The notes under the pieces: model-generated
The model's database searches: none
What the model was told of the DNA's origin: nothing
Seen by the model: only the letters and a program-made list of their open reading frames with translations
From: Arbacia lixula
Lineage: Eukaryota; Echinodermata; Echinoidea; Arbacioida; Arbaciidae
Assembly: GCA_963669155.1 (NCBI GenBank)
Contig: OZ022583.1
Coordinates: 17,602,805 to 17,666,804, forward strand
Direction of reading: 5' to 3'
Length of the DNA stretch: 64,000 nucleotides
Program-made: the position numbers and the translations under genes
Part shown: piece by piece, positions 1-64,000 of the stretch
How positions within the stretch are numbered: position 1 is the stretch's first letter
How the letters are laid out: each line of letters opens with the position of its first letter

Positions 1-780
1 AACCAATAGAAACCAGTGAGATCTGATGGGGTTTTTTTTTTCAATTTTTTTCAATTTCAATTTATTCATATTTCTGTTCAATACATGTAAAATAAAAGCA
101 ATAATACATCAACATAGTCAGTCTTTGACAAAACAAAACTAGTATAATGATGCAAAATATTACATAATGGTCAATATCAAACATACAATGGATATAGGTA
201 AAGAAATATGAATGGGGCCTATTTAAAACAAGCTTGTAAATCGTATAGACCCCAAAATAATGTGGATTAAAAGAGTACGGATAAACAAATTGACCAAAGA
301 AATAAACAAAAGGAATCATAAACAACTCAAGAAACAACATGAAAACAAATCGAGAACAAAGGAGTGTAAAATACGAAGTTAAACCAGTAGAAACTAGAGG
401 ATTGTACTGGCATTGAAGACAAGTAGAAACCGATAGAAACCAGTAGATTTCACTAGTATTGTAATATAAAACAGTGAGATCTAATGGTTGAAAAGCAGTG
501 TAAAGTCTGATTTCAAAATGATTATTTTGGGGGCATACTGGATCCTGTTCTAATTTTCTGCTGGCTCCAGTGGGTACTCTCGACTGGCTTGTAATGGTTC
601 CAGTAAGGATTTCTACTGGTCTCCCAATGGATCAAGTAGGATTTCTTCTGGTCTTCTAAATGTAATCGCAGTGATTCCCACTGGTCTTCTACTGGTCTTT
701 TAATAGACCCAGTAGAGATTCCTACTGGTCTTCTACTTGATCCATTAAGGATTTCTAACATGACGTAATATTCTTAAAAA
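1..780. repeat. ACCAGTAGAA minisatellite, copy 1
   Basis: Irregular tandem words such as AAACCAGTAGAAACCAATAG and GTGAGATCTAATGGTTTGAA at 1-30 and 380-490, switching to the complementary strand (CTACTGGTCTTCTACTGG) at 530-760. An unrelated AT-rich stretch (40-380) sits between. The same repeat forms 21.1-23.1 kb. Confidence 0.8.
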
Positions 781-879
781 GCCAACTAATCCTAATCTCA
801 TATATGTAATAATCCCAAATTCAGTCTTATCCTACTCCTACGATCACTTCAAGCAATTGCTGTATGACCCAAGTGTTAT

Positions 880-1250
880 TATAATTAATACAGGACGTTT
901 ACCACTTTAAAACATTTATCTGAGATGCTCATGAATATTCATGCATGTATTAGGCCTTTTTGTATTTTTAAATAGATAACCCCCACATAACCAGATATAT
1001 CAAAGTATATAATACCAATAAATGATTTGAATTTTAAACATGATATAGCGAATGTCACCTACTCAAAAGTGAAGACAATAATGATAACAACGAAAAATGC
1101 TCGTCTTATGTAGGTTAATACTAACCAATATCTTGCGAAGCTTATAACCATATTACTATATAATGTACATGATTGTATATGAAAGTGCATGTGTGTGGAA
1201 GAGTACGAAATAGGATAGGAATAGGATAATCGGATAGGTTAGGAAATGAA
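880..1250 (+). repeat. Minisatellite-associated spacer, copy 1
   Basis: From GAGATGCTCATGAATATTCA onward, this matches 22258-22600 at diverged level in the same order (AAATAGATAACC, GTGAATGTCACCTACT, GAAGACAATAATGATAACAA, AGGATAGG runs). The spacer and minisatellite therefore travel as one dispersed repeat. Confidence 0.75.
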
Positions 1251-2090
1251 GAGCTGATGTCAGAACTTTCATAGTTCAAAGAAAGCAGACCCTTGATTGG
1301 TGACGAATGGTATATTATTGTACTGGAGTCACAGGACGTACCGTAAGCTTCATTTTTTTTATTATGTTAAATTTCTGCACCTCTGCGGCATGTTCATTCC
1401 AATAATGCACACAAAAAGCTAGCTCTTTAACATCACACACAGAGATCGTCAGACATTGAGAATGTTGTAGCTACGAAAGTACCAATCTGGTAGGGTTTCC
1501 ACAAGCCGCCATAATGGAGGACAAAACAACAAAGACCAGTGCATCAGACCAAGGATGTTCACATGGATATCCATTTTTAATTAATGCAGAATTGCAGATT
1601 CATTGTACTCTCCTTCTAGTCGCAAAAGAACGCTTTACAAAGATTTTCTCTTTGATCCCCCATGTTCGATGCCGCCTGGATGATTCTCTGGATGATTTTT
1701 GCCTGGATTTGACGTATAAACAAAATGGGATGCGCAGAAGAATTTGGTGAAATATCCTCTCCTCATTATGCTTGCGCAGTTGTGACATGTATGAAGATTC
1801 AATCAAGGAATAGTGTTACAATATGGCAAAAAGGCTCTAAACGTGATATCAAGTTGCAGTATAAAAGTCTCAATTTCACAATGACTATGCCATAACGATG
1901 ACATATATTTTTTTTTTATATAATCACAGTCATAGCTTTACGTAGCTTTTCAGGAAAAGTAAAATAAAATTGTCCGTGTTTACGTTTGAAACAGCCCGAC
2001 CAAAGTCTATGTTCATAAACCGTTCCTTTTCTCTCCTTCTCCATTTATATTTGTCCATGTGTCTGGCTGTATCTCTCACTACCCCCTCCC

Positions 2091-2144
<54 letters not shown>

Positions 2145-2335
2145 CTTTATCGTATTCCTTGCTCTCTGCCCATCCCTTCTCTTCCCCATTTCTCTGTTTC
2201 TCTGTAAATGTTAGTCATTTCTCCTTTCTTCCTCTTTGCCCCCCCCCCCGTTCCCCGCCACCACCTCTTTCTTCTTATCTCAACTCTGCCCCCCCCCCCC
2301 TTTTCTTGCTACTTCTCCCGCTTCCTCACATACAG
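1251..2335. other. Upstream flank or intron of the P450, no first exon found
   Basis: I looked here for an exon encoding the anchor and IPGPPR hinge and saw none. Holds a dispersed-repeat fragment (1925-2025, related to 55780-55860), poly-C plus (CT)n at about 2088-2138, and further poly-C runs at 2239 and 2290. Confidence 0.5.
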
Positions 2336-2401
2336 TTTCTTTATGGGAAACTCGCCAGTGTTCATCAAAACGGGTCATTTCTTCTCTCTGATAGCTGAGT
2401 G
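2336..2401 (+). CDS. P450 exon a (first visible)
   Basis: Acceptor ..CATACAG and donor TG|GTACGA. It encodes FFMGNSPVF...SLIAEW, aligning with the segment just after the proline-rich hinge of CYP46A1 (SFLLGHLP..). It starts one base before a codon boundary and ends two bases into the Trp codon, which the next exon completes. The upstream polypyrimidine tract is strong. It is a short exon (66 bp), so this is the least certain exon of the set. Confidence 0.78.
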
Positions 2402-4824
2402 GTACGATTCTTTCTTCTTCTTTTTTTTTACATTTTCTTTGATAAATTATTCAGTATTCATCATCCTTCCACTAAAATCATTGTTTGATTTTGGTATTGT
2501 TGTCATTATCATTAGGCCTACATACAAAACAAATCTTTCATCCTTTTTTTTTAAATCATTATTGATGTATTGCTAGACACTGTTAATATTTGCAGTAAAG
2601 AAAGAGAATATTGAGAATAATTGAGAACAAACGTCCGTCTTTTAATCGCAATTATTATTTTACTGTAAAACATGATTTTTCTTAATCCTTCACAACGGGG
2701 CATGATTTGGCCCTCTTCAGCTGTTATTCTTCGAAAGAAAAAAAAAGGACAAATAAAATGAATCGATAATGATATCTCTTGAAAGAAGCTCTAGTAGATT
2801 TGCGGGTACGATTGAACATGATTTTATTAAATGCTCTTCACAGTTTTTAGTATAGGCGACAAGTTTCCATCCTTCAATTTGCATGTACATGTTTTGCTTT
2901 TGTCATACTAATAATAATTTCTCTCTTCTCCTTTAGGTACACAGAATTTGGTCCTCTCTTTGTCTTCTTTGTCATGCACAAGCCTTACGTGCTCTCCTCA
3001 GATCATAGAGTCATTAAGGTATTTACGTATTCATTATCGTTTTAACTGTTTATAATCTATTTTGTGTCATACCTTCATTCATATACTTAACAGTATCTAC
3101 CAATATACTATAATGGTTGCAGTTTAGATCACTGTTCCGTGTACTGAAACGAAGCATGGAAAGCTATACCAAACAGATCCTTTACTAATACATTCATTCT
3201 TAATACTTGTATTAATGTCAAGATACACTTGTTAATGTACGTCAATACTATGTAATGGTGGTGGAAGGCAAATTCCACATAATCATTGCGGACAATAAAC
3301 TGATTCACCCTTAATCATTCATTCATCCATGACCATGAAGGCGACGAGATGAATGAGATGACAAAAACATATCTTTACACGAGTAGAGCACACATTATCA
3401 AAAGTGTCCACATAAGGTATCTGATTATAACGTAATCTCTGAATCAACGTAATGTCTAAAAAAAAAAATGCATGTATAAACAATGAAGTGTATACGTTTA
3501 ACTACATCAAGTTAACACTCCCAGTGCCGTGGTTGCATGTAATTAGTAATAAATCGATCGTCTTTTCCTGACTTGGTACTGAGACCGTCAAATACATTCT
3601 GTTCACAGGCAATACTGACTAGAAGTACGTTCATGAAAGTAAAGGAGAGCTACCGTCCACTTGAAGCTTTGTTCGGAGCTAGATTTATGGGTCATGGACT
3701 TGTCACAGAGATGGATCATGCAGCCTGGACGAGAAGAAGAGCCCTCTTCAATCCGGCATTTCACCGCAAGTAAGAGAAAGAGAAATAGATATCTGTCCCA
3801 ATCTAAGTAGTCAAAGTTGATAAAAGGATATGATGTTGATTCATTCTGCCCTACTTTGACAAAAGGAAGAAATAACAAAGGAGACTTTTTTTGTGAATGA
3901 GCAAAATGTATCTGTCATTTGCTTGGTATGGTAAAATAAGAAGATAGTGTACATCGGCACCGTCACGGTGTCCCTTAGATTTGTTTTTTTGTGTTGGGGA
4001 CACAAGTAATTTTAGCCTATAAGTATCATAAAGATATCGGCACCGTCACGGTGTCAGTCACACCAGCCAATGAGAAAATACTGTCCCTCTTCTCGAAGTG
4101 GGTTGACCGAGTACTCCACTTTGAATCCAGATCGAAAGAAACTCAGAATTGTCATATTGCCCTCCAAAGTGGAGTAACTCCTCCTGGACTCCGGAGTAAC
4201 TCCACTTCGGCTCTCAATATGAAAGGGGGGGGGGGGCGGGTTTCGGGTGAATGTGCTCCATAGATACACGCCAATCCACGTACGTTGACAGGGACAGTAT
4301 ATTACTAGTAAAAGATCTGACGCAGTTTATAAGAACCGCTTACCGCAATATTGCGGTAATTTTACTGGGTCTCGATCCGCAGCCGCAGCATAAGCGGACA
4401 AACAGGAGGAAGTAATGGTGACATGTTCCGCTCAGCCATACGAGCGGTGAGTTTAGCGGCCCACTTACCATCTTGCACAAGGCTCTCGATAATGCATCGG
4501 CAAAATTGTCGCAAATGTTGCGCTTATTTTACGGGTAGGTGGTGTATATGAACGGGTTTATTCTTATAAGCTGCGTCCGTACCCGTAAATGTTGCGCCTT
4601 GTGCAAGATGGTAAGTGGGCCGCTAAACTCACCGCTCGTATGGCTGAGCGGAACATGTCACCATAGGTTTGGAGAGAGTCCAGCTGTCCAAATCATCGCA
4701 ATATTACGGTTTTGGGGTGTATATGAACGGTGCTTTTGCGGCTCGCTGGGAACTTACCGACGTGCATCGGTAATAATAGCGGTATATGGTGTATGAACGG
4801 GCTAGAGAGAGGGAGAAAAATGAA

Positions 4825-4884
<60 letters not shown>

Positions 4885-7800
4885 GGAGAACGAGAGAGAA
4901 AGAGCACTAAATATACGGCGCTACGATAATCAAACGTGACGCTGACGGGTGTCTATTTTTTCGTCCAGGCGGTATAAATCTGATCTACATGTACATGATT
5001 CTGTTTACATTAACATTATGAATGATTATCATCATACTGTTTTAGTAAAGCTTATTGCATAACCTGTTTGATAGGTAATAATGTTCACTTTCTCCTTGTT
5101 AAAAAGGCGTGAATTATTCACAGAGTATGTAATAGTGATAAAATGAACACTTGTCAATATAGGTACCTCATGGGATTAATGGACCAGTTCAATAGTTCGT
5201 CTGATCACCTGATCAATCACCTGACCCAGTTTGCAGATGGTCGGACTGAGGTGAAGATGCTGGATGAGTTTGGACGCCTCACGCTCGACATCATCGCTAA
5301 GGTTTGTAAATAGCAAAATAATTCTTGATACTGCATATTATAGGGGATAAAGTCGTGCCATACTCCACCACGTTAAGCGACATCCAGATTTATTTTCCCA
5401 TTCATGTCCGTTTCCGGTCTCGTACACTACACTGTGACATGGCTGCAAATAAGCTCTGAACATGTCTGCGCGGTGCATGATGTGACGGCTACTCCGTATA
5501 TGCGATGTGGAGATTTATTGTCGGGAAGCTTGCTCATCCTAAGGCAGGAAAAGTCCACTGACTTATTGCACATTGAATGCACCTTGGCACTGACAGGGTT
5601 AAAGGCTTGGTCACATCTGACTGGATTGCGTGAACGTACACCATACGAATAAAGAATTTGCGGAATCAATTTATTGCTTGAGGTGTCCTCCTTTGGATAT
5701 GTAACTGGTCAAACGTTGCCGTACAAGAAACTTTCACTAATCAGGAAAAGAATAAGAGGCGATACCGACGGAAACGAACGGATTGACAATATTGTTGAAC
5801 GTTTGGGATGTGTGTCCGCGATCCAGTCAAATGTGAACGGGCTATAAAATGGAAGAACGGTGAACGTCGACTTGATAGGCGTGTTTCGGAAAAGTTTTCT
5901 TAAAGTAGCTATTCGAGCGTTAGAACACGAAGTGCAGAGCTTGACTCACTGTGTCCCTTCTTGTCGAAATGTATCGATTTATTGGAATACTAAGAAGTAT
6001 ACTAATCGGGAATAAAAATATTCAATTAATTTCGAAATGTACATAATTATCTCGCTTTTGTTTCCGTTCTTGCTGTTGTTCGGGATGTTTTTTCTTTGAC
6101 ATTTCAACCCAGTCATCGGCTGTGTAGATTACCCTTCTAAAATGAATACAATTAACACATCGAAAACTAAACGTCGTCAATTAAGAAATTATCTGTTTTA
6201 TCTTATTTCCCTGACATTATGATATCTTTATTGTTGGTCTAATATATTTAACATCCTACATATTGTCCTTTCTCTCCTACCTCCTTTGACATTATATATT
6301 ATGTTATCATTGTTATTATTGCAATTATAAGTTTTGTATTATTAGTCATATTATTATCATATTGTTATTATTTTTATCAACATCATCATCATTATTATTA
6401 CCATTACAATTATCACTTCATGTACTAGCAAATATATCCATTACATGTACGTAATCATTGATATTCACCCGATTCGGCCGTACGATCATCAAATCGGCAA
6501 ATTCTCTTTATGGGAATGTTATTTAGCACTGGCTATCTACCTTCACACCGGGCCCATGATGGACCAATTAAAATATACAAACGAAACTATGTGACGATAA
6601 ATACAAAAACTAAAATAATAAACCCCCTTAGGACAATCTGGGAGCACTTTGCAAAAAAAGAAATCTCCATTCGAAAATCACGAAAATCAACTAAACAGAC
6701 GGACACCCAATTTTAACCAAATTATGGCAAGGATTATTATTATCATTATCAGTATTATCATTATTATTTTGATTTTGGTATCGTCTATTCCACACTCTAC
6801 ATGATGTTATTTCGTTTTCCCTTGCGCCAGGTCGGCTTTGGATTGAACGAGGATGTAATCTCCCAACCCGACAAGCGTTTGTGTCAACTCATGCCAGAAC
6901 TATGCGCAGGAATGAAGGAGATGTACAGAAAACCATACCTGGAGGTACACAACTAAAGTCTGTCTCGTCGTACTAGGTGGTAAAAAAAAAAAAAAAACTT
7001 TGACACATTTGAAAAATGATTAGAAAATAAGTTACAACTGTAATCAAGCTAAAATTTATACATCATAAACTCAAGGGATGTCAATCTTTTTAGAAGCAGG
7101 TTTCGTAACACTTCATCATGTATTATTCTTGAAATAATCCTTTGAATATTTAATGAGACGTTCACTTTTTGACTACTTTGGACTTCAACATTAATTGTGT
7201 GTATCGGATGACTATTTGAGAACACAACAATGAGCATATTGGATCACACCTGCCAATCCACTAGCAAATGCCATCACAATGTAATTGCATCCCCTTAACA
7301 GAGTTCGGAGGATACTATGGATTTGGCCTCGTCGCACCGCCGCGTCCGCCGCAGAGATTTTCTCGTGCGCGCTCTGCTGGTTGCAGTTCTTTTCTGATTA
7401 TCTTCAAATTTGGTATGAAGGTGTATTATGGTAAAGCGAAGTGTTTTTGGTGGTGGTGCTCTCGTTTCGTAGCACCCATAGTCTTCATTCATATTGTGTC
7501 GCAGCGATCAGTGCATAGTTCAGCCACTCACGGTTCGCCTTAGCGGTGCCGAGAATAGTGAGAAGTATGTGCTGTTGCGATCTCGACTCTCCAGGCAACA
7601 TGGACCGAAATCTAGCAATCAATATAATCCCGCTTAAGTTTATTTCCAGTTTGAAAGGTTATGAGGGACGTTCTGATATTGTATAGTCTTCTCTTTTTTG
7701 TAATATGTACACAATTTTATATGTTCGACCTGCAAAACGTATATCTCTCCTTGAACAATGGACACAAGTAAATTTGCCTATTAGTATCAGAAAGATATTG

Positions 7801-8050
7801 GCACCGTCACGGTGTCAGTCACACGAGCCAATGAGGAAATACTGTACGATCGGTCCTGTGGTCGGAGGGACCCACTGATCTCCCCACTAGTGTAGAGATC
7901 AGTGGAGGGACCGCATGCGTGTTCCCAAAATGTCAAAGTCGTACTTTTTCGCGGGACAAGGCCGGCCCGTGAATTGTAATAAAAAGAAGGTGTATTTGAC
8001 TTTTAACCCGGAGATTTCTTTAAAAAGGGGGTGTTTCTCTCTCTTTTTTC

Positions 8051-8107
<57 letters not shown>

Positions 8108-11100
8108 TTCCTCTCTCTCTCTCTCTCTCCGTCATCATTGTCGCATGTAGTTCAGCCCGCTCCCGCGTCACGTGGCGTTCAGGAGGAAGTCTCGGGCCTC
8201 TGTGAAGGAACTCCGCGCCATCGGTCGCCGCTGCATCGAGGCGCGGATCGCGGCCCTGACCAGAGGCGACGAGGCGATCCCGAGGGACATCTTGACGTAC
8301 ATCTTGGAGGCGTCCCACAACCTGAGTGACCAGAGCTTTGGAATGGAGGACATGCTTGATGAGTTCTGTACCTTCTTTGGTGCAGGTGAGAACGCCCCCC
8401 CCCCCCCCTTCTTTCCCCGCCCATTCAAGATAGACATTTATGAAATTCATACAACATTAGTTTTCCCTTTTGCCATTTGTTTGAATGATTATCATTGCTC
8501 AATTAGCCTAACCGCATAAAGGGGATAGGCATCCCATAACACGCAGCGACATCCGAATTTTGGTTGCAGTCATGCCCGTTTCCGGTGTAATACACTGGTA
8601 CACCAGACCGGAAGTGGATATGGCTGCAAACCAAAATCCGAATATGAACATGGGATGAATTTTCTTTAGCGGTATGATGATTGTTTTGTGGGGTTTTTTT
8701 CCTTCATTTTTTTTATTTGAGACAGTTTTTCCTTGTATTCTTTCTACATTCCAGGACAGGAGACTACTGCCACTCTGCTTGCCTTCTTCATCCTTCACCT
8801 GGGCCGAAATCCACATATCATGGCAAGGTATTCAACAACAATCAAGATGTCAAACTATTATGTATTATATGAACCAAACTATAATTCCTAAATCTATCAG
8901 GCTCGACTAGCACATGTGCTATATCTGACTCCATATTGCCATTAGTTGTAAATCATCTCTGACGGTTGAAAAAAAAATGTTGTTATGACATGTGTGTTAA
9001 GTATTCATGTATCCATGTAATGAAATTGTCAGTAGAAATGTCATGTTACTGTAAGTAGTTTCATATATTCTTGTCAATGATGATGATGATGATGGTAATA
9101 AAACAATCAATCAATCAATCAATCAGTCAATCAATAATTACAGGCTCCGCTTCTGTCTGAACCCCTCCACCTACAAAGGAGAAACATGTCTAGAGGATGT
9201 AGCCTGGCTCCCAGGCTGTCCTGATAAATAAAAGTGTCTGGTTGCAGGAGACTAATCATTCTCGATTTCAGTACGGCTCGAACCCGCACGAGCTGAAAAT
9301 ATTAGGAGAATGAAAGTGATTAGTACGACACTGTATTTTTAAGTTTGAATGACAAATGTCCAAGTCTGGAAGTTAGGCTGTATATTAGGTGGGATTGTGG
9401 TGGGGAAATACCTCTGTGTGTTATACATGTCCTCTCCATGTAATTCATAGTGGTAAACTCGTTGCATTTGTTTGACCGGCTAGCTGAAGTCAAGGCTAAC
9501 AGGTCTGGCTGATTTCTTCTGGTGATATATGTTTTTTTTTTATAGATTAAGAGAAGAGGTGCTGTCTGTTCTGAAGGATAAAGATTTTGTGGAATACGCA
9601 GATGTTACAAAGATGTCTTACCTGGGATTGGTAAGTATTATATCATAGATGTTCTTTTGCGAATGTTCCGTGGTGTATCACATAACTTTGTGATCCACAT
9701 GAATGTAGATAAACTGATAGATCATTGAATTGATTGATAGTAAATACTTTAAGCCACTTAAAATACATATGAGATTGCCTCCATGCCCAATGGATGAACA
9801 GGAGACTCCTGAATATGATTATATGCATGATTTCGGTCTTGCCTACTTTGTTTTTAATGTATTTGATTTTTGCTTTCACTGGAAATGTACGAATATTAAT
9901 GTAGCAGCATATTCATACAACAACAACACATATTTATATTTTAGGCTTACACCCAGTAGTAAGGACAGCATGCTCCAACCTGAAAACAAGTTTTAAAAAA
10001 ACGTCCGGGGATAAGGTCGCTGTGCGATAACCAGTAGTTTACAGGTTCAAATTTTATTTTACTTGTTTTTCATTCATTGACAGGATGGGACACGCTATCC
10101 TTACTACGAAGTATAACGCTTAATTTTTTTTTCACAATTTAAATTACCTGAGAATGCCCTTTCACCAAAGTCCATCTTTGTTTGCTTCAGGTGATGAAAG
10201 AGGTGTTTCGAATCTCTCCTCCAGTGGGTGGCGCCACGAGGAAGCTGCACTGTGATACAGAGATGTCTGGTTACAAAGTCCCAGCAGGGGCAACGTTTAT
10301 GGTAGGTTGTCATAAAGTGCTTCGACCGTAATTTTTATTTGTCAGGTACATATGTATGTGGATATAGCTACCGTTTGATAAGTCGATTTCACCAATCACG
10401 TTCTTTTTGTCGAACCGAGATTCAAACAGTTCGATGAAGAGCGCATTCTCGTTTTCGACGATACGCGTCACACACCTCAAAAGGAGCAAAATTGAGAGGG
10501 GGAAGGACAACAGAGGAGGTTGCTTATTTCAACAAACTTATTTGTTAAGTTTGCGAAAGCAATGCACTTTCTACTTGAATAATTAGTATATTTAGGAAGT
10601 TTTTTTTTATTTTATGGTCATACATTGTCTGTCGACAATCATGATACAGTTAATGACTCGTTACCCTGTGAAAGAACAAAAAAATGTATAACCCTTCACA
10701 AACTTATTAATATATACATTTATACATTTATACATATATAGAGCGCAGAAACTGTTCCATTAAGTGTATATTCTACTGCGCTTTATGTGACTCCTAAAAT
10801 GTTTATTAATTAAATAGATGTGTTTTGAGCTTTGATTTAAAGTTGTTTACGGATGTTGCTTTCCTAACTTCCAGGGGTGAGCTATTCCAGAGCTTGGGGG
10901 CTACACAAGGAAATGCTCGATCACCTAGCGTGACTTTTGTTTTGAAGGATGGAATCTGTAAAAGCAGAGGATCCGTTGAACAGCGCAAATTGCGACCATG
11001 ATTACTGGTTTTATACCTCAATAATTCTGTAATGTAGCCAGGAGCTTAACCAAGAAGTGCTTTGTATACAATTAGTAAGACCTTGAATGATATTCTCTGC

Positions 11101-12406
11101 CGTATACATGATAAATGCTTATTTCTTTTAAATCATGATGAGAAAGATTACAGATGAGTAACCTTTTGGGAATATATTTCTTTTTCTTTTTCAAATGCCA
11201 GACATCGATGTTGGTGATGGGACGCCATGAAGATCACTTTAAGGACCCACTCACGTTTGACCCAGACCGCTTCACACGGGATGAAGACAAGTAAGACTTG
11301 AGAGCTGAACCCTTACATTACCGGGCCTTGAAAACCCCTTCTTTTTCAGAGAGATGGGGGTGGGGGGGGGGGGAATTTTCGCGTTTCAATATTTGCATTT
11401 GAGTTTAGTTTAGTATCAATTTCATTCATATTGTTAGTTTGTAAATCAACGAAGTGTAATTTTATCTCATGGAAATGTATAGCTGGTTTGTAAATCAACG
11501 AAGTGTAATTTTATCTCATGGAAATGTAAAAAAGGTTCGACCAATCCATTGATTCTTATTCCGTATGAAGCAGGGGAAGCTAGTGTGACAAAACGATGAC
11601 GCTTCTAAACAACTTACTTCTTCTTTTTAATTGAATTTACTTCTGAAGGAGAGAATTCAAGATTAAACATTTTATAAATGAAATTAACAACAATTTGGAG
11701 ACCAAATTAAAACGAGGAAGGGAAAGCATATTTATATGTTAAAATGATTTTGCTTTTGAATGGTATAATAGGCTGATTTCATTTATTTAGCATTGATTTA
11801 AAGAAATATGTGTTTTCTCCTTTTTTCAGTCCTCTGTTTGCGCTTTTCCCATTTTCGCTCGGAGCCAGGAATTGTATCGGCCAGGTTTTTGCTCAGGTAT
11901 GTGAACATTGGTATATGATATGTGCTATGCATGGTGTGTTGTGGTATGGTACAGCATGGTATAATATGATATGGATGTGGAATGATGTCCTTCTTTCTTG
12001 TCAGTAATATGGAAATGTGCTTTCCACCAGCGTTTATCTATGTATACATACACGCTGGTGAATATTTTTTTCACAAATGATAGTAATTATTTCACATGAT
12101 TATACGCTGAACAATATCGTTTGGTGTATGACAGTGTATGCTTCACGAATATGACATACACATTTTCCCTATTGCTGTTCAGTCATGTTTTATTGTCTAG
12201 AGTGAAGACCTATCTAATTTATATCACTTCTACAGTATTATTAATTCATTATATGGTTATTGCAAGGGTGTCCATGACCAAGTGCTAGGTGTTTTAAACT
12301 CCTTTTAGAAGTTGCTCACATGCCTCTCCTCTCCCGATGGCCTTCTTTCGCCCGATGTCATTTATCATGCACATAACCTCATTCCCCGTGTTTCTTAGTT
12401 AGTTAC

Positions 12407-12465
<59 letters not shown>

Positions 12466-12702
12466 CTATAACTCCCTCTCTCGATTGAAATCATACATTA
12501 TATCTGAGTTGCATTCATTCATTGAACATGCTGTATTGAATCATTTGTGTTGATCTCACAGATTGAAACTAAAGTGATCATCAGCAAGCTGGTGAAAACG
12601 TTCGACTTCCAGCTGGTGCCTGGACAGGGTCTGGACTTTGTGGAGGGGGTCACCTTAAAACCTAAAGATGGCTGCAAGACATTCTTGACATTGCGAGCCT
12701 AA
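2336..12702 (+). CDS. CYP46A1-like: CYP46A1-like cytochrome P450 (12 exons, 5' incomplete)
   Basis: Spliced from twelve exons: 2336-2401, 2937-3018, 3609-3769, 5163-5301, 6831-6944, 8151-8385, 8755-8827, 9546-9630, 10191-10301, 11202-11290, 11830-11896 and 12562-12702. All introns are GT-AG and all phases join, giving 453 visible residues plus one split codon. P450 landmarks (visible numbering): C-helix WTRRR (W89, R93), I-helix FFGAGQETT (262-270) with the acid-Thr pair, K-helix ExxR (E322, R325), FDPDRF (374-379) and the haem loop FSLGARNCIGQ with ligand Cys400. Collinear similarity to vertebrate cholesterol 24-hydroxylase (about 500 aa) runs from just after its Pro-rich hinge to the C terminus, so about 45 N-terminal residues with the ER anchor are missing. 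Known family role: ER-bound monooxygenase acting on sterols with NADPH-P450 reductase. The substrate here is inferred only. No stop or frameshift is seen, so it looks functional. I found no first exon in bases 1-2335. Confidence 0.93.
2937..3018 (+). CDS. P450 exon b
   Basis: Preceded by CTCCTTTAG and followed by GTATTT. It encodes YTEFGPLFVFFVMHKPYVL and onward to HRVIK, the beta-1 sheet region (KYGPVVRVNVFHK in the human protein). Ends in phase 0. Confidence 0.9.
3609..3769 (+). CDS. P450 exon c (C-helix)
   Basis: Acceptor TTCACAG, donor AA|GTAAGA. It encodes the B-C region with YRPLEALFGARFMGHGLVTE and the C-helix WTRRR that contacts a haem propionate in P450s. It aligns with MYRALQTVFGERLFGQGLV of CYP46A1. 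The final Lys codon is split with the next exon. Confidence 0.95.
4079..4300. mobile_element. Short TIR element (ATACTGTCCCT ends) in P450 intron
   Basis: Starts ATACTGTCCCT and ends AGGGACAGTAT, with an internal palindrome around GTACTCCACTTT / AAAGTGGAGTAACTCC. It sits within a dispersed repeat (GGCACCGTCACGGTGTCAGT, also at 7799-7825) that lacks the insert at 7750-7850, which supports insertion. Confidence 0.6.
4415..4664. repeat. Perfect 69-bp inverted repeat in P450 intron
   Basis: Arms 4415-4483 and 4596-4664 are exact reverse complements over 69 bp, separated by a 112-bp loop. A perfect 20-bp palindrome (TTACCGCAATATTGCGGTAA) lies nearby at 4340-4359, and GTGTATATGAACGG words flank the structure. 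It lies in the 3770-5162 intron. Confidence 0.95.
4831..4882 (+). repeat. (GA)n microsatellite
   Basis: Near-pure GA dinucleotide run inside the P450 intron, immediately after the inverted-repeat complex. Confidence 0.95.
5163..5301 (+). CDS. P450 exon d
   Basis: Acceptor AATATAG, donor AAG|GTTTGT. It encodes KYLMGLMDQFNSSSDHLINHL and ends LDEFGRLTLDIIAK, matching the D/E-helix region (MQDMLTYTAMDILAKAAFG) of CYP46A1. Confidence 0.93.
6831..6944 (+). CDS. P450 exon e
   Basis: Acceptor TTGCGCCAG, donor GAG|GTACAC; 38 codons in phase 0. It encodes VGFGLNEDVIS through MYRKPYLE, continuing the E-F region directly after exon d. Confidence 0.92.
8051..8128 (+). repeat. (CT)n microsatellite before exon f
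   Basis: Two CT runs separated by CTTCTTTC, about 20 bp upstream of the 8151 splice acceptor. They form an unusually long polypyrimidine tract. Confidence 0.95.
8151..8385 (+). CDS. P450 exon f (G/H helices to I-helix start)
   Basis: Acceptor CGCATGTAG, donor GCAG|GTGAGA. It encodes FSPLPRHVAFRRKSRASVKE, then TRGDEAIPRDILTYILEA and ends at CTFFGA, the first half of the oxygen-binding I-helix. It is the longest exon. It is markedly more GC-rich than its neighbours and sits about 20 bp downstream of a long CT microsatellite. Confidence 0.95.
8521..8665. repeat. Foldback repeat in P450 intron
   Basis: CGACATCCGAATTTTGGTTG...CCGTTTCCGG is followed by CCGGAAGTGGATATGGCTGC...AAAATCCGAATATG, making an imperfect hairpin. 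A diverged relative is at 5345-5470 (GCGACATCCAGATTTATTTT...GGCTGCAAATAAGC). Confidence 0.7.
8755..8827 (+). CDS. P450 exon g (I-helix acid-Thr pair)
   Basis: Acceptor ACATTCCAG, donor AG|GTATTC. The split Gly codon joins exon f to give GAGQETTATLLAFF, the conserved I-helix signature, followed by LGRNPHIMAR. Confidence 0.95.
9200..9390. repeat. GTCTGGCTTCCAG foldback family, copy 1
   Basis: Contains TAGCCTGGCTCCCAGGCT, then AGACTAATCATTCTC...GAGAATGAAAGTGATTAG, the hairpin core shared with copies at 42620-42840, 48425-48575 (inverted) and probably 50815-51025. Lies in the 8828-9545 intron. Confidence 0.6.
9546..9630 (+). CDS. P450 exon h
   Basis: Acceptor after a T run (TTTATAG), donor TTG|GTAAGT. 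It encodes LREEVLSVLKDKDFVEYADV and ends KMSYLGL, matching RLQAEVDEVIG..LGRLQYLSQ upstream of the K-helix. Confidence 0.92.
10191..10301 (+). CDS. P450 exon i (K-helix ExxR)
   Basis: Acceptor TTGCTTCAG, donor ATG|GTAGGT. It encodes VMKEVFRISPPVGGATRKL, containing the ExxR motif, then the beta-strand GYKVPAGATFM. The usual RLYPP reads RISPP here. Confidence 0.95.
10735..11160 (-). mobile_element. Non-LTR retrotransposon 3' tail (antisense in P450 intron)
   Basis: The minus strand 11021-10806 translates to a peptide with LRCSTDPLLLQIPSFKTK, GDRAFPCVAPKLWNSSPLEV and FKSKLKTHLFN. This is the characteristic C-terminal tail that follows the reverse transcriptase domain in many animal LINEs of the CR1/jockey group (established pattern). 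The downstream AAAGCGCAGTAGA / GCGCTC sequence fits a LINE 3' UTR. Only the tail is present, as expected of 5'-truncated copies. Confidence 0.75.
11202..11290 (+). CDS. P450 exon j (meander / PERF)
   Basis: Acceptor AATGCCAG, donor AA|GTAAGA. It encodes TSMLVMGRHEDHFKDPLTFD then PDRFTRDED, the PERF-region salt-bridge segment typical of the family. Confidence 0.95.
11437..11528 (+). repeat. 49-bp direct duplication in P450 intron
   Basis: GTTTGTAAATCAACGAAGTG... occurs at 11437 and again at 11486, each copy running to GGAAATGTA, with almost no divergence. A recent tandem duplication. Confidence 0.9.
11830..11896 (+). CDS. P450 exon k (haem-binding loop)
   Basis: Acceptor TTTTTTCAG, donor CAG|GTATGT. 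It encodes PLFALFPFSLGARNCIGQVF, with the FxxGxRxCxG signature and the axial Cys. Confidence 0.97.
12395..12465 (+). repeat. (TTAG)n microsatellite
   Basis: About seventeen TTAG units with one interruption, in the last P450 intron about 100 bp before exon l. Confidence 0.95.
12562..12702 (+). CDS. P450 exon l (terminal) and stop
   Basis: Acceptor ATCTCACAG. It encodes IETKVIISKLVKTFDFQLVP through VTLKPKDGCKTFLTLRA, then TAA. It aligns with the L-helix and C-terminal beta sheet of CYP46A1 ([20 protein letters not shown]). Confidence 0.95.
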   Translation: METKVIISKLVKTFDFQLVPGQGLDFVEGVTLKPKDGCKTFLTLRA

Positions 12703-12710
12703 GGAAAAAT

Positions 12711-12907
12711 AGCCTAGGTACTAGGCTGTGAGGTGCATGGACACAACCCAGTCTAGGAACAACTATCTCTGGTAACACAGACTATGCCCCAATTCCATCC
12801 TCACTCCAGAGGAGCTATGACATCATTAGGGTGTAGTCTGTGTTACGAGACATAGTTGTTAACAGACTGGGTTGTGTCCATGCACCTCACAGCCTAGTAC
12901 CTAGGCT
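12711..12907. mobile_element. Foldback element in the P450 3' UTR
   Basis: The left arm (AGCCTAGGTACTAGGCTGTG...) and right arm (...CACAGCCTAGTACCTAGGCT) are reverse complements over about 80 bp with few mismatches, with a loop of about 35 bp. It begins 8 bp after the stop codon, so it should be transcribed as a long hairpin in the mRNA. No clear target duplication. Confidence 0.9.
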
Positions 12908-13086
12908 CAAGGAAGAGCGCATCTTGTCATATTGGTTTTGAACTTCAGCTCATTATTCATCTTGGCGCCAGTGCCATCGCCATCACGTAGATGTCTGATG
13001 GTCGCCATGCAATGGGTGAATCATTGTGAATTTGACTTAGCGTACAACAAATTTCTACAATTAATGACGATCTTAGGGATCACAAG

Positions 13087-13204
13087 GGCCCTGTCTTAAA
13101 AAAGAATTGCGATTGATATCAATCGTAACTCTGTACATTGGAAATAAGGGATTGGACTTGCGCTCGATTCAGATCAGTTGCAAGTCTTTAAAAGACAAGG
13201 CCCC
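13087..13204. mobile_element. GGGCCCTGTCTTA MITE
   Basis: Left end GGGCCCTGTCTTAAAAAAGA followed by TTGCGATTGATATCAATCGT; right end TTGCAAGTCTTTAAAAGACA then AGGCCCC. The TIR and the subterminal GATTGATATCAATC palindrome resemble the ends of the large element at 28356-34657. Family assignment (Harbinger or ISL2EU type) is inference. Confidence 0.65.
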
Positions 13205-13248
13205 GGTGACATTTTAAAAGGCAACAGTAAAGTCAGTAACTTACTCTC

Positions 13249-13254
13249 AATAAA
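13249..13254 (+). terminator. Candidate polyadenylation signal of the P450 gene
   Basis: Canonical AATAAA about 550 bp after the stop codon, the first clear one on this strand. The implied 3' UTR (12703 to about 13275) contains two inverted-repeat elements. Confidence 0.5.
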
Positions 13255-13270
13255 AGTACAATTCAGATGA

Positions 13271-15175
13271 AGAGTTTTCCTTTCTTCAATGTTTAGACCA
13301 ATAAGCAAGTGATATTTTTGATGATACGACAATAATGAAATAATGTAGATAAATTTTGTATATTTGATATCCTAAATTTCCTATTTTCTCAGAAGAACTG
13401 GATGTCTTTAAACTACGTATGTATTTGTCCATGGTAACATGTTTTTTGCAAGTATGAATTATAGAATAAGTATGTAATATTATGAACACAAACTGACATA
13501 AAAGTTTGGGTATATAGCTATATCTTTCAGAGTAGAAATTCACTACTATTACGTGAACACATTCGTTACTTCCCTCAAGATTCACATTTTCTGTGCAGCA
13601 GTTGCTAGTTTTCTCTCCCTTTTGTGTGACATTGGTGCTAATATGCAACATTACAACAAGCATTACCATAGATTGTGTTTTTTGGTAATCAGTTTTAAAA
13701 AGAGAATGTCGAACATGATTGTATATTTGAGAACACCTGTATAACGACTGTATTGCGCCCTGACTCAGCTATTTACTGTTCTTCAGAGGGGTCCAATCAG
13801 AGGTTTCAATATCTAACGAACACTTTACATAATTATAGGGTAACTCATTTTGTAAACGTCATGAAACTCCGCAGAAATCGGCAGTATACACAAACTATAA
13901 CGTGTATAAAATTCCAGTCATACCTTCACGAACCTTTTAAGAAAAAAGTGAAAAATTTTCCCTGCATACGTTTGAAATGCGGCGACCGTCTGCATTCATA
14001 AACCGTATTGCAACTGTCGCGAGCGGTGCGCCGCTTCCCTCAACGCATCACTGTGCTGTACGAAAAGCCGTGATGTGCGATATTGCGTGTTGCGGTCTCT
14101 AGTCATCGGAAGACCTACTAGAAATCTAGCAATCAATATAATTGTGCTCAAAGTCAGTTTTAAGTTCAATGATTGGGTGGGATGTTCTTAAACATCACTT
14201 TCTTCCATTTTTCGTGTTTTTTTTTTTTAACTTCATTATTCCTGCACGAAGGGCTACCCTGTTTGTATACATCTTATGTCAACTTTTGGTGCGATTGACG
14301 CGAACACCGAATGCGTTAATTCTTTCCGTGCCAGACAAAATAATGGTTGCTCTATGGGATTCAATCATGCACCAATGGTGAAATGGTTCGATTGCAATGT
14401 CATTAGTTCTCTTGAAAGATATAAAAATAATGATACTTGTTCAACTTTCAAATTTCCTTTGCCATAATACACTGTATCGTATTTTCATATGGGATATGAT
14501 GGTATTAAAGCATCTAGTGAACGATACGTAAACGTAATCAATGATAGTTTTCACTTAATGAAAAGGATCGTGAAGCTACTAACTGTTTTTTAAAAAAAAA
14601 AACTGCGACACTTGAAAAATAATTACAAAAAAATTACAACCTGAAATCAAGCTGAACTGATTGACCTGTCATAGAGTCAAGGTGTGTATCAAAATAATGT
14701 CAAAAATATTATACATGTAGCTGTGAGGTTTCGTATTGACGATTCATGTCGAGTTTCGTTACACTACCTTGAACCTCAAAAGATCGTGTATTCATTCTGG
14801 TATGTAAAGAGATATTGCTGCAAGATTTCACGACCTTGTTCTTTGGTCATCTCGCCCAACTTTCGAGACCAAAATTGCGACGATCGGGTATACCATCGTG
14901 ATGTCACCTCATTATTTCCAAACGATGTCAACCCGAATTCGGCTCTCTTTTTTGTAAATTTGTTTACAAACCAAATGTAAAATGTCTTCTTTCATATATT
15001 TTAAGAAATTCTAAAAACAAAGAACAAACAAAAACAAAGGGGAGCACGTGTCTTCTGCAATTTCTTATGTTTATCAATTATATCACAAAGAAGCTGCATT
15101 CCTGCAATAATTACTTCCCAACCAGCATTAATACTATTAATTCTTGGTCTGCCAGACAAACGGGTGCTTATGTAG

Positions 15176-15213
<38 letters not shown>

Positions 15214-15588
15214 AATCAGGGGCGCAAATGCAGCGATGAGGGAGTGAAACGTATAGCACTAAAATTTGGGAAAGGCAAGTATACAAAACGTAATGATGCA
15301 CTGAAATCAAATACAGGCCTACGTAACTTTTGATTTTGTTGATTGGTTTATCATTTCGAAATGTTTTGGTTACTAGTAGTTTGTGTAGTATATGAAGTTA
15401 TGTTGGATTAAGTTCATTGGTGCGTTACGTCATCCACAATGCAGGGTATAGTAGAATTACTTATATGCGAAAAAACGATAGATTATAAATATGTATGTGA
15501 TTTTTCATACATGTTTCCATTTGTGATTTGTTTTTATACGAGTGTCTGTCTCAAAGGATTTCTTATTGTGGCCGACGGATAAAGGAGA

Positions 15589-15642
<54 letters not shown>

Positions 15643-17429
15643 GATTATCGTGGTGAATTAATCTTTGTTTTTCCCTTATCAACACACTTTTAAGTTAGAC
15701 ACTCTGAGTTCATCTTAACCCATTGTCTGCCACGTGTGCATTCTTTCACATGCAATGAATACAAACCCCATAGAACACCAGTTTATTTGGCACACAAAGA
15801 GTTAAAGACACACAACGGTCAAGTGAGATGACATGTGCATTAATGTCCTACTAGATTACCACTTCTCCTTGGTTGGCCCTAGGTTAAAAAAACATTGATA
15901 AAACTCAATGATCGGCTCGGGGAAACCCAGGCCTGTCTTTCCAGTGAGCAGAAACTGGTTGTGTTGCAGTCGCAATCTACTAGGTTTGGATCTAAATATT
16001 TGTGTAAATCAGACAATGGTGAAAAGGCATATATTTATGATCTCTATGTGGAGAAGGTCGTAAACATGGTTCAAGTAGCTCGTCCCTGGATCAGCTAGGT
16101 ATCACGTCTTCGCGATTCAATGACCCACATTCATTTTAAAAGGGGAATTTGTGCGAGGGATGCGTACGGCGATATACATATACTATATGGCAGGTAACAA
16201 AAGAGGACGTTCGTGCTTCAGTGCGCGTGACGGCACTTCTCTGCTTCCCCCGGTAGGTGAGTTAAACATTTTGTGGAAGAAATTTGATTATACTAGTTTC
16301 GGCAATACAATGTTCGTTTATAATGATGACTGATGTGTAGGTTGATTATGATCGAAATAAACGGCTGGCTCTTTATCGTCCCCAATAATAATGTTGACTT
16401 GTGTTTGTTGTATGTTGGGAGGGAGGAGTTTTACCCAAGGGCTATGGTTGGGATAAAATGACGCAATTGTAGAAAAGACCTACCTGTCCAGGTAACCCTT
16501 TGAGTGCCAGATAAAATGGTGCTATATAGGCTTTGTGTGTATCACATGTGAATAAAATAAAAATGTGACGTGTACAGAGTAAGCCGAGATATACTGTATT
16601 CCTTTTCAACATGTCGCCCTCTATAGTTTGAGGGTTTCGAACACAGTCATACATTGGCGAAACTAGCGCCGTGCTAGTTGGTCTTTATGGATTGGGCTAA
16701 AATGGCCAAGCATGAATAAGGTACGGGGCAGAGTAAAGAGAACCATAATTAGATTTTGGTCGATAGAAAAATGTCCTTTTTTAGGTCATAACTGAGAGGC
16801 AAATGTGTGCTCAGAGGATAAAAAAAACCCCAAGATTATCGGCCACTGAAATGACTGGTATGAGATGACTGGTACGACTTGTTATGAAAAGTAACCTTTC
16901 ATATAGGATTACTGATATCGCCTTGATATTACACCCTGAAAATAATGAATGAATAAAGTAAGTGAATAAATAAATGAATTTATCACTAACAGTCAAACTA
17001 ATAAATAATTTTCACTTTAATCACAATAGAAATATACTTTGGCAATTCAAATTGAGATTAAATAAGAGCCGGAAATAAGTGGAAAGTCTGCGTTAGACAA
17101 TACCCTCCCCATCACTATTGGTAATACCTTCGATCTCAGGCATGTCAGGGCAAGCGAGCACGGGTTTTTTGTGTGTGTGTCATGTCCGATTTTCCCAAAG
17201 TTGTGTCAATCGGTCTCGCTGATTTTTCATTGCAACACGTGATCAAAACATCATTCTCATCTCAGCGCCAATAATATTCTTTCCATTCATGTTTGTTGTT
17301 GAGTAGATTTTCCAGTCTGCCACTGTCAACTGTGTTGATGTTCCCATGTATTCTTAAATAATGTTATAATTGGATTAAGTGCTGACTGCAGATTATGCAT
17401 AACTCAAGGGTCAAAATGTGGTTACTAAA
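13271..17429. other. Intergenic, no gene recognised
   Basis: AT-rich, with no open frame that looks coding. Contains a member of the GGAAAAGTGAAAAACTATCC dispersed repeat (about 13840-14130), (GT)n at 15179-15210 and a C-run followed by an A-run at 15591-15639. Confidence 0.6.
13840..14130 (+). repeat. Dispersed repeat family (GTCATGAAACTC...GAAAAGTGAAAAA)
   Basis: Shares ordered words with 55720-56010, and in part with 37370-37500 and 1925-2025: GTCATGAAACTC(A/C)GCA, a CAGTATA block, AAAGTGAAAAA, ..GTTTGAAA.., then CATCACTGTG and GGTCTCTAG. Possibly a SINE-like or MITE family; the ends are unresolved. Confidence 0.5.
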
Positions 17430-17595
17430 CACAACAAAAAAAAGTACGCCCCCTTCCCCCGCCCCTAAGCAAAATAGCATAACCATTTATCGAAGAGTTT
17501 TGGGCAAAATAATTTGGCAGGATTGTTCCTTAACTAACTTCTGTGTGAAAATCACATTGATCCAATTAGTCATGCAAAGTTGCATAAACGCACGC
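17430..17595 (+). mobile_element. Fragment of the hAT-like element
   Basis: The CCCCTAAGCAAAATAGCATA...TTTTGGGCAAAATAATTTGG...CAGGATTGTTCC segment matches internal sequence of the copies at 25015-27642 and 60395-62355. No termini here. Confidence 0.75.
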
Positions 17596-18419
17596 ATGCT
17601 CTAAATTCGTAGAACATTACAAAGGCGCCGTCTTGAAACAAAGATGCCTTTCGATGTAATTTGGGCCAAAGTCCAACGTTTCATGAAATAGAGGAGTCGA
17701 TCATCTCTCAGTTGCTGTCTAATGCATTCAATTCTGAGATGACGGTGATTTACATGATTGTATAAAGATTGTAACGAATGTTAACTTTTCAAAAGAACCG
17801 TGCGATAGTAGTCAAATAGGGGATGAGGGAGGGAGGGGGGTGGGGTGGGGCAACCCCTGCAGTATGAACCTGTTTACCCGTTCAGTGTTATTCAGTGTAC
17901 GCCTATGCTCGTTCCCTCCCTTTGAAAGCACCCCTTTATCTACGGTCTGCCAAAATTTCTGAATCCCCCTTTCGCGGGCTTTTCGTGGGCTTTTCCTGCC
18001 TTGGAGACCCCCCTAAACTTCCGGAGCACTGCTCAATGTACCCCACCCCCTATCTCAGGTGAGCTCTCATTCCAACCCCCTATCTCAGGACAGACAACCC
18101 CCCGCCCCCCCCCCCCCTCCCCCCTTCATCTCAGGTAAGTCGTCATTCCCTGATGTCATGATAGAGGACAAAACAATCAGGAATAAGTTTTAAAAAATAG
18201 CAGGAATTTCAGGAATTTGATCCCGGATTTGATTAATTTTTCTATGATATTCAAGATATTATATACCCCCCCCCCTTTTTTTTTTTTTTTATTTCTCAGG
18301 AGTCCATATAGAGAGAGTGAGAGATAGACAATAAAAGAAAAAAACACCCCCGAATGAAAAGTCAAGGGGGTGGGGGGGGGGGGGGGGGGTGCTGTATACA
18401 GCACTGATCTAGTGAAGAG

Positions 18420-18760
18420 ATCAGTGGTATACGGGTGTAGCCTGCGGCTAGACTCTTCGCCGGTACGTGCGCCGGAGCGCAGCTGCGGTGCATGCATGCT
18501 GCCGCCGGGAATCCCATTCATATAGGTGGTAGGCACTGTTTCCTCTGAGCCACTGTCAAGAAAACGTAGACCGGTGTGGGAGGCGATTTGGTCTACCAGG
18601 CGATCTTGCCTGCGGGCGGATTCCCCTGGTGGAAATTCAGGCGAATATACCCGCCCTAAGACTGGGGACCAATTCGCCTACAAAAATCCGCCGGTTTTGC
18701 CCGCTCTCCTAAATTCTCCAGGCGATCTCGTCCCAGGTACACCCGAACCAATCGGAAAGC
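18420..18760 (-). repeat. GC-rich GGCGAATT block, copy 1
   Basis: Repeated words AGGCGATTTGGTCTACC, GCGGGCGGATTCCCC, CCAATTCGCC. A relative lies at 34725-34900 in opposite orientation; both adjoin the 86-bp tandem repeat, so the pair forms one composite repeat. CpG-rich against an AT-rich background. Confidence 0.65.
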
Positions 18761-18810
18761 AGGATTGGGGGTGCACCGTGCATATTCTGATCACGAGAAG
18801 TTTAAAAAAG

Positions 18811-19025
18811 ATTCAAGAATATGGTCTACGCTTTCCCAATACACACATACGTGTATGTAGTCTGAATTTCAGACCCACGTCTGATTTTGGCTGTTGATTC
18901 AAGAATATGGTCTATGCTTTCCCAATACACACATGTGTGTATGTATAGTCTGAATTTCAGACCCACGTCTGATTTTGGCTGTTGATTCAAGAATAAAGTC
19001 TATGCTTTCCCAATACAAACATAGG
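18811..19025 (-). repeat. 86-bp tandem repeat, array 1
   Basis: Units begin ATTCAAGAAT at 18811, 18897 and 18985 and include GTCTGAATTTCAGACCCACG, a GTCTGAAATTCAGAC-like palindrome. Inverted relative to the array at 28071. Confidence 0.9.
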
Positions 19026-19221
19026 TGTTTCGCTCTAAAATACAGCTAAACATGAAGTCAAGACACGTACTTTCCCAGTTTTGCTGTAATTACAGCGAGT
19101 CAAAGCAAAACACCTTCCTAATTTTGTTGTAATTACAGCTGAATGGAATTGCGCCGAGACTATATGCTTTTTGAAAAATAAGAAAAGCTTTCATTATTGA
19201 TGATGTTTTGTACATGCTCAG

Positions 19222-20560
19222 TTATAGACTGTGGGCTACCTGGACCCCCCATCCCCCCCCCCCCCCTCCCATTTAGCCACAATTTTCTTTTGGGATTTTA
19301 TCTTAGCCAGGACCCTCAGCTATCAGAATCTGCCTGTTTGCCATTGTGCTAGTGGTGGGTGTGGCCTACAGAGCCGTTGCCATGGGAACGCATCAGTGAA
19401 ATATTGGAATTTTAGAAAATGGTTATTGCCATGGAAACGATCAGAAAAAATGCATTTTTTTAGTTAACAATTCAAATATATATATGTTAATAGCCAACTC
19501 AAAGCCAAATCGCCGCTTCTAAAAGTGTGAATATTAAGATATCAGACTCATATCAATGAAGACTGAGGTGTTTTTAAGTGCAAACAGTCATGCATAAGAT
19601 CACCGTTGCTATGACAACACCATGGTGCAAGAAATACTGAAATTGCAAAAAAAAATAAGAAATTGCCATACATTTATCATATGGTGACATAAAAAATACA
19701 AAATTAATGTTCAAGTATACATTTATTAAGGTGCCCAGCTGATTCAGATTGCAATTTAAGTCATAACAGATCACGATTATGACTAAAAATGGTAGTTGCC
19801 ATGGAAACGATATGAACCAAAAAAGCAATTTTGTTAGAAAACCATTCAAATATATTTACATACAAAGCAAAAAAACCTAACCCTAGCTTAAATTTGTATG
19901 CATATTTAGATGACAGAATAGTAGCAATCAAGTTTAATTCATTTCTAAGTGATAACTATTACCCATAAGATGACTGTTGCTATAGCAACACCATGGTACC
20001 CAAAATATTGAACTTACAGAAATATAAGAAAGTGCCATATATTTCTCAAATGGTAACATAAAAACACAATATTAGCGTCTAAGTATACATTTATCAAGGT
20101 GCCCAGTTAATTCTGATTGGAATCTATCATGTAAGGTCATGATCATACCTAGAAATCGTGGTTGTCATGGAAACGATATATCAAAAAATTATTCTCTTTT
20201 AGAACAAACATTAAAATATATGTAATTACACAGCAAAAACCTTATCCTAGTTTATAGTTTGATGAATATTTAGATGCCACAATAGTAGCAATCAAGCTTG
20301 AGTCATTTCCAAGTGATAACTATCACTTATAAGATGACTGTTGCTATGCCAACGCCATGGTACTGAAAATATTGAACTTTCAGAAATATAAGAAAGTGCC
20401 ATATATTTCTCAAATGGTCCCATAAAAACACAATATTAGCGTCTAAGTATACACTTTGCAATGTGCCCAGTTTATTCTGATTGAAATCTTAGTCAATTAA
20501 GGTCATGTTCATGGGCAAAATATGTGTATTTGTATGGTAACGATACGAAAAAAGGGTGAT
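19222..20560 (+). repeat. X-box-like palindrome array, copy 1
   Basis: Tandem units of about 365 bp, each with two palindromes of the GTTGCCATGGAAAC type. Occurrences: 19376, 19425, 19605, 19795, 19976, 20161, 20340 and a degenerate one near 20527. Apart from the first pair, spacing is 179-190 bp. The palindromes alternate between a GTTGCCATGGAAACGAT form and a GTTGCTATAGCAAC form, with conserved unit sequence (AAGTATACATTTATNAAGGT, GTGCCCAG) between. The leader (19222-19375, CTCAGCTATCAGAATCTGCC) recurs in the inverted copy. Confidence 0.9.
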
Positions 20561-21109
20561 TTTAGTGCAAAAAAATAGCACAAAACTTAATCCCAGTTTG
20601 CAGTATTATGATGGCTTATATTTTCAAATGATTTGAATGAATAGTATTGAATTCTTAGGTGCTTATGGTCATGCCTATTTTGCAATCAATGTGAACTACT
20701 TGGTTAGCATACGCAATGTATCACTGACATATATACTGTACATCTCACCCCTTTAGCACCAAAAGACACACTGAAAGTGTATAGAGCTATGAATTCCAAA
20801 CTTTCCATACGAATGCCTTCAAGATTTGTTGTCAATCATGGTCCTCGTCATGACAAATACTGTTGCTTTAGCAGGTACATAACAAAAATACAAATTATTA
20901 AAGAATTCAACCTAAGAAACACCACAAAACATATAGAAAGTAACAAGGTACATATACATGACTTTTGTAACTGTGCTTATGATTGTACATAAGATCCGGA
21001 AATTCAAGGTTGTCGAGGTCATGCGTAATTGCCAGTTACAATGTCAATACACTGGTGCAAAACATTGAATGTATTATACCAGAATATGATGTATTACGCT
21101 ACATCCCAG

Positions 21110-22254
21110 GTCGAAATTCCCATAGAAACCAGTAGAAACCAGTAGAGACCGTCTACTGGTTTCTACTGGTCCAGTAGAGTCTACTGGTCTGAAGAGGAAC
21201 TACGAAATCAAACCAGTAGAAACCAGTAGAAACCAGTAGAGTCTAATGTGTTGAAGACCAGTAGAAACCAATAGAAACCAGTGAGATCTAATGGTTTGAG
21301 AAGGAGTGTGAAAAAAACAAAGTCAAACCAGTAGAAACCATTAGAGACCAGTGGATTCTAATGGTATTGAAGACCAGTAGAAACCATTAGAATCCACTGG
21401 TCTCTAATGGTTTCTACTGTTTTTGACTTTTTTTTTACACTCCTTTTCAAACCATTAGATCTCACTGGTTTCTATTGGTTTCTACTGGTCTTCAATACCA
21501 TTAGAATCCACTGGTCTCTAATGGTTTCTACTGGTTTGTTTTTGTTTTTTCACACTCCTTCTCAAACCACTAGATCTCACTGGTTTCTATTGGTTTCTAA
21601 TTGTCTTCAATACCATTTGAATCCACTGGTCTCTAATGGTTTCTACTAGTTTGACTTTGTTTTTTTCACACTAATAGAAACTAGTGAGATATAATGTTTT
21701 GAAAAAGAGTGTGAAAAATTCAAAGTCAAACCAGGAGAAACCATTAGAGACCAGTGAAACTTAATGGTTTGAAAAGGAGTGTGAAAAATACAGAGTCAAA
21801 CCAGTAGAAGCCATTAGAGACCAGTGAATTCTACTGGTGGAGACCAGTATAAACCAATAGAAACCAGTAAGACCTAATGGTTTGAAAAGGAGTGTCAAAA
21901 ATTCAAAGTAAAACCAGTAGAAACCAATAGAAACCAGTGAGATCTAATGGTTTGAAAAGGAGTGTGAAAAATACAAAGTCAAACCAGTAGAAACCATTAG
22001 AGACCAGTGAATTCTCCTGGTATTGGAGATCAGTAGAAACCAATAGAAACTAGTGAAATATAATGTTTGGAAAAGGAGTATGAAAAATACAAAGTCAAAC
22101 CAGTATAAACCAATAGAGACCAGTGAGATCTAATGGTTTGAAAAGGAGTGTGAAAAATACTAAGTCAAACCAGTAGAAACCATTAGAGACCAGTGAATTC
22201 TACTGGTAATGGAGATCAGTAGAAACCAATAGAAACCAATAGAAACCAATAGAA
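21110..22254. repeat. ACCAGTAGAA minisatellite, copy 2 (strand-switching)
   Basis: Dense AAACCAGTAGAAACCATTAG words with AAAAGGAGTGTGAAAAATAC spacers. Orientation flips at about 21380 and back at about 21665, forming palindromic junctions. No stable unit length; units of roughly 100-130 bp can be traced from 21700 on. Confidence 0.9.
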
Positions 22255-23140
22255 ATAGAGATGCTCATGAATATTCATGCATATATTTACGTGTCCTAAT
22301 TTTGTACTTTTAAATAGATAACCTCCACCTAACCAGATAAAAGGAATTTTACCAAGTAATGATTTCAAGTTTAAACGTAAAATAGTGAATGTCACCTACT
22401 TAAGTGAAGACAATAATGATAACAACAACAAAAATGATCTTCTTAAATGTAAGTTAGAGTAACCAATATCTTATGAACCTTATAACCGTACTGCTATATA
22501 TATGAAAGTCTGTGAAAGATAGAGTAGGAATTAGGATAGGTATAGGATAGGATAGGAATAAATATAGGATAGGATAGGGTTAGGTTAAAACGATAAGGAA
22601 ATATGCCATAATTCGGATTATCATATACTAAATTTAAATTGATGTTTCATCATTATTTTTAATTTTGATTCCTATTGGTCTCCTGATGGCTCCAGTAGGT
22701 ATTCTACTAGTTTCTACTGGTATTCTGATGGATCCAGGAGAAATTGCTACTGGTTTCTACTGGCACACTACTGGTATTTTTCTAATGGTTTCTACTCGAA
22801 ATCATTTCACTTTCCATATTCAAACCAGTAGAAAAATTCCAATAGAAACCAGTAGGAAGCTCTATTGGATCCAGTAGAGATTCCTACTGGTTTCTACTGG
22901 TCTTCTATTGGATCCAGTAGAGATTCCTACTGGTTTCTACTGGTATTCTACTGGTCTTCTATTGGTCTTGTATTGGATCCAGTAGAGATTTCTACTGGTT
23001 TTTACTGGTATTCTACTGGTATTTTTCTAATGGTTTCTACTGGAAATTATTTCACTTTCCATATTCAAACCAGTAGAAAATTTCCAGTAGAAACTAGTAG
23101 AGATTCTAATGGTTTTTCTCTACTGGTTTCTACTGGTTTT
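22255..23140. repeat. Minisatellite spacer and opposite-strand block
   Basis: 22258-22600 is the counterpart of 880-1250. 22665-23140 consists of TTCCTACTGGTTTCTACTGG-type words, the complementary-strand form of the minisatellite, with repeated TTTCACTTTCCATATTCAAA. Confidence 0.85.
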
Positions 23141-23362
23141 TCGTCCTGGGTTTTATGTTATGCATGTATATATACATATGTAGTTTTATAAACTCAATAG
23201 TAAAGTGAAAACATAATACCATACAATTCAATTTTAATTGTCACCTTCATCACTGTCACCATCCACAGACTCTTCCCGCACATTGAAAAAACATGTATCT
23301 TAGTATGCTGGACATCCTCATCCTGAGCATGCAACATACATGTACCATGGTGAGATACCATG

Positions 23363-23569
23363 CAGGGCCGTCGCCAGGGGGGGGTGCGGAGGGTGCGAAC
23401 GCACCCACCTTCAGAACCATAAAAAAAAAAACACAAGAACATCAAAAAGAAACAAAACCGGAGGGGGGGGGGAGGGTGGTAGGGAACCGACAAGCTATAT
23501 AACTGCATGAAATTGAGTTAATCATGGGCGGAAAACCCGGGGGAACAAAAATTGTTAGGAAAACGTCAT

Positions 23570-23623
<54 letters not shown>

Positions 23624-23746
23624 ACTGAGAGCATTTTCAGAGACTGGGCGGGATAAAAAAAAAAATGTGTTTTTGTGTTTTTGTTTTTGTTTTTTCATAA
23701 AAAGCACCCCCCCCCCCCCCCTAGAAAAAAGCTGGTGTCGGCCCTG
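23363..23746. mobile_element. CAGGGCCG TIR element with 5-bp target duplication
   Basis: Starts CAGGGCCGTCGCCAGGGG and ends CTAGAAAAAAGCTGGTGTCG then GCCCTG; the ends are inverted. It is flanked by CCATG at 23358-23362 and 23747-23751. The interior is mostly homopolymer, including a C-run of roughly 50 bp (23572-23623). Confidence 0.7.
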
Positions 23747-23879
23747 CCATGACAATGGCCTAAGACCAACATCCAAAACCAGTTGAAAAGAAAACAAACA
23801 GATAACGAGATACATTCGCCAAGGCGACAAGAAAGCACAAGAGATGAAAGTGCCTCACATCATCTTGGTATCGCTTTGT

Positions 23880-24830
23880 ATGTGCTTAGGATATCAATTT
23901 TATTTTTGCCGCCATGGTGTTGTCATAGAAACAGTAATTTGAGGTATGACAATTATCACTTAGAAATGATTCGATCATGATTACTACCATTCTGGCATAC
24001 AAATATTCATAACACCATAAACTAGGATTAGGTTTTAGGCAATGTATTTACATATATTTGAATAGTTTCCTAACAAAATTGCCTTTTTGGTTCATATCGT
24101 TTCCATGGCAACTACTATTTTTAGGTATCATCGTGATCTGTTATAACTTAAATTCCAATCTTAATCAACTGGGCACCTTAATAAATGTATACTCGAACAC
24201 TAATTTTGTGCTTTTAGGACGCCATATGATAAATATATGGTAATTTCATATAGTTCTGTAATTTTACTATTTCTGTCACTATGGTGTCGTCATAGCAACG
24301 GTGCTCTTATGCATGACTATTCGCACTTAAAAATACCTCAGTCTTCATTGATCATGAGTCTGATATCTTAATATTTACAATTTTAAAAGCGGGGATTTGG
24401 CTTTGGGTTGCCTATTAAAATATATTTGAATTGTTAACTAAAAATGCCCTTTTCTGATCGTTTCCATGGCAATACCAATTTTTTACGCATGATCTTGTCA
24501 TTAAATGGCTTAGATTCCTATCAGAATCAACTGGGCAACCTGTGAAATGTATACTTAGACACAAATTTTGTTTTTTTATGTTACTATTTAAGAAATATAT
24601 GGCAATTTTGTAACTTCCACAAATTCCAAAATTTCACTGACATGTTACCATGGCAACAGCCCTGGAGGCCACACCCACCACCAGCGCAGTGGCAAACAGG
24701 CAGATTCTGACAGCTGAGGGTCCTGCCTAACATAAAAACATGGTTTGAAATTGTGGCTAAGGGGAGGGACCTTTTCGGTTTCTGGCCCATGGCCTATTAG
24801 GGCAGATTTAAAAAAAAAACACTTGGGGAA
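23880..24830 (-). repeat. X-box-like palindrome array, copy 2 (inverted)
   Basis: Reverse-orientation counterpart of 19222-20560. Palindromes at 23919, 24099, 24286, 24460 and 24644 are spaced 174-187 bp. The leader (GGCAGATTCTGACAGCTGAG, CCACACCCACCACCAG) lies at 24660-24725, mirroring 19310-19375. Confidence 0.9.
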
Positions 24831-25254
24831 GTCGTAAATTACCGATCCTACATAATAATGTTCTCCATGTATTAATATGCACTTCATTATCACTGCATAG
24901 GTGGTAACACACAATCAACCCAAAACAGATTAAGTTAAATAAAAATTAATATTGTCTATGTAAGTTTTTTGATCTTGCATGATTTTTGACATGTCAATTA
25001 CTTGTGAATGCTTTCAGTGGCGTAGACAGACCTGTTCGTACACCTGGGGGGGGGGGGGGATGACTGGGCTGCCAGCAATCAAGAGGGCGCGAAAGCGCCC
25101 GAGCGAGGGAGCGAAGCGACCGAGCCGGGGGATGGTGTGGGAGGGGGGTGTCCCCCCCTCCCACGGTAGGGAGCTTTTGCAATTTTGAACGTGAAATCGT
25201 GCAATCTGATGCATACTTAATGAGGTAAAATAACCACACAAGCGTTCACGCACA

Positions 25255-25297
<43 letters not shown>

Positions 25298-25534
25298 TGT
25301 ACTACCCTTAAATGGACAGTCATAGTTTCGACAAGATCTACACACCGTGGCATACGAGTACGGAATGGACTATTATTTTGCAGGGAGGGTTCGTAATGGA
25401 TCCAGGGGTAGTTTGGGTACCATTTGGCTTGAAGCAGAATTTTCTGCGGTTTAGTTTCTAGTACGGGAGCAAGAAGTTGGGGTGATTGGGGCTAACCAAG
25501 TCGTTAAAACCGGCATCAGTTTCATCATCATCTT

Positions 25535-26950
25535 TCACCCTCAACGGCACTTTCTTCTGGTTGCACTTCCGTAAGAACAGCCTTTCTCCGACATTATCCG
25601 ATTTTGATGTAGACGGCTGTTCGCCATCATGTTCTTCTTTCTCGTTATGCTTGAAAAAGAAGTAATCTTTGATGTTTTCAACTTCTTATTATGAGCCATC
25701 CTAGAACCCGAAAATCAATTCACGTTGTGAATTTTGTAAGGGACACACTCATATATAGTTTCCCCTTAAAAAGTTAAGGAAGACAAGGCCTCCGAGGACT
25801 CGCTACAAAAAAAGCACCCCCCCCCCCCCCAAGCAAAATAGCATAACTTTTTATCGAAGAGGTTTTGGGCAAAAATGATTTGCAGGATTGTTCTTCACCT
25901 CATTGACTAACTTTGTGTGAAAATCGACATTAATCCAAATAGTCCATAGCATGGAGTGGGCAAATTTTAAAGGCAAAAAATATAGACTTTTTCAAAAGTC
26001 ACAAGGGTAATTGTTTATGCGATTTAACAGTACATTTTGGCATTTCTTTATTTTCTGCCGATCTTTAAAGTTATTCACTCAACCATGACACGGAAATGAC
26101 TTCCCACATGTTTACCATTAAAAAGGTACATCCGTTCCATCTTTGTTTAANNNNNNNNNNNNNNNNNNNNNNNNNNNNNNNNNNNNNNNNNNNNNNNNNN
26201 NNNNNNNNNNNNNNNNNNNNNNNNNNNNNNNNNNNNNNNNNNNNNNNNNNNNNNNNNNNNNNNNNNNNNNNNNNNNNNNNNNNNNNNNNNNNNNNNNNNN
26301 NNNNNNNNNNNNNNNNNNNNNNNNNNNNNNNNNNNNNNNNNNNNNNNNNNTCACCCTCAACGGCACTTTCTTCTGGTTGCACTTCCGTAAGAACAGGCCT
26401 TTCTCCGACATTATCCGATTTTGATGTAGACGGCTGTTCGCCATCATGTTCTTCTTTCTCGTTATGCTTGAAAAAGAAGTAATCTTTGATGTTTTCAACT
26501 TCTTATTATGAGCCATCCTAGAACCCGAAAATCAATTCACGTTGTGAATTTTGTAAGGGACACACTCATATATAGTTTCCCCTTAAAAAGTTAAGGAAGA
26601 CAAGGCCTCCGAGGACTCGCTACAAAAAAAGCACCCCCCCCCCCCAAGCAAAATAGCATAACTTTTTATCGAAGCGGTTTTGGGAAAAATGATTTGCAGG
26701 ATTGTTCCTTAACTCATTGACTAACCTCTGTGTGAAAATGACATTAATCCAATTAGTCATGCATGAGTGGGCAAATTTTAAAGGCAAAAAATATAGATTT
26801 TTCAAAAGTCACAAGGGTAATTGTTTATGCCGATTTAACAGTACATTTTGGCATTTCTTTATTTTCTGCGATTTTTAAAGTATATTCACTCAACCATGAC
26901 ACGGAAATGACTTCCAATGTTTACATAAAAGGTCATGTTACATCTTTGTC
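25535..26950. other. Gap-flanking direct duplication (probable assembly artefact)
   Basis: The segment starting TCACCCTCAACGGCACTTTC occurs at 25535 and again at 26351, the first base after 200 Ns (26151-26350). About 600 bp repeat at an offset of about 816. The first copy carries many single-base insertions or losses that increase toward the gap, as at a low-quality contig end. Confidence 0.85.
26151..26350. other. Assembly gap (200 N)
   Basis: Run of 200 undetermined bases inside hAT-like copy 1. Confidence 1.
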
Positions 26951-28070
26951 AAAATTTCCAGTTGTATTTTTTCACAAAAATAAATGGTTTTTAAAAGTTT
27001 CAAACTCAAGATGGAGGAGTATTTTTTAAATGGTTTAAATGTCGGGATAGGTGTATCGAGAGATGGATGATAAACAATGAAAGGACAGAGATGGAATTCA
27101 TCAAAAATTCATATGACAGAAACCCCAAATTACCCTTGTGACTTTTGAAAAGTTACATTTTTGCCTCTTAAATTTGCCCACTCACCCATGACTTATTGGA
27201 TATTTGGATTAATGTGATTTTCACACAAAAGTTAGTCAATAAGGTGAAAAACAATCCTGCCAAATTATTTTGCCCAAAACCTCTTTGATAAAAAGTAATG
27301 CTATTTTGCTTAGTGAGGACAAACCACAAGATAACCACAAAATACTTAAGATTTTCTCTTTTTACCGTCTGAATTGGCTTTCACTGTGTGAATGCGGCTA
27401 ATACCAATAAACACGATTACAATAATGATGAGGATTAATATCATCATCATGATAATTATCATTATTAATATTATAATTGTTATCATTATTATTTTTACTA
27501 TTATTATCATCATTATGAATTATCAAGTAAGCAAATATCATTCCCTCAAACCTGGGGGGGGGGGGGGGGGGGGGGGGATGATTGTACATGCATCCCCGTC
27601 ACCCCCCCCCCCCCCCCCCTCCCCCCGTTGTCTATGCCCCTGAATGTTTTCATGGGATATTAAACATGAAAATTAAGAAATATCCCACAAAAATTCTCTG
27701 ACCTTTTTTTTTGGTATTACGTTATACATGTATTTTGGTAAATAGCACCCCCACGTGGTGACGAGAGTTTGAGAAGGGGCCACAATCCTTGAAGCACGAA
27801 GAGACAAAAATAAATTGCGCTTTTTAGGGTTAAAGAGTCTGTTCCTACATTACATTATTATTATTATCATCATTATTATCATTATTAATATTACTATTAT
27901 TATTACTATGATGATGATGCCGTGCGGACGACGGAAAAGAGAAAAGTAATGAGCAAGTATTAGTTAGAACACTATATAGGTAATTACATAAGAAGAAATG
28001 ATCATGATCAGTGCAGTGCCTTGTGTGTATGAGAATGTGGATACATGCTAGTCTCACTAGCTGCCAGACC

Positions 28071-28355
28071 ATATTCTTGAATCAACTGCCAAAATCAGAC
28101 ATGGGTCTGAAACTAAGACTACATACACCCATGTGACATGTGTATTAGGAAAGCGTCGACAATATTCTTGAATCAACAGCCAAAATCAGACGTGGGTCTG
28201 AAACTCAGACTACATGCACCTATGTTAGTATTGGGAAAGCGTAGACTATATTTTTGAATCAACAGCCAAAATTAGAGGTTGGTCTGAAGTTCAGACTACA
28301 TACACACATGTGTGTATTGGGAAAGCGTAGACAATATTCTTGAATCAACAGCCAA
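28071..28355 (+). repeat. 86-91-bp tandem repeat, array 2 (left part)
   Basis: Units begin ATATTCTTGA at 28071, 28162, 28248 and 28334 with CAGACGTGGGTCTGAAACTC and TTGGGAAAGCGTAGAC. The fourth unit is cut after CAACAGCCAA and resumes at 34658. Confidence 0.9.
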
Positions 28356-29389
28356 GGGCCCCGTAACATAAAAGTCTACGATTGATTGTACGATCGATTG
28401 ATTGATCGCAGAACCACTAAATCAATCGTACAATTGATATCAATCGTAGAACCATAACATAAAGGGGCTACGATTGATATCGATCGTAGAAATCAATCGT
28501 AGAACCCCGAATCAATCGTACGATTGATATCAGTTGTAGAACCGTAACATAAAGAAAGCTACGATTGATATCAATCGTAGAAATCGATTGTAGACCCCTG
28601 AATCGATCGTAGACTCTATGATTGATTACTTATCCATCGTAGAGCCACTAAACATTCACCTTGGCAGCTGTAAGTGTAATATTAGAGGAGAAAGAGGTTG
28701 AAGGATTGCAAGTACGAAGACAGAGGCGAGTATACAGGGATAGGATGAATCCTTTAATAAATTTTCGCACAAGGACATCCATAGAATAAACATGATACAT
28801 GTATCAGTTAACATGAGGTGGACTGCAGGCTATTGGAGCCATTGGGCCTACAACAAGTACAACATATAAAATAATCATAATATATGTAGGCCTATATGTC
28901 ATACATTGTACTTACAGCGATAAAGCAATTCATACAATTATCACACACATTGGTCCAATATCTGATAAAAAATTAAAACAAATAAAATAAAGAATAGGCA
29001 AAATACATGTATGTACGTTCATAATAGAACAATTAACATATGTTACATCTAAACTGAGTCTACAGCCAGCATATATAAGTTAGATATTTCTCATAGCTTT
29101 TCTCTTACAGTCAATTGCATGCACCTTAATAACAAGCCTTAATACAATGACAATTTGGTATAACTGACTGAATAAAGTAAAAAATTATTACAGTATTATA
29201 TTATATCTAACTGCATTAAGAAGATGCAGTGGCATCTGCCATATTTACGATCAAATATTCAAATTTCCAGACCAAGGAGACAGCCTCGGTTCTTTTTGAG
29301 CCATTTGTTGACTTTATCTATGATGGACCATGTATTACAATGGGATCTGGCAATTGTCACTTTCTCCTTGATCAATGTCTTACATTCAG

Positions 29390-29569
29390 TCTTGTGTGAT
29401 TTATGTAAGCTATGTACTCTACAACCTTGTCCAGCTGTATGGAGAGCACCATGAGGGGACTGACGAAGCAGTAATGAACAATGATGAAGATGGACAAGAG
29501 CAGAGAGCAGTGCTGGAAACAGACATCAATGTGCTGCAAGGGAGAATGTTACTGCTGTACAGTATTTGA
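29390..29569 (+). pseudogene. Possible Harbinger-type nuclease C-terminal relic
   Basis: The frame reads LYNLVQLYGEHHEGTDEAVM then NNDEDGQEQRAVL and stops after LLLYSI. The LxNLxxLxGE pattern followed by an acidic stretch recalls the C-terminal CVLHNICxxxGE segment of DDE transposases of the HARBI1 type. The catalytic part was not recognised. Weak; it could be chance. Confidence 0.25.
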
Positions 29570-29759
29570 ATGATGAACTTTTTCATATAAATTTCATGCT
29601 CACACAGGACTTCCACTTGTATTAGCACATACGTCCACTGTTCATTTTCCATTGGACGTAAATTTAAACGTAAAAACAAGTCACACTGAGGGAGCACTTT
29701 ATATATATTTTAAAACTACTTCCGCGGTCAAACAGAAAGCTGTATCTGTCGATGATTGA

Positions 29760-31000
29760 AATATTTCAAACTAGACTGCCACGCAGTCAATAAATGTGCC
29801 TCCGCCTCTTTGCTAGCTCTATCTAGATTTCTTCTCAGGAAATGTGTATATTTGGTGGCCAATGACCATTGAATTCCTATGTGAAATGAAAATATCATAT
29901 TCTGTATTTCCATGTTTAGCCAAGTTTGGCAATGTTCATTGACCTTTGACCTCTGACCTTTCAGGAATTTCACCAAAAATGTCACCAGTCTATCCCCAAG
30001 AAGTGATCCATCTGTGTACCATGTTTAATAAGAATTGCATCCTTGGATCTGGATTTAATGTGAAAAAAGTCAATTGGGGGCAATTTCTCACAAAGTCCAT
30101 CGACCTTTGACTTTGACCTCAATCAGATTTAACCCCAATTTTACACACTTCATCAGTTTCATGCAGTACCCATATCTACCAAGTTTGAAGCAAATCTGGT
30201 TAACGGCTCTAAAGATATTGCCTAAACGGATTCGGGACGGATGGACAAACTTATGTACAAACGGATGGACAACCTAAAAACATAATGCCTCCAGCCACTT
30301 TACAGCTCTTGTCTGTACTCCTGTGCATTTTGGGGTGCCGTTGAGGTTGGGATGTCAGCGATTTGCATCTAGGGGTGTTGTAGGTGGAGCGTCTTCATCA
30401 TTTCGTGGAGGGGTACGATGGCTTCACAATCGTCTGGAAGGAAGTGATGTCTTCATCCATCTCTGGATAATTATAGATATAAAACAGACTAAGTTAATTT
30501 GTATTGCAATTGAAAGTATTGGGGAAATTTAACATTTTGGCCATATTTGATGATTTTGGAAAAGGTAAGTGACCTTTATCCTCTGACTTGACTTTGTACA
30601 ACTTTGTACAACATACAGTTGAAATTGATCATTGAACTTCGAGTTATCGCAAAAAGTATGTTGAGCCAATTTCAGCCAATTTTATTCATTGACCTCTTGC
30701 CTCACCACTCTATCTCCGTGAATTAATACACCTTGTAATAAGTTTGATTGAATTGATTTATATATATTTTCAGAAAGATAACATTATGGTAAATTTTGAC
30801 AATACATGTATTTGATTGGTGTTAGTCTCCCTTGATCTTAAAGAGATTTTACCCCCAAAAAATCACAAGCCTCCACATTGTGATCTATCTCTGCTATGTT
30901 TGATGGGACTTGGAAAATAAGATGTGTATTTATTTGCAAAAAAATTTTTTTTAGGCAATTGTTGTGAAAGGTCATCGACCTTTGACCTCTGTCCGATATG
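29760..31000. repeat. TGACCTTTGACCT-rich repeat
   Basis: Several degenerate units combining TGACCTTTGACCTCTGACC-type words (29940, 30100, 30570, 30695, 30976), AAGTTTGAAGCAAATCTGG-type text, GGACGGATGGACAAAC and CATAATGCCTCC. This style of repeat is widespread in marine animals (general knowledge). It lies within the 6.3-kb element interval. Confidence 0.6.
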
Positions 31001-31935
31001 ACCCCACTGTTACAGTTTATTGGTTCATGAAATACATACCATGTTTGAAATACATGTATATGAGGTATACCAATTAATGCACACATTGTTACCCTACCTG
31101 GAATAATAAAGGTATGTTTCTTTTAAGTTTTAAATTTGTGACATCACATGTGAGATGCTCTCTCATGCTTAACTTGCTTAACTTCTTAGAAACAATACTA
31201 TTTGTAACAGATGATTTGTTGATGTCAGTGGTTTCTTTGGAGAAAAAAAAAATACATTTGTATTTCATTTTGTGTATTTCTTGCCTTCATAAGTAATACT
31301 TTAACCCAAATTAGAAAAATATATCATAGCATATGCATTGAATTAGAGGAACACTGTTTGTTTTTTCTTGAATACACTGTATTACCTGTGAGTCTATGCA
31401 ACTTTGATTACTGCCATTATGTGTCGTCGCCTCGTTGGACCCAACAATTTCCTGTGTGGACTACAGCGACATGGCCTCCAGTGCGCCTCCAGAGCTGGCC
31501 TCAACTTAGGTTCTGGTCCTCCAGCTATTTAAAAGAAATGCAAAGAAAGAGACAGGATACGACAGAAAGAGAAAGAGAGAGAGGTGGCACAATTAAACAA
31601 TAAACAATACATGTAAATGAAATATATTTTTGTGAAAAACAACATTTTGACAAATTTGCACTAGGTACATGTAAATGATTGAAACTATAAATGTACAGTG
31701 TTCCTGTTTTCTACTTTGTTTAAACCTACACCTACAAAATTGTGCTATGCATCAAACAAAGCAAATGCTTGAAAAAAATATCTACAATTAAACAGCATCA
31801 TTCTCTAACTGTGCAATGCTGTTTAGAATACATGTTTCCTGCATTAGAAAATTAAAACAATATATAACAAAGCAAAGAATAAGCAACTTTTCTAATTGTT
31901 TACTGTCAGTAAAGCTTGATACATGTATTACAAAC

Positions 31936-32006
31936 CTGTTGTTTTTCACAAGAGTGCAGAGCATGATCGTCTCCTCCTCTGTCCACCTTGGGTTTCTTGC
32001 TCCTGG
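31936..32006 (-). pseudogene. Possible Myb/SANT-like exon of a Harbinger element
   Basis: On the minus strand, acceptor TTTATAAAG and donor AG|GTTTGT bracket a frame reading PGARNPRWTEEETIMLCTLV then KNN. The RxxxWTxEE...LxxLVxxN pattern is typical of the Myb/SANT-like DNA-binding domain encoded by PIF/Harbinger transposons and derived host genes. No intact continuation was found. A GGPEPKLRPALE fragment near 31510 (minus) may be a later piece. Confidence 0.4.
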
Positions 32007-32450
32007 CTTTATAAACGAGACAAGAAAGTAAAGAAAAAAATCACAATCCTGAAAATACGTATGGGAAATGTTAGCTCCAACATTAAAGAAAAACACATTA
32101 TCCTTGACAAAGCCAAAAAGTACACCTTGATTGTTTAGGGTTGTGGGATGGAAATGTTTTTTTCCCCAGTCACAAATAAAACTTCTGTGGAACCCTCAGA
32201 GAATTAGGGAAAAACTTAAAAGTGCATATATGAATGAATTGAAATCTCCACTGCATGTTAAATAGTACTACGATATTTACTGGTAAAATATTGTTTTCAT
32301 TTCTGTTGTTTATCTTAACACCAACCTCCAAACAATAGGCTAATGCTGTCGATTTTGAAAACTTTCATCATTTAAGCCTGGAGTCTACCAAGATAGGAGA
32401 TTAGGATGTGTATAAACAAAAATATTTAATAACAAATTGTCTCCACTTAC

Positions 32451-32513
32451 CAAGTTACCATGCTGAATGGTTTCAACTCTAGCCTCTAGCGTACGATCAG
32501 GAACTGGAACATA
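32451..32513 (-). CDS. Candidate 63-bp exon inside the 6.3-kb element
   Basis: Minus-strand acceptor ATATCCATACAG and perfect donor TTG|GTAAGT enclose 21 open codons (YVPVPDRTLEARVETIQHGN L). No family recognised. It lies upstream, in minus orientation, of the Myb-like exon, so it may belong to the same gene. Confidence 0.25.
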
Positions 32514-34657
32514 CTGTATGGATATAGAATGGATAGGAATTATGCAGTTAAGCACCTTAAATGTACATGAACATGTACAAGTCACATGAGTACTCACTAG
32601 CAATGAGTGTGTATGTGAGGAATCGGGCCACAAAATTAAGATGAAGCCACACAAAACCTCCCCAACCCGACCTAAATTATAACCATAACCCTTCATTACC
32701 GGTATACATGTAGTAACAAACCCCAGTACCAATAAGCCACCTATTAATGGACTCTGATGTTTCCGTTTGGTGCAGAAATTCAACACACATTTCTGAGCAG
32801 TTATGATAATATAATGGAAGGTCAGATAAGCCAAAATATATTTGGGCCCGTCTCCAGTAATGGGGTACATTTCTGTTAGATTTACTGTAACATATATCTC
32901 TCAAATTCCAATTATTTTGGAGGAAATTAATTCAATACTCTGTCATATTTTGGTGGTGCAAGGTGGTCATAATTTCAAATGATTCAGTTGTGCCAAAAAA
33001 TATCCCTTTAATGGCTTTACTGTAGACAGACCCATTTAGATATTTAGAATGGTGATAGTCACCATGTAGACAACTACAAAGCTCAATATGTTACAATAAC
33101 AGAGATGCCAACTACAGATGTGATTGCGTGCAGGTCTTAAGTTGTAGAAAAATATGATCCATTTCAAAACCGTCTCGAGTCACTAAGCAGAAGGAGGGGA
33201 GGGGGAAGGTAATGGTGGGATTTTATTTTTTAGTGTGCAATGACAAGCTCTCGGGATGTACATGTACTTACTTACGAATGCATAAACGTAGGCCTAGGCT
33301 ACATGCATGCTAAATATGTGATCACCAATTAAATGGCACAAAGTATAAATTTACTGGTTGGTACAGGAAAGTTTAACATAATTTTTTTCTGTCTCTGGCA
33401 GGCTGTAAATGCGTGAGAAAACAGTTGCTGGGAGTCATGCAGCATGAGAGCAACCTCTAATGCATGAGGAGTCGCACGCCTAATGTAGGAGACTTGGCAT
33501 TTCTGTAATAACTCTGATTGATCTTTTCAATGCGAATTGTTTCCCCGACATTCATTCAAAATGTGCTAGACTCTACTTAATTATTGCACGGTTGATGCGC
33601 CCACATACATGTACTGCTATGACTGCCATAGTCAGTGATAAAGCAAATTGTTAATGTGTGTGTCTGGTCTGTGCAGTTTGAACCATCCCATCGAATACTC
33701 TATCGGTTATACTGAAGTAGTACAGGGCCTAAAACTTGGTTTACTTCATGTAAGTGTGATGAAATTAAAATGTAGAGGCCATGCATGGAGAGCCATACTC
33801 CCATACTATAGGCATAAATGCAAGTTCAACTGCTGACAGAAAAGCTAGTACAGTTACAGAAATTGTGGTAGTCTTGAGTCAGATTCAGAGACAGTCATTT
33901 TGAGCAGTAAATTCATCAAATTCATCAAATAAACCCTCACAAAGGATAGATTAAGTCGAATTAATTTCAGAATTATGACTGGTAATGCATTGTGTACGTC
34001 TCTATCTACATAGTCAAAGCTAGTTCCTAAGTAATAATATTATAATAGTCTAGACATACCATTACCAACGCAACGATGTTTCAACTACGCACATATATCT
34101 ACAGCGTAAAACCACGCGCACGGCCTGCCTGAATTCTGGGGATACGGTGGGCTAGGAAGTGCTATATGGCGGTGAATGCCGCAGTGAATTTGCTGCTGCG
34201 ATGGATCACATACAAAATCGGCACTACCGTAAATCGTGTTGACAAAAACTACTTTCATCATCATAAATCCGTTAATCATTAGCACTGAGGACTACTTACA
34301 TACTAATTTCAATATCCATTGGCACAAGATATCATGACAAAATGACATACTCGGGTAAACATGCAATATTTAGATACTTACGGTCGTTGTTTTGATGGTT
34401 TCGTGCAGCGAACTTACGGCGGTAACAGCTAACATGCAAGAAAATCGCTAGGCTATACCGTCAGTCACATCATGAAAAACAAAATGTAAATCGATCAAAC
34501 GCTGTTTTCATGGATTAGCGATTGATCGCAACGAATCAAGCGCTAATAGCGTTTGATGAGAGGGGCTTTATGTTACGGATTTTAGCGATTAATCACTATT
34601 AGCGCTTGATTGAAAAATAGCGATTAATCGCTAACCTTTCTTTATGTTACGGGGCCC

Positions 34658-34930
34658 AGCAGACGTGGGTCTGAAATTCAGACTACATACACTTTTACAC
34701 ACATGTGTGTGTATTGGGAAAGCGCGCGACCCGGCGAATTGGTCCGCCCCTAGCGCCGAATTGGTCCGCGTGCCCAGGCGAATCCGACCGCGGGCAGGTT
34801 CGCCTGCTTTTTCGACCAGGCGTATCCGTCCGCAGGCAGCTGGGAGACCAAATCGCCTGGGAGGTGAATTCGCCTACGACACCGGTACCGCAACGCAATA
34901 TCCAGTCCGTGCTGCTTACTACTACGTGCT
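34658..34930 (+). repeat. 86-bp array 2 (right part) and GC-rich block, copy 2
   Basis: AGCAGACGTGGGTCTGAAAT...TATTGGGAAAGCG resumes the interrupted unit, followed by GGCGAATTGGTCCGC-type GC-rich repeats (34730-34890). Mirrors the order at 18420-19025 in inverse orientation. Confidence 0.8.
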
Positions 34931-35079
34931 ACGGAGCACGCAGCTCCACTGATACAGCTGGGAACTTATTGAGCTACGGAGACGTAATAAGCTCTCTCAC
35001 CGTACCGTCCCGCGTCGTCTTCAGCAGAATCCCGTTCGCTTTTAAGTCAGCGTGACATTTTGACGTTTGTATTTTATCG

Positions 35080-35158
35080 ATGAACGGCGCTCATCTCTTC
35101 CCCAAAATGGAATACAAAGTGTGCAAGGTTGTGACGGACGTGTTGGTGTGTATTATTG
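35080..35158 (+). CDS. Candidate first coding exon (possibly phospholipid-phosphatase-like)
   Basis: ATG at 35080, preceded by an in-frame TGA at 35053, opens 26 codons ending in a hydrophobic stretch (MEYKVCKVVTDVLVCII from the in-frame second ATG at 35107) and a perfect donor G|GTAAGT. Length, phase 1 and sequence style recall exon 1 of animal lipid phosphate phosphatases, where the first membrane helix is split in the same place (VALDVLCVLLA|GLPF in the human PLPP1 type). No second exon or catalytic motif (SGH, KYxxGRxRP) was found downstream, so the call rests on a short match and could be wrong. Upstream sequence is CpG-richer than average, which would suit a promoter. Confidence 0.3.
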
Positions 35159-35929
35159 GTAAGTTCAAACAGATTAACCGTATTGCTCGGATCTTCGCTT
35201 GCTCTTGTTTCAGTAGCAGACATAAATGAAACAACTGAACTGAATATCGTCATCAACAAACAATACATGTGTGAAGTCAGAAGACCACTCATGACCCTTC
35301 ATTACCACTGCCTGTATAAAGACCACTGCCTGGTTATAAATGCTGTGTTTCCACTTCTCTGTACTCCTGGGGATGGGGTGATCTTCTTAGATGGATATGA
35401 ATTTATTTGTAAAGTGACCCACTTTTCCTAGCTGGGATTGGTGTTGGTATTGTGAATGTGTGAGTTACCACATGTTTGCATTGACAATAATTCCATAGTG
35501 CTTTAACTACAACTTTATTTTACACTACAGTAGGTGGTGTATGGCTGGGCATTTATGTGTTAATTATTTACCATGTTTCACATATTGGCATTAATTTATA
35601 AAGGGTTTTTAACGACAACCTCCTGTACCACATAACTACAGTATGTCTTGTATGGCTGGGTGTTCATGTGCCTGTGTGATTGACCTTGTTCCGCATGTCA
35701 AAATTTGCAATGATTTCATTAAGTGTTTTTAACGACAACCTTAGCTATATACACTACAGTGTGTCTTGCTATTTAGTCTCATAGCATTAGTAAAGCTGTC
35801 ATGAATATAAACAGTATGCACATGATGTAACTTCCTTTTCATTTCCACTTTGATGAGGGTGAGTTAATTCATACTTAATCTTCTTTAATGAATGCCCCTC
35901 TCTCACACACACATTTCGATTGCTGACAG

Positions 35930-36448
35930 TAGGTGCGTCTTCATTAGCTCGAGCTGGGCAAAATAGCGAGCTTGTTCTGATCCGGCTAGCTAGCCAGATC
36001 ACGAAATAGCTAGCTATTTGCGTCTTCATTAGCCAGATCAGGCAAAATAGCGAGCTATTTGGTCGAGAAAATTTCCCAAGAAATCTTGGGCTAGATGGAG
36101 CTAGCTCGAGCTAGTTCGCGAAATAGCTCGAGCTAGTTCGGAGCGTCTTCATTAGCCCGAAAATTTCTCGATCCCGGCATGCATCAGCGCCCACGAGGCA
36201 TTGTTTACGTAATAGGTTTTTACACGTGCGTGAATGCGAGCTCACAACCGAAGCCATGCGGTCATGGCCTATTCCTGTCGCACACTGCTGGTATGTGCGA
36301 AACTCGGGATAATTTATGCAACCCGAGCTCGAGCTTACGTATCCCGAGTTTCGAGCTAATGAAGACGCGATTGCAACTTCAGACTAGTTCCCCGGATCAC
36401 AAAAATAGCTCGCTATTTCGTCTGATCGGGCTAATGAAGACGCACCTA
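35930..36448 (+). mobile_element. TA-flanked TIR element (TAGGTGCGTCTTCATTAGC), copy 1
   Basis: Starts TAGGTGCGTCTTCATTAGC and ends GCTAATGAAGACGCACCTA. The interior repeats GTCTTCATTAGCC several times and is full of AAATAGCGAGCTATTT-like palindromes. TA (or AGT) flanks both ends. Copies at 45431 (truncated) and 59104-59548. Confidence 0.85.
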
Positions 36449-37110
36449 GTGTCCTTTGTTGATTAATCATAAACAACTAGTCACCTTGATACAGATTCTT
36501 GAGCGACCTGCAATTAAAAGATAAGGTTCCCCATAGAAGTCTATATTACATGATACTTATAAAACCCCTTCATACTTAATGATTGTAAAGGGATGTCCTG
36601 TCATCAGCCCAAAGTGGAAAAAAAGCTTAATTACACAAACAACATTTAATTTGTTCATTCACCCAGTCTGGCACAATGGCAACATATTGAAATTTGGTTG
36701 GGAAATCTTGGGCTAAATGGTAAAATAGATCGCTAGTTTGTACAATACCAAGCTTTTGGTTGTCCAAACAGTCTTCAGCAGCTTGAAATCTAGTCAGAGT
36801 CTGTGAACGCACTCTGCACAACAGTGTGCAGCGGGCACTACGGTGCATGATGTAACAACATGTGACAGGTTGGGCAAACTAGCGGACCAGTTTCGGGCTG
36901 ATGAAGATTTAATGTCAACTTGTCAAACCAATTTCACATATTAGAAATAAGCTATGTTTTCAACTTTGTGCTGATTCAGCTTGAGCACTTATTTCTCCCT
37001 CCAGCATGGTCTAGACACTTGAGCCCCTTTTCCTTGAAATTCAGAGCTCCACATATATGTGTAGTATTTGATGCGGTCCTTGGAAAGATTAAGGTCATGC
37101 AGTATGTTGT

Positions 37111-37349
37111 ACACTCCAGCTCAAAGGAATTGGCATAGGGAAAGGGAAAGGGAAAAAAGGGAAAGAGCCGCAGTTTTAAACCGCGGTATATTTTGTCCAG
37201 TTAAGCATAAAACATGATGCTTATGCTTTTTAGGCTAAAGCATCATGTTTCATGCTGAACTGGACAAAATATACTGCGGTTAAAACTGCGGCTCCTTCCC
37301 TTTCTTTCCTTTCCCTTTCCCTATGCTAATTCCTTTGAGCTGTAGTGTA
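37111..37349. mobile_element. Foldback element, TA-flanked
   Basis: ACACTCCAGCTCAAAGGAAT...GCCGCAGTTTTAAACCGCGG...CATGATGCTTATGC, then its complement ending ATTCCTTTGAGCTGTAGTGT. The arms are about 110 bp and near-perfect except in the GGGAAA tract. TA at both ends would fit a mariner-type MITE. Confidence 0.85.
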
Positions 37350-40300
37350 TAATGGCAGTTTACCAGCCCATTAGTGTAGGGGAGCCCTTTTGCAAAACCT
37401 TGAAACTCTGCATGGATCAGCAGGATACCCTGACAATAAACCAATTGATGAAACCTTTCAGGAAAAGTGAAAAACTATCCTTGTGTAAGAGTGAACATAA
37501 CGAAACACTTGAATTTTCCATGGTGATTGTATTTTTTGACCTGCAAAAGGGCTACTCTCCCTGTAACTCCTTTGAGAGTTTTTACAAGCCCTAGTAGATC
37601 TTCTCCTTATTTTTGTAAAGAGATACAGTAGGTCAGCATGAGAACAAGAAAAACTGATAACGTTATTTACTGTAGATGTTTAAATGATACAAAGATCCCT
37701 TTTTTCTTTAGGAAAATTGGTGAATGGGTCTTGATGTTAGAGGCTGACTCTCCTCTTGTCGTTTTACATGCTTTTATATTTAAGATTTCCATTCTTTTCT
37801 CCAAGTACAGCAGAGCTTGTTATCAACTTCCCAGCGCAACTACAATCAGTCAAATGCAGTCTGCTATACGCATTTGTACAGTGATTGACTATAATTAATC
37901 ACTTTAAATCACTGTCAAATGGTCAAATGAACTCAGACTCCACTGTACCTGATTTTGGAATATTTTCAGCCAATTTGATTAAAAGTCGTATATTTGTATT
38001 CACCATGTTACCAAAATGTAATAAGACTGGACTCGCTGAAGTTCTCATAAAACATTAAATCTCCAAAATGTTAATTATTTCATATTCATGTACAATGTAC
38101 TTACAGTACAATGAACCATCAATACAAATTGGGCACAAACATATCAAATCAGTTTAAGCTACAAAGCAAATAGGAGTATGCATTATCAGTAGGTGAAAAA
38201 AGCAAGAAAAATAGTTGTGCAATGACCTTAACACGCAGAAAATGTAATGTTTTTACTTTGCACAGTAATGCCAAACTCCATAGAATGTTTGTGTTTACTC
38301 CACTAAGTAACGGGGACACAAGATACATACGGGGGAAGGCAGGTTGGGGGATAGTGATCTCTCAACTGCATACATTTTGAATGTTGCTAAGCGACAGAAA
38401 TTACAATGTGATCTGGCATGGAATCCTGGAGAATGATCAGTCAATCTCAAAGTCATGTGCCCTTTACTCTGTCTACTTTTGTGCATTTTTGCCTTAACCA
38501 TTACATTACAGGGCTTTGAAAATTGCATTGACTTACCTCTTTCATAATAATGGTAATGAGAGGGTTACCACAGCACCCCACACAATTCCTGTATCTTGAT
38601 CAGCATTTTGCCAGGAAACATAAAGAAATTACCTATTCTAAAACTTGCATTTTCATATCTCTTGGCCTATTGCAGATATTTTGAAACCACTTCAGATTGT
38701 AGCATGGTTCCCCCCACATCGAAAATAGCTTCATGAAGTAGCAGTTTATCATTTATCAAAATGAGTAGACAGTATTATGCCTTTGTTGTAGGCATTATGA
38801 AAGGGAAAGCGCAGTTAATCAAAGTTTGAGTATCTCATTTTGAGTTTCCTGCAGTAGGCAATCCTGATTCTTCATTGCAATCATTGCATTCACCGCAGTG
38901 GACTTTGCACATGATAAAATGGACCTTGCACTTGAGTAATGACTGAGAGACACTTTGCAATTTATAGAATCTGTGTCATCACTTGGATCCTGTTTCATAG
39001 GTGTAGTCAATTATAAATCAAACTTGTAACATGATAAATTACTCATATATTGCAGAGCCAATGGCTCGAGAAGTAGATGAGAACTATGTAATACCTTCAT
39101 GGCAATAGGGCTATCCATTAATGCAGACTCCCCCCCCCCCCCCCCCCCACCCCTCCCTCATTCCCCACACGCACACTTATTGATGGTGTGCTTTGTTAAA
39201 CCAAAAAAAAAAAAAAATACCAGTAGGCTATCAATTAAAATAAATGATGATTTTTCTCTTCATGTACATGTTAGAAAGTAAGAGTAAGTGAAGGAGTCTG
39301 AAGTTTCATATCCACAGCTGAAAAATATATATATGCAGGATATTACACTTGTACAAATACTAAATTCTGGTGTAGTGTAGATAGGATATAGCCATTCAGA
39401 AAATTTGTTAACTCCCACGAAGTTCAATTTTAATCAAGACAGACAAATTGGGGGATTTGGGGAGAATATTTCAACCATGCATGTTGACATTGACATCATC
39501 GCAGTTTTGTGATTTTTGCGGTTACTCAGGGGAGAACTATTTGAGTTCATGGAAGCTATAAAGTCTACAACTATTGTGCTTATTTACAAAGCGTGTGTGT
39601 GTGGTGATTTGGTCTGCTGTGTGTTGTTACGGTTACATTTTCCATTCCATCACAGGTCATATTCCTTCCCTCACAATAACAGAAGCATGAACAACTAAGC
39701 AAATTTTAGCCCTAAATGGAATGCGGTGGAAACAGGGGTGGACTTCGGCTTTTTCTGTGTGAATGTCGAATTGATTTATTTCCAAGAAATTGCAAATATA
39801 ATAGATTGAATACATGTGATGTGAGCTACATGTAGGGCAATGGCTTAGGAGGATAATGCGATAATTTGACAGTTATGTTGCACAATTTATCGTGTTTTTT
39901 TGTAGTTTTAATTGGTCTTGTCACTAAGTTTACCATTATGGGGTATTTATTTTGTGATTGTACTTCAAACGTCATTGGTTTTATTGTTGCTTTATTGGTT
40001 TTAGCAGCAAAAATTGGTCTGTTCAGAAAGCTGTTTATTGTTCCATGCACAGCTCCAGAATTTATACCACTGTGGAGTAGAAATCAGGCTGATGCAAATA
40101 CATGCATGTAAAAATAGTCATGGCTTTGCAGGGAAAGTGAACTTTCATGTGAAATAGGAAGTTCCTTTGGACGAGCAGTCTATGAGAATGCAAAGACCAC
40201 CCTTGTTAAATAACACTTGAAATAGATGCCTTCCTGCACCCATATGTACTACCCGTATGCTCATGTAGGTGTAGTATGCTAGTACACATTATCATGGTTC

Positions 40301-42297
40301 AGAGAAATCAAATGCTAGAAGAGCATTTACCAAAGCACAGGTTTAAGTGAGGTCAGTTTAAATGAGAAAATGCATGGAGAACAAGAGAAAGAGAGAGCCA
40401 GGAAAGAGACAGATAAGCTCTTAAGGAGAAAAGGTTGGGATTGTGGTTAATGGAGTGGGAGGAGAGAGAAAGAAATCACATTGATATTTTACTCAATTCC
40501 AGAAACAATGGCATTCCAAGGGGGCCAATTTCCTTTTCTACGATACATCTGTCAATAGCAGCAACACTTCATTGGGCACAAAGGGGCGGTGGAAGTCTGT
40601 CTGTTCCAAAGACCCCGCCTGGAGCTTCATTAGGGCTATTGAGGTGCCCTTTTCTTAAGAGCACTCCACTGAGAAGTGTTTGTCCCACAAGGATGATGGG
40701 ATTTGCTCCCGGGTTGTATGGGGCCAGCAACGGATAGCCCAAACACGGTATTGAACACTCCAAGAAATGTATGGATCCCCCCCCCCCCCCCCCCCAATCA
40801 GAGAGGTGCCTTTCCTCGTACAGTAGCAATTTAAGTCTGTAAACTGTAAGGCAATATTAAAGGGAATAGTCTATAACAATTCACAAATTCAAGTTCTTTT
40901 TAATCCTTTGGGTACAAGTACTGACTTCCTCATATAACAACACATTTTCTTGCCCTATAGATGGGACTGAATGGGTGAGTAGTCTTTACCTGGTTACACA
41001 TATTTGATTCTAACAAGACATTTTCAGTTTCAAAAGTCATTGTGTATATTCCCTTTCATGTGTTGAGTGGGCAGGCTATGTAACAGGTCATTGATCTGTG
41101 ATTGGACATTTGCTCCCATGACATTTCCTCCAGCCTTGATTAAGATGTAGGGTTTGCTGGAAAGGCTTATAAGGATTACTATCAAGTTTTAAGTTAGGTT
41201 TAGGAATCAGGTTAGCGCTACACAGTGCTTCCATAGTTATATCAATTTTTTCTTAAATCAGACAAGTATACATACTTGTACATTCTTATGATAGTTCAGA
41301 TAAAAGCATTCTCTTTAAAATCACTTGAGGTTAAAGAGAAATAACATCTCGGGTAGGAATCCCAGTTCATGGTTGTTTTTTTTTCACAGCTGATTCAAAT
41401 GTTAAAAATTTTACTCAATTAAGTACAGTGTACGTATGTGTACATGTACATGTTTATGAACTACACATAAAGTGAGAATTTATGAAAATGAACTGTGCAT
41501 TGTAAAAAGGGCTGCATAACTTTGTGTTTTGTTCAGCTTATTTCTTCTTTTGATCATGTCTATTCCGGTATTATGATTTGGAGGAATGTTTGTAGGCGGG
41601 ACCTAGAAAAATGCTGAAAAAACAGAAATGAAAATATTTTTCAATATGCATGTCAATGTCATGGGATGTATAAATAAAGTTCATGATCGTCAACTCTCAA
41701 AACTTTTTGAGAGGTTACATGGAAATGCAATTTATTTGTTTGTTTGGGCTTCAACCCCATGTATAAATTTTCTCCAATCCTAGACAAAAATAGAATTGAA
41801 ATCACAAAGCAAATGTGTCTGAACACTTATTGAACCATGCACATTTGTATACCACATACCATGAAAGTGAAATGCACTGGATTGGTTACAAACAGTTGTT
41901 GGTGTGAAATGCAGAGTGGTTTTAGAGTGGAGCTTCGTATGTGAATACGTAGGAAAGCAGATTTAGTTCATGCACATGTTTTAAAAGGCAAAAACTCAAT
42001 TGATGTATTTTTTAACTACTAATACACACAACAATGAATGATAGGATTTACATCAAATGTATTTTTGCCAGGTATTTGCCCACATGGTTACTAAGATGAT
42101 GATTTTTTTTTTATTGTTTTGCTCTTGGTATTGGCTTTGTAAAAAGTGGGATAACTTGGGAGTTCAGGAAGTCAAAATGCTGGAATTTCAATGGCTTGAA
42201 TGCTTGCCTATCCCATATATGGAATGCAAACACGGCTTATTGCTGGAGGCGTATAACATGCAGAAAAATAATGAATGACAGCACATCAAAGATCTGA

Positions 42298-42331
<34 letters not shown>

Positions 42332-42619
42332 GGAACATGGTAATGAGGTCTAATAGGTGAGACTGCATCAGTCTGGAGTTAGAAAACAGACGAGTTAAAA
42401 AAAAATAGCCAAAAAATCAGTCTTCACAAAAATAATTCCAAGTATTTGATATTTTGCTGTGAAATTTATTTAATTTCATGATCCAAAAAAAAAAATTGCT
42501 AGTTAAGCTACTAGTACTTATGTTGAAGGTGATTGAAGACAACTGCAGCTGTTAAGAAATGCACATGGCTTTGTGTGGACTTAGTTTGTGTATCAAGACC
42601 ATGAAGAACTTGGAAAGTC

Positions 42620-42840
42620 CACCCGCATGCATTGTAACGTGGCTTCCTGGCTGTTCGGCATTATCAATCCAAACTACAATATTCTAGAAAAAGGTTTGGC
42701 TGCAGTAGACTAATCATTCTTATTTCCTTCTCCAGACATAGGGAAGGAAAAGGAGAATGAAAGAGTGACTAGTCTTGTGAATACTAGACTCTATTATTTC
42801 TAAATTTTTAATTAAATATGTCGCAAAGCGTGGAAGGCGG
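42620..42840 (+). repeat. GTCTGGCTTCCAG foldback family, copy 2
   Basis: TTTGGCTGCAGTAGACTAAT...GGAGAATGAAAGAGTGACTA, then ACTAGACTCT and an AT-rich end. Shares the core with copies at 9200 and 48425. Confidence 0.65.
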
Positions 42841-44029
42841 GTATCTTAGCTGATGAAGGTTGGCATTGATTTCCTGAGCAAATAGATGGCTACTTTCCCG
42901 TGGGAAAAGCTGACAATTTTTGTTGTGGGGGCAACTTTGCAAGCCTGATGCCATGAAGCAAACACCCTTAACTTTTATTTTGCATTTAAACCTTTGGAGA
43001 AAATGTATTTTTCACATTTTGCGCTCATACAGGGGCACTGTATAATACATTGCAGGGTGTCGACTGCCTCGAGACCCCATCAAAATTGTTTTCACTGATA
43101 CTAAGTCAAACCAGATATAGCATTTAATTTTGGCAACAATGTTGATAACCCCAGGCTAGGGAAGAAGGGCCTTTTATCACCTTTGTCACAAACCATTACC
43201 ATTATCTCTAATCTCTTTCTTTTTTTTCTGAGCAGTAAATACCAGCTGCCAGATGACAATGCAGATTTCAAAATAGTATCAAGGGAGAGCATCTCAATTA
43301 GGAGTGATCTTTTATTTGAAAAAAAAAAATGCTGTACATATATTAATATCATTTGTCTGAAAGGATGAAATGCATCCAGCTTTCATTACCAATTTTGATA
43401 CAGCATTCATTAACCAAAAACAGACTACTGCTCGGTATCTTTAAGCTGCTTAAGTTGTGCTGTGTACTAACTACTAGGTGTAGGTTTTTTTTTTTTTTTT
43501 TTTTTTGGGGGGGGGGGGTATTGATTTATTAGCAGTGGGCAATTGCAAATGCTGAGCACAGAGGCAGGCACCATGAATCATGCACAATGAAGAGATTATT
43601 CATGTGAAGTACATGTTCTTGAAGACTGGTACACAAGATGAGAGAGGCTTACAGAGCAATATCTTGTACGCTCTTTTGATGTTTAATACCTGCTTATCCC
43701 ATGGCTTGTAATCCACTGAGGATCCACTAAAGATTCCCAGTTTTACAAAAGGTGTTAATCTTCACAGCTCTCATTGAGCTTAGGATGCCTTTGGTGTTTA
43801 GAAATTGTGCTCATCCTGCTACCTTTAATTATAACAGGGATTTGTACTCCAATCACCTTCCTGATTACTGAGTAAGAAATCCCAAAGCCCCGTTGTCTAG
43901 CCATTGAAGTGGGGATTGGAGACTGTTTGAAGTGTTGTGATTGAGGTAATCTACATTGAGGACCAGGAGAGAAAGTGAGAAAGAAAGAGAGAAGGGGGGG
44001 GGGGGGTGGTGGTGAACGAATGAGGAGGA

Positions 44030-44108
<79 letters not shown>

Positions 44109-44115
44109 AGGGAGG

Positions 44116-44188
<73 letters not shown>

Positions 44189-45430
44189 GAAAGGGGCTTG
44201 CTAAACAATTATGGTAAGATAGAGGTGGAAAGAAAGGAGGGGAAGGAAGGAAATCGGAAGGGGAATTATAAAAATAGATGCCACACAATTCCTCATGATC
44301 ATAAAATATATATGTGTATTGTATTTACAATAAACTATATGTTCTAAAAAAAACAAATAATGAATATTTTTCCGTTGCACTCATAAACATTCACTATTTG
44401 TATACTATACAATGGATTTAATACAAACTACATGATGACCATTGCAGTACAGTACATGTACAATGTATACTGACCACTAAACTGCTACTACAGTATGGCT
44501 CATTACATAATAAAGAGATGCTCCTCTCTTTATCACTGTATCAGGCATTCTAGAAGAATGTTTATTTTCTTGTTGGCCAGCTTCTGTTTGCTAATGCTCC
44601 CTGTTCGATTGTTATGTTAGGTCTCTTATGCAATTAAGCTGTCATGCTCTGGATGATGCTGGTCCTTTAATCTGCACTTTTTTTATCTGTGTGTTCTGGC
44701 ATAATCATTGAAAGGACGAGCTCTGGAATGTACACTATGCATTAGTTGCATACTACCTCTGTGTATATTCTTTGGAAAGATAAAATGGTCCATTTTGACA
44801 GTGCATTGCATTCTCTCCACGTCCCTAATCCTTTCATTACCATGGACATGTTTTTTGAGTAGGAATTCAGTGGGAAACTCAAGGCTTAGTAAGAGCAGTA
44901 TTTGGGTATGAGAAGGGAAAAGTCAGAGGAGAAATTTGAGAATGGAATCCATATGAATTGATATCAAATATGAGCAAGGAAATTAGAGAAGTAGATTAGT
45001 GAAAGTTTGACGGATATTGGATGAGTGATAAGACGGTTATGAATTTGTGACAATATTTGACGCTTAGAAATGTTTTCATTCAAGCAATCTGGAAATAAGA
45101 TAATTCTTCTCAGGGTCAAACTGTGGATGTTTGGCAAATGTTGTTGATGCCCTATTTTCAGTGAGCCACCATATGTTCTCTCCCAAACCTGTGACTCGTT
45201 CACTGCAATATCATTCTAGTCTCATAATATCAGTGTCAGAACTTAAAGCCCTGATGGGTGATTAGTGATGTTGTACCCTGTGTATTTCCTGATGTTTTCT
45301 TGTATTGTTGTTCATAATTGCAAAAAGACAAACTGGTTCAGTGAATGATAATGGGACATGCATGTGCCAGATGTTTATTTAGGTCACTGGACTCTTGTTA
45401 ATGTTGCTGTCAACTGAATGAACACCATAT

Positions 45431-45536
45431 TAGGTGCGTCTTCATTAGCCCGATCAAACGAAATAGCGAGCTATTTTGCTGATCCGGGGAACTAGCCTGA
45501 AGTTGCAATCGCGTCTTCATTAGCTCATCGAAACTC
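45431..45536 (-). mobile_element. TAGGTGCGTC element, truncated copy 2
   Basis: Left end TAGGTGCGTCTTCATTAGCC continues through CGAAATAGCGAGCTATTTTG to a second GCGTCTTCATTAGCTC, where homology to the 36448 end of copy 1 stops. Confidence 0.8.
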
Positions 45537-46411
45537 CTTTGGCAACACAACGTTTGAACATGGGCAAACTTTTTGAGCAACTTGCACATAGTCATATACA
45601 CTTGTACTTTGACAGCAAAATACTTCCCTGATAGGCTGGTATTAGCAAACTTTTTGAGCTACTGTACCCGCATTTGTGAACAAATGTAAACTAAAATACC
45701 GCACATGGGCAAAGCATCCTTTTTACACATCTTTTGTACTTCCGGTATACACTGAACAACTCAGCTGTGATAAGGTGTACACTTAATTATCAAAGAGAAG
45801 GGATTCTGTGCACTGAGATTGAAGCTGAGACAAACTTGCATGATACTCATTTCTTGTGGTGGGTCCATGAGTTGGAGATGGAGGAGGTGCATGTTGGAGC
45901 CTGGAGGGCACACATACCTTCAAAGAGAATAAGGACAATGATTAGCACAGTGATCAATAGAGAGATTATGTGTTGCCCCGCCCCCCCCAAATGAGGGGTG
46001 GGGGTGGTAGTGCACCTTATACTCTCCTGCTGGATCCACCACTGATTTCCATTATAATAGTAGAATGCACTCCAGCAGGCCTGCAAGGTAGATCATGAAA
46101 CAAGTGTAACGCCTGACTTGAAAGTAAAGAGCTTTGTGGTTTTATGGTATTTGTCTTGTATAACCACATCATGAAATAGTGTGCTTATATGTACAGTGTT
46201 TGTAACAGATATCACAATGTGAAGCCATCGGTTCAATTCTTCTGCGTGCATTAAAAGATTATTTCTAGGCGTGAATTGAGGCAGCTTGTATGATGCATTT
46301 TCACTTTGTTTTCGTTTTAATTTTCCGACCCAAAGATTTACGTGCCAAAGCAGTATGCAGCTTTAGTTTGTACAGGAATTATGTTTTTATGTATGATTGT
46401 GTGTGTGTAGC

Positions 46412-46462
<51 letters not shown>

Positions 46463-48141
46463 TGTATGCTATACCTTTACTTGTGCGTAAGCCACGCCCA
46501 TAGCCCATGTTGCATAAGACCACACACCCACCCACCCACACACCCAAATAGGGAGATAAATAGGGAGGGTGGATATCCAATTATTGCGGCCAGGCGTAAC
46601 TGATAAGGATCCATGGGCTGTTATCTCTGCTCATCTTTCTGGAAGTTGGCTAATTGTAGGAAATGATGATTGACAAATCTATGTTTGTTTTGCACTGTTG
46701 CAGCTCTGCAGGTGTCTTTGTATACACACTGGACTTGTCCACTGAAGATTTAATAGATGGACCAACTTCCTGAGCTTGGCGTCCCTCAGCACCACCATTG
46801 TGTGACTGGACAAAGGAAAAGACTTTAAAAAGTAATAGGATCTTGTCTTGCCCAATCAGGACCAAGAACCACAAATATGTGGTGTGGGGCACTAAAAGTT
46901 TTGATTTAAAATATTCATAATTATAATGAAATACATCAAATGAAAGAAAGTAAATTACTGCACAAAAGTAAAACGTTTTTGTGGATTTCTGTTACAATAT
47001 GTTTTTTGACTGTTGAAATGATTTCTTAAAGTGAGATTAAGGTAAACTAATCAATAAATCCTCATTTGTAGTGTATGTAGTGTAATTGGAGGAAGTGTGA
47101 TATTTGAATGTGTGCATGCAGAATATAAAGCTGTGGGCTACTTTGTTCTTCTACACTGAAATCACAATTATGTCTGGATACATAGACTATCCTTCCTTTT
47201 CTGTCCTTCAGAGCAGGGTAGTCTGTGTGTCCTGCTTTTAGTTTTGAGTTTGGTGCACAAGCAAGGAGCAGACCACACCTCTCATTTTTAGCATAAAATT
47301 TGGCCCACAGGTGTGCATTGCTTCTATGAAGCAGAAGATGAAAATTGATACAGGGTGATATGGTGAGAAGACCAGTAAATTCTCAACTATAAGGCTGAAT
47401 GTTCCTTTTGCAGGTCAAAAAAAAAATCTTTTTTGGTAAAAAAAACACTGAAAATGGAAGAAGATGCTGCATTCAAACTTTCCTCCTCAACAATGCATGC
47501 ATTTTGATGCATTTTAGTAACTAACTAGGCTTAGAGAAAGGATTCATGAATATGGCCCCTGGAAACTAACTTTAAGGAAAATTATAGCTATCAGAAGACT
47601 TGGTGCAGGATTTGGGCTGGTTGTCCGAAACCTATAGCCTAGAGACCGGAGATGCTACATGTATGGTGGTGGCATGGTGCACTATGGTCTTTCGCCCGTC
47701 TACTCCACAATGCATGCATTCAATGGGAGTAATGCCCGCATAGCACGCTGAGAGCATTCGATTATGAATGTAGCCTATGCTCGCTGCGGTTCAAACATAA
47801 ACGACGATAATCACTGGTATTCACTTTTTCAGAAAATGTTTGTTGTGCTATGATTGCTATTTCATACACATTATTGTTAGGGTATACTACTGATTCCTAC
47901 TGAGTTTCATGACTTTTGCAAATGGGACACTCTGTCTTTAACAGCTAAAGTAAGAGGATGGAGGGCGCCAGAATAGTGAGGGAAAAATTGGACTGGATAC
48001 AATGTCACAATTTACAATAACCAGGGAGGAAATGGAATTAAGTGAAAAGAGGAGAGTTGAGGGGGCAAGGGGTGGGTGGAAAACTTAAGTTGTTTGCAAA
48101 GCTAATTCTTTTTCGTGTGTACGGGATAGGGAAACAGAGAG

Positions 48142-48193
<52 letters not shown>

Positions 48194-48424
48194 GTATTGG
48201 GGAGGGATGTCATCTATAAATGAATCATTTCACCACAATATGTCACTGATGCATCTTTAGCAATTCGAAAAATAGCTCAAGGAAATCATCGCGATGTTAT
48301 TCTACCCCTCTTGTTGTCTGGATAAATTAAGCAGTGGCTGTTTGAAGCCAGACTTAATAGAAACATCCCTGATGCAAAACAAACCCTAGACTTTGTAAGC
48401 ACATCAGAGTTTAGCTGGCAGGCT

Positions 48425-48575
48425 GCCCTGGATCTAGTCTGGCTTCCAGGCTTTGGGACTTAAAATTTATACTTAAAAATCAGAGTCTGGTGCACTCACA
48501 GGACTAGTCACTCTTTCATGTTTATCTCTTCTCCCTTTGTGTCCTAAATTAGTCTGCTGTAGCCAGACACATTTA
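48425..48575 (-). repeat. GTCTGGCTTCCAG foldback family, copy 3
   Basis: Bounded by GTCTGGCTTCCAGGCTTTGG and GTCTGCTGTAGCCAGAC, giving GTCTGGCT-type inverted ends, with GACTAGTCACTCTTTCAT inside. Confidence 0.65.
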
Positions 48576-49474
48576 TTGCACAGTGTATTTTTTTAATTGA
48601 GAGTGGCCAACTGCCTGGAAATGTGAGGGAAGCACTCGTCAGATTGCGCTTGTTCCCACGCATGCGCCCATATATGGCAAAAACACTTGTTATTTCTGAG
48701 TCAGGAGATTCACGTGATTAAAAAAAGCTTGCTTTACTAATTGGAAAAGACACAAATAGCCCTGTGTTGTATTTGATATACTGTAGGTACATCCTCTATG
48801 ACAGAAAGCTCATTTGGAGAAATTCATGAATATTGTCCATCATACACTTGGATGCCGGTGAGCAGAAAACCTGGGAGTGTACATGTAGCATACAAATACA
48901 AAACATGTTTCTTTTACCAATCAGATATTTAGCAAAAACTCTACATTCTGCAGTTTCTTTAACATCAATACTTCATCTTTATGAACTTTTGGTCTGATTT
49001 TCCTCAAACTGTCCCTCATTCACTTCTGCGACTTTTATGCTTATACATTTATGTTATGATATAAGTCATTTTTTGTAGGCTGTTCCGCTAAATTAATTGA
49101 GGTTTTCACTGGATTCAGAAGTCAGTAGCTAACCGTCAAATTCTCATTGTTGATTTTAGCCAATTCAGAAGAAAATTCAGCACTTTCTACTACAGTGAAA
49201 TTCTCTATGTGGTTTAGCAAAGTCAACAGGATATTCAGCACTTTCTATTATAGATAAAAGTCACTAGTGGTATAGATTACATGAGCTGTAGTCATGATAG
49301 AATTGTTCTGCCATGATTAGGAGTCTCATTCTCATTGAATTACAGGATCAAGTCAAGGAATGAGCTCAATATGATCTACAGTGTAACCTGCTGTAGTGAC
49401 TACCTTTAATAGAAAGACCACATGTCTATAAGTCCATATTTTTGGTCGACATTTCCTCTTGAAACCTACATTAA

Positions 49475-49839
49475 AGGGCATATACTGTACTGGGAAGACA
49501 AAAAAAACTTTCAAAAGGTGATCGTGAGCAATCTTCTTGCCAATGGTTTTAAATTCATGTATTGTCCATTTTAGAAACTTGCTGAAAATGATTCGCATTT
49601 AAATGGTCTACATTTGGAGTGATAGGTAGTTCAATCACAAATCCTCAAATGTTCGGGCCGAACATTTTGAGTGTTTGTGCTTTAATCAATGAGTACTCTA
49701 AATGTGGATTATTTGAGGGCAAATAACTTTCAGCAAGTTTCTAAAATGGGCAATTCATGCATTTAAGACCATTGGCAAGAAGATTGCTCACGATCACCCT
49801 TTTGAAGGCTTTTTGTCTTCCCAGTACAGTATATGCCCT
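49475..49839. mobile_element. TTAA-flanked foldback MITE, copy A
   Basis: AGGGCATATACTGTACTGGG...complement...CCCAGTACAGTATATGCCCT, flanked on both sides by TTAA (49471-49474 and 49840-49843). The arms are about 165 bp, with a central GTTCGGGCCGAAC palindrome. The TTAA target is the hallmark of piggyBac-type transposition (established); mobilisation by such an enzyme here is inferred. Confidence 0.9.
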
Positions 49840-50113
49840 TTAAAGTAACCTGTATAAAGATCACCTGCTCATAACCTGTCTTCCTTGGGTGGTCTTTATA
49901 TACAGGTTTCACGGTACAGTAGTTATTGAAATTGAGCAAGACCAGGACCTACGTTGATTACAGATAATTACAGGTATATTAATCTTCACACCTACTGTCA
50001 TTTAACATTAACTCTCTCAGTCCCTTAGGCATGAAGATGTGTAGTAAGCCAATGGGGGTTTCAAGGCCTGGTAATGTAATGGTTAATAGATATTAGGGCC
50101 AGGGCCAACCCTG

Positions 50114-50330
50114 TTGAATTCTCTTCCACAGAGTTTGAAAACCCTGACTTCAGTGACCACCTTCAAGGGCAACCTAAAGACATACCTGTATAATGTTGCT
50201 TTTTGACATACAAGTTCATACCTGTATTGTATGTTTTTTTCTCTCTTTAATTTGCTCTAAAGCGCCTTGAGCATCTACAGTAGTTAAGATGGAAAGTGCG
50301 CTATATAAATTCTATGTATTATTATTATTA
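50114..50330 (+). mobile_element. Non-LTR retrotransposon 3' tail
   Basis: 50114-50206 encodes LNSLPQSLKTLTSVTTFKGN then LKTYLYNVAF and stop, the conserved C-terminal tail of CR1/jockey-type LINEs. It is followed by AAAGCGCCTTGAGC, GCGCTATATAAA and an (ATT)n end, a typical LINE 3' terminus. Confidence 0.8.
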
Positions 50331-50814
50331 TTATATGGGTAAATATGAAATGTGGAGCCGATTAGCATTAGATTAGAATTAGATGTCATCAGATTTTGGT
50401 GTTGTCTAACGATGGTAATTAGGGAGTGGAATGGGTATGGTTTGTACGTCAGTAGAGGGTGACGAGGAGGGGCGGGAGGGGGAGTAGGGAAGATAAGGGG
50501 GAAGGGAAAGGAAAATAAGTGGGTAGGTGGGAAGGGATGAGGAGAAGGAAGATGAAAGGCTACAGAAGATTTACTGTGTCTCTCTCTAACCAGGATGGGT
50601 TGTTCGGGTATTATCAAATTGGCAACAATTTGGAGATTGCCGTAGCATAAAATTTTATCCTGTTTAAAATCAAGGCTGTGGCCCAGTTATCTTACCGCAA
50701 ATAGCACACAAAGGATACAGTACAGAGTGGAAATCTCCCATTTACAAGATGTGCCCGATTACACCAATTGTGCCATACGGACAGAGTTAATAGGGCCTGT
50801 AATGTTCACATTAG

Positions 50815-51025
50815 TCTTGATTCCAGCCCAGGCTGTTGTGCATTTCTGATCCAAACAATTGAATTAATGGGTATGAGTGCAGAAGACTAGGCATACTCTT
50901 ATTTATTCGCTGCCCCACCCAAATACTTAAGAAAAGGAGGAGACTGTAAGAGTCACTAGGCTATTGGATCCTCCACTTTATTTTTTAGTTTGGATTTATA
51001 ATGTGCAGAAGCCTTAGAGCCAGGC
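50815..51025. repeat. Possible GTCTGGCTTCCAG family, copy 4
   Basis: TAGTCTTGATTCCAGCCCAG...AGAAGACTAGGCATACTCTT...GTAAGAGTCACTAGGCT...GAGCCAGGCT. Diverged, but the motif order is the same. Confidence 0.4.
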
Positions 51026-51251
51026 TAAGTTCATGTTTGGCATGACACACACGGGACGGTATACCTATCATTGCATTGATCTCCTTGATTCTTCCTCTCA
51101 ATATGAAGAAGAAGGATGTGAAACATTTATGACACATCCAACACGATATGTAACCTACCCAATATACCTCACGCTATGGCAGTTTGTATACAACACCAGT
51201 CAGAAAAACATGGAAAGCAGTGAAAATATCGTGAAAGGCAGTCGAAAAAGA

Positions 51252-51654
51252 ATGGAAGGCCGGAGTCCCTGAGTCGAGTACGTCAGCACAAGGCCTATCA
51301 TCACTTGTAAACGTGAAAAGTTTAATTTGTTTATATTAACATTGTTTTATGATTGTAATGTTCGTAGAAAATCTACAAAAAAAACCCTGCTATGCTCTGT
51401 CATGAATATTCATAGCCATAGACCAAAATAAGCCAATGACTGACAAATCTGTGACGTCGTACGAACTCATGAACTCAGAACTGGGAAAGGATATGTTATT
51501 GGTTGAATAAAAAGCAGCGATGACCAAATTGGGTAAGCCTTATGAATCATGCATAAAAATACTCTTGTTACGCATATGATAAACATATATGAATAGTGAT
51601 GAGAATATGAGTGATGATACACACATTCGACTCAGGGACTCCGACCTTCCACGT
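51252..51654. mobile_element. Short TIR element (GGAAGGCCGGAGTCCCTGAG)
   Basis: GGAAGGCCGGAGTCCCTGAG TCGA on the left and its near-complement TCGACTCAGGGACTCCGACC TTCC on the right, about 400 bp apart. No coding content. Confidence 0.6.
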
Positions 51655-52419
51655 TTTTTTGTCTGCAGTTGTATAAAATCTGCCACACAGCACGAGGCAT
51701 ATCAGATAGGCTACACAATATAAGGAGCCTGATTTTTAGTATGACCTTATTAATACACTGTACAGGGTATCTTTGCTAGACAAACATAATCACACAAGTC
51801 TGTCAGAGGAGAAAGTGTGAATCTTTAATTCTAGATGATCCACATGTGAATTAAGTCACAAGTAATATACACAAATTGTATAGAGCTCTATCATGTCTGG
51901 CTCTGCAAGGAGTTAACTACGATATTGCAGTCCTTTTCATCCGCATTGCTAGACATGAACTCACTCTTCTGTCAATTGAACAAAGCAAACATGCTTTTAT
52001 TGTCAACATACATGTAACCAGGAAGTTCAGGAGTTTCCCAACATGTATTAGAGGCAAACTGCAAAGTAGAATGGTTTTCTTGCATTATTTGCTGCTTAAG
52101 TTTCATATTTCCCAAGCTTAATCTCTCTGCTATTCTTGTGGTCCATGCAAAGTGTATAAATTAAGTGCAACTTTTTATTCCAATGACTAGCTTGTCATTC
52201 TTTACATTCGCAGCTCATGTTTGTGGACAATGCAAACATTATCTTCTCTCTTTCTTAACATTGCTTGGATGTTTCTGACATAGCAAGGGCTATTCCAATT
52301 CATGATTCATATTTACTAGTGTGGAGTTTATGAAAAGAGTTTTACATGTTGTGATTTACATGGCAGCGATAGAAGTCGACATGAATTTAGACTTCGGTCT
52401 AGTGTAGGTATTGGCCTCT

Positions 52420-53928
52420 CAGGCTCAGCGTAGCACTACAATTAAAACGACGAAAAGGGGCGTATCATTTTGAATTTCCAACGGTCAAAACGCACGCGTG
52501 CGGAATTGAGTGATGAAATCTCTGAAAATTGATCTTCGCATATCTCCGTTTGAGTCCGTTATTTTTCCATCTAAATTCATGTAACTTTCACCATGGATGT
52601 AAACATATCATATCATATCATATATGAATTTTCAATAAATACGACGTAGTACTTTTTTTTTAATGAATATATTTGTGATTTGATTGAACGAGTGAAGAGG
52701 TGTTTATTTTTTCCCGACACAAGTCTGCGACCGAATAAATCTTCAAATGATTGACATGATACTAGAGTTCAGACCCCAGTCTCCCTCTCCACGAAGTTTC
52801 GTGTTGGAGCAATTAGGATTTCTGTCAAATTTTGAGCAAAGAAATCTCATACTTTTTACGAAAATGCTGGATTTTCACATCTACGATTGAGCAATGCGCA
52901 GGTGCGGTTCACACTGCGTGTCGGGGCTGCGTATTTCCCGCTAATGTTGGCTTATCATTGTCAAAAGCTTTCGAGATTCCGCACTCTTGACCCATACGCT
53001 TTTGTAGGTATTAAAGTAAGTTTAGGCGTATTTTGTTTATTTTCCACAATCTCTTTCAATTGTGACATTTACCTGTATGTTTTGCACTAAAATGCTCCAG
53101 CAAGAAATGTATTAGAAGAATTCACAAGCTCACAGGTAAACAACCTTCCGTAATTTTGGAATACGTCTATTCTTACACAGTTACAGAGGCATGTATACCC
53201 ATAGATAGTTCTGACGTAGTCATATCTACACCCATACATCAGCTCACTTCTCGGTTGTATTGCAAAGTAGTCACATTTATCACGTTTATGCAGTCGGGCT
53301 AGGACAATCGCAAGACACCATTGGCACTGCCTCTCGCACAGGCAGCTAGCTGCCTCACGCTGGTGAACCACACCGGTTGTATTGTCAGCTACCTCACGTA
53401 ACGCACCGGTAGTCGGCTAGGCTGCTCCCATACCGAACCCACGCATGCCTTGTACACGCTTTGCCAATGGACCATTCCGACATTCGAGGGGTCGACTATG
53501 GGGTTGTTTTTGTTTTTTAACGACACAACCGTGCGACGAAAAATCAGAAAATGAAATTTGGAACATAGCTAGAATGTACTCTGATAAATCATATACTGCA
53601 ATTCATTTTTTGGAACAATTGCTACAAATATGAAATTTAAAGCCTTTTTTAAAAGCTTTTTTTTTCTTTTTTAGTGCTATGTTTCATCCTTATTTCCATG
53701 ATGTTTCATGACATGAAACTCCCCAAAATGTAATTACAATTGAGAACAACTCTTTCCTGTTAATATAACGTTGAGATTTTGTTATTTGGAGCCATTTTGA
53801 GCGAGATAGCACAATTTTGCTAAGACACTTCCCCGGCGGTTTCACGGAAAACACGATGCGATTCAGCGGAATTTGAGTACACCGAAGAAATGCTTTCGCC
53901 CGTTAATTATAGTGCTACGCTGAGACTG
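52420..53928. mobile_element. 1.5-kb CAG...CTG TIR element
   Basis: Left end CAGGCTCAGCGTAGCACTAC AATTAA; right end, complemented, CAGTCTCAGCGTAGCACTAT AATTAA. The interior has no convincing coding sequence. The CAG terminus suggests a hAT or similar element, but I could not identify a matching target duplication. Confidence 0.75.
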
Positions 53929-53967
53929 CTCTTGTGTTAGTAACACTTGATCTTACCAGACTATATT

Positions 53968-54477
53968 GAAGGGAAAGTTTACCATGACTTTGACTTGGTT
54001 TTGATAAAAACAGCACCATGAAAGAAGCATATGAGTGAAGGTTTAATAAGAACCAGTCAAGTTACAACTTTTTAAAGTATTTATTTTGTGACATCACATG
54101 CGAGTTGCTCTCCTATTTATGATGTGTACTATCTTGGGGGGAAAATGTCAATTTTCTCCCGCGGATATTTACCATTTCACCCGTGCATTTGATACATCAG
54201 TAGGCACATGTTGTTATACACATATACCTCAATGAAATGGATTTATTCTTTCATCTTATACAGAAAGAGAGCAATTTATGTAATCATAGAGCACACAGCA
54301 TATTAAAGAGGAACTCCCAAGTGACTTCACAAAATCAAAACTTTAAAAAGTCATAACTTTCTTATCCTTTGACGGATTCTTGTGAGACCTTCACTAATAT
54401 GTGTCTATTTCTTCATTTTTCTGCTTTTATTAAAACCAAGCAAAATTCATGGTGGACTTACCCTTTAAAGTAGTTAT
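53968..54477. mobile_element. Foldback element (AAGGGNAAGTNYACC), copy 1
   Basis: GAAGGGAAAGTTTACCATGA...GGTTTTGATAAAAACAGCAC on the left mirrors CTGCTTTTATTAAAACCAAG...GGTGGACTTACCCTTT on the right. Internally, TGTGACATCACATGCGAG mirrors AGTGACTTCACA. Confidence 0.8.
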
Positions 54478-54853
54478 GCTGGTGGTCACTGAAATAGCTG
54501 GGAGTTTTTATAGTTTGAGATGAAAGGAGTCTCAGCAAATCGTCTCTCATTTTACTGCCTCCTCAAGTAGTGGGGTGTGATTTTAGTGTATTTGTGTAAT
54601 GTCTAGCATATTGCTGGGAAATTCTTTCCCACTAATCCCTCTATTCAGAGGCAAGCATTCAGAATCCAAGGCGCTTTCATGAGAAACCTGAGCTAAGAGC
54701 AGGGGAACCGTGGTGCAACCCCTTTTCTTGAGGATTAATGTCAGAGGGTTCTCTTCCCACCCCCCTTGTACCTTCTTACTATTTCCGTTCTTTTAACCAG
54801 AAAAAACATAGTTCTTGCCTGCCCCCTCTATGTAGTGATAGGTCCATGCACCG

Positions 54854-55709
54854 TAAAGGGCAAGTCCACACTGAAATTAAGTTGGTTTCAGTAAAAGCAG
54901 AAATGTGAAAGAAACATTTTAGTTAAGGTTCAATGAAATCCCAGCAAAGGATAAGAAAGTGACAAATCTTTCAAGCTTTGATTGTGTGACATCAACAAGT
55001 GATATGCTCTCCCATATTTTGTGTACTATTTTTTTTTAAATTATATTTTCTCAATATGATATGCATCATTTTGGTGCGTTTGAGATATCATTAAAGGGCA
55101 TATACTGTGCTGGGAAGGCAAAAAAGCCTTCAAAATGTAATTGTTAGCAATCTTCTTGCCAATGGTCTTAAATTCATGTATTGTCCACTTTAGAAGCTTG
55201 CTGAAAGTTATTTGCCCTCAAATGATCCACATATGGAGTAATTAATGATTAATGGTTAAATCGTCAAAATGTTCAAGCCGAACATTTTGATGATTTGTGA
55301 TTTAATCACTCATTACTCCAAATGTAAATCATTTGTGGGCAAATAACTTTCAGCGAACTTCTAAAATGGACAATACATGAATTTAAGACCATTGGCAAGA
55401 AGATTGCTAACAATTACATTTTGAAGGCTTTTTGCCTTCCCAGCACAGTATATGCCCTTTAAAACATGTTTTTATATACAAACTGCAATGAAACAAATTA
55501 TTCCTTCATCAAAAGCCAAAAAAGACCAATTTATGTACCTGTGATTATACAGTACACAACATATGGGAGAGCACCTCGCACATGACTTCACAAAATTGAA
55601 ATTTCTATCAGAACTTTCTTATCCTTTTATGGATTTTTGTCAAACCTTCTCTAATATGTCTCCTTATGTTTCTGCTTTTATTGAAACCATCTTAATTTCA
55701 GGATGTACC
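54854..55709. mobile_element. Foldback element copy 2, host of a nested MITE
   Basis: TAAAGGGCAAGTCCACACTG...GTTTCAGTAAAAGCAGAAAT mirrors TTTCTGCTTTTATTGAAACC...ATTTCAGGATGTACC. Its centre is interrupted by the TTAA-flanked MITE at 55095-55458. Confidence 0.8.
55095..55458. mobile_element. TTAA-flanked foldback MITE, copy B (nested)
   Basis: Same family as 49475-49839, flanked by TTAA at 55091-55094 and 55459-55462. The arms are nearly identical to each other, so this is a young copy. Confidence 0.9.
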
Positions 55710-55719
55710 ATAGCCGTAA

Positions 55720-56010
55720 AGGAATTATAGCCCTTTTACAGAAGTCATGAAACTCAGCATGAATCAACAGTATAATCTCACAGTCATAGCTTCGAGAAGC
55801 TTTTTTCAGGAAAAGTGAAAAACTATCCTTGTTATGTTTGAAACAGCTCGTTCGTTGTCGACCATCATGTACATTTATATATACCTTAGTGCACCGGCCA
55901 GTGTATTGGTCATTTGGGTTCTGCTCACATCAACGTATCACTGTGGTGCATACGGCCATGATGACAGTGATGCGTGCTATCATTGTCTTGGTCTCTAGGC
56001 TACAGAAAGC
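55720..56010 (+). repeat. Dispersed repeat family, copy at 55.7 kb
   Basis: GAAGTCATGAAACTCAGCAT, CAGGAAAAGTGAAAAACTAT and GGTCTCTAGGCTACAG appear in the same order as at 13840-14130. Partial copies lie at 37370-37500 and 1925-2025. Confidence 0.5.
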
Positions 56011-56021
56011 ACTGAGTTTTA

Positions 56022-56350
56022 GGGCGTGTTTATCAACTCTTTTTTTGGGTAGAATTAAGGTTTCCAAACGCGTTTCATTTTTTTTAAACACGTCTCAGAG
56101 AGTTGATCAACGCAAAGGTGTTTTGATTATGGGGTTCGGAAAGCTGTTTTGAAACACGCAAATTTGTACGTTCCTAAACGCGTTTGAGCCAGAAACGGGT
56201 TTAAAGAAGTGAGATAAACGCAAAGCTGTTTTGAAACGGCTTTAAACCACGTGCTTTCGGTGACAAGGCCGGTTTTCAACTTGGGCGATCGAGTTGATCA
56301 ACGCGTTTGGAAACGCGTCTGTAAAGGCCTTTGGAGTTGATAAACGCACC
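56022..56350. mobile_element. MITE with GTTTATCAACTC ends
   Basis: GGGCGTGTTTATCAACTC on the left and GAGTTGATAAACGCACC on the right. The interior is rich in AAACGCGTTT palindromes. It abuts the truncated TTAA MITE copy C. Confidence 0.7.
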
Positions 56351-56587
56351 GTTTCCACATTTGGAATAATTAATGATTATCAGTGAAATCCTCCAAATGT
56401 TCAGACCGAACATTTGGGGGATTTGTGATTTAATCACTAATAACTACAAATGTAGATCATTTGAGGGCAAATAACTTTCAGCAAGTTTCTAAAATGGGCA
56501 ATACGTGAATTTAAGACCATTAGCAAGGAGATTGCTCATGATCACCTTTTGAAGGCTTTTTTGTCTTCCCATTACAGCATATTCCCT
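56351..56587. mobile_element. TTAA-flanked MITE, copy C (left arm lost)
   Basis: Contains the central GTTCAGACCGAACATTTGGG palindrome and the whole right arm, ending CCCT then TTAA (56588-56591). The left arm is absent and replaced by the neighbouring MITE. Confidence 0.85.
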
Positions 56588-56591
56588 TTAA

Positions 56592-59103
56592 CTAGAAAGA
56601 CATCGTTCTCTGCCTGCCTCCTCTATGTAGGCCTGAGCATCTTAACAATCCTGGGAAACTTTCCCCGGCCGGTATTGATGGGGGGTTTTCTAAGCGGGGA
56701 AAGAACAACCGCTGTGGCGCATTTACAGGTCACTCTCTGCCTCACCTCTCCTGAATGAAGAACAAACAAGGTTTGGGGCATGGAGTGCCCCCCACAATAA
56801 CCCATTCTCCTACCATGTTCAGACTGCCCCTAGATGATGGAGCATAGAAGAAATGAGAGTACATATTAATCGCGATGGGAGAGCAGAGATGCTTTGGTTT
56901 TCTATACCACGCATAAAACAACAATAACAACAGCAGAGAATTATTTTGCCGGTAGCCTGTTTTTCTATCCAGTTTGTGTATTTTCCCTACCCTGGAAGGA
57001 TTGAGATAAGAATGCACTGACCTGCTCCATGCTGTAATTTTACTTTTATAAACTGTTTTTGCGTTTGCTTTCATAATGTACTTTACTTTCCCTTTGCCAC
57101 ATGTGCCTTGTACAATCACGTCTGTATGTTTACGTGGGCCTACTTATTAGGGTTTTAGGCTGTTAGTGTATGTGTGGACACATTACATGCATTAATATGT
57201 ACACATAAACAGAGCACTTCAATCACAACTATAAAGTCTGGACACATTTCATGCACCCTTCCCTCTTCCCTCTCTTGGAGATTGAGAGAGGAGACTGGTT
57301 AGTCTGTGTATCCAGCCTCGGTTTTCAGGACAGGATAATCAAGCAGAAGTAGCTTGCAGCCTGGAGCTCAGACTAGTTTAAAAGCGTACAGGTTTTTCAA
57401 TCATCTTTTTGTCTGAAAAACTCGCTTGAAATCAAATCTGTGCTCCATCCTGAAAATCCCGTTCTTAAGTAATCAGGCTTCCCTAAGTGTAAGTCAACCA
57501 CCATGTGTTCACCATGTGGTGCTGTTATCAATGTTACAAGAGCTGAAAGCTCATTAGTATACTTTGCACTTCAATATCATCCCAGTTGATTGCCTAGTCT
57601 CTGTCTGCACATCCAGATTTTCCCAATTATTTCTTGCAACTTAAAGCTTTGGGTGAAATTTGCAGTGTTCTTGTAGACTTTAACCACATCTTTCAAATCT
57701 AACATCTTTTACTGTTATGAAGACATATTAAATTTTAATCGAAATTAAGAGTGGTAATAGATTTATGTTTTGTATTTAATACGGTCACCCTGAGGCCTGA
57801 ATATGAGAAGGAGAATGCCGGTATTTATGGAGAGTGAGAAATTCCACCCTCTCTCTCTGGCAGTGAGAACATGGCCATGTCGACCTTTTAATGTCAGGTC
57901 TTTCAGTTCACTTGCTGTGCGGCATTATATGAGAACTGATTTCACGCTTTGATAACTGCAACAAAAGCTGGGGACTAGTATTTCTCTTCTTTTTTTTTTT
58001 ATAGAGAAATGGAAGAAAATGGAAGAGGAAGGAGAGAAAGCAAGCCCTGAAGGAATATTTGAGCTGCGATCTGAGCCCTGAAAAGAAATTTGTAAACAGG
58101 CAGCAGTCAGGCTGAAATTTGTTCCTGGAGATTTGGAGTTATTTTCCCCTTTTCTTGCAGGCGTGGTAATTCAGGACACCCTAGTGGGTGTGTGGATTGG
58201 TCTAATAAATGGGTTGTCGTGGTTATTAATCTGGGAAAGTAGCAGTTTCAAGTGGAATTATCCAGCTTTTAGATTACATAGGTCATTTTGATGGACTCAT
58301 CAGATGTGGTAGGACTATAGGAATATACGAAAAAAACAAAACAAATCCAACCTGTAAACTTGTTAACTAGCTTTCAAAAACCTCTTACATGTACACAGTT
58401 TACATGTATAATTGTGCAGAAATAATATGAATTTTACAATTCAATACCATTTAATTATTTTCATGGCTATATTATTAGTCATGAGGTATTGATATCTGCT
58501 GAGGTGAACTTTAAGAGATTCAGCCTTGTCTCAGAATTAGTGCACATTCCTGTCATATTTGTAATCATGAGGGAGGTTTCCAATTAATATAATCTAAACG
58601 ATTTATTGGCATGTCAATAAGGGGGTCAAGTTTATCAAGTGAGATCCGTTATTCCTCCCCTGTAGTTTAGTGTTGAGCGTGCATTCAAAAACGAATATCT
58701 CAGAGACCCATTAGAAAGTAGTCCTCTCTGTTTTTCATTTTGATTTCATTTCGATTTCATTTGCAGATTTAGATTTCATTTTGCAGCATGCACAACATAT
58801 AGCTGCGCTACTATCTAGCTATGCTTGTAGATTATGAAATATCATTGGTTCTTACTTCTGTAAGAACAGGCTGAAAATATTCTTTAAGATCATCCAAAAA
58901 CATAATTTCTAGGTCACTTTCTAATCAGTTTTAGTTAGCACAGGGTTTAGTACATGTGATATGCCTGCATGTCTGTTGTTCATGTACATGTATCAGTGCA
59001 TGCATGCAGTGGTGTTCCCAATGCAAGATTCTAACACTGCACACACCACAGTGGTGTTGATATACAGTCCTGATTGTCTGAGACAGGAGAAGACCTGCAG
59101 CTA
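56592..59103. other. No gene recognised
   Basis: AT-rich, non-repetitive sequence with no supportable exon. Confidence 0.5.
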
Positions 59104-59548
59104 TAGGTGTATCTTCAGTAGCCCGATCAGACGAAATAGCGAGCTAGTTTGCTGATCTGGGGGACGAGCCTGAAGTTGCAATCGCATCTTCATTAGATCG
59201 AAATTTGGGATATGTAAGCTTGAAAGTCTAGATGCATAAATTATCCTGATGTTCGCACATACGCAGTGTGCGACGGGAATAGGCCACTACCACATGGCCT
59301 CGGTTGAGAGCTCGCATTCACGCATGTATGTAAAAACCCAGTATGTAAACAATGCCTCAGTGCGCGTTGATGCATGCCGGGATCGAGAAATTTTCAGGCT
59401 AATGAAGATTAGCTCCATTTAGCCCAAGATTTCTTGGGAAATTTTCTCGACCAAATAGCTAGCTATTTTGCGTGATCTGGCTAGGCTAACCTGATCAGAA
59501 CTCTATCGCTAGCTATTTCGCCACATCAAGCTAATGAAGACACCCCTA
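59104..59548 (-). mobile_element. TA-flanked TIR element, copy 3
   Basis: Opposite orientation to 35930-36448. Starts TAGGTGTATCTTCAGTAGCC, ends GCTAATGAAGACACCCCTA. Shares CATGCCGGGATCGAGAAATT and AAATTTTCTCGACC; diverged but full-length. Confidence 0.85.
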
Positions 59549-60394
59549 AGGTGTGTGGTTAGGGGTGTGCCTGATTAATCCTAATCCTCAAGAGGCCAAG
59601 TGTCCCTCCTTCGGGTTGCTTGTATCCTGAAAGGAGTCCATGCAGGTTTGGGGGAGGAAATGGTGGTCAGATCCTTATTAGTTACAGCCTATGGCTTGAC
59701 GTGAATCATGGTGTTATCATATGAATGAAGGCATGCACTGATGATGAAACAACATTTCTTTCAATTCATTGCTATTTAGTCACTTCTTCCTTCCTTCCTT
59801 CCTTCATTTTTGATCTATATGATATTCATTCAATCAGTCATGTATGTATTTATTTATTATTATTTGATTTATTTCCATCTGATATTAATGTTTTCCTTTA
59901 TTCCTTCACTCATAGCTCCAAAGCTACACAGCTACATAGCTGTTGCAATCAATAATTCAATCATCATTCAACCATTTACTGTATCAGTTGGTCAGTCGTT
60001 GAATAATTTGATGAAACGAATATGAAATTAGAGCAGATGATGACAAAGATGTTTGCTTTTACTTTATGCATTCATTCTTTCATTCTCTATTGTATTCAAT
60101 CTTTCAATCACCAATAATTCATTCATTATGTATACACTCCCCCATGCATTTACTTATTCTTCTTACAAAACAGAGAGTAAAATCCATATGAAAAAAAAGA
60201 CAATTGTTAAAAAAAAGGTCAAGTAAAATAGTTAACAAAGCAAATAACCCACACTAGCTTATATATAAAAAAAAAAGTACTAAAGAATATATTTTTAAAC
60301 AGATACGAGTTTGGAACTGGCTTTTTGATTTTCCTTCAGTTTGATTATGAATCCATTATGGTATTTTCACAGTTTCCACTCCATCCCCTTCAAA

Positions 60395-62092
60395 CAGGGG
60401 CGTAGACAACGGGGGGGATGAGGGGGATGCATCCCCCCCACTTCACAAGGTGGGGGGGATGGCATGTACAATCATCCCCCCCACGTTTGGGGGAATGATA
60501 TGCTTACTTAATAATGATAATAATAGTAAAAATAATAATGATAGCAATTATAATATTAATAATGATATTTATCATGATGATATTAATCCTCATCATTATT
60601 GTAATCGTGTTTATTGGTATTAGCCGCATTCACATGGTGAAAGCCTATTCAGACAGTAAGTATTTTGTGGTTATCTCGTGGTTTGTCTTCACTAAGCAAA
60701 ATAGCATAACTTTTTATCAAAGAGGTTTTGGGCAAAATAATTTGGCAGGATTGTTTCTCACCTTATTGACTAACTTCTGTGTGAAAATCACATTAATCCA
60801 AATATCCAATAAGTCATGCGTGAGTGTGCAAATTTAAGAGGCAAAAATGTAACTTTTCAAAAGTCACAAGGGTAATTTGGGGTTTTCTGTCATATGAATT
60901 CTTGATGAATTCTATTTCTGGTGCATAACTTATGTCCTTTCATTGTTTATCATCCATCTCTCGATGCACCTACACCTATCCCGACATTTAACCCATTTAA
61001 CCCGTTTAAAAAATACTCCTACCTCTGGAGTTTGAAAATTTTAAAAACCCTTTATTTTTGTAAAAAAAACATTCAACTGGATATTTTGACAAATATGTAA
61101 CGTGACCTGCTATGTAAACATTGGAAGTCATTTCCGTGTCATGGTTGAGTGAATACACTTTAAAAATCGCACAAAATAAAGAAATACCAAAATGTACTGT
61201 TAAAACGGCATAAACAATTACCCTTGTGATTTTTGAAAAATTTACATTTTTGCCTTTAAAACTCGTGCATGACTAATTGGATTAATGTCATTTTCACACA
61301 GAGGTTAGTCAATGAATTAAGGAACAATCCTGCAAATTATTTTGCCCAAAACCGCTCCGATAAAAAGTTATGCTATTTTGCTTAGGGGGGGGGGGGGGGG
61401 GGGGCTAGATCTCGTCGAAACTATGACTGTCCATTTAAGGCATAGTGCAATGTATGTGTGTGTGTGTGAGAGAGTATGTGTGTGTGTGCGAGCACGCTTG
61501 TGTGTGTTATTTTACTTCATTTAGTATGCATCAGATTGCACGATTTCAAGTTCAAAATTGCAAAAGCTCCCTACCGTGGGAGGAGGGACACCCCTCTCCC
61601 ACACCCTCCCCTCGCTCGGGCGCTTTCGTGAGCGTGTCCCTTACATAATTCACAGCGTGAATTGATTTTCAGATTCTAGGATGGCTCATAATAATAAGTT
61701 GAAAACATCAAAGATCACTTCTTTTTCAAGCACAATGAGAAAGAAGAACATGATGACGAACAGCCGTCTACGTCAAAGTCGGATGATGTCGGAGATAGGC
61801 CTGTTCTTCCGGAAGTTGAACCAGAAGAAAGTGCCGTTGAGGGTGATGAAGCATCTGAGGCGAAAAATGATGATGAAACTGATGGAGGTTTTAACGACTG
61901 GGTTAGCCCCAATTAACTTCTTCCATTCCAGCACTAGAAACTCAACCGCAGAAAATTTTGATTCAAGCCAAAATGGGACCCAAACTACCCCGGGATCCAT
62001 CGCGAACCCTCCCTGCAATATTGTGTCAGTTCATTCTGTACTCGTATGCCACGGTGTGTAGATCTTTTCGAAACTATGACTGTCCATTTAAG

Positions 62093-62130
<38 letters not shown>

Positions 62131-62355
62131 ATGCACGCTTGTGTGTGTTATTTTACCTGATTAAGTATGCATCAGATTGCACGATTTCAAGTTCAAAATT
62201 GCAAAAGCTCCCTACCGTGGGAGGGGGGACACCCCCCTCCCACACCCTCCCCCCAGCTCGGTCGCTTCGCTCCCTCGCTAGGGCGCTTTCGCGCCCTCTC
62301 GAGCGTTGGCAGCCCAGCCATCCCCCCCAGGTGTACGAACTTGTCTACGCCACTG
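60395..62355 (+). mobile_element. hAT-like non-autonomous element, copy 2
   Basis: Begins CAGGGGCGTAGACAACGGGG, ends GTCTACGCCACTG. An exact 8-bp target duplication CCTTCAAA lies at 60387-60394 and 62356-62363. 1961 bp, inverted relative to copy 1. Contains (GT)n at about 61455-61490 and 62096-62128 and a relic coding segment at 61681. Confidence 0.93.
61681..61917 (+). pseudogene. Transposase N-terminal relic within hAT-like copy 2
   Basis: ATG opens MAHNNKLKTSKITS; shifting frame after ACTTCT gives an acidic, Ser-rich stretch (HNEKEEHDDEQPSTSKSDD ... ESAVEGDEASEAKNDD) ending FNDWVSPN and stop. The opening and acidic linker resemble N-termini of hAT/ZMYM-type transposases, but no BED finger or catalytic core is present. 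Copy 1 has the same short T run at this point, so either the shift predates both copies or an intron acceptor (TTCTTTTTCAAG) lies here. Confidence 0.45.
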
Positions 62356-62528
62356 CCTTCAAAACATGGACATTGAATGCCAGTCACCCTACCATTGTGT
62401 CACATGTGACTGCCTTGAAGGAAGTTAATGCACTGTGAAATGTACTGTACATGTATGTTGAAGAGGACAAAGGAAGAAAGACCTTGGGAGGATCAAGAAA
62501 TGTTGACAGAACATCCCAGATGTCATTT

Positions 62529-63060
62529 CTGCATCTGGTATGGTGGCACACACGGATGAGCAGTGTGTAGACTCCTTCCTGATCAGCCGGAAAATTATAT
62601 TATTGTGTATCAAATTGGCAACGTCATGTTTCTTGAAGGAATAACAAAGCAAGTGATGCATTTAATCTTGTCGTGTCTGCACCTGGTGTGGTAGCACACA
62701 CAGATGAGCAGCGCTCAAAGTCCTTCCTGATCAGCAGGAAAATAATACATTTAGTCGCTTGTTTCAAACATCATTTTGCATCAAATTGGCAACATTATGT
62801 TTCTTTATAAAGGGATAGCCAAGCAAATGATGCTTAATATCTTTTCTTGTCTGCATCTTGTGTGGTACATGTAGCACACACGGATGAGCATGTAGCAGCT
62901 TTCTGTCTTAAAAGACAAGGTGTCAAACTTAAATATTAATTTTTGGTAAACCTTTTATCAAATTTTGTTATCATTTGAAGATAGTCATGGATAGATAGAG
63001 TTAAATGATGCTAAAATCTTTACCTAGTCTGAGTGGCTGTTGATTATTGTCTTGCACAGT
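62529..63060 (+). repeat. Tandem repeat of about 155-165 bp
   Basis: Units share GGTGGCACACACGGATGAGC, CTTCCTGATCAGC(C/A)GG and CATCAAATTGGCAACNTNAT. Starts near 62530, 62684 and 62849, with a degraded fourth. Diverged units; no coding frame is conserved. Confidence 0.8.
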
Positions 63061-64000
63061 GGATGTTGATGTATATACCATGTCTGTTTTCATTGAAAGC
63101 TCGATCCAGTGATCATAGATTCATACCCCCAATGCAATATAAATAATGGCGCGTCTGGTTTTGATGACAGTGTTTCGGCTTAGTGCATCTGGGCAGGCCC
63201 CAAACACCCCTGGATATTTGAGTACCTGCGGTTCGACCGAACTTCGCTTCATGCTTCATGCCGACAAAAGTATTTCAGCTGCCTTGAGCTCAAGTGTCAT
63301 CACGGGAACAGATACCGAAATCTAATCGTCATGGGAACCAGACTATATTAGTAAGACTTGCTGGTTTTCTGCCAGGTGATGATAGATCCATATGGGGTGG
63401 CCATTGTAAGAAGCATCAATTCACATCATGCTCGCTGTAGCACGACAAGCGGCGCATCTGAAAAAGAACTTGAGGAAGGATGAGTAATTCCCCCCCCCTT
63501 TTTTTTCCTCGGAAGGATAGTGGCGAGATGAGGGAGAAGAAAGGAATGGAACCCTGGGAGGGAGGGAGGAAGGGAAGGAGGGAGGGAGGGAGTGGAGAGG
63601 TAGAAAATGAAGAGCGAAGCATAACAATGGGAGGATATGATGTCTAAAGGATAAGACAATCAAGGAAAATCAAGCAACAAAGAGAAGATGGAAGAAGAGA
63701 AAGAGCAGGAGAACTGAAACACGAAAACTGAAGGCAACAAATCAAAAGGAGAAGAAACAGAAGAAAATCAAAATTGAAGCAATAACAGAGAAAGGAAGGA
63801 ATGATTTCCTCTACGTTCATTAATTAATTTGTGATGAATTGCTGTGATTAGTGTGTATTCAAATTCCCCCTGATAAGCTCAGTGTGCTGGGGAGACACAT
63901 GAAAAATGCAAAGTCAAGCATCAGCATCGCCCAAATACAACAATCCTTTCTAGCGTTATATGATATCCTCTGGGGGAAAAAAAAGCTGAAGTATAATGAC
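63061..64000. other. Right edge, no gene recognised
   Basis: Contains a GGGA/GGAA purine-rich tract (63550-63600) and extended AG-rich sequence (63660-63800). No exon supported. Confidence 0.5.

Follow-up and report, generated by a model that had tools for sequence, protein, structure and literature searches.

The window, a stretch of 64,000 nucleotides from Arbacia lixula, contains two rows of 14-bp palindromes resembling the RFX X-box, and together these rows form the long inverted arms of a single foldback-like DNA transposon, which is non-autonomous (Table 1). The window copy has the termini TAG...CTA and is flanked by a 3-bp duplication, TTA on either side. Copies of the element are dispersed across many chromosomes, and a perfect 3-bp duplication stands beside TAG...CTA in 18 of the 19 copies whose two ends were both obtained, a figure that becomes 15 of 16 if L009–L012 are counted as one copy (all four show the TTA duplication because a larger carrier is common to them). 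The exception is L019, where the right end was placed at an internal repeat and the units run on past it; L020, with its right end beyond the fetched sequence, is outside this count. Genome-wide, 98 right ends of the family occur with at most one mismatch, while the left outer terminal inverted repeat has 413 candidate places, of which 40 were scored. The element thus has long terminal inverted repeats with tandem repeats inside them, as well as defined ends with target site duplications at dispersed copies, both of them foldback characters. A transposon had been suggested in the original prediction, and is borne out by the ends, the 3-bp duplications and the structure of the copies. Membership of two known groups was rejected. 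PIF/Harbinger elements have 3-bp duplications but of TWA only, while those found here include TTG, GAA, TGT, TCC, CCT and AGT; Galileo and the P superfamily have duplications of 7–8 bp.

Table 1. Features of the transposon copy (positions within the window)
Feature	Position	Strand	Basis
Target site duplication TTA, left	19222..19224	.	end comparison across copies
Whole transposon copy, foldback-like, non-autonomous, with two nested insertions	19225..24796	.	ends, 3-bp duplications, structure of 20 copies
Outer terminal inverted repeat, left	19225..19412	+	124/149 alignment columns match right repeat over 19264-19412
X-box-like site GTTGCCATGGGAAC, outermost left	19376..19389	+	consensus scans
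Left array, ~182-bp units of class A and class B in alternation	19416..20610	+	profile matches; TRF period 364
X-box-like site, class A	19425..19438	+	consensus scans
X-box-like site, class B	19605..19618	+	consensus scans
X-box-like site, class A	19795..19808	+	consensus scans
X-box-like site, class B	19976..19989	+	consensus scans
X-box-like site, class A	20161..20174	+	consensus scans
Class B site, one X-box departure in window copy	20340..20353	+	consensus fit
Decayed eighth (innermost) left site	20528..20541	+	profile matches, copy comparison
Element core, left part	20611..21100	.	aligned as Linner in fetched copies
Nested foldback insertion of ACCAGTAGAA-type minisatellite, outside the X-box element	21101..23151	.	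no room in 19 other copies
Element core, right part	23152..23364	.	at most 12 bp after 21100 in 18/19 other copies
Nested poly-C element with CAGGGCCG.. ends, outside the X-box element	23365..23745	.	inverted ends; copy comparison
Right array, alternating B and A units	23826..24687	-	profile matches
X-box-like site, class B	23919..23932	-	consensus scans
X-box-like site, class A	24099..24112	-	consensus scans
X-box-like site, class B	24286..24299	-	consensus scans
X-box-like site, class A	24460..24473	-	consensus scans
Outer terminal inverted repeat, right	24621..24796	-	left-right alignment, copy alignment, genome-wide right ends
X-box-like site, outermost right	24644..24657	-	consensus scans
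Target site duplication TTA, right	24797..24799	.	end comparison across copies

In its long form the element measures about 4.7 kb and holds 21 units of ~182 bp, 8 on the left and 13 on the right, which belong to two alternating classes (A and B) and each bear one X-box-like palindrome. The tandem period reported by TRF, 364, corresponds to two such units, and profile matches reveal a further, decayed unit at 20452–20610. The two arrays are inverted copies of each other, as had been predicted, but the view that they face each other across some 3.4 kb of minisatellite does not hold: the intervening stretch is only partly minisatellite and holds the element's core and two nested insertions. The other copies join the left and right core closely, and the segment at ~21101–23151 is therefore a nested insertion. 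Two free arrays separated by minisatellite are rejected, since the other copies leave the minisatellite no room; the arrays are the two arms of one element. One copy (L027) is without the right core, with just 24 bp between core and right array. The poly-C element is matched in only two of the 19 other copies, L011 and part of L010.

The search for coding capacity gave no autonomous parent. Inside the element no stop-free stretch exceeds 165 residues in 19 of 20 copies; in L020 the long open frame belongs to a nested retrotransposon (RVT_1) and was rejected as the element's own gene, and the long frames in L041 are microsatellite and were rejected as coding, so that an element-borne long open frame was not found in the 20 copies. 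The full-length parent that the original prediction proposed to look for was absent, as a coding element, from the copies read: these 20 copies, each read over no more than 10 kb, stretches of 4 kb running inward from another 13 left ends, and stretches of 3 kb at 2 selected right ends that had no array listed. The end-to-end reading covered all but about 80 of the 98 right ends. No RNA families were matched in the window. Relatives were not found in viral or prokaryote contigs, from which near-genome records may be excluded, as expected for an animal repeat.

All 12 palindromes of the original prediction are present at their coordinates, with 1–3 mismatches to GTTGCCATGGCAAC. A scan of the window with this sequence gives 13 matches against 2.37 expected, a number reached by 0 of 100 shuffles, and the X-box form RYYNYYATRRNRAC gives 23 strand-matches against 2.92 expected (again 0 of 100 shuffles). 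The intervals between palindromes are 49, 180, 190, 181, 185 and 179 bp on the left and 180, 187, 174 and 184 bp on the right, in agreement with the predicted spacing of 174–190 bp in all but one interval. The exception of 49 bp results from a deletion that the window copy alone carries: other copies hold about 120–135 bp more there, apart from L026, which differs by a larger insertion. The regular spacing is real, but it is the period of the tandem unit (364, or twice ~182 bp) and so cannot count as evidence separate from the repeat.

Given an X-box consensus with an AT centre, variation at the sites concentrates at the loose consensus positions (p 0.005–0.007); with the two central bases left out, the same test gives p 0.02–0.03. 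Taking these two bases as N, as in PMC2375033, gives p 0.18–0.19. The consensus quoted in that source is RYYNYY N1-3 RRNRAC. Agreement with RYYNYYATRRNRAC is found in 11 of the 12 window sites and in 193 of 208 site copies when the decayed innermost left site is left out, and the X-box is fitted by 388 of 424 site copies over three arms. At 20340..20353 a departure at one position is shared by the window and three close copies (4/19), with a fit in 14/19; of 20 copies of the innermost left site, 7 fit, the window copy not among them.

Constraint on the palindromes was measured by a mask-shift test, which compares nucleotide diversity in motif columns and flanks, arm by arm, across genomic copies. 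In the left arm (26 copies) diversity is 0.019 in the motifs versus 0.064 in the flanks, and only 1 of 1457 mask shifts gives a value that small; for the distal right arm (12 copies) the values are 0.025 and 0.054 (6/1380 shifts as low). Motif columns are thus about 2 to 4.5 times less variable than flanks in these two arms, which sit at the ends of the long form. The proximal right arm, which is internal, shows no motif protection in 25 copies (0.055 versus 0.057; 404/974 shifts). The claim that the palindromes stay recognisable while their flanks drift accordingly stands for the left and distal right arms and is not supported for the proximal right arm; only there do the 14-mers diverge as fast as the rest of the unit. 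The family holds a natural control, with motifs protected in the end arms but not in the equal units of the internal arm, and the lower rate of motif change in the end arms suggests that the element needs the palindromes. Private substitutions are also rarer in left-arm motifs (0.082 versus 0.222 per column in flanks; 4/1457 shifts), while in the distal right arm they are not clearly reduced (448/1380 shifts).

Comparisons between units give a similar picture. When the unit classes in the window are compared, the motif ranks first for conservation among 14-column stretches (1 of 164), with 74% identity versus 43% elsewhere, and within classes it is in the top two (2 of 165). Among 9 long copies it ranks 1–2 of 125 in class B and 5–21 of about 160 in class A, where several other stretches equal it in conservation. 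When left and right units of the window are paired, the three clearest pairs show differences at 1 of 42 motif and 61 of 431 flank positions (p 0.016), and all five pairs at 5 of 70 and 107 of 654 (p 0.025).

The pattern of the motifs speaks for a role in cis, in the mobility of the element itself, and RFX is the best-fitting predicted binder. The genome has 11 exon matches to PF02257 (RFX DNA-binding) at 6 places, so the host encodes RFX proteins. That the palindromes are bound by protein and are required at the ends for the element to spread, with host RFX most probably the binder, is given about even chances. Points against this reading are the unprotected internal arm with the same sites, the distal right arm with its unclear deficit of private substitutions, the decay of the innermost left site, the outcome of the degeneracy test with an N centre and the class A motif that is not unique.

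The main rival as binder is the family's own putative transposase. The palindromes (GTTGCYATRRNAAC) would then be its secondary sites, their X-box likeness being coincidence or convergence, and this reading, though less probable than host RFX, is a serious one. In Galileo, a member of the P superfamily in Drosophila, the THAP domain of the transposase is described as binding extra sites in the tandem repeats of the long inverted repeats (PMC3688188). Protection of the motif in the end arms only is what such a transposase predicts, and a CCATGG core also occurs at the outermost right terminus (TAGGCCATGGGCC). Set against this, just 32 of the 16384 perfect 14-bp palindromes fit the X-box, and 24 of 25 position-letter pairs among the window variants keep to letters that the X-box tolerates.

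It is rather improbable that the motif has no function and is simply part of a satellite-like unit, slow to drift or homogenised by unequal exchange. Tandem repeats do homogenise, and the lack of protection in the proximal right arm, the class A rankings and the decay of the innermost left site in 13 of 20 copies would suit this account; however, homogenisation would hardly spare 14 columns per unit, and both the low left-arm diversity and the motif identity between classes speak against it. Least probable is that the arrays now serve as host RFX-driven enhancers or nucleosome-phasing elements whose motifs are maintained by selection after insertion: the fewer private substitutions in left-arm motifs and the RFX genes would agree with this, but selection on each copy is unlikely because the copies are scattered over many chromosomes, and the internal arm is unprotected.

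If host RFX is the binder, its dimers, sitting on one X-box per nucleosome-sized unit, may prevent the terminal regions from closing or link one end to the other, and a transposase supplied in trans would thereby gain access to them. The setting would be RFX-rich cells: ciliated cells and also, if mammals, where RFX is linked to the germ line, are a guide, the male germ line. In such an arrangement the RFX sites of the long form would be arrayed one per nucleosome, a ciliary and germ-line factor would open or synapse the ends, and host RFX would act as a cofactor of transposition; this is put forward tentatively and is itself rather doubtful. If RFX does bind, the mobility of a transposon would be tied to a ciliary and germ-line regulator.

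Known systems share parts of this design. Like Galileo, the element has long inverted repeats of foldback type that contain tandem repeats and repeated (here predicted) binding sites; the Galileo authors proposed that multiple sites give binding specificity, and presented their result as the first demonstration of a role for such repeats (PMC3688188). As that paper describes them, however, the Galileo sites are bound by the element's own transposase and the additional ones number two, whereas here the palindromes are X-box-like, the units number 8 left and 13 right, and no transposase is known for the element; the 3-bp target duplication is a further difference. Tetris/TIR-220 of Drosophila virilis is also a foldback, with ~220-bp tandem repeats in the outer inverted-repeat domain, variable unit number and a transposase source that was not found (PMC4079207), but in excerpts of that paper neither a conserved palindrome nor a host factor motif is described for each unit, and the present element alternates two unit classes. 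A DNA element with an RFX-bound terminal repeat has a precedent in adeno-associated virus, whose inverted terminal repeat is reported to be bound by host RFX1/RFX3 (PMC5760533); there binding was shown at the D sequence, whereas here a tandem array lies in a transposon and the RFX sites are predicted. Like the promoter X-boxes described in PMC2375033, the sites fit the consensus with a 2-bp centre, but those lie upstream of genes while these recur every ~180 bp within a mobile element. Among the literature matches listed, no title concerns X-box arrays within a transposon.

The sequence GTTGCCATGGMAAC has 703 matches in the genome over both strands, and its backward control has 0. Among the X-boxes and family markers listed (C1, C2 and most of C3), 22 of 87 perfect X-boxes have a known marker of the family no more than 5 kb away; if RFX binds, a sizeable share of the perfect X-boxes in this genome would be mobile, which is relevant to the prediction of RFX targets.

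The X-box-like arrays belong to a dispersed, non-autonomous, foldback-like DNA transposon. A 401-base query from the left arm gave 403 candidate places in the source genome (607 Mb searched; the window lies on contig C8), with 133 matches from 40 scored. The twenty best places from this search, the window's own included, form the copy set. The fetched copies have exact ends, TAGACTGTGGGCTACC on the left and GGCCCATGGCCTA on the right, adjoining 3-bp target duplications. The duplication is perfect in 18 of 19 copies, as assessed by a script locating TAGAC and CTA near the ends; in the exception, locus L019, the right end had been placed at an internal repeat, and another locus, L020, was not counted, its right end being unreached. 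Four loci (L009–L012) have common flanks on both sides; taken as one, they bring the independent tally to 15 of 16. These ends, the duplications and the many genomic copies bear out the transposon suggested in the original prediction. The source genome has 98 right ends with no more than one mismatch. Eight of the 20 copies are of a long form (4.71–4.80 kb), one of which, L017, has 8 left and 13 right units; the remainder are shorter, fused or interrupted by insertions. Stop-free stretches within the element do not exceed 165 residues in 19 of the 20 copies; L020 has a longer one, which is part of a nested retrotransposon. In a further locus, L041, the left arm lies on a small contig (C38) and is followed by a truncated core and then a CT/CA-rich microsatellite (frames over L041:227–1489).

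Features located in the window
Feature	Position	Description
CYP46A1-like cytochrome P450 exon	8151–8519	
Window copy of the X-box transposon	19225–24796	
Nested foldback-like element	21101–23151	Arms of ACCAGTAGAA-type minisatellite, unique centre

All twelve predicted palindromes were recovered in place, the window holding 13 matches with up to three mismatches (2.37 expected) and 23 strand-matches to a looser X-box form (2.92 expected). The left and right arrays are mutually inverted copies. Each unit of ∼182 bp houses one palindrome, which accounts for the regular palindrome spacing, and unit classes A (GTTGCCATGGAAACGAT) and B (GTTGCTATGACAACACCATGG) alternate, so that the tandem period is 364 bp. 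An exact A-then-B site pair at array spacing occurs 118 times in the source genome, while the backward control gives none. In nine long copies, 136 of 144 intervals between X-box-fitting sites are 170–195 bp (median 180), counting only intervals below 260 bp and so omitting gaps with a lost site or the core in between. The single 49-bp interval in the left array is due to the loss of ∼120–135 bp from the window copy between 19412 and 19416. By coordinates, the outermost sites of this copy are ∼150 bp from its left end and ∼140 bp from its right end. In class B units the X-box is followed by a second palindrome, CACCATGGTG (e.g. 19605–19629), with centres 11 bp apart, about one helical turn; CCATGG is found also near the transposon's right end.

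The arrays had been described as facing each other across a minisatellite, but this block is a nested insertion, itself of foldback-like build: in 18 of the 19 other copies no more than 12 bp separate the left core, which runs to window 21100, from the right core (from about 23152), and L027 has 24 bp at that place without a right core. A partial second copy of the minisatellite element occurs at the window start (1–1240), 22258–22556 matching 922–1238 at 76%. Of the other 19 copies, only two contain a match to the block at 23365–23745 (poly-C, CAGGGCCG ends): L011, and L010 in part.

The AT centre of the X-box comes from the nematode literature. With it, the form RYYNYYATRRNRAC is fitted by 11 of the 12 window sites. 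The site at 20340 departs from it in the window and fits in 14 of 19 copies, while the eighth, innermost left site (20528) also departs and fits in 7 of 20. Across genomic copies, 193 of 208 site copies fit in the first of two counts (the eighth left site lying outside it) and 388 of 424 in the second. Site variation tracks the looseness of the consensus, with p 0.005–0.007 for the AT centre, 0.02–0.03 without the centre and 0.18–0.19 for NN. The published X-box is RYYNYY N1-3 RRNRAC (PMC2375033). RFX DNA-binding exons are present at six places in the source genome. The pattern GTTGCCATGGMAAC has 703 matches there over both strands (backward pattern, 0); among the places listed (contigs C1, C2 and most of C3), 65 of 87 are more than 5 kb from the known X-box-family markers listed.

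Within the window, identity is higher in motif columns than in the rest, both in class A (93% vs 70%) and class B (83% vs 65%), and also for A against B (74% vs 43%). Among stretches of 14 columns, the motif ranks first when the two classes are compared (1 of 164) and in the top two for within-class comparisons (2 of 165), although the A–B alignment may be pulled towards the motif, the within-class alignments much less so. Where left and right units of the window are paired, 5 of 70 positions differ in the motif and 107 of 654 in the flanks (p 0.025); an earlier count, of the three clearest pairs only, gave 1 of 42 and 61 of 431. In nine long copies (L026, also long, is omitted) the motif's rank among stretches is 1–2 (of 125) for class B and lower, 5–21 (of about 160), for class A.

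Whether the palindromes outlast the drift around them, as originally claimed, depends on the arm: the claim holds across copies for the left and distal right arms and fails for the proximal right. In the first count, diversity was reduced in motifs of 19 left arms (without L026; 16 of 1200 shifts as low) and not in those of 15 right arms (without L010, L013, L015, L023 and L027; 371 of 880). The second count covered 33 loci. It drew on 27 left arms (not the deletion-bearing one of the window) and, on the right, 29 proximal and 13 distal arms; rows below 90% identity were removed (1, 4 and 1, respectively). Motif and flank diversity were then 0.019 vs 0.064 in the left arm (1 of 1457 shifts), 0.025 vs 0.054 in the distal right (6 of 1380), and 0.055 vs 0.057, no reduction, in the proximal right (404 of 974). 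Removing L010–L012 as well gave 0.014 vs 0.063 for the left arm and almost unchanged right-arm values, and excluding simple runs from the flanks gave the same pattern. Private substitutions are reduced in left-arm motifs (4 of 1457 shifts), with no clear reduction in distal right (448 of 1380) and none in proximal right motifs (590 of 974). Copies were picked by left-arm or left-end similarity, a choice that could shift overall diversity values, though with no obvious effect on the comparison of motif and flank. The long form has its left and distal right arms at the element ends; the contrast between these and the internal arm is somewhat weakened because the proximal array adjoins the right end in short copies, including the window's.

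The sites are thus repeated, X-box-like and protected in the end arms, and they may bind a protein required for mobility of the transposon. We see about an even chance that this putative binder is host RFX, for which there is a precedent in adeno-associated virus, a DNA element whose terminal repeats are bound by RFX (PMC5760533). RFX2 is reported to regulate sperm formation in mammals (PMC4498915). It is possible, if somewhat doubtful, that the palindromes are instead binding sites of the transposase, as the link between motif protection and element ends would suggest, and as has a precedent in Galileo (PMC3688188); what speaks for RFX is that a transposase site would need coincidence to match the X-box. 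Tandem units and repeated binding sites have precedents among foldback elements (Galileo and Tetris of Drosophila); no title on an X-box array within foldback-type arms was found in the literature searched.

The flanks of the window copy recur in L010–L012: the shared sequence starts at about 18570 and, for L011 and L012, extends past the X-box element to at least 29150. The X-box element seems to sit within a larger repeated element, up to 16 kb long (18574 to about 34862), whose left edge has an inverted partner near 34862. Downstream of the CYP46A1-like exon there is a haem-motif match at 11852 (pattern match only), and the X-box transposon lies ∼7 kb beyond this region. Another repeat family forms an inverted pair at 25015–27560 and 60449–62355 (85–88% identity), the first member of which contains an assembly gap (N) at 26151–26350.
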